This document shows, one piece after another, positions 1 through 25,598 of a stretch of DNA of 25,598 bases. Positions within the stretch are counted from its first letter, which is position 1, and each line of letters begins with the position of its first letter. The position numbers were made by a program, and so were the translations under genes. The DNA lies in IMG/VR virus record IMGVR_UViG_3300031585_000004, positions 1 through 25,598 of that record. One strand, given 5' to 3'. The DNA is from a virus. The notes beneath the pieces were generated by a model, which saw only the letters and a list, made by a program, of their open reading frames with translations, ran no database searches and was not told where the DNA came from.

Positions 1-101
1 ACTCGGAGATTTTGGCACAGATTTTGGGGCAAATTTGCTATTGGTGTCAATCGGCATTGTGTCGGCAAAACAACGGCTGTTTTCAAGGAAGAATCTGAAC
101 C
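1..101 (+). other. leader region upstream of the terminase small subunit gene
   Basis: No gene is visible here. The stretch is more AT-rich than its surroundings. It holds a 9-base direct repeat (AGATTTTGG at 7-15 and 19-27) and a perfect 10-base palindrome GCAAATTTGC at 29-38. A Shine-Dalgarno-like AAGGAAG at 85-91 serves the ATG at 102. I cannot point to a convincing -35/-10 pair, and a packaging site (cos or pac), often found next to terminase genes, cannot be recognised by eye. Confidence 0.4.
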
Positions 102-674
102 ATGGGTAAGCCCTGGAGTAGACAAAAAGGCGAAACGCCGAAAGCCTTTGAGGCGTTCGGGCAATATCTGAAGTTGGGGCCGAAGCGTTCCCTCGCAATC
201 GTGGCCGACGCCCACCATCGGGGGAACGTTCGGAAGTTGGAAACGTGGTCGGCAAAGTACGGCTGGGTTGAGCGGGTGGCGGCCTTCGACGCGGAACAAC
301 TGGCCAAGGATATGGAGCGCCGCGAGGAACACAAGGAACGGTTGCGCCAAGAGTTGTTTGACGAGGCGTCGGCCGCTTTGGCCATTCTGTTTGGGTTGCT
401 TCGCGGGCAGGTTCCGGCGGACGCTGCGACCGTTGCACAACTGAACAAGCAGGGCCAGGTGATTGGCGAAATCCCGATCGTTAAGCCCGGCACGCTCAAG
501 GAAATCATATTCGGGATCCTGGATCGGATCGGGCTGGGCCCGGCGAAGCGGGTGGAACTCACCGGCCGGGACGGGGAGAACATCGAGTTGCTTGCCCGTC
601 ACAAACTGGAGACGCTGGACACGGATACGCTTGTGGCGATCCGGGATGTGCTGACAGGAGGGGATGGCAAATGA
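102..674 (+). CDS. terminase small subunit-like DNA-binding protein
   Basis: 190 residues. The small terminase subunit recognises the phage packaging site and hands the DNA to the large subunit. The first 70 residues follow the usual pattern of one terminase small-subunit type: an 'ETPKAFEAFGQYLKLGPKRSL' like opening (residues about 11-31), then a helix-turn-helix region ending in 'LETWSAKYGWVERVAAFD'. The middle is a charged helix (residues about 68-90) suited to oligomerisation. The ATG at 102 has AAGGAAG ten bases upstream. The gene ends with LTGGDGK, and its last bases form the Shine-Dalgarno of the next gene (ATGA overlap at 671-674). Its place five genes before the large subunit supports the call. 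Family assignment is by recognised sequence pattern, not by search. Confidence 0.75.
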   Translation: MGKPWSRQKGETPKAFEAFGQYLKLGPKRSLAIVADAHHRGNVRKLETWSAKYGWVERVAAFDAEQLAKDMERREEHKERLRQELFDEASAALAILFGLLRGQVPADAATVAQLNKQGQVIGEIPIVKPGTLKEIIFGILDRIGLGPAKRVELTGRDGENIELLARHKLETLDTDTLVAIRDVLTGGDGK

Positions 675-703
675 ATACATGGCAAGACACAGCGAAGCGG
701 ATG
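651..703 (+). repeat. gene-start cassette, copy 1 (shared with 1055-1107)
   Basis: A 53-base stretch holding the last codons of the upstream gene, the Shine-Dalgarno (ACAGGAGGGGATGGC), the ATGA stop/start overlap and the first eleven codons of the downstream gene (MNTWQDTAKRM). It differs from the copy at 1055-1107 at only a few bases. A shorter version (about 25 bases) recurs at 1450-1475. Confidence 0.8.
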
Positions 704-1078
704 GCGGCACGGCCGGAGTGGAAGTGGTTGGAGGGGATGCTGATGGCCACGTGTCTTGATGGCCAAGTTTACCCGCAGCAACGTTTTGGGGAGTTTTCAC
801 ATGAGGTGCAGAGACAAACTCTCAGCTACAAACCGATCCCTGTTCTCACCGACTGGCCCACGGTGGGGGTGATCCTGGGGATGGTGGTGGAGTTGGCGCA
901 AAAGAAACGGCCGTTTAAGTCGAGGGTTGAGTTAACCCAGTGGGGAAACCCAGATTACCACGGCGGGGAACGGGCGTGGGATGCCCGTTGCGAACATGTT
1001 CAGACGTTATTAGTAGGTCTCCCCGGCCAGGCCCTCGGGGAACTGTGGCTGGAACTGACAGGAGGGGATGGCAAATGA
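671..1078 (+). CDS. small phage protein, first member of a diverged duplicate pair
   Basis: 135 residues, function not recognised. It is clearly paralogous to the next gene: both begin MNTWQDTAKRM..PEWKWLEGM, both contain LTDW.TVGVILGMVVE near residues 58-74, and both end GQALGELWLELTGGDG. Between these three islands the two proteins hardly align. The central motif (D-x-x-TVG-x-x-L) resembles a class of small phage proteins of unknown role that I remember from other phage genomes; that is memory, not a search. There is no signal peptide or membrane segment. The start is fixed by the ATGA overlap and a GGAGGGG Shine-Dalgarno. It lies between the terminase subunits, where accessory genes are often inserted. 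Confidence 0.7.
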   Translation: MNTWQDTAKRMAARPEWKWLEGMLMATCLDGQVYPQQRFGEFSHEVQRQTLSYKPIPVLTDWPTVGVILGMVVELAQKKRPFKSRVELTQWGNPDYHGGERAWDARCEHVQTLLVGLPGQALGELWLELTGGDGK

Positions 1079-1107
1079 ATACCTGGCAAGACACGGCGAA
1101 GCGGATG
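1055..1107 (+). repeat. gene-start cassette, copy 2
   Basis: Second copy of the stretch at 651-703: stop/start overlap, GGAGGGG Shine-Dalgarno and first eleven codons (MNTWQDTAKRM). Upstream of it, about 30 bases coding for the C-terminal GQALGELWLE (1025-1054) match the corresponding end of the next gene (1420-1449). The repeat units are therefore about one gene long (roughly 400 bases). Confidence 0.8.
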
Positions 1108-1473
1108 AGGGCACACCCGGAGTGGAAGTGGTTGGAGGGGATGGCCGGTGTTATTCCTGTTACATATCGTGGCGATCATACGCTCATGCACTCGTGCCTT
1201 GCAGATACTATGAAGCGGCTTGATGGCACGGCAAACGAGGATATCCCAAGGGACGCCTACCCCGATCTCACCGACTGGGCCACGGTGGGGGTGATCCTGG
1301 GGATGGTGGTGGAGGCCGAAAGGCCGTTTCCGAATCATGAAGTTATGGTCGAGGGCGATCTGATGAAATTCATGGAGGCTGTCTTTTGGGCAATTGACCG
1401 GACAGTTTCAAGAATGAACGGCCAGGCCCTCGGGGAACTGTGGCTGGAATTGACAGGAGGGGATGGACAATGA
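1075..1473 (+). CDS. small phage protein, second member of the diverged duplicate pair
   Basis: 132 residues from the ATG at 1075. This start is preferred over an in-frame upstream start at 940 because it matches the start of the paralogue, has the GGAGGGG Shine-Dalgarno and overlaps the preceding stop as ATGA. It shares the N-terminal (MNTWQDTAKRM, PEWKWLEGM), central (LTDWATVGVILGMVVE) and C-terminal (GQALGELWLELTGGDGQ) blocks with the previous gene. The blocks between, residues about 24-60 and 78-113, are unrelated in sequence. Function unknown. The pattern of conserved islands and variable segments suggests duplication followed by segmental replacement rather than even drift. Confidence 0.7.
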   Translation: MNTWQDTAKRMRAHPEWKWLEGMAGVIPVTYRGDHTLMHSCLADTMKRLDGTANEDIPRDAYPDLTDWATVGVILGMVVEAERPFPNHEVMVEGDLMKFMEAVFWAIDRTVSRMNGQALGELWLELTGGDGQ

Positions 1474-1475
1474 AA
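1450..1475 (+). repeat. gene-start cassette, copy 3 (short)
   Basis: Third occurrence of the TTGACAGGAGGGGATGG...ATGAA initiation stretch. It differs from copies 1 and 2 by a GAC/GCA change just before the start codon. Downstream of the ATG the new gene is unrelated, so only the ribosome-binding part and the upstream C-terminal codons are shared. Confidence 0.7.
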
Positions 1476-1835
1476 CCGATCGTTTTTTGTGCAGTGCTCG
1501 GCCTGGTGGCCGGGGCTTTGGTAACCTGCCTTGACACTGGAGTAGGCAGCGCAGACGCAGCGGAGGAAAGGTCTTGCTGCGGTACGGTGTCAGTTCATGG
1601 GGTGATTGGGGAAGACGGCTCAGCAGTGCTGACCATGCCGGTTGAGGCCAGCCCGGATCCGGCGGTGGCGCCGTTGCTTTCGGTGTATCGCCAGGACGGT
1701 GACACATGGATTGCGGTTTCGGACTACAGTGTGCGTCACGGTGTTACCGGTGTGGATGAGGATCGCGGCCGGGTTGTGACCGTGTATGACGAACCCGGGA
1801 CTTCGATTGTCGTTGTGGCTTTGAGGATGAGATGA
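1470..1835 (+). CDS. small secreted protein of unknown function
   Basis: 121 residues from the ATG at 1470 (ATGA overlap with the previous stop, GGAGGGG Shine-Dalgarno). Residues 1-31 form a Sec signal peptide: Lys at 3, a hydrophobic core (IVFCAVLGLVAGALV) and a likely signal peptidase I site after SADA. The mature part is about 90 residues with a Cys-Cys pair (ERSCCG) and alternating beta-like segments (VSVHGVIGEDGSAVLTMPV, VVTVYDEPGTSIVVVAL). A lipobox at VTC (Cys 18 region) is possible but poor. A secreted protein inside the terminase region is not a virion assembly factor by any family I know; it may be an accessory gene acting in the periplasm or envelope. No function is claimed. Confidence 0.65.
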   Translation: MKPIVFCAVLGLVAGALVTCLDTGVGSADAAEERSCCGTVSVHGVIGEDGSAVLTMPVEASPDPAVAPLLSVYRQDGDTWIAVSDYSVRHGVTGVDEDRGRVVTVYDEPGTSIVVVALRMR

Positions 1836-2065
1836 TTGACACTCTGAAGATGTGGGCGGTGGGTTTGCCGTATGCGGTGTGGTGTTGGTGGCGAGCTAGA
1901 CAACATTTGTATGTTGAACAACAAATCATGGCCGAACTCCGACAAGCCGCCCAACGGATGCGGGAAAGCCCGATGATCAAGGAATGGGCTATCATGAAGC
2001 TCTCGAAGGCGGCCGGTGTGGACCTCGAGACCGCCCGTAAAATGTGGAGTGATGCCCGGCCTTGA
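1832..2065 (+). CDS. small protein with N-terminal hydrophobic, Trp-rich segment
   Basis: 77 residues, unrecognised. Residues 6-22 (KMWAVGLPYAVWCWWRA) are hydrophobic and rich in tryptophan and could associate with the membrane. Residues 25-48 are a charged helix. The C-terminal third (EWAIMKLSKAAGVDLETARKMW) has the spacing of a helix-turn-helix or similar helical bundle. The start ATG overlaps the previous stop (ATGA at 1832-1835). The end overlaps the terminase large subunit gene by 14 bases. It could be a second small packaging accessory factor because of its position, but this is inference. Confidence 0.55.
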   Translation: MIDTLKMWAVGLPYAVWCWWRARQHLYVEQQIMAELRQAAQRMRESPMIKEWAIMKLSKAAGVDLETARKMWSDARP

Positions 2066-3560
2066 AGCACTTGGCGAAGCCCGCTATCTCCCCCCCGACC
2101 GGTTGACCGTCTGCCTGAACGCTACACTTGCCCGGCGTTCTCTCTGGGAGTTTGCCGTCCAGGCTTGGCATGTCCACCACCCGGGCGAGGAAATCGAAGA
2201 CAACTGGCACCTGCACGCCATCTGCGATCACCTTGAGGCGGTGGACCGGGGCGAAGTCCGCAAGCTCCTAATCAACATCCAACCGAAAAGCCTCAAGTCC
2301 TACCTGACATCTGTGTGCTTCCCTGCCTGGAAGTGGACCACGGCACCGCAAACCAAGTTCATCTGTGTGTCGGCCATTGAGAAAACCATGATCCGGGACG
2401 CCGTCCGGATGCGGGAGCTTGTGCAATCCGAATGGTACCAGGACACGTTTCAGCCTGAGTGGGGTTTTTCCAAGGCTCAGGATGCCAAGACCTACTATGT
2501 GAACACGGCCGGTGGGCATCGGATCAGCATGACCACCGGGACAGCTATTACCGGTGGCGAGTCAGACATCCAAATTATCGACGATCCGCATGATGCGCAA
2601 AACGCTTTGAAGTCTTCCGTGCGGATGCAAAACGACATCCTGTTTTTGGACAACGTTCTTCCGTCCCGGGCGAACCACAAGGACGATCCGCGCATCGTGA
2701 TCATGCAGCGGTTGCATGACTTCGATTACTCTGGCCATATCCTCCGAACCAAAACCGGATGGGTGCATCTGAACATCCCAAACGAATGGGATGGCGAGAC
2801 GCATGAGAATGAGACGGGTTACCGAGACCCGCGGACCGTGCCCGGTGAGTTGATGTGTGAGGCCCGCGTTGATGCCGTGCGGATCGCTGAACTCAAAGAA
2901 GAACTTGGGGAGGTCGGTTATGAAGGTCAGTTTCAGCAACGCCCTGCCCCGCCGGGTGGGACCATTTTCAAACTCACGTTGATGAACCGGTGGATCCCAG
3001 GAGAGTTGCCGGAGTTTGACTTTCTGTGCACAAGCTTGGATTGCGCTTTTAAAGAATCGCACGAGACGGACTATGTGGTGGATCAGTTGTGGGGCGTCAA
3101 GGGGGCGCTTCGCTATCTGTTAGCGCAGATTCGACAACGGATGGACCTCAATGGTACGTGCGCCGCCGTGTTGGAGATGCTGCGCTTTGCAAGGGTTCAG
3201 TTTAAACAAACGCCACGGTTTACCGTGGTGGAACTGAAGGCCAACGGCCCCAAGGTGATCGAACGCCTGGATGAAATCGTTCCAGGGTTGGTTGGATACA
3301 ACCCGCAGGGTGAAAGCAAGATGAGCCGTGCCAACTCAGTGCAGCCGTTCTACGCCGCCGGTCAAGTCTACATCCCACACCCGGACCATTTCAAATGGGT
3401 CCAGGACGAATACCTGCCCGAATTGTTGTTCTTCCCCAAGTGGCGACATGACGATCAGGTGGATGCGACCACCCAGGCCCTGCTAAAAATCCACGAATTC
3501 ACCGAATTCAACGTGGTTTCTCTCGGTTCAGTCGGCCGAAAGCAGACGTTTCAGCCCTGA
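2052..3560 (+). CDS. terminase large subunit (packaging ATPase and nuclease)
   Basis: 502 residues from the ATG at 2052. The motor pumps DNA into the prohead and cuts it. The ATPase half shows a Walker A-like NIQPKSLKS (residues about 75-83) and a Walker B IQIIDDPHD (173-181), with an MQRLHDFDYSGHIL coupling-type motif (219-231). The nuclease half shows acidic clusters of an RNase H-like fold: TSLDCAFKE (D330), VVELKANG (E395) and WRHDDQVDATTQAL (D467, D468, D471). The layout matches large terminases whose C-terminal domain is annotated as phage uncharacterised protein/Terminase_6C. In-frame upstream starts at 2016 and 2049 (GTG) exist. I prefer 2052 because 2016 lacks a Shine-Dalgarno, though the ribosome site before 2052 is also poor, so coupling to the preceding gene is likely. 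Confidence 0.92.
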   Translation: MPGLEALGEARYLPPDRLTVCLNATLARRSLWEFAVQAWHVHHPGEEIEDNWHLHAICDHLEAVDRGEVRKLLINIQPKSLKSYLTSVCFPAWKWTTAPQTKFICVSAIEKTMIRDAVRMRELVQSEWYQDTFQPEWGFSKAQDAKTYYVNTAGGHRISMTTGTAITGGESDIQIIDDPHDAQNALKSSVRMQNDILFLDNVLPSRANHKDDPRIVIMQRLHDFDYSGHILRTKTGWVHLNIPNEWDGETHENETGYRDPRTVPGELMCEARVDAVRIAELKEELGEVGYEGQFQQRPAPPGGTIFKLTLMNRWIPGELPEFDFLCTSLDCAFKESHETDYVVDQLWGVKGALRYLLAQIRQRMDLNGTCAAVLEMLRFARVQFKQTPRFTVVELKANGPKVIERLDEIVPGLVGYNPQGESKMSRANSVQPFYAAGQVYIPHPDHFKWVQDEYLPELLFFPKWRHDDQVDATTQALLKIHEFTEFNVVSLGSVGRKQTFQP

Positions 3561-3699
3561 AACAACAACAAAAACAGCCAAAAACTGTAGCAAAAAGCGA
3601 CGATTTAAGTATATAAAATCGTTATGGATTGCAGATACTATCGCATTTTGCGACACTTTTTTGTTGACACCTACGTTTAAGTTGTGAAACACATGGGGT
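3561..3699. other. AT-rich intergenic region between terminase and portal genes
   Basis: 139 bases without a gene, strikingly AT-rich and A-rich at its left end. It holds a 7-bp hairpin (ACGATTT 3600-3606, AAATCGT 3616-3622), a second hairpin with T6 (3641-3662, listed separately), and a TTGACA at 3664-3669 without a matching -10. It is the longest non-coding gap in the plus-strand structural region, so it is the best place to look for a promoter of the head genes. Confidence 0.6.
3641..3662 (+). terminator. weak intrinsic terminator-like hairpin after the terminase genes
   Basis: Stem TCGCA (3641-3645) and TGCGA (3649-3653) with a TTT loop, then CAC and six T (3657-3662). The stem has only five pairs, so termination would be partial. 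It would separate the packaging transcript from the portal operon. Confidence 0.35.
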
Positions 3700-5055
3700 A
3701 TGGGATGGTTTCGCAACTGGCGTGCCAAGCGCCAGGCGCACCGAGAACTCAACCGAGCGTTGAAGCAGGTCGATGAGTCGCGCGGTGGGCTGACTTCGTT
3801 TGAGTCGATGCCGGCCCCCCGGGCCGACGGGTTTATGCGGCTTGCCCAGTTCTCCAATTCACAACTTGTTGACAACCTTGAGGCGAGCGTCTGGGCGTAC
3901 TCCTGCATCACGGGAAACGCAGAAGCAATCGCGAGCCTGCCGGGGATCGTTCAGAAGCCCGGCAAGAAGGGCGCGGACAAGTGGGTTGAGGACAGCGGCA
4001 ACCACCCGTTGAATACCTTCCTTGCCCAGCCCCTCGGAAACGATTACAGCAACGCCCCCCGGTGGAGCTGGCAACAGTTGATAGAGGTGATCTGTCTCCA
4101 GGTTCCACTGGCCGGGAACGCCTACCTGATTCCCATATGGTTGGATAGTGGCAATCGGTTGGCTGTTCAGCTTATTCTGGATCCGTCGGCCATCGAGGCG
4201 AAGACGGATAAACACGGTTTCCCGATCCTCTACCGCCACCAAATCAGCGGGCAGGAATGGACACCGGACGAAATCTGCAACATCCAAAACGCTCACCCGT
4301 CGAGTTTTTGGAAGGGCCACGTGCCGCTTTCCGCAGCTTGGCGGGATATCCAGATGGACAAGACGGCGCACGAGCGCCAAGTCTACAATCTCAAGAACCG
4401 GATCGGGCAGGGGTTGCTTATCAAGGAAGACAGTTTTTTCGGGCCGGATGAAGAAAAAAACGCCCGGTTACTTGCTCGTCTCAAAGCGAATTACACAGCC
4501 AGTACACAGGACGGCACGCCGCTTGTGATGAGCAGCCGGACTGAGTTTGGAACTATTCCACAGCAGGGTTACGCAGACGAACTCACGAAGATCCGGAGTT
4601 ACGCACAGTCCGGAAACCTCGCCGCGCTCAAGACGCCACCCCCCATTATTGGGCAGTACGACAACGCAACCCTTCAGAACTTCAGCACGGCCACAAAAAT
4701 CTGGTGGATGAACTGTCTCTTCCCGCTGGCAGGTTCCATTTACAACGCCATCAACACGCAGATCATCCGGAAACGCTGGCCCAAGATGCGGCTCTGGTAC
4801 GACATCACTGGCAGCGACATTGGGTTGCTTGTGTTGCTGGATCGAATCGGGGCCGCAAAAGCTCTGACAGATCTTGGCTACAACACAAACGTTGCAGCGG
4901 CCCGGGTGGGTCTGGGAATGGAATACGATCCGCAACTCGACAAGCCGAACCGAGACATTGAAAAGGCCGGGCGGGAAGAAACGACACCAAAGGAAACGCC
5001 CATCGAGGAACCGGCGGCGGATGAAGAGAAACCCAAACCGGCGGTGCTGGGATGA
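3700..5055 (+). CDS. phage portal protein, HK97 type
   Basis: 451 residues, the usual size for the family. The portal forms the dodecameric ring at one head vertex through which DNA enters and to which the connectors bind. Recognisable are an N-terminal region with the family pattern VWAYSCITGNAEAIASLPG (residues about 66-84), PLAGNAYLIPI, and the core NRIGQGLLIK...GNLAALKTPPPIIGQYD with the following FSTATKIWWMNCLFPL helix. The last 45 residues are Lys/Glu/Pro-rich and probably disordered. The ATG at 3700 has only GGGG directly upstream, so initiation looks weak for a head gene. The 3' end overlaps the protease start (ATGATAG). Confidence 0.93.
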   Translation: MGWFRNWRAKRQAHRELNRALKQVDESRGGLTSFESMPAPRADGFMRLAQFSNSQLVDNLEASVWAYSCITGNAEAIASLPGIVQKPGKKGADKWVEDSGNHPLNTFLAQPLGNDYSNAPRWSWQQLIEVICLQVPLAGNAYLIPIWLDSGNRLAVQLILDPSAIEAKTDKHGFPILYRHQISGQEWTPDEICNIQNAHPSSFWKGHVPLSAAWRDIQMDKTAHERQVYNLKNRIGQGLLIKEDSFFGPDEEKNARLLARLKANYTASTQDGTPLVMSSRTEFGTIPQQGYADELTKIRSYAQSGNLAALKTPPPIIGQYDNATLQNFSTATKIWWMNCLFPLAGSIYNAINTQIIRKRWPKMRLWYDITGSDIGLLVLLDRIGAAKALTDLGYNTNVAAARVGLGMEYDPQLDKPNRDIEKAGREETTPKETPIEEPAADEEKPKPAVLG

Positions 5056-5624
5056 TAGATGCCGAAGCCCTCAAAAATGCTGTGATTGGGGCGCGGATCC
5101 GGGGGTATGCCTCCGTTTACGATGTGCTCGATGATCACGAAACAATTTTTGATCAGGGAGTTTTCGGCCGGTGGCTTGCGGAAATCCCCGGACGTCAAGT
5201 CCCGCTCCATTGGTTCCACAACGGGATCGATCCACTTCAACACGCGATCCCCGTTGGCGTTACAACCGAACTTCATGAAGACAAGCGCGGCCTGTATTAT
5301 GAGGCCAATCTTTTCAGTACGGCCCCGGGTTTCGATCTGATCAAGGCCATGGCCGGCGGAGCCGTTCGGTATTCGTCGGTGACTTTCCGCAGGCCACAAG
5401 GCCCGGACGCGATGTATTTGGACGACAACGATCAGGTCCATTTCCGGTCCCTCGATCTTGTGGAGATTTCCGTACTGCCCTACCCCGGCAACTGGCAAAC
5501 GTCGGTTGAATTGATCGACGCGCCCGCCCTTGCCGTATCGCCCGAACCAGCGCGGGGCCAACGCGACCCCGATGTAATAGGGCTTTTTGCTCAAGGACTT
5601 CAACGTTTTACCAAGGAGAGATGA
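5052..5624 (+). CDS. prohead maturation protease, HK97 type
   Basis: 190 residues. This serine protease (peptidase U35/HK97 gp4 family) is packaged in the prohead, cuts the capsid protein's N-terminal domain and then itself. Seen in the sequence: IRGYASVYDV...IFDQGVFGRWL opening, PLHWFHN with the candidate catalytic His 53, AVRYSSVTF with the candidate Ser 108/109, and LDLVEISVLPYP with Glu 138. These three motifs are in the family order. It sits between portal and major capsid genes as expected. The ATG overlaps the portal stop, and its end overlaps the capsid start region. The C-terminal 30 residues are less conserved and rich in Pro and charged residues. Confidence 0.9.
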   Translation: MIDAEALKNAVIGARIRGYASVYDVLDDHETIFDQGVFGRWLAEIPGRQVPLHWFHNGIDPLQHAIPVGVTTELHEDKRGLYYEANLFSTAPGFDLIKAMAGGAVRYSSVTFRRPQGPDAMYLDDNDQVHFRSLDLVEISVLPYPGNWQTSVELIDAPALAVSPEPARGQRDPDVIGLFAQGLQRFTKER

Positions 5625-5626
5625 AA

Positions 5627-7255
5627 ATGGCAATCGAGAATCGCGGCCCCGCGCCGCAAACACCGGATCCGGCCGCGATGATTCAGACTGGATTTGACAA
5701 GCTCGGCGAGAAACTGGATGAGGCGATCACCGCTTCACGTAGCGCCCCGCCGGAACCACCGGCCGACAAACAGGCCGAAACCACCACACCGGATACTACG
5801 CCCCCGGAACCCACCCCCGCCCCGGCGGTGGACTTGACGCCGCTCAAGACGGAATTCGACGGTGTACGCTCGGCGGTGGACAAGTACAGAGAGGCGACCA
5901 CCGGGCAGGTCACCGAACTCAAGGAGAAACTGATCGGCATGGAACAGCAGATCAAACAGAACCAGGCACCGGCCATCATCACCAGCCGGGCGACCCCTGC
6001 GATCTTCGACGCACTGACCAACTCGGATGTGTACAAAAACGAGCTGAGTCGCGGCTCCATCGGCAAGGTTGAAAACCTTCCGTCAATTCTGCTCGAAGAA
6101 CTGGAACAACGCGCCTCAACACCAACCACTATCGGATCAACCGAAGTCGGCGGGATGCTCGTTCCGTACTACCGGCCCGGGATCGTTGAGTATCAGGTTG
6201 AGCGGTACGGTCTCTGGGAACTCATGAACAAGATGACCACCGACGCGGAAAAAGTCGAGATCATGAAAGAGTCCGAAGCGTCCGGCCGCGCCGCCGTCAT
6301 GAACACCCTGGAAGTGGAAATTGACGGAGACCCGACGCCGAAAACCACCTGCACCCTGTACAACTCGGAAGGCTTTGAGGCCGGGATGTTGGTTCGGTTT
6401 CACCTTGCGGCATCCACTCCTACGTTGCCGCTCGTCAGCAAAGATGACGCTACCGGCGTGCTGACTTTCGCAACCAGCGCGATCACGTTTGACGCTGCGG
6501 TCGGAACCAAGGTCACCGCCGAGGCCGTGGGTGCAACCGCAGAAGAGGCGCTCAAGCCATACGGTTACATGGATGTGTCCGTCACCGAGGAAACTCTGAA
6601 GACGCTGGCCACAATGCTCAAGGTGACCGTCCAGCGGATGAAGCTAACCCCGATGCTCTTGCAGTGGATGCAGAGCAAGCTCATGAGCGCGGTCAAGCGG
6701 TCCTACTCCTTCCATTGCTTGCACGGCGATGACAGTGCCGCCGGAACGTTGGCCGGGTTCTTGAACGAAGTTGGTTTGCAGACGTTCACTTGGTCCACCG
6801 ATGGCGTGGTTGGCGACAATAAGATCGATGCCATCCTGAAAGCGATCTACACCTTGATCGTGAGTGACGGCCCGATCGGAATCTGCATGAACAAGCAAGA
6901 GTGGATCAACATCCTTCTGTTGAAGGGAACCGATGGGCATTACATCAGCAAGACGTTCGGCCCCGTCGCGGTTGTGGACAACGGCCCCGGCCAGAGGCGC
7001 CTCGGCGCTTTCCCGGTGGAACTCGATCCGAGTTGCCGTTACACCGCCGGAACCACAAGCCAGGTGCTCTGCGCGGACTTCGCTAACGCACACGAACTGT
7101 ACATCAATCCGCGCATGACTAGTTTTGAACTTGGCATGATCAACGATGATTTTGAACTGAACATCCGCCGGGCGCGTTACGAAGAGATGGCGCAGAACTG
7201 CATCCTGTCCACTCGCAATTACTGCCTTGTGGATCTCGACGCAGCGCCAAGCTAG
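5627..7255 (+). CDS. major capsid protein with N-terminal scaffold-like domain, HK97 fold
   Basis: 542 residues from the ATG at 5627, chosen over the ATG at 5621 because AAGGAG (5613-5618) is too near the first. It forms the icosahedral shell. Residues 1-115 look like a delta/scaffold domain: a Pro/Thr-rich linker (about 40-68) followed by a coiled coil (LKTEFDGVRSAVDKYREA ... LKEKLIGMEQQIKQ) that the upstream protease should remove. The HK97-type shell domain follows, with GGMLVPYYRPGIVEYQ (about 175-190) and LNIRRARYEEMAQNC near the end. A beta-rich stretch of about 70 residues (about 234-302) interrupts the usual fold and may be a surface insertion. The protein is much longer than the 385 residues of HK97 itself because of the N-terminal domain and the insertion. 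Confidence 0.9.
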   Translation: MAIENRGPAPQTPDPAAMIQTGFDKLGEKLDEAITASRSAPPEPPADKQAETTTPDTTPPEPTPAPAVDLTPLKTEFDGVRSAVDKYREATTGQVTELKEKLIGMEQQIKQNQAPAIITSRATPAIFDALTNSDVYKNELSRGSIGKVENLPSILLEELEQRASTPTTIGSTEVGGMLVPYYRPGIVEYQVERYGLWELMNKMTTDAEKVEIMKESEASGRAAVMNTLEVEIDGDPTPKTTCTLYNSEGFEAGMLVRFHLAASTPTLPLVSKDDATGVLTFATSAITFDAAVGTKVTAEAVGATAEEALKPYGYMDVSVTEETLKTLATMLKVTVQRMKLTPMLLQWMQSKLMSAVKRSYSFHCLHGDDSAAGTLAGFLNEVGLQTFTWSTDGVVGDNKIDAILKAIYTLIVSDGPIGICMNKQEWINILLLKGTDGHYISKTFGPVAVVDNGPGQRRLGAFPVELDPSCRYTAGTTSQVLCADFANAHELYINPRMTSFELGMINDDFELNIRRARYEEMAQNCILSTRNYCLVDLDAAPS

Positions 7256-7270
7256 GATTGGGGGTGTCAA

Positions 7271-7603
7271 ATCAGTATTCGCAGAAAAGTTGAGCTGATC
7301 AAGGACGTTCCCAAAGTCGGGCCGAGTGGATATATCACAAAGGTGATCCCGGCCCACTATGCGGATCTCCTCGTTCGGCGTGGGTTGGCGAGGGAACTGC
7401 CGAAGAAACGGAAGGCCGCCGCGAAACCGAAACCGGCTGAAGTCAAGCCGGAACCGGTGGCGTCCGCCGTTTCCGTTGTTCCGCCGACGAAAAAAGAGAT
7501 CAAGGCGAAACTGAGGGCGCTCGGTGTTGATGTTCCCTTCGCTGCAAACAAGGAAACCCTGATCGCCCTGTACGATGAGGCAAGGAAGAAAACCGATGCC
7601 TAA
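7271..7603 (+). CDS. small head-region protein with ribosomal L9-like N-terminal motif; start uncertain
   Basis: Between the capsid and connector genes. The frame is open from the capsid stop (7253-7255) and codes for KVELIKDVPKVG..GYITKVIPAHYADLLVRRGLA, which resembles the N-terminal domain of ribosomal protein L9 and of small phage head proteins (K-V-x-L-x-K-D-V ... A-x-x-L-x-x-R-G-x-A). No ATG, GTG or TTG precedes this motif in frame. The first canonical start is GTG 7343, which would lose the first half of the motif. Non-canonical ATC 7271 or ATT 7277, after GGGGGTG (7260-7266), are the alternatives. Removing one A from AAA at 7268-7271 would place GTG 7264 in frame. The second half is a Lys/Ala/Pro linker and a C-terminal helix (KKEIKAKLRALGVDVPFAANKETLIALYDEA) like a short SAP-type fold. 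86 residues from GTG 7343, 110 from 7271. Confidence 0.65.
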   Translation: MSIRRKVELIKDVPKVGPSGYITKVIPAHYADLLVRRGLARELPKKRKAAAKPKPAEVKPEPVASAVSVVPPTKKEIKAKLRALGVDVPFAANKETLIALYDEARKKTDA

Positions 7604-7790
7604 ACCGAAACGAGAAAAGCCGCGCCGCGAGAAGGTGAAATACCTGCGACCGCACCGCGGCAAGGACAAGGATGACACGGATGTTTTGAAACCGGCTGAA
7701 GCCTATCGGCTGATGAACCTGGGCATTGTTGCACCGGCGGCCGACAAACCGAAAACGAAGTCAAAGCCTGAGAAGTCGAAACTTAACTGA
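7596..7790 (+). CDS. small lysine-rich protein
   Basis: 64 residues from the ATG at 7596, which overlaps the end of the previous gene by eight bases and has AAGGAAG at 7582-7588. About a third of the residues are Lys or Arg (MPKPKREKPRREKVKY at the start; KTKSKPEKSKLN at the end), with a short hydrophobic helix AEAYRLMNLGIV in the middle. It may bind DNA or the acidic capsid interior, but there is no family I recognise. A 1-base overlap (TGATG) couples it to the connector gene. Confidence 0.6.
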   Translation: MPKPKREKPRREKVKYLRPHRGKDKDDTDVLKPAEAYRLMNLGIVAPAADKPKTKSKPEKSKLN

Positions 7791-8476
7791 TGACCACCGT
7801 CGCCGAAGCAATAACCTGGGACACCCACCAGGCGGAACTTGAAAGCTACCTTGAGATCGATAGTGGTGCTGAATCCGATTTCATTGAGGGTTGGCTTGAG
7901 GATGCGGTGAGTGCTGCGGATCAGTACATCGGCCGGGAGTTCATCCCGATTGACGGCAGGTGGCGGCTCAAGTCAGGGATCAAAAGCGGCGACGTGTTTA
8001 CGTTCGTCATTACGCCGGATGAAAGCGATTCGCAGACGGCCGTCTACACAGCAACCGGGGACACCGCCGAAGCCGTGGCGGCCTATGCGTTGCGCGAGGC
8101 GTTGAAAACTGCACTGGCGGGCGAGGCGGTCATGGTGAAAGGTGCCGGATCAGTGGTGCGGATCAAGTCCACGGATCCGGATGTGCCGTTTGGGTATTCC
8201 GTAACATACGTGGCCGGCGATGGCACAAGCGGGATTTTGGAAACGGTGAAATATGACTCCGTGCCGAGTCGTGTGAAAAGCGGTGTGTTTGCTTACGTCA
8301 AAGCAATGAGGCAGTTGAAAAACAGGATCGAGGGACTTCAAAAAGAAAAGGTCGGAGCGGTTGAACACACCTTCGATCTCAAGTCAGTTGCAAGCCCCAA
8401 GTCTTCAATGCAGATGGCTCTTCTTACTGCCCGTGACTACTGGCAGCCGTTCAAGGCGAATCTCTTGGGTGGATAA
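7790..8476 (+). CDS. head-tail connector protein, gp6-like, with an inserted beta domain
   Basis: 228 residues. The N-terminus (TWDTHQAELESYLEIDSG...FIEGWLEDAVSAADQYIGREFI, residues 9-52) and C-terminus (VKAMRQLKNRIEGLQ, LTARDYWQPFKANLLGG) match the helical gp6-type connectors that form the ring under the portal. These are usually about 100 residues. Between them, residues about 66-146 form a beta-rich unit (FTFVITPDESDSQTAVYTATGDTAEAVAAYALREAL...VVRIKSTDPD...YSVTYVAGDG). It has the beta-helix-beta look of domains found repeatedly in phage surface and tail proteins. The connector role rests on the ends plus position after the capsid gene; the insertion is my reading. Confidence 0.72.
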   Translation: MTTVAEAITWDTHQAELESYLEIDSGAESDFIEGWLEDAVSAADQYIGREFIPIDGRWRLKSGIKSGDVFTFVITPDESDSQTAVYTATGDTAEAVAAYALREALKTALAGEAVMVKGAGSVVRIKSTDPDVPFGYSVTYVAGDGTSGILETVKYDSVPSRVKSGVFAYVKAMRQLKNRIEGLQKEKVGAVEHTFDLKSVASPKSSMQMALLTARDYWQPFKANLLGG

Positions 8477-8961
8477 TGGCCGACGTGGTGGACAATAACC
8501 GCAAGTACAAAAAGGCGATTGACGCCATCTTGGCCGCTGACGGTGTGATGGTGGAGGTGGGTGTCTTGTCCGCAAAGGAAAAATATCTACCGAAGGGAAA
8601 GCAAGCCACCGGCACATCAGTTGCAAAAGTCGCCGGAATCCACCAGGCGGCCGGCGGATGGCACACAAAGGCGATTGATCAAAACATGAGCAAGCTCGAT
8701 TTTTCCGATCGCCGGATGCAGGCCGAACTTATCTCAGGCCGGAACCCAATGGAACTCGCCGCGGAAAAAGGCGAGATCGCCATGGTGGCGATGAAGAAAG
8801 AAGTCATGAGTCAGGGACTTTTCAAAAGTTACCTGTTCCGTGACTCGATCAAATACCGTGTCAAGAGCACGAAACAACACGCGGCCGAGCGTAAGGCATA
8901 CCGTCAATTCCTGAGAACAAAGGCACTTGCACAAAAGCGGGTCGGCGGGAGGTTCGCGTGA
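8476..8961 (+). CDS. head-tail joining / neck protein, HK97 gp10-like
   Basis: 161 residues. The pattern MVEVGVLSAKEKY....TSVAKVAGIHQAAGG (residues about 23-60) followed by a helical part and LFRDSIKYRVK near residue 120 matches proteins of the HK97 gp10/minor tail or virion morphogenesis type, where 'VGV...VA.IHE.GG' and 'L..SI.Y.V' are the usual marks. Such proteins finish the neck or tail terminator region. The start ATG shares one base with the previous stop (TAATGG), and the end overlaps the next gene as GTGA. Confidence 0.6.
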   Translation: MADVVDNNRKYKKAIDAILAADGVMVEVGVLSAKEKYLPKGKQATGTSVAKVAGIHQAAGGWHTKAIDQNMSKLDFSDRRMQAELISGRNPMELAAEKGEIAMVAMKKEVMSQGLFKSYLFRDSIKYRVKSTKQHAAERKAYRQFLRTKALAQKRVGGRFA

Positions 8962-9323
8962 TTGGACGGCAGACCATAACAATCACCAGGCAGACCCCTG
9001 GCGATTGGGTGGATGGTGTTTTCGTCCCGGGCGATCCATATGAATTTGAGATCATGGGCAACGTGCAGCCGGCCGGAACGCGGGATGTGGAACACCTGCC
9101 GGAACTGGCGCGGGTAAAAGCGGCCTATGTTCTCTACTGCTACGCCGAACAAACGGAACTGAACCTGACGGATTGCGAAAAACCGGCGGCCCCGGATCGC
9201 GTCCGGTGGAACGGGCGGGATCATGAGTTGCAAAGTCTTGGCGATTGGAGCCACTTCGGCGGCACCGCTTCACACAGGGCTTATGCGATGATCGAAGTCG
9301 GCCAGGAAGAGGATGACGAATGA
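8958..9323 (+). CDS. head closure / head-tail joining protein
   Basis: 121 residues, GTG start at 8958 within a GTGA overlap with the previous stop. It is all-beta in character: ITITRQTPGDWVDGVFVPGDPYEFEIMGNVQPAG..., then VRWNGRDHELQSLGDW and MIEVGQEEDDE at the acidic end. The order (connector, gp10-like, this gene, neck terminator) and the mix of an N-terminal beta-hairpin and a 'GR.Y.V..' motif fit head-tail joining proteins that plug the portal channel. The family assignment is from pattern and position. Confidence 0.55.
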   Translation: MIGRQTITITRQTPGDWVDGVFVPGDPYEFEIMGNVQPAGTRDVEHLPELARVKAAYVLYCYAEQTELNLTDCEKPAAPDRVRWNGRDHELQSLGDWSHFGGTASHRAYAMIEVGQEEDDE

Positions 9324-9859
9324 TCGATCCTGTCCTGGCCGCTTGTCGTGAATGGCTCGAGTTGGCGCTTGGATCCACCGTCAATGAAGTGATCTATCAA
9401 CGCAAGTCTGGATCGGGAGCACCACAACCCGAACGGCCCTACGTGGCGATCCGTCTGCTTTCAGATGAACAGATGAGCGGAATTCCATATGAGGTAACAA
9501 CGGAAACGCCGGACGCTACCGATCCGGATCTGGTGGTGCAGGAACGAAGCGAGAAGCGCACCGGTACACTCAAGGTTGACGTTTACGGCGAAAACGCGGT
9601 TGCAATTCTCAGGGCCTTACGTCCGAGCGTGCGCCATGAAAACGTGCGCGCCCTGTTACTTGCAGCGAAAGACGCGGATGGCAACTTGCTTGACATCGTT
9701 ATTGCTGCACGTGGCCCAATACTAGACACCACGGAGTTGAAATCAACGGCATGGGATCCCAGCGCACAAGCGGAGTATGGAGTACGTTGGGTAGATCGTG
9801 ATGTTTCGGCGGTGCCTTACATCGAGACGGTGGACACCACCGGGATCACTTTTGAATGA
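9320..9859 (+). CDS. neck / tail terminator protein
   Basis: 179 residues. The sequence carries the pattern of phage neck terminator proteins: an N-terminal helix (VLAACREWLELALG), VIYQRKSGSGAPQPERPYVAIRLLSDEQ (residues about 24-51), then a beta sheet with KVDVYGENAVAILRALRPSV in the middle and YGVRWVDRDVSAVPYIETVD at the end. Terminators cap the tail tube so that it can join the head. It directly precedes the sheath gene, the usual place in contractile-tailed phages of this type. Start ATG overlaps the previous stop (ATGA at 9320-9323). Confidence 0.65.
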   Translation: MIDPVLAACREWLELALGSTVNEVIYQRKSGSGAPQPERPYVAIRLLSDEQMSGIPYEVTTETPDATDPDLVVQERSEKRTGTLKVDVYGENAVAILRALRPSVRHENVRALLLAAKDADGNLLDIVIAARGPILDTTELKSTAWDPSAQAEYGVRWVDRDVSAVPYIETVDTTGITFE

Positions 9860-9884
9860 CAACCTTTTGACGAGGTGAGAAAAA

Positions 9885-10979
9885 ATGACTTGGGACGGAA
9901 ACATCACGGTAAACATTCTGAGCGGAGCGCAAGCAGTTCAGCGCAAGGTGCTCGGGGTTCCGCTTCACTACACGGCTGATGTGACTTTTGCGGCCGATCT
10001 GGTGAAGCAGTACAACACACCACAAGCCGCGATCGATGACACGGAATTGGGCACCACCGCACAAGCGGCGGTTGCCGGATTCTTTGCCCAGACTCCACGG
10101 CCTCCACATGTTCTGGTGGGCAAGGACACCAAGAACGCGGCCGATTACGATCAGCCGGACGTAGCTCTCGCGGCGATCATTGCCGAAAATCCGGACTTCT
10201 ACGCTTTCGATTGCGCGTCAAGAGTGGAAGCGGACATTCTTGCCGTCGCCGCCGCAGCGGAATCATTGGATCGGTTGTTTCTCGGGCAAAGTTCAGACGC
10301 CGGGATTCTTGCGGCAACTGCAGAGAACGTAGCGGAAGACCTACAAGGTTTCGCCTACACACGGACGGGCCTGCTTTACCACGCAACCGACACGGCGCAC
10401 GCCGCCTTTGCCTGGCTTGCCGCGAAACTCGCCGCGAACCCGGACACCACATCAACCATCTGGGCGTATGAAACCCTCGTTGGTTTCACGCCTGACACCC
10501 TGGACGACACGCCGCATGAAAACTGCGTTGATCAGTATTGCAATACTTACGAAACGCTCGGGGGCGTTGGCGCTACTGGGCAGGGCATTCTTGCCGACGG
10601 TAACCGGATCGATACCCTGATCGTCAAAGACTGGTTCAAGGCTCGGGTGTCCGAGGGGATTGCACAATTGCTTTTGGACGCATCGGCCCGCCACACCAAG
10701 ATCCCGTACACACAGGCCGGACTATGGCAAATCGCCCAGGTATTGATCAACGTTGCCGGCCGCGGGCGGCCGAAAGAAGAAACACCGGCGGGCCCCGGCG
10801 GTGGGATCGGACATTTCGCATACCGGCCAAGCGGTGAGATCATCGACATCGACGTGCCGCTGATTGCCGATGTTGATCCGGCGGACATCGCCGCACGCAA
10901 GGCGACGATTTCCGGAACCGTGACACTTGCCGGCGCGATTGAAGAAGTCACGATCAACGTTGCCGTTCTGAACAGCTAA
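9885..10979 (+). CDS. tail sheath protein (contractile tail)
   Basis: 364 residues with a strong ribosome site (GAGGTGA at 9872-9878) as expected for an abundant protein. The sequence matches the sheath family often labelled DUF3383: early TFAADLVKQYNTPQAAIDD, FFAQTPRPPHVLVGK (residues about 66-80), a central domain with AAKLAANPDTTSTIWAYETL, and the conserved end GHFAYRPSGEIIDIDVPLI...ISGTVTLAGAIEEVTINVAVLNS. Contraction of the sheath drives the tube through the host envelope. This gene, together with the tube next to it, is what makes the phage a myovirus. Confidence 0.85.
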   Translation: MTWDGNITVNILSGAQAVQRKVLGVPLHYTADVTFAADLVKQYNTPQAAIDDTELGTTAQAAVAGFFAQTPRPPHVLVGKDTKNAADYDQPDVALAAIIAENPDFYAFDCASRVEADILAVAAAAESLDRLFLGQSSDAGILAATAENVAEDLQGFAYTRTGLLYHATDTAHAAFAWLAAKLAANPDTTSTIWAYETLVGFTPDTLDDTPHENCVDQYCNTYETLGGVGATGQGILADGNRIDTLIVKDWFKARVSEGIAQLLLDASARHTKIPYTQAGLWQIAQVLINVAGRGRPKEETPAGPGGGIGHFAYRPSGEIIDIDVPLIADVDPADIAARKATISGTVTLAGAIEEVTINVAVLNS

Positions 10980-10991
10980 GGAGGCTGACCA

Positions 10992-11423
10992 ATGGCCACA
11001 AGAAACTACAGCCTTGACGATGTCTACTTGACGATCGCGGGGCAACTCATCACTGAGTTTTCCGACGGTGACGCCATCGAAATCGAGTACGACGAAGATG
11101 ACACCGTTGAGACTCAGGGAACCCACGGATCCGTGATGGTGTCGGAACGGCCGAACAACATTGTGTCGTGCACGATTCGGCTAATGCAGGGGTCGCCGCT
11201 CAACTCGTTCATGTGGGATCTGCGGAAATCCAAGCGCATGAGCGGGCAGATTTCGTTTGACTTCATGATGCGGGACAACCGAGGCGAACTCATGGTGACC
11301 ACGCCGCAAGCGTGGATCAAAAAACCGGCGGCGCTCGGCACCGGCACGGAACCCGGTAACCGTGAATGGACGCTGAAACTGAGCAGCCCGCAACCAAAGG
11401 ACGGTGAGAACGTTCTCGCCTAG
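10992..11423 (+). CDS. tail tube protein
   Basis: 143 residues. Beta-rich, of the DUF3277-like tube type: YSLDDVYLTIAGQLITEFSDGDAIEIEYDED opening (residues 5-36), GTHGSVMVSERPNNIVSCTIRLMQGSPLN in the middle, and AWIKKPA...NREWTLKLSS at the end. It stacks in rings inside the sheath. AAGGAGG (10978-10984) overlaps the sheath stop codon, so the gene is well expressed and sits only 12 bases downstream, the canonical sheath-tube order. Confidence 0.8.
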   Translation: MATRNYSLDDVYLTIAGQLITEFSDGDAIEIEYDEDDTVETQGTHGSVMVSERPNNIVSCTIRLMQGSPLNSFMWDLRKSKRMSGQISFDFMMRDNRGELMVTTPQAWIKKPAALGTGTEPGNREWTLKLSSPQPKDGENVLA

Positions 11424-11448
11424 CACCCATGGATAGGAGGGGTATACC

Positions 11449-11991
11449 ATGCCGACCAGGCAATTCAAAACCACCCTGAAAGACGCGGATGGCGTTGATC
11501 ACGCCTACTCTTGCGCCAGTTTCCCAACGAAAAAAAGCGGCAACCTGCTTTTGGAGATCGTGGAGATTGTAAGCGGTCCGATCGGAAACGCCGTGTCGAT
11601 GCTGTTCAATGGCCGTGACAATGAGGACGGGCCGAACCTGTCAGATCTTCCCGTTGCGCTCAGAGACATTCCACAGATGATCTTGGCCAAGGGCGGGATG
11701 GACTTTATCCAACGGATCCTTTCCAACTGCCGGCGGAACAGTAACACCAAAGACAACGCAGGTAAGGAGGTCTGGCATCACCTCAACAACGATGCAGACT
11801 TTGACAACGTCTACGCTGGAAATCTCAAAGAGATGTTCGAGGCGGTGTACTGGGTTGTGATCGGGGTGAACTACGGCCCTTTTTTCGCGGTGAATACGGA
11901 AGAATTGAGCGGGCTTTGGAACGAGCTGCGGAGCTTCATCCGGACAGGACAGATCCCGACAGACGAAACGACGATCGAGCCCGAGAGCTAG
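11449..11991 (+). CDS. tail assembly chaperone, short (G-like) form
   Basis: 180 residues, AGGAGGGG ribosome site upstream of the ATG at 11449. It lies between the tube and tape measure genes, the position of lambda G/GT and Mu gp41/gp42 type chaperones that coat the tape measure during tail assembly. The protein starts with a beta hairpin (RQFKTTLKDADGVDHAYSCASFPTKKS) and continues helical. At codons 144-146 it carries CCT TTT TTC, giving the in-frame heptamer T TTT TTC at 11880-11886. A -1 shift there continues into the reading frame that ends at 12203, giving a longer GT form of about 251 residues. The zero-frame product ends 35 residues after the site. Confidence 0.75.
   Translation: MPTRQFKTTLKDADGVDHAYSCASFPTKKSGNLLLEIVEIVSGPIGNAVSMLFNGRDNEDGPNLSDLPVALRDIPQMILAKGGMDFIQRILSNCRRNSNTKDNAGKEVWHHLNNDADFDNVYAGNLKEMFEAVYWVVIGVNYGPFFAVNTEELSGLWNELRSFIRTGQIPTDETTIEPES
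11880..11886 (+). promoter_or_regulatory. predicted -1 ribosomal frameshift site (T TTT TTC)
   Basis: The heptamer lies in the correct phase (codon boundaries ccT TTT TTC) inside the chaperone gene. The -1 frame is open from here through the T-like frame to 12203. Conserved frameshifting at this position is established for tail assembly genes of many dsDNA phages. The only start-like codon of the second frame (TTG 11916) has no ribosome site, which fits expression by frameshift. A stimulatory hairpin downstream was not obvious. Confidence 0.7.
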
Positions 11992-12203
11992 CACGGGAGG
12001 CGGCCTACAAGAAACGGCGAGACACGATGATGGAAGCGTTGGCCAAAGGGTTGGAGGGTTCTCGGTTTCGCGGCTCCGCGTTTCATTGGGTCACCACCGT
12101 CGGCGGGCACGATCCAACCGTTGTTGAGCGAGACTGGGACTTGGTCCAGCTCTACGATCACTATTACGATCTCCGCATCAAGGATCTCATGGAGTCCGCA
12201 TAG
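11886..12203 (+). CDS. tail assembly chaperone, T-like extension made by -1 frameshift
   Basis: About 105 residues in the -1 frame of the preceding gene, expected only as the C-terminal part of the GT fusion. It is basic and helical at first (ERALERAAELHP, ARELAREAAYKKRRDTMMEALAKGLEG), then carries FHWVTTVGGHDPTVVERDWDLVQLYDHYYDLRIKDLMES. The T domain binds tube subunits in lambda; a similar role is inferred here. The next gene starts inside the stop region (TAGTG). Confidence 0.68.
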   Translation, partial: RGEYGRIERALERAAELHPDRTDPDRRNDDRARELAREAAYKKRRDTMMEALAKGLEGSRFRGSAFHWVTTVGGHDPTVVERDWDLVQLYDHYYDLRIKDLMESA

Positions 12204-14098
12204 TGCCCGTTCTCCGTTCCATACTTACCAAGTTTGGTTTTACGGTCGAGGGGGGAAAGCTTGTCCACATCGATCAACAGGTGGGTGCTGTCAAGCGCCG
12301 CCTGAACGCGGCGACACGACAGGCGCGGGCCTTTCGGCGGGAACTTGGATCCACCGCCAACATGCTGCGGTACGCGGCCTATGCATTTGTTGGTTCGCGT
12401 GTGGTCAAGGCATTCACAACGGGCTATGCGGACGCAGCGGATGCAGCGGCGAAGATGTCCAAGGCAATGGGCATCAACGTTGAAACCTATCAGGCACTTG
12501 GTCATGCGGCCGGCATTTCCGGGGCGTCACAAGAAGACGTGGCCAAAGCCCTGATGCAGTTGGGCAAGCGGGCCCGTGACGCCTCAATGGGTCTCAAGGC
12601 CCAGAAGATTGCTTTCCAAGAATTGAATATCCAGGTCAAGGATTCCAACGGCAACCTGAAAAACCAGGATGTTCTTTTGCTGGAGGCCGCCGACGCTTTC
12701 AAAAAGATGCCAGACGGCACGCGCAAGACGGCCCTTGCAATGGAACTTTTCGGACGGGCAGGCGCCAAGATCATTCCGTTGCTCAATGAGGGATCCGGCG
12801 GCATCAAGGCGCTGATGCTCGAAGCAAAGAGACTCGGGATCGTTTTATCGTCGAAGGCATCAAAAGACGCTGAACTTTTCAACGATGAACTGCGCCGTGT
12901 CAAGGGGATTTTTCTCGGTATCCGAAACACAATTGCCGCGCAACTTCTGCCCAAACTCACAGAGCTGATTACCCGCTTTAAGGATTGGTACCTGGAGGGA
13001 AATAACGCACAGATCTTTTTTGCCAAGTTGAAAAAATGGGCGCGAATCGCCGGGGCCGCGCTTGCCGGCGTTGTCGGCTCAAAGGTGATCACCGGGTTTA
13101 TGTCTCTTGGCCGGGCGGTCATGGCGGGTGTTTCCGCCCTGCGTCTCATGGCGGGAGCAAGTGCGTTGGCCATGGGCAAGATCGGTTTGATTCTCGTGGC
13201 CATCGGCGGATTGATTGCACTGGCCAAGGATTTCAGTCAGGCCGGTACAATGTTCGACAGCATGAAAACCATGGCCGCCGATGTCTGGACCACGCTTAAA
13301 CCGGCCTTGATGGATTTGGCGAAAGCGTTGATCCCTGTCCTTGTCGGCCTCTGGGATATTGTGAAGCCGTTGATCCCATACGTTGTCAAGTTGCTGGTGT
13401 TTCTCATTGCGGTGTTCGGGGATTTGCTAAAGATGCTGGCCATCTTTCTGAAGGGCGCAGTCAAAGTTTTCAAGGCGCTCGCTAAAGCGTGGAAGATCGC
13501 AGTCAATGCGATGGTTAGTGTTCTCGATCTCATCGTGGATGGGTGGAACGCAATCATAGACGGCATCAAGGCCATGTTCGACGGCATCAAAGATGCGTGG
13601 GACTCGACGATCGGCGCATTGATTGAAAAGGTCCAAGAACTTCTTGCGCCGTTTAAGTGGATATTCTCAAAGATCGAGAAATTTCTGGACGCAACAATCG
13701 GGCGCATTGATCGTAAAATCAACTGGGTTGTGAAAAAATACACTTGGATGAAAAACAAGGTTGGGCTTGGGAAAGGTGACTTTGTTCCAGATCAGGAAAC
13801 GCAGCGGTTGATAAAAGAAGCAGAGAGATCAAACAGGCCAAGAGAGGCCGTTCCGGGCGGAATAAAACCATTGTTGCCGCCCGAACAACCGTTAACAACT
13901 AGAGGCGGCCCGTCTGGAGTGAGGCCAGTGATCGGGGGGCCGCGGATTTCGGTTGGCGCTGTCAAGGTTGACATCGCCGGCAGCACCAACATGAACTCAC
14001 CAGAGGTGCAAGACGCGGTTGAGAAGGGTGCACGCCGCGCACTAAAAAAAGTGATCCGTGAAAGTTATCGAGATCTGAGACCGGAACCGGCAACATGA
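12203..14098 (+). CDS. tail tape measure protein
   Basis: 631 residues, GTG start sharing one base with the previous stop (TAGTG). It sets tail length and is ejected with the DNA. The sequence shows a long helical N-terminal part (VKRRLNAATRQARAFRRELG, MSKAMGINVETYQALGHAAGISGASQEDVAKALMQL) typical of tape measures. Hydrophobic segments follow at residues about 285-345 (AGAALAGVVGSKVITGFMS..., KIGLILVAIGGLIALAKDF) and about 385-430 (LWDIVKPLIPYVVKLLVFLIAVFGDLLKML). The last 110 residues are Pro/Gly-rich and end in a basic helix. It is the longest gene of the window and lies directly after the chaperone pair, as in nearly all tailed phages. Confidence 0.85.
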   Translation: MPVLRSILTKFGFTVEGGKLVHIDQQVGAVKRRLNAATRQARAFRRELGSTANMLRYAAYAFVGSRVVKAFTTGYADAADAAAKMSKAMGINVETYQALGHAAGISGASQEDVAKALMQLGKRARDASMGLKAQKIAFQELNIQVKDSNGNLKNQDVLLLEAADAFKKMPDGTRKTALAMELFGRAGAKIIPLLNEGSGGIKALMLEAKRLGIVLSSKASKDAELFNDELRRVKGIFLGIRNTIAAQLLPKLTELITRFKDWYLEGNNAQIFFAKLKKWARIAGAALAGVVGSKVITGFMSLGRAVMAGVSALRLMAGASALAMGKIGLILVAIGGLIALAKDFSQAGTMFDSMKTMAADVWTTLKPALMDLAKALIPVLVGLWDIVKPLIPYVVKLLVFLIAVFGDLLKMLAIFLKGAVKVFKALAKAWKIAVNAMVSVLDLIVDGWNAIIDGIKAMFDGIKDAWDSTIGALIEKVQELLAPFKWIFSKIEKFLDATIGRIDRKINWVVKKYTWMKNKVGLGKGDFVPDQETQRLIKEAERSNRPREAVPGGIKPLLPPEQPLTTRGGPSGVRPVIGGPRISVGAVKVDIAGSTNMNSPEVQDAVEKGARRALKKVIRESYRDLRPEPAT

Positions 14099-14718
14099 TT
14101 TACTTGATGGCATACAACACTGGCAGCACACCGGAAGCGCCAGACTTTGCTTTCGATGCCGAGATCAACGAAGACATGGAACTCGGTTTCAAGTGGACGC
14201 AATACCCGATTGAGGATGGCGCGGAGATCTCTGACTTCGGTTGTAAACTACCAGAGAAATTCAAAGTTACCGGTGCCGTCACGGAAACACCTTTGATCAT
14301 TGTATCGCCATACATCGAAGAGTCACAGAAGACAACCGGGAAACAACGGGTGATGGACGCCGTTGCAGCACTGAAAAAACTGGCCGATGCGCGGCAGCCG
14401 ATGGCGCTTGTGGCGAAATATTGGAGCCCGGTTGACATCGTGATTGACACTGTTTCTGTGTCATTGGGCGATGGAGACGGGAACGCGCCGCGAATTGAGA
14501 TCGCTGTCCATCAGGTGCAACTACCGAAAGCCAAGACGGTGAATATCCCAGCGAGTCGATACAAGAAAAAGGCGAAGCGCAAGGCACCTGGCAAAGATGG
14601 CGGGGCCGCAGCCGGCAAAGCGGCCGACGCAAAAAGAGACGCTGAGATCAAACGACTTTGCGCGGACCCCAAAAAGTCTTCCATGTTGAGGGCCGCCGGA
14701 ATGTGCAAGTTTGAATGA
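14095..14718 (+). CDS. Dit-like baseplate protein
   Basis: 207 residues. The N-terminal half has the pattern of Dit-like phage tail domains: YPIEDGAEISDFGCKLPEKFKVTGAVTETPLIIV (residues about 41-75), where 'V.DGA.I.DH....P....L.G.V.D.PL' is the usual form. It then runs through a helix (RVMDAVAALKKLADARQPMALVA) and a beta region ending VHQVQLPKAKTVNIP. The C-terminal 50 residues are Lys/Ala-rich (RYKKKAKRKAPGKDG) and end in a Cys-containing helix. It probably forms the ring joining tube and hub, as it directly follows the tape measure. Start by ATGA overlap. Confidence 0.62.
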   Translation: MIYLMAYNTGSTPEAPDFAFDAEINEDMELGFKWTQYPIEDGAEISDFGCKLPEKFKVTGAVTETPLIIVSPYIEESQKTTGKQRVMDAVAALKKLADARQPMALVAKYWSPVDIVIDTVSVSLGDGDGNAPRIEIAVHQVQLPKAKTVNIPASRYKKKAKRKAPGKDGGAAAGKAADAKRDAEIKRLCADPKKSSMLRAAGMCKFE

Positions 14719-15095
14719 TGCTGACGTTGCCACCCATAGAACCAGCGGAGCAGGCGAACAGCTACGACTACACGATCGCGCTCGGTGATTACTCCTATCG
14801 TGTGGTGTTGACGTGGCGTGAACGTTGCGCGTCTTGGTATCTTGCACTGTACGACTCAGCCGACAATCTTCTTGTTGACGGGAAGCGGCTTTTTATCGGT
14901 GCCCCGATTCTGTGGAGACACACTGGCCGAAATACGATCAACGGTCAACTTGTGTTTCTGGATATCTCGGGCAGTCAAGAAGAATGCACCTTCGAGGAAC
15001 TGGGTCACCGGTGTTTTTTGTGTTGGTCTGAAACGGATGGCGCAATGGATTGGGCGGTGGAAAGTTACCCGGTCACGGTTGCGGCGGTGCCATGA
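14715..15095 (+). CDS. baseplate plug protein, Pam3 gp18-like
   Basis: 126 residues. The protein resembles the plug protein described in the baseplate of cyanophage Pam3 and its relatives: LPPIEPAEQANSYDYTIALGDYSYRVVLTWRERCASWYLALYD (residues 5-47) is the characteristic opening, followed by LLVDGKRLFIGAPIL. All-beta. It closes the tube at the baseplate centre. Order between the Dit-like and hub genes agrees. Two adjacent ATGs (14715 and 14718) are possible; the first overlaps the preceding stop as ATGA. Confidence 0.65.
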   Translation: MMLTLPPIEPAEQANSYDYTIALGDYSYRVVLTWRERCASWYLALYDSADNLLVDGKRLFIGAPILWRHTGRNTINGQLVFLDISGSQEECTFEELGHRCFLCWSETDGAMDWAVESYPVTVAAVP

Positions 15096-15895
15096 CAACG
15101 ATCCCAGAACGCATAGTACAAGTCCGTGTAGGCCAGTCCGGCGGTGACGGGCTTATGTGGGAAGCTCCGCTTTACATCACATTCGATGTGGAGTTGAAAC
15201 CAAGCAAAAAACCTAACAAGGGTACGGTTACCCTCTACAACCTGAATGATGAACATGTGGCATTTTGCGAAGCCAAAAACCAGGTGGTCCAGTTGTCGGC
15301 AGGGGAAGGCGTACCGAGCCTGCTTTTCCAAGGGGACGTATCGCCAAAGGAAAGCGGAACCGCATGGGAAGGGGGCACGAGAAAAACGGTACTCAAGATC
15401 GCGGACGGCCGGCGTAAATACACCGAGACGAATTTTTCCGGGTCGTACCCGCCGAACATTTCCCGCGATACGATCCTTGCGGATGTGATCGCGGCCTCCG
15501 GTGTTCCGTCCGGGTACATCGCCACCCTACCCCCGAAGCAATACCCGGCCGGGTGGGCGTGGATCGGACGGTGGGCGGCGGCGTTGGATGACTTATTGGC
15601 CAATGACGCGGAGTGGAGCATCCAACACGGGGCGTTGCAAATTCTCCTTGCCGGCGTTCCGAGGCCGGGAAATGCCGTTGTTGTGTCGGCGGCAACCGGG
15701 ATGATCGGGAGCCCGGTACGCAAGAAGAAAGGCGTTGAATTCAAACACCGGTTGGATTCTCGAATCTGGCCGGGCGGCCCGGTTCAGTTTGAGGCGCGGG
15801 ACTTTAAAGGTGCCCACCGGGTAACGAGGGTAAAGCACGTTGGAGACTCCCGCGGGCAGACGTGGGAAACCAGAGGATCGGCGGTGCCGGTATGA
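15092..15895 (+). CDS. baseplate hub protein (gp27/gpD-like)
   Basis: 267 residues from the ATG at 15092, which overlaps the previous stop (ATGA) and is preferred over an in-frame GTG upstream at 15050. Near the N-terminus is PLYITFDVELKPSKKPNKGTVTLYNLND (residues about 25-52), the common opening of phage hub proteins. Later come ISRDTILADVIAASGVPSGYI and RWAAALDDLLANDAEWSI, typical of the helix-containing second domain, then FKHRLDSRIWPGGPVQFEARDFKGAHRVTRVKHVGDSRGQTW, which fits the third barrel. The hub is the trimer on which the spike sits. Confidence 0.72.
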   Translation: MTTIPERIVQVRVGQSGGDGLMWEAPLYITFDVELKPSKKPNKGTVTLYNLNDEHVAFCEAKNQVVQLSAGEGVPSLLFQGDVSPKESGTAWEGGTRKTVLKIADGRRKYTETNFSGSYPPNISRDTILADVIAASGVPSGYIATLPPKQYPAGWAWIGRWAAALDDLLANDAEWSIQHGALQILLAGVPRPGNAVVVSAATGMIGSPVRKKKGVEFKHRLDSRIWPGGPVQFEARDFKGAHRVTRVKHVGDSRGQTWETRGSAVPV

Positions 15896-16530
15896 CAGAC
15901 GACAACGAACCGGACATCTTGGATCTGTTACAGGCTCACTTTGACGGTGCCCAGGCCGGGCAGCACGGGCCGATGTTTGCCGAGGTGACAGCCTACGACC
16001 ACACCACACAGGCGGCGGATGTGCGGCCGCTTGTGCGCCTCCCCGTGGATGGGACTTTTGTTGACGCTCCGATTATCCACAAGATCCGTGTCCGGTGGCC
16101 GGGGGCCGGTGACTTTGCGATCACCTTCCCGCTTGCCCCCGGGGACGTTGGGGAACTCGTACCGCTCGCGGCTGACTTTTCAAACTGGATTGCCAGCGGC
16201 ACGAAAAACCAGGATGCCGCAACGGAGGGCCGGTATCAGTTGCGGTCGTGCGTGTTCAAGCCGCTCTACCGCCCTCTTTCCAATCCGTTGCCGGCCGGGT
16301 GTGTCCATGCAACGTACCCAGTATTCAGCGGTGATCCGGTATTGCTTGGGGATTCGACGGCCGATCAATTTGTGGCTTTGGCCAATTTGGTTTTATCTGA
16401 ACTTCAGGCGATCATTGATTGGGCAAAGACTCACGTTCACACGGATCCGCAGGGTGGAAACACTGGCGTCCCGACTGTATTACCGTCGGACGCTGGTTCA
16501 GTGGCGGCAACGAAAGTCAAGGCGAAATGA
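15892..16530 (+). CDS. baseplate central spike, Gp138 N-terminal domain type
   Basis: 212 residues from the ATG at 15892 (ATGA overlap). The first 100 residues have the OB-fold pattern of Gp138-type spikes: AEVTAYDHTTQAADVRPLVRLPVDG, PIIHKIRVRWPGAGDFAITFPLAPGDVGELV, then DFSNWIASG. The C-terminal part ends with a helix (LANLVLSELQAIIDWAKTHVHTDPQGG) carrying an HxH pair that might bind metal at the tip, as seen in other central spikes. The spike pierces the outer membrane. It lies between hub and gp25-like genes as expected. Confidence 0.78.
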   Translation: MTDDNEPDILDLLQAHFDGAQAGQHGPMFAEVTAYDHTTQAADVRPLVRLPVDGTFVDAPIIHKIRVRWPGAGDFAITFPLAPGDVGELVPLAADFSNWIASGTKNQDAATEGRYQLRSCVFKPLYRPLSNPLPAGCVHATYPVFSGDPVLLGDSTADQFVALANLVLSELQAIIDWAKTHVHTDPQGGNTGVPTVLPSDAGSVAATKVKAK

Positions 16531-16877
16531 CAATCAAGTGTCTCAAACTCGACAGTAACCATGACCTTGCGCTTGAGGGTGGGCGGTTGGTTTTTCTCAC
16601 TGGCCTGGACGCGCTACGCCAGATCGTCAAGGTGACTTTCTTGGCGCACGCAGGGGAATGGTTGCTTGATACGGAATTCGGTGTCAAGTACCAGGGCCGG
16701 ATCCTAGTGAAAGATCCCGACCTCGGGTTGATAAGTGCGCACCTTCGGACCGTTGCGATTGGGATCGACGGTGTGGACGCCGTTAAAACGATGCAGTTGA
16801 TCCACGATCCAGAGACTCGGGAACTCACTGTCAACATGGAACTGGATCCCATCGGGGTTCTCAAGGTGGTTTTGTAA
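16527..16877 (+). CDS. baseplate wedge protein, gp25/W-like
   Basis: 116 residues from the ATG at 16527 (ATGA overlap). The sequence has the W/gp25 (lysozyme-like wedge) pattern: GRLVFLTGLDALRQIVKVTFLAHAGEWLLDTEFGVKY (residues about 20-56) and a C-terminal beta region RELTVNMELDPIGVLKVVL. gp25 links the sheath to the baseplate wedge. Upstream in-frame codons exist but lie inside the spike gene without a ribosome site. Confidence 0.8.
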   Translation: MTIKCLKLDSNHDLALEGGRLVFLTGLDALRQIVKVTFLAHAGEWLLDTEFGVKYQGRILVKDPDLGLISAHLRTVAIGIDGVDAVKTMQLIHDPETRELTVNMELDPIGVLKVVL

Positions 16878-18064
16878 TGGCAACACGAGAAATCACAGCG
16901 GCCGGGATAACGGTCAAGACGTTGGCCGAAACTCGACAAGACATGGTGGACGCGATTCACGCCTCAAGCGAATTCGGCCCAGACGTGCCCACCGGGCCGG
17001 AGACTCCGGAGGGCCAGATCATCGGCGTTGTCGCCACCCAGATCAGCGAACTCGATGAACTGGCCCAGAGTGTTTACGACACAAGGGATCCGGATAACGC
17101 CACCGGGGCACCGCTCGACAACATCGGCGCATACTCGGGGGCCATCCGAAAGGACGGCACCTTTTCAACGGCCGTCGCAACGCTTGGCGGCACACCGTCA
17201 ACAGTGATCGCGGCTGGGAAGCGTGCCCGCGTTCCGGATGGGCCGATCTTTGCCATTGACGCTGAAGCAACGATCGGCGGCGGTGGTACCGTTGACGCCC
17301 CGGTAACCTGTACGGAAGATGGACCGAACGAAGCGGCGGCCGGGAGTATCACAGAGATCGTTGACGCGGTATCCGGTTGGGACACCGTAACAAACGCGGC
17401 AGACGCCACACTCGGCACCAACGACGAAACCGATCAGGAATTTCGGGATCGGCGTGAAGGTTCTTTTGCGCTCGGAGGCAATTGCACGGACCCGGCGATC
17501 CGCGCAAAGATGGAAGCACTTGCCGGAGTGACACACGCCACTTGCATCAGCAATCGGACATCCGTAACTGACGCCAACGGGATCCGGGGTAAGGGTTTCA
17601 TGGTGGTGCTATGGCCCACAGGGTTGGACGGGCCGACAGTTGCGGAGGCACTTTGGCCGTGTGTGGCAACGGCCGGAGACCCAAATGGTGATCAGGAATA
17701 CAACATCACTGATGATCAGGGGCAAACCCAGGTAATGCGGTTTCAGTACGCCGATGAGCAAGAAGTTTACCTACATGCCGAGGTGACGGAAAAAACCGGC
17801 TACCCGACCGACGGAGACGATCTGGTCAAGGCCGCATTGCTTGCTTTCGGAAATACGCACAACCCTGGCGATGACGTGGAACCGGACTTCTTTGAGGCTT
17901 ACGTATTAAAAGATCCGGATGACATGGTGGCAGGAATATCAGCGATCACGGTCACGGCGAAGATCGGCGGTGCTCCGGGTGCCGGTGATACCGATCCTAT
18001 TCCAATCGCCCTGACTGAGATTGCACGATTTGACTCAACGCGGATCACGGTGACGTCAACATGA
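16877..18064 (+). CDS. baseplate wedge protein J
   Basis: 395 residues. Baseplate J/gp6-type protein, the main wedge component. The hallmark GAPLDNIGAYSG lies near residue 76, followed by the beta domain GTFSTAVATLGG..STVIAAGKRARVPDG and the QEFRDRREGSFALGGNCTDPAIRAKMEALAGVTHATC segment (residues about 190-225). It ends with EARFDSTRITVT-like sequence (IARFDSTRITVTST), typical for the family. The start shares one base with the previous stop (TAATGG). Confidence 0.88.
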   Translation: MATREITAAGITVKTLAETRQDMVDAIHASSEFGPDVPTGPETPEGQIIGVVATQISELDELAQSVYDTRDPDNATGAPLDNIGAYSGAIRKDGTFSTAVATLGGTPSTVIAAGKRARVPDGPIFAIDAEATIGGGGTVDAPVTCTEDGPNEAAAGSITEIVDAVSGWDTVTNAADATLGTNDETDQEFRDRREGSFALGGNCTDPAIRAKMEALAGVTHATCISNRTSVTDANGIRGKGFMVVLWPTGLDGPTVAEALWPCVATAGDPNGDQEYNITDDQGQTQVMRFQYADEQEVYLHAEVTEKTGYPTDGDDLVKAALLAFGNTHNPGDDVEPDFFEAYVLKDPDDMVAGISAITVTAKIGGAPGAGDTDPIPIALTEIARFDSTRITVTST

Positions 18065-18627
18065 CGATGCCCGCTAAAATAACGGATCACGCAGCACAGG
18101 CCGTGGGCAATCTGCTTTCCCAGTTCAGGAATTCGGCACGACTGCAAGAGTTGATCAGCATCTTCAGCGCAGAGATCCAAAGCCTTGAAAACCTGTTCCA
18201 TGAACTTTACGACGAATGCACCCTTGACACGGCCGTAGGAGTGCAACTCGACATTGAAGGCAAGATTGTTGGATGGCCCCGGATGGGTCTTAGTGACGAC
18301 GATTACCGGGCAATGATCAAGGTCGCAATCGTAATCAACCAAACGCACGGGGACGCAGTAACGGCGACCTACATCATTTCACAGATTGTCGGCGCTCCGG
18401 TTCATTACAGATGGTCCGGGATGGCGCATTGTTCTTTTGAATGGGAGAAGTCGGCGCATTCGTCGGCGGACATCCAGACATTGATCCAGAGTATCCTTGA
18501 TAAGATTCTTGCAGCCGGGGTGTCGGCCCACTGCGTTGAAGGGATCACGGATTCTTTCAGATTCGACAACGGCCCGGGTTTCGACCAAGGCAAGCTGGGG
18601 AAACTTATTGCCCAGATAGGAGACTGA
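18061..18627 (+). CDS. baseplate wedge / tail protein, DUF2612-like (gpI position)
   Basis: 188 residues, ATGA overlap at 18061. The sequence matches DUF2612-type tail proteins: helical LLSQFRNSARLQELISIFSAEIQSLENLFHEL (residues about 16-47), then VGVQLDIEGKIVGWPRMGLSDDDYRAMIKVAIVINQTHGD (about 58-97). It occupies the gpI position between gpJ and the tail fibre, and probably holds the fibre on the wedge. Confidence 0.75.
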   Translation: MTMPAKITDHAAQAVGNLLSQFRNSARLQELISIFSAEIQSLENLFHELYDECTLDTAVGVQLDIEGKIVGWPRMGLSDDDYRAMIKVAIVINQTHGDAVTATYIISQIVGAPVHYRWSGMAHCSFEWEKSAHSSADIQTLIQSILDKILAAGVSAHCVEGITDSFRFDNGPGFDQGKLGKLIAQIGD

Positions 18628-18628
18628 A

Positions 18629-19939
18629 GTGGCTGAAAGAGAGAACACATACCCGGACGGATCATATCCTTCATGGACGGATTACGACTGGGCACAAGGC
18701 CCGGGAGAACACGGGGTCACACAACCGGCGGCCGGACTTCGGCAGGTTGGCTATGATGACGATGAGATCCCGACAAACGACAACTGGAACGACATCCTAC
18801 AGCGGTTCGGAAATGGGTTGCGCTACCTCGGGATCGTGGTGCCACGTGAGTTTTCCGCACTGGCCGAGGCCATCAACGAGGTGACGGACTCATTCATTTT
18901 TCGGATTCATGCACCGGTTGGCGGTTGGAACGATCGCGGTGGGACGTGTTTCACCACCGAGGGAACCGGCGGCGCAACGCCCGTGCTGGCATTGGCCACC
19001 GACGGCCAACGAATTTACTACGGCCAGACTGATTACGTCTATGCCACTGATCCGGAGAGCCTGACCGATGAGTGGAGCTATCAGCCGTCCAGCGGAAAGA
19101 ACATCATCGATCTCGCCGCCGACGGCCTGAACGTTTACGCGCTCATCGGTGCCCAGGACCCCGGGGATGAGGTGTTTCTGTTGACACCTTCCACCGGTGC
19201 CAAACGTGATAGCGCGTCGATTGTCGCGCCGGACTGCACGTGCCTCGATGCCAACGGTGTTTATCTCGTGGTGGCCCAGGGCTCGACGGTGCACTTCTAC
19301 AACGGCGTTGCGTCTACCCTGAACAAGACCGGGACGTTTGCCAACACACAAACAGTTGTCCGCCTCGCCATCGGAAACAAGCGGGTTTACACGGTGGCGA
19401 CTGGTGCAACTGGTTACCCGGTAGTCCGGGCGGTGAACTTGTCAACGCGGACTGAGGATTGGAATAATCAGACGTGGTTTTCAACCGTGTTGTCTGCCAA
19501 TGCGGATCCGTACTGGATCTGTACCGATGGCGATTTTGTTTATGTTGTGCTTGATCGAACCGCTCTGGTTGCTGGTGGCGATGTAAACGTTGCTTGCTTC
19601 AACGCCGAGACTGGTGAAATGGTTTGGCTGGGTGATGTTCCAACTTCTGCGTTGGCCACTGACATGAAGGTCTGCACTGTAGACGATCGCTATCTGTGGT
19701 TACTCGATGTCAACCCGGACGGGTTTTGCCTGGACAAACACACTGGCCAACTTCTGTTTTCCTTCACCGGATTTGACATCAGGGGATGTGACGGGTTGAG
19801 TTGCGTCGGGTACTCCGCCAACAACGTCAAGCGCATCTGGCGCGGTGGGCCGTCTAGATTGTTTCTCAGAACGAACAGCACGGATGACAACCGGCGGCCG
19901 TTCTTTAACTTGGCCGTTCCGATAAGTGAGGGGATCTAA
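18629..19939 (+). CDS. tail fibre with beta-propeller domain (receptor binding candidate)
   Basis: 436 residues, GTG start at 18629 with TAGGAG (18617-18622) six bases upstream. The first 95 residues are phage-like and likely attach to the baseplate (YPSWTDYDWAQGPGEHGVTQP, IPTNDNWNDILQRFGNGLRYLG). The rest is built of repeated beta units resembling PQQ/WD-type blades: DGQRIYYGQTDYVYATDPESLTDEW, DGLNVYALIG, NKRVYTVATGATGYPVVRAVNLSTRTEDW, DGDFVYVVLDR...VACFNAETGEMVWLGDV, DRYLWLLDVNPDGFCLDKHTGQLLFSF. Six or seven blades are plausible. Position after the gpI-like gene makes it the primary fibre. It contains no collar coiled coil or peptidase domain that I can see. Confidence 0.7.
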   Translation: MAERENTYPDGSYPSWTDYDWAQGPGEHGVTQPAAGLRQVGYDDDEIPTNDNWNDILQRFGNGLRYLGIVVPREFSALAEAINEVTDSFIFRIHAPVGGWNDRGGTCFTTEGTGGATPVLALATDGQRIYYGQTDYVYATDPESLTDEWSYQPSSGKNIIDLAADGLNVYALIGAQDPGDEVFLLTPSTGAKRDSASIVAPDCTCLDANGVYLVVAQGSTVHFYNGVASTLNKTGTFANTQTVVRLAIGNKRVYTVATGATGYPVVRAVNLSTRTEDWNNQTWFSTVLSANADPYWICTDGDFVYVVLDRTALVAGGDVNVACFNAETGEMVWLGDVPTSALATDMKVCTVDDRYLWLLDVNPDGFCLDKHTGQLLFSFTGFDIRGCDGLSCVGYSANNVKRIWRGGPSRLFLRTNSTDDNRRPFFNLAVPISEGI

Positions 19940-19941
19940 TA

Positions 19942-19996
19942 TGGCCCCCTACCCCTCCTTTGGTGCAGCCTGGCCAAAAAACGGGGGCCACTTTTT
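19942..19996 (+). terminator. terminator-like hairpin after the tail fibre gene
   Basis: Perfect 8-bp arms TGGCCCCC (19942-19949) and GGGGGCCA (19983-19990), followed by C and T5 (19992-19996). An inner stem TTTGG (19959-19963) with CCAAA (19974-19978) can stack inside. The spacer is long, so efficiency is uncertain. The 5' arm begins one base after the A of an ATG (19941) that has its own Shine-Dalgarno, discussed in the findings. Confidence 0.55.
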
Positions 19997-20009
19997 GAAA
20001 GGCAAAAGC

Positions 20010-20507
20010 ATGAATCATCAACAATCCCGTTTCACCCGGTTCATCTGGTCCGTTCTGGCGCTGGTGCTGTTTATCTTTCTGCTTGGCCATGTTGGCGCGT
20101 GTTCAAAACTTGGTATCGGGTATCGCTGCGTCTTGGTCGTGCGGAACGCAGGCGATGCCACAAGCCAAGCCCTGGCCGCCGCCTGCGAGGCAAAACGGCA
20201 AGAGTGCAAGTCCAAGCACGCCATCAAAACCAAGGAGTACACCGCCTGTGTTGCCAAGTGCCTGGAGGCGCTGAAGGTCTGGCGCTTGTACGTCAAGCCA
20301 TCCGTCAACACTGCGCTGGCCTCCGCGTTCGGTGTTTTGGAGACGGCAAAGCAGGCCGGCAAAAAGAAAACCAACTGGCTCGCGGCGTTGAAGCCCGGGG
20401 CGTGCGCTCTCGTTACGGCACTCAAGCAGTGGCGGGAATTGATGCCGGAAAAGTACAAGTCACTCATGGCGCTCATCGGGAGCGTGGAAGGGCTGGTGTG
20501 CAAATGA
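20010..20507 (+). CDS. predicted membrane-anchored lipoprotein
   Basis: 165 residues from the ATG at 20010 (GAAAGG ribosome site about eight bases upstream). An in-frame ATG at 19941 with AGGGG would add 23 residues but lies within a terminator-like hairpin. Residues 1-30 form a signal sequence: basic start (QQSRFTRF), hydrophobic core (VLALVLFIFLL), and a lipobox-like V-G-A-C with Cys 31. The mature part is helical and cysteine-rich (Cys 40, 59, 66, 80, 84), with charged repeats EAKRQEC and KTKEYTAC. Function unknown. Phage lipoproteins next to fibre genes in other phages can block superinfection, but nothing here proves that. Confidence 0.6.
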   Translation: MNHQQSRFTRFIWSVLALVLFIFLLGHVGACSKLGIGYRCVLVVRNAGDATSQALAAACEAKRQECKSKHAIKTKEYTACVAKCLEALKVWRLYVKPSVNTALASAFGVLETAKQAGKKKTNWLAALKPGACALVTALKQWRELMPEKYKSLMALIGSVEGLVCK

Positions 20508-20677
20508 AAACCGTCCAACTGGTTTTGCAAATCCTCGGGATGATCCTGAAACCCATCGCGGATGCGCTCGGGGAAGATGAAACGAAGGTGCGGGCCGAAC
20601 TGGCAAAGCGATCGCTGGTCACGGACACCGCCGCCGAAAAGAAGGAAAAGGAAATCCTGGGCGAGATCCTGGAGTAG
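20504..20677 (+). CDS. small helical protein of unknown function
   Basis: 57 residues from the ATG at 20504 (ATGA overlap; an upstream in-frame start lies far inside the lipoprotein gene). An N-terminal hydrophobic helix (VQLVLQILGMILKPIADAL) is followed by a charged tail (KKEKEILGEILE). It could be membrane-associated. No family recognised. Confidence 0.5.
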   Translation: MKTVQLVLQILGMILKPIADALGEDETKVRAELAKRSLVTDTAAEKKEKEILGEILE

Positions 20678-20680
20678 CTG

Positions 20681-21145
20681 ATGATTCAGGGCAGATACGT
20701 AACACGGTGCCGGTACCACGAGTGGAACGGCGGGCGCCGCATTGAATATGAGCCCACCCTGCATCCCCGGGCGCCGGGGTTCGTGGTTCACGATCCGGAC
20801 GCCATCGAAGCGGCAACCGGTGAGTGGGTGCCCGTGCCGTTGGACAAGGCGATCTTCAGGTATCTGGCCAAGCTGGGCAAAAAACCCGGCGACAGCATAC
20901 CCGGGACCGCGTGGCAACCGAATTACATCTGGCCCACCCCGGAACCTGTGGAGCCCGTCCGGTATCCGGCACCGCAGGGGGAGCAGGACGCTTTTGTCGC
21001 TGCGACGATCGCGCTGAAGGCTACGGTCACCCCGGCGATCGCGAAACACTACCGGACGCACCTGGACCTTCCCGAAGATCTGGTGATGCAGGCGGCCGAA
21101 TGGTTGATCGGGTTGGCTGATCGGGCAGAGGAGATTGCGGACTAA
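20681..21145 (+). CDS. hypothetical phage protein upstream of the second adhesin
   Basis: 154 residues, starting three bases after the previous stop codon. The N-terminal part is beta-like (YVTRCRYHEWNGGRRIEYEPTLHP, FVVHDPDAIEAATGEWVPV). There is a proline-rich linker in the middle (WPTPEPVEPVRYPAPQ), and the end is helical (ATVTPAIAKHYRTHLDLPEDLVMQAAEWLIGLADRAEEI). Unrecognised. Its tight coupling to the next gene (TAATGG) suggests a joint role, for example a chaperone or adaptor of the adhesin; that is inference from position only. Confidence 0.6.
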   Translation: MIQGRYVTRCRYHEWNGGRRIEYEPTLHPRAPGFVVHDPDAIEAATGEWVPVPLDKAIFRYLAKLGKKPGDSIPGTAWQPNYIWPTPEPVEPVRYPAPQGEQDAFVAATIALKATVTPAIAKHYRTHLDLPEDLVMQAAEWLIGLADRAEEIAD

Positions 21146-22839
21146 TGGCCCTTGTTGAACTGGATTTGTATTCCGCTGGGGCGCTCGCACATTCCGGAAC
21201 GCAGGACACCGGCGGCGGTGTGGGTATGCTTGATATCAGCCCCGGTTTCGCGGGTGGCTGGGACGTGTACGGCCTCGCCGCACCGGCCGGGATTCAAACC
21301 TTTCCTTCGGGCTACTTCTGCCACGGCGGCTATTTTTATTTGCTCAACACGACGGATGACAAAATTCACCGGTACGCAATCGACGCGGCGGCAAACCTGA
21401 CACCGGAGTCCAGCCAGACCATGGCGAACATGGGACTTGCTGGTGATGCCTGGATCTACTGGGGCAACTGTCTTTACGATCCCTCGGATGGTTCGGTTAT
21501 TATCTGCACCTACGACGTTACCCCCGGCACGTACACCCCCGTGGTGGGCAAGTGGTTGTGTTCAAGTTGGCCGTTTACAAACGTCAACGCTGAGTGGCTG
21601 TCTCCGGTTGTGGTGCGTTACGGTGGCTTCACCGCTGGCCAGTTGACCAACTGGTACTATCCCAGCCTGTGTACTGCAACAAATAAACTCTATCTATGTT
21701 CGCACAATGCGGGGCAGGTAATTACGTTGGACGCAACGGACGGGTCGGTGTTGGGAGCGTTTGAGCCGTCGCCTGTATACAATAACATGTATCAGTTTTT
21801 GCTTGCTGGGTTCGACGATGCAAACAAACCGGTTGGGTCGCAGTTTGCTTCCGTTGGATTGGGGCAGCTTGCGGTTTACGACGATACGGATCCCGCAGCT
21901 TGGGCAAAAGGTGACGTGGTTTTTTTAAGTACCCTATCACTTACTACTAGCATTCCGTTTCATGATCGCAACCAAGGGGCGGGGTACGTTGATCGAAACC
22001 GTATGGTTTCGCTACACGACTCTGAACGGGCGCTCGTTGGCCTGCCAGACATGGCGTGGTGGTCGTGCAACCGAGCAACCATCTATGGCGAAATGTATCT
22101 ACATTCCTACGACTTTGGAACTTCCGAACACTGCCATCGGTCGGTTGCCCAAGCAGGTGACCGTCGAGCAATTGGCAACGCCAGCGCATGGCTTTTTTCA
22201 CACAAATTTATCGAGATCGCCGGACAACCATGGCTCGTGTCTTACAACATGCACAACCAAGACATAGAGGACGAAAACCCCGGGGCCAGTTTCGACAATA
22301 CGTGTGGTCTCGTGTTCACCCCGATGGGTACGGCAACGGTTACCTACACGATCCCGCCCGAAGAGGTTCCAGGTGGAACCCCGAAGCGGCTTGAAATCGG
22401 GATCGATGCCGCCGCGAGCAACTACATGTTTTCCGATTCACCGGGAAAGCACAAGGTGCGATTTCAGGTTATTCCCGTCGCAACCGGGATCCCCGGTCCG
22501 TGGTCCGAATGGCGCACGGGTACACGGCAATTGCAGGCGCTTAATCAGGTAGTAGACGGCCTTGCGGCCTGGCCGGCGTTTGCTGCGGGCGACACCCTGA
22601 AATTTGAGCATGCCATGTGTTCTGGCTGGCCAACATCATTCGCACCAGCCAAGGGCAACCCGGGCGGAGTTGGTGACCCAACGCCGGTCAACATCCATTC
22701 GGCGGACGTGGGCCCACCCCGGGAAGTGCGGCCGGTGCTTCTGTACGAAGGCGGCGCGGTGGTGCACACGTTGATTGGCGTTGAGGCCGAGGTTTCACTG
22801 GTTCCAAATCCGCTGAGTGTTGCGGTTGAGGTGGGATAA
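21145..22839 (+). CDS. second tail fibre / adhesin with propeller-like repeats
   Basis: 564 residues. The N-terminal 300 residues contain repeated blade-like units (GYFYLLNTTDDKIHRYAIDAAANL, DGSVIICTYDV, NKLYLCSHNAGQVITLDATDGSVLGAFEP, LAVYDDTDPAAWAKGDVVFLSTL) similar in style to the fibre at 18629-19939. The middle is aromatic-rich (DMAWWSCNRATIYGEMYLHSYDFG). The last 200 residues are beta-sandwich-like (TVTYTIPPEEVPGGTPKRLEIGIDAAA, KHKVRFQVIPVATGIPGPWSEWRTG). No enzyme motif was recognised. It may be a second receptor-binding protein or a structural appendage. Position within the tail/host-recognition block supports a virion role. Confidence 0.55.
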   Translation: MALVELDLYSAGALAHSGTQDTGGGVGMLDISPGFAGGWDVYGLAAPAGIQTFPSGYFCHGGYFYLLNTTDDKIHRYAIDAAANLTPESSQTMANMGLAGDAWIYWGNCLYDPSDGSVIICTYDVTPGTYTPVVGKWLCSSWPFTNVNAEWLSPVVVRYGGFTAGQLTNWYYPSLCTATNKLYLCSHNAGQVITLDATDGSVLGAFEPSPVYNNMYQFLLAGFDDANKPVGSQFASVGLGQLAVYDDTDPAAWAKGDVVFLSTLSLTTSIPFHDRNQGAGYVDRNRMVSLHDSERALVGLPDMAWWSCNRATIYGEMYLHSYDFGTSEHCHRSVAQAGDRRAIGNASAWLFSHKFIEIAGQPWLVSYNMHNQDIEDENPGASFDNTCGLVFTPMGTATVTYTIPPEEVPGGTPKRLEIGIDAAASNYMFSDSPGKHKVRFQVIPVATGIPGPWSEWRTGTRQLQALNQVVDGLAAWPAFAAGDTLKFEHAMCSGWPTSFAPAKGNPGGVGDPTPVNIHSADVGPPREVRPVLLYEGGAVVHTLIGVEAEVSLVPNPLSVAVEVG

Positions 22840-23234
22840 TGGGTGCTACAACTCACAATTTCAAAAAAGGTGATTTCGTCGAAGGTGACGACAACAGGTT
22901 TTTTTTCATCCTCACGGATAGGATCACGGGTGACTACTACGACTGGGCCGGAGTGACAAAGGCGTGGTTCACCATCAAGAGAAACTACAGTGACGACGAC
23001 ACGGAGGCTGTTTTTCAGGTGAACACGGTGGATGATGCAACGCAGATCAAAACCGATCACCCAACGGCAGATGAAGGAAACATCTGGTTTTGGATCAAAG
23101 CGGCAGAATGCAAGACCTGGGCGGCGTTTGGTGCCATGTACTATGACGTGCAGGTCTTGAAAGACGGTTTGGTAAACACGTTGGTCGAGGGAACGATTCC
23201 ATTTGGCCACGAAAGCACAAAGGCGAGCGCATGA
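22839..23234 (+). CDS. small beta protein, possible baseplate/fibre accessory
   Basis: 131 residues, start sharing one base with the previous stop (TAATGG). The sequence HNFKKGDFVEGDDNRFFFILTDRITGDYYDWAGVTKAWFTIKRN (residues about 6-49) and VNTVDDATQIK...GNIWFWIKAAECKTW...YYDVQVLKDG follow the pattern of immunoglobulin-like BppU-type baseplate domains ('D.tg.pidltg..v.f.ik', 'y.v.v'). That is a fold-level impression. It lies between the adhesin and lysis genes. Confidence 0.55.
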   Translation: MGATTHNFKKGDFVEGDDNRFFFILTDRITGDYYDWAGVTKAWFTIKRNYSDDDTEAVFQVNTVDDATQIKTDHPTADEGNIWFWIKAAECKTWAAFGAMYYDVQVLKDGLVNTLVEGTIPFGHESTKASA

Positions 23235-23497
23235 AACTGACAGACGAACAGAAGAAAAAATACGCAAAGTGGTCGGCCGTCCTGACATTGGTTGCCGGGA
23301 TCCTGACCTTCCTACCGGCTCTGTTTTTCGGGCTATCCGCGGCCGAAGTGTTCAGCTCGAAGGTGGTGAATATCGCGTCCACCATTGACGTGTTCTTGGT
23401 TGGCGCTCTGGGTTTCGTTGTGCGCTGGTTGGAACAGCACGTAGACCCAACCCGGCCAGCGGTTGAAATCCCGAAGCCAGTGAAGCCCCCAGAGTGA
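23231..23497 (+). CDS. candidate holin, two transmembrane segments
   Basis: 88 residues, ATGA overlap. A charged N-terminus (KLTDEQKKKYAKW) precedes one hydrophobic segment (SAVLTLVAGILTFLPALFFGL, residues about 15-35). A second follows at about 45-66 (VNIASTIDVFLVGALGFVVRWL). The tail is Pro-rich and charged (IPKPVKPPE). Two TM segments, this size and the position just before a cell-wall hydrolase gene fit a holin that permeabilises the inner membrane at lysis time. Confidence 0.6.
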   Translation: MKLTDEQKKKYAKWSAVLTLVAGILTFLPALFFGLSAAEVFSSKVVNIASTIDVFLVGALGFVVRWLEQHVDPTRPAVEIPKPVKPPE

Positions 23498-24135
23498 AAA
23501 TGTTAGGCTACATACTGACAGTAATCCTATTCCTGGAAGGACAGGCCGTACCCTCGCCGCAGGTTCACCGGTTGGCGGCGGGCGTGCGTGCCCTCGCCCC
23601 CCGGCCGATATCCTGGCACACGGCCCACCGGCTGGCATCGGAGGCGGTTGACGTTACCGAGGAACCTGAGTACCGGTGGCTGGCCCCGGTGGACCTGCTG
23701 GCGTTGGCGGCCGTTGAAAGCGACTTCAGGGAACACTTGATCGCGGAAAACGGGAAGCCCACCAAGCGCGGCTGGGACTGCGGGATCTCCGGTGTGCGGG
23801 TGACGATCTACCACGGGCGCACCCGGCGGGCGCGGGAGTTGTGCAACCGGTTGGCCGCGTCCACATATCTTTCCTTTCGATACTCGGCCCGGGAATTGAC
23901 AAACTACCGAACCGGGCACCCGTGCAAGAAATTTCTGGGCACCGGCCAACCGTGGAAGCTCAAGCGGTGCGTGTTCAATTCGTACAAGGCCGGGCCCCGG
24001 TACTCGAAGGCATCCAAGTATTGGGTGGCCCATCACTGTTACCGAACTGGCATTTTGCTCAGGCGTCGGCCGCGGAAATGGCGCTACTCGTGCCGCCGTG
24101 CAAAATCGTTGCGCTGGATCAAAAAGGTGTTCTGA
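23494..24135 (+). CDS. endolysin, lytic transglycosylase-like, with N-terminal membrane/signal segment
   Basis: 213 residues from GTG 23494 (GTGA overlap with the holin stop); ATG 23500 would give 211. Residues 3-14 (MLGYILTVILFL) are hydrophobic and may act as a signal-anchor. The core LLALAAVESDFREHLI (candidate catalytic Glu 75) followed by GWDCGISGVRVTIY (from about residue 93) is the SLT-type lytic transglycosylase pattern, where 'ES.F' is followed by the 'G(L/I)xQ' motif. Here the motif is G-I-S-G, without the usual Gln. Later NRLAASTYLSFRYSARELTNYR and VFNSYKAGPRY fit the family's C-terminal lobe. The end is very basic (RRRPRKWRYSCRRAKSLRW). It should cut peptidoglycan glycan strands. 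Confidence 0.68.
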   Translation: MKMLGYILTVILFLEGQAVPSPQVHRLAAGVRALAPRPISWHTAHRLASEAVDVTEEPEYRWLAPVDLLALAAVESDFREHLIAENGKPTKRGWDCGISGVRVTIYHGRTRRARELCNRLAASTYLSFRYSARELTNYRTGHPCKKFLGTGQPWKLKRCVFNSYKAGPRYSKASKYWVAHHCYRTGILLRRRPRKWRYSCRRAKSLRWIKKVF

Positions 24136-24395
24136 TGGCGGCGGCTGTGGTTAGTGTTGGCGTGGTGTTGGTTCTGGCATTAATCGGTGGTGTGTGGCAC
24201 CTGGCCGGAAGGCTGGCGAGAATTGAGGCGAAGGTTGACGGCCTTCCGACTGCGGAGAAACTGATTGAATCAATAAGAATTCACCAAGAGCACTGCCCGG
24301 CCTATCAGGACATGGAGCTTACCGGCAAGGGCCGGGAACCCACCGGGGGGCATATCCTGCCGATTCCGCACGGTCCGGTGGTTCCTGCAAAGTGA
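24135..24395 (+). CDS. small one-TM membrane protein of the lysis module
   Basis: 86 residues from the ATG at 24135 (shares one base with the previous stop, TGATG). A long upstream in-frame extension lies within the endolysin gene and is not used. Residues 2-23 (AAAVVSVGVVLVLALIGGVWHL) are a transmembrane helix. A charged helix follows (ARIEAKVDGLPTAEKLIESIRIHQEHCPAYQ), with a loose Gly/Pro end. This layout fits an inner-membrane spanin-like or antiholin-like subunit, but no partner outer-membrane lipoprotein overlaps it. Confidence 0.55.
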   Translation: MAAAVVSVGVVLVLALIGGVWHLAGRLARIEAKVDGLPTAEKLIESIRIHQEHCPAYQDMELTGKGREPTGGHILPIPHGPVVPAK

Positions 24396-24463
24396 CTACC
24401 GTTCCTCCAACCAAGGCAACCCCTCCGCCACCACCCTGCCCCGTTCAACTACCCGTACCACGG
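24396..24463 (+). terminator. C-rich, G-poor convergent gap: possible Rho-dependent termination zone
   Basis: The 68 bases between the last plus-strand gene and the first minus-strand stop contain, by my count, 35 C and 9 G on the plus strand and no stable hairpin. A C-rich, G-poor, unstructured RNA is the established signature of rut sites. This would stop the late transcript before the convergent operon. No intrinsic terminator is visible in the gap. Confidence 0.3.
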
Positions 24464-24769
24464 TTACAAATCCTTAACGAGGGTGACCGGCAACCAAGAT
24501 GCACCACCGACAAACGTGTCACCGCTTCGACTGTACCGGTGGTCCCCGATAGAGTTTTTATCCACAAGGATGTGTCCGCTTTTGGGTTCCCTCGTGATCT
24601 TGAGCTGCACGGTGCCCCGGGGTCGGCGGTCGTAGGTGTACTTTCCATTGATCCACATGCGCCCATCCTTGTCTGCGAACATCGCCCACGGCACTGTGAA
24701 AAAGACGCCCTGTGGCATTTCATCGATGGTTTGCTCTTTCAACTGATCTGGTAGCTTGCTCTGTTCCAT
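24464..24769 (-). CDS. small conserved-looking protein of the minus-strand operon
   Basis: 101 residues from the ATG at 24769, chosen because the 21-bp start cassette (GGAAGGGACGGC) lies directly upstream. The N-terminus is short and polar (EQSKLPDQLKEQT). The rest looks like a single beta domain: PQGVFFTVPWAMFADKDGRMWINGKYTYDRRPRGTVQLKITREPKSGHILVDK, ending GGASWLPVTLVKDL. No family recognised. It overlaps a plus-strand proline-rich frame that I reject. Gene order and spacing (17 bases after the upstream stop) support an operon with the next two genes. Confidence 0.6.
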   Translation of the reverse strand: MEQSKLPDQLKEQTIDEMPQGVFFTVPWAMFADKDGRMWINGKYTYDRRPRGTVQLKITREPKSGHILVDKNSIGDHRYSRSGDTFVGGASWLPVTLVKDL

Positions 24770-24785
24770 GCCGTCCCTTCCTTTC
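24765..24785 (-). repeat. minus-strand gene-start cassette, copy A
   Basis: 21 bases identical to 25106-25126 and 25336-25356. Read on the minus strand it is GAAAGGAAGGGACGGC then ATGGA: a purine-rich Shine-Dalgarno plus start codon and first base of the second codon. Confidence 0.85.
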
Positions 24786-24786
24786 A

Positions 24787-25110
24787 CTAGTGCCGGGCCT
24801 TCTTGGCCCGTTTTTGCCCAACCTCAAAGGCTTCTCTGTCTGTGGGCGGGCCATTTGATGCACTGCCGAAAATGGGGTGTGTGCATCGAAACAGCCGCTC
24901 AACGCGCTCCCTGACTTTGTGGCTGTAGTACCCGGCGTAATACCCCAGGTTAGAGCGTTCGATCTGTTCCGCTTTGGCCCTATCGTAATCTTTATATCCA
25001 AAGGATAGGGTGTGCTGAACGCATTTTTCAAAATACCGATCCGCCTCATCTTGATCGTCGATTTCCATGGCCGGGCCGTACTTATCGCCTATCGTGATGT
25101 CCTTGTCCAT
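24787..25110 (-). CDS. conserved phage protein with YYAGYY and RCTHPIFG motifs
   Basis: 107 residues from the ATG at 25110 after the start cassette. The sequence DITIGDKYGPAMEIDDQDEADRYFEKCVQHTLSFGYK, then ERSNLGYYAGYYSHKVRERVERLFRCTHPIFGS and GPPTDREAFEVGQKR, matches from memory a small protein repeated in many phage genomes, where 'NLGYYAGYY' and 'RC.HPIFG' are nearly invariant. Its function is not known to me. It is helical and soluble. It is translated with its neighbours in a minus-strand operon convergent to the late genes. Confidence 0.7.
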   Translation of the reverse strand: MDKDITIGDKYGPAMEIDDQDEADRYFEKCVQHTLSFGYKDYDRAKAEQIERSNLGYYAGYYSHKVRERVERLFRCTHPIFGSASNGPPTDREAFEVGQKRAKKARH

Positions 25111-25126
25111 GCCGTCCCTTCCTTTC
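25106..25126 (-). repeat. minus-strand gene-start cassette, copy B
   Basis: Second identical 21-bp copy (Shine-Dalgarno GGAAGGG, GACGGC spacer, ATGGA). The upstream bases also agree with copy A for two more positions. Confidence 0.85.
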
Positions 25127-25130
25127 ACCA

Positions 25131-25340
25131 CTATCCGGGAATGCCAACATCCCATTCGTATGTTTCTGGACCGTCCTCGCCTTCCTGGTAAAGCCTCACC
25201 CAGTCATTGTACTCCGCTTCGCTGCCACAAAGGACACGCACCATCTGATCCAACACCCAGGCCTTGTGGTGGGCACCATCAATCTGACCGTATTGGTAAG
25301 CGATTTTCAGGGCCACCGTGACGCGCTGTTCGTGTTCCAT
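25131..25340 (-). CDS. small conserved phage protein, QIDGAHHKAWVLDQMVR type
   Basis: 69 residues from the ATG at 25340 after the start cassette; upstream in-frame codons run through a GC-rich gap without a ribosome site. The sequence ALKIAYQYGQIDGAHHKAWVLDQMVRVLCG (residues about 9-38), then YNDWVRLYQEGEDGPETYEWDVGIP, matches from memory a family of short phage proteins with 'YGQIDG.HHK.WVIDQMVR' and 'TYEWD.GI'. Function unknown. Helical at first, acidic at the end. Confidence 0.7.
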   Translation of the reverse strand: MEHEQRVTVALKIAYQYGQIDGAHHKAWVLDQMVRVLCGSEAEYNDWVRLYQEGEDGPETYEWDVGIPG

Positions 25341-25356
25341 GCCGTCCCTTCCTTTC
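25336..25356 (-). repeat. minus-strand gene-start cassette, copy C
   Basis: Third identical 21-bp copy. Beyond the 21 bases its upstream flank differs from copies A and B, which defines the cassette's edge. Confidence 0.85.
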
Positions 25357-25361
25357 GTGAC

Positions 25362-25409
25362 ACCCACCGGGGATCGCGAGTCCCCCGCCGGCCCGGGCCG
25401 GGGGTGGGT
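25362..25409. other. GC-rich inverted repeats between two minus-strand genes
   Basis: Outer arms ACCCACC (25362-25368) and GGTGGGT (25403-25409) enclose a small stem GGGGA/TCCCC and a perfect 14-base palindrome CCGGCCCGGGCCGG at 25388-25401. The 74-base gap is the largest within the minus-strand operon. There is no T tract on either side, so it is a structured RNA or processing signal rather than an intrinsic terminator. Confidence 0.45.
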
Positions 25410-25414
25410 TACCC

Positions 25415-25573
25415 TCATTCCTCCATCATTTTCCGTTCGCATTCCGGGCAGATCGTGTGAGTGATCATCCCATCCGGGCCTGGCTTGACTCCGATCACCT
25501 TGTGGCACCAAGAGCAGATTATGAGCATCTGTGGGGCCGTCTGGTGTAGCGTGATCTGCTCAATGGCGTCCAT
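25415..25573 (-). CDS. mini zinc-binding protein with two CxxC pairs
   Basis: 52 residues from the ATG at 25573, with a strong AAGGAGGT ribosome site at 25579-25586 on the minus strand. Two Cys pairs lie at residues 20/23 (ICSWCHK) and 42/45 (ICPECERK), a zinc-ribbon arrangement. The pattern I-C-S-W-C-x-K ... T-H-x-I-C-P-E-C resembles the short C-terminal module seen at the end of many bacterial sensor and response-regulator proteins ('ICSWCKKIRD...FSHGICPEC'), here standing alone. The central linker is 18 residues. It may bind DNA, RNA or protein. It is the most upstream complete gene of the minus-strand operon in this window. Confidence 0.68.
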   Translation of the reverse strand: MDAIEQITLHQTAPQMLIICSWCHKVIGVKPGPDGMITHTICPECERKMMEE

Positions 25574-25598
25574 CGTCCTACCTCCTTATCCCCACCCC

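Follow-up and report, generated by a model that had tools for sequence, protein, structure and literature searches.

A probable programmed -1 ribosomal frameshift in the tail assembly chaperone gene of a contractile-tailed phage contig, with a conserved slip-like site across distant relatives

It is already known that the chaperone gene located between the tail tube and tape measure genes can undergo a -1 frameshift, as in lambda and P2 (PMC5009743, PMC3091744). For example, according to the available text of PMC3091744, the slip site of P2 E / E+E' is TTTTTTG, a sequence that is conserved in P2-like Burkholderia phages. More recently, a -1 frameshift has been argued for the tail assembly chaperone (TAC) locus of Vandenendeviridae on the basis of 56 alleles, with the motif GTTTTT also reported in Andersonviridae (Viruses 2025, PMC12846349, accessible sections), and further papers available as excerpts are PMC3711429, PMC10885494 and PMC3931495. 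Beyond PMC12846349, no earlier report of this TAC family or of its site was found in the open-access literature.

The window analysed here, that is, the whole stretch of DNA under study, is an IMG/VR virus contig of 25,598 bases that carries a contractile-tail gene cluster in the order sheath, tube, chaperone and tape measure (Table 1), the name of the tube gene being taken from gene order and from the annotation of relatives. The chaperone gene thus sits between the tube and tape measure genes, as is required of a G/GT-type chaperone. Its short product matches the Pfam family PF21822 (Phage_TAC_15) at E 4.2e-10 and 40.7 bits, against a curated cut-off of 22, and also matches phrog_1613 (E 1.8e-4). 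The family matches of sheath, tube and chaperone are of the DUF3383 / DUF3277 / TAC_15 type. The predicted fold of the short product (AlphaFold2, pLDDT 78, pTM 0.60) gave its best match with the predicted structure of a phage protein that carries the name 'tail assembly chaperone protein' (E 3.5e-6, TM 0.57/0.63), and a comparison with the PDB returned no solved structure at a Z of 5 or more. Elsewhere in the window, tandem small genes at 620-1474 have in common an 89-nt repeat (93% identical) that spans the ribosome site and start (repeats D1-D3), and a 24-nt repeat present three times at 24762-25356 (D4) lies, on the minus strand, over the start regions of three successive small ORFs.

Table 1. 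Coordinates of the tail genes and of the features bearing on the proposed frameshift; positions are those of the window.
Feature	Position	Strand	Evidence or remark
Tail sheath (DUF3383)	9885..10979	+	phrog_205 E 7.5e-55; PF11863 E 1.1e-15
Tail tube (DUF3277 / KPP10_Orf10 family)	10992..11423	+	PF11681 E 2.5e-9; phrog_280 E 7.6e-30
Tail assembly chaperone (TAC), zero-frame short product, 180 aa	11449..11991	+	ATG; strong SD duplex, -10.7 kcal/mol; PF21822; phrog_1613
Candidate SD-like element CGGGGTG	11862..11868	+	anti-SD duplex -6.3 kcal/mol; spacing to T TTT TTC 11 nt, to C CCT TTT 8 nt
Overlapping slippery heptamer C CCT TTT	11877..11883	+	in phase
Slippery heptamer T TTT TTC	11880..11886	+	in phase; codons 145-146 of 180
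-1 frame extension, 105 codons + TAG; predicted C-terminal half of the 251-aa long chaperone	11886..12203	+	open frame; coding score
Candidate internal start ATG ATG, -1 frame	12027..12032	+	weak anti-SD duplex, -3.6 kcal/mol
Tape measure protein, GTG start	12203..14098	+	phrog_8462 E 1.6e-51; PF10145 E 2.3e-8

The letters at 11877-11886 are CCCTTTTTTC and are read as CCT TTT TTC in the frame of the chaperone. Counted from the ATG at 11449, TTT is codon 145 (11881-11883) and TTC is codon 146 (11884-11886), and T TTT TTC is therefore in the reading phase of the gene, as the preliminary description of this DNA had stated. A -1 slip on either C CCT TTT or T TTT TTC would give the same 251-residue fusion, in which the first codon after the slip is 11886-11888 and 105 codons of the -1 frame (11886-12200) are added to 146 of the zero frame. 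The -1 frame has no stop between 11805 and a TAG at 12201-12203, extends 209 nt beyond the chaperone stop and shares one base of its own stop with the GTG that starts the tape measure gene; the earlier reckoning of about 105 codons, ending just before the tape measure and yielding a fusion of 251 residues, was likewise borne out.

Taken by itself, the presence of TTTTTTC is weak evidence against chance, the sequence occurring 13 times on both strands of the window where 6.1 would be expected; the other in-phase copies of T TTT TTC, at 4434 and 22901, run into a -1 stop after 2-3 codons. CCT accounts for about 7% of the proline codons in the window. Among 21 window genes checked, three others (102-674, 671-1078 and 18061-18627) likewise contain an X XXY YYZ in the reading phase, followed by a -1 frame that outruns the gene's own stop; in the first two this frame enters the next ORF, and in the third it extends 257 nt and crosses the beginning of the next gene in a different phase. 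An open -1 frame in one phage proves little as well, because such frames are common in control genes of the loci compared, 49% of 317 being open for at least 100 nt past the stop. It is the combination of these features in one gene, together with the conservation of that combination, that exceeds chance.

In this regard, the region 11992-12200, which follows the end of the zero frame, has the character of coding sequence when read in the -1 frame. Its codon log-odds score is 18.6 over 69 codons, and its remaining five frames score 6.7 or less; for comparison, 76 pieces of window genes read in their proper frame have a median of 21.8, and pieces read in a wrong frame do not exceed 9.6. The GC content by codon position points in the same direction (0.62/0.41/0.73 versus 0.60/0.44/0.66 in window genes).

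The identity of the -1 half was also explored. The -1 product of the window gave no match in PHROGs, Pfam or phage records (0 families), and no significant match, either whole or as its C-terminal part alone, to a profile of the -1 products of 33 relatives; pairwise shuffle tests were not significant (33 comparisons; highest Z 2.2, mean 0.18). A C-terminal domain common with the relatives is unsupported for the window phage because its -1 half matches neither a family nor the 33-relative profile, and homology between these halves was rejected as unproven on the profile and shuffle results. A multiple alignment nonetheless sets the end of the window -1 half (VVERDW..LVQLY..) in register with those of the relatives, and its predicted model consists mostly of long helices (pLDDT 77.6, pTM 0.37). 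Among the relatives themselves, phrog_4364, a family with no function listed, matches 13 of 17 -1 products (alignment A10, L018-L045) and looks, judging from these sequence matches, like a piece of the long chaperone rather than a separate protein.

Relatives were gathered from two sources, annotated phages similar in sheath and tube and IMG/VR records retrieved with alignments of these two proteins, and their chaperones were located by a profile that was first built from tube-to-tape-measure genes picked by position or annotation. The first scan covered 47 sources, of which 44 gave a match and three (L009, L012, L013) did not. After removal of a copy of the window (L001) and merging of identical proteins, 34 distinct TACs remained, the window included, and three added later brought the sample to 37; L009, L012, L013, L047, L048 and L052, which have no TAC_15 match, lie outside it, and by their letters L050 repeats L010 and L054 repeats L053. 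All 21 proteins of alignment A9, window included, match PF21822 at E up to 0.01. No close relative of the window phage was found by its TAC, terminase, baseplate J or tube proteins in viral contigs, or by sheath alignment A4 or tube alignment A6 in genome contigs, and a comparison of the TAC with phage records gave a single weak match, to Bacillus phage Adastra (E 0.06).

Across this sample, a slip-like T-rich or CCT-TTY site at the aligned codons, followed by an open -1 frame, is present in all 37 distinct TACs. The site is T TTT TTN in 20, four of which also carry C CCT TTT (the window, phiEt88, MII_001 and RHph_I36); it is C CCT TTY only in four (DIBBI, which is L005, and L032, L041 and L043), G GGT TTT in one, G GTT TTT in four (L017, L008, L011, L003) and G GAT TTT TCN in eight (L020, L027, L028, L030, L031, L033, L037, L038). 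The last two classes, 12 of the 37 sites, depart from X XXY YYZ. The residue preceding the conserved Phe varies (Pro, Cys, Asp, Arg, Ser or Gly), and T is the third base of its codon in 30 of 34 TACs, where 13.1 would be expected from the codon usage of each locus; the Phe codon itself is TTT in 28 of 30 (12.5 expected). The expectation set out beforehand, that relatives would keep the heptamer as flanking codons vary, is thus matched by these counts, with alternative sites occupying the same codons in the 17 TACs that do not carry T TTT TTN.

The architecture is conserved to a similar degree. The -1 frame continues past the chaperone stop for 104-275 nt in each of the 34 TACs and for 158-215 nt in the three added ones, and the median for the +1 frame in the 34 is near 37 nt. 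In the overlap between site and chaperone stop, the 34 TACs contain no -1 stop in 929 codons, where the frequency of stops in the remaining long ORFs of these loci predicts 57.8; with one TAC per 40%-identity cluster there is again none, in 587 codons for which 33.1 would be expected (P about 1e-15, assuming independent codons). The last -1 stop upstream lies at most 15 nt before the site in 10 of the 37, and the slip would therefore be confined to the site in those ten; for seven of the 12 sites that are not X XXY YYZ, an upstream -1 stop 9-15 nt before them means that the shift would have to take place at or after that point. In 33 of the 37 the start of the next long ORF is no more than 55 nt from the -1 stop; in L053 the distance is 283 nt, and three have no long ORF in the available locus.

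A different chaperone gene is present in L009:3946-4390 (Paenibacillus phage Pd_22F), L047:6447-6931 and L012:3938-4502 (Funu2). The chaperone of Pd_22F (90 aa) has a protein-like +1 frame of 63 codons that reaches almost to the tape measure gene, and Funu2 has a +1 frame of 52 codons, which suggests, from the frames themselves, that a +1 (or -2) shift may operate in related tail modules.

Taken together, these observations make it very probable that a programmed -1 ribosomal frameshift in the PF21822-type TAC gene yields a short and a long chaperone, and the comparison across 37 TACs supports the G/GT-type reading given in the preliminary description, with the fusion protein itself as a prediction. 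Most ribosomes would stay in the zero frame and make the 180-residue chaperone, and a minority, whose P-site and A-site tRNAs are those for CCT-TTT or TTT-TTC, would slip back one base on the decameric site and read 105 further codons to give the 251-residue form, which would end where the tape measure gene starts. The two forms may, by analogy, have the roles of lambda gpG and gpGT described in the accessible part of a review (PMC5009743), in which case the short form would coat the tape measure protein and the long form, the rarer of the two, would recruit tube subunits.

What might stimulate such a slip is suggested by the sequence upstream of the site. The element CGGGGTG of the window is a possible dnaX-type stimulator and would probably aid the slip by pairing with the anti-SD of the ribosome; in dnaX, according to the available text of PMC5009743, the upstream SD acts together with a stem-loop. 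Across the 34 TACs, anti-SD pairing 6-18 nt upstream of the site, with a mean of -4.28 kcal/mol, beats that in most of the gene. Resampling in which synonymous codons were drawn by locus usage gave a mean of -2.50 (sd 0.48) for 21 cluster representatives, compared with -4.53 observed, a value reached in 0/1000 resamples, and none of eight control offsets was comparable (lowest 12/300). For the window alone, 88/1000 resamples were equally good, so that its element is not significant singly, and several relatives, e.g. L005, L027, L034 and L044, are without one. Downstream RNA structure in the window was not significant (z -0.48 to +1.53 in four stretches and -0.82 in another test), and across the 34 TACs it was mixed (mean z -0.79). 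On balance, these data lean towards a two-part conserved signal in PF21822 chaperones instead of a single heptamer, consisting of an SD-like element about 8-12 nt upstream and a T-rich slip point, in which lineages would have swapped the slip sequence among five classes and of which the window would be a member with two overlapping canonical sites.

Among the alternatives, the one that survives best, although it is improbable, holds that the -1 stretch is a separate small gene, read from the ATG at 12027 or 12030 or by re-initiation after the chaperone stop at 11991, and that the heptamer is incidental. The SD pairing of ATG ATG at 12027 is as weak as that of several window gene starts (-2.6 to -3.7), the deposited annotation of several relatives treats such stretches as hypothetical genes in their own right, and the -1 half of the window is not significantly similar to the frameshifted halves of the relatives. 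The earlier statement that the second frame has no usable start with a ribosome site was in this respect slightly too strong: both ATG codons exist, and what stands is that their pairing is weak, which leaves the start at 12027 a weak candidate source of a separate 58-residue piece. However, a separate gene would leave unexplained both the open -1 frame across the site-to-stop overlap in all 34 TACs and the conserved T-rich site, and the separate starts annotated in relatives vary in position.

A far smaller probability attaches to a sequencing or assembly indel that split one continuous chaperone gene. Six-T homopolymers, such as the one at the window site, are places where indel errors arise, but as a general cause such an error is refuted by the relatives, since the 37 distinct TACs, drawn from many phages and metagenomes, are all split at these codons, and the zero frame keeps its high GC third position to its own stop (0.49/0.43/0.76, 11881-11991). 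Equally unlikely is transcriptional rather than ribosomal slippage as the source of the fusion: the six-T run is present, but RNA polymerase slippage usually needs a longer run, and the architecture persists in four relatives with C CCT TTY, whose T runs are short (four T's in L005 and L032, three in L041 and L043).

Programmed -1 ribosomal frameshifting therefore remains the preferred reading, and its implications extend beyond this contig. It would put right the annotation of a gene commonly entered as two, a chaperone and a hypothetical protein, would give phrog_4364 a place as the frameshifted half of these chaperones, and would widen -1 frameshifting, for which the case was made in two phage families in 2025, to many mostly uncultivated contractile-tailed phages. 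It also brings out as candidates the atypical slip sites and an SD-like stimulator, whose strength upstream of the site, beyond what synonymous resampling predicts, appears to be new; no earlier report of the SD-like excess or of the G GAT TTT TCN class was found in the open-access literature.

Several known systems can be set beside this locus. Lambda has a slip sequence that differs from that of the window. As predicted for the window, its gpG and gpGT are two chaperone forms made from one start through a -1 slip (PMC5009743), and the comparison is one of analogy. The mention of Mu-like phages in the preliminary description appears to be a poor pointer, the sheath and tube matches being to phages of Pakpunavirus, Otagovirus, Vequintavirinae, Kleczkowskavirus and Dibbivirus type. 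P2 resembles the window in its T6 run, its -1 shift and the production of two tail proteins from one start between the major tail and tape measure genes, and, within the available text of PMC3091744, P2-like phages resemble it in that no downstream hairpin was found; P2 E and E+E' are, however, shorter (91 and 142 aa versus 180 and 251), and the likeness to the PF21822 gene is one of arrangement. Pseudomonas phage Adele and other Vandenendeviridae and Andersonviridae have, in the published portions at hand, a chaperone upstream of the tape measure gene, a -1 frame open through the locus and a T-rich site shortly before the first frame ends, as in the window, but the Adele-type motif is GTTTTT and not an XXXYYYZ heptamer. 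TACs from members of Pakpunavirus, Otagovirus and Flaumdravirus (PAK_P4, UNO-G1W1, Bobbio, KIL2) align with that of the window and have the site position in common, although the window TAC is only about 20% identical to them. Finally, Rhizobium phage RHph_I36 (Kleczkowskavirus, L010) carries the identical codons GGC CCT TTT TTC, the same gene order and a -1 extension of 206 nt past the stop compared with 209 in the window, at identities of about 20% for the TAC, 26% for the sheath and 29% for the tube. To these systems the window would add a distant member with a canonical T6C site that overlaps C CCT TTT.
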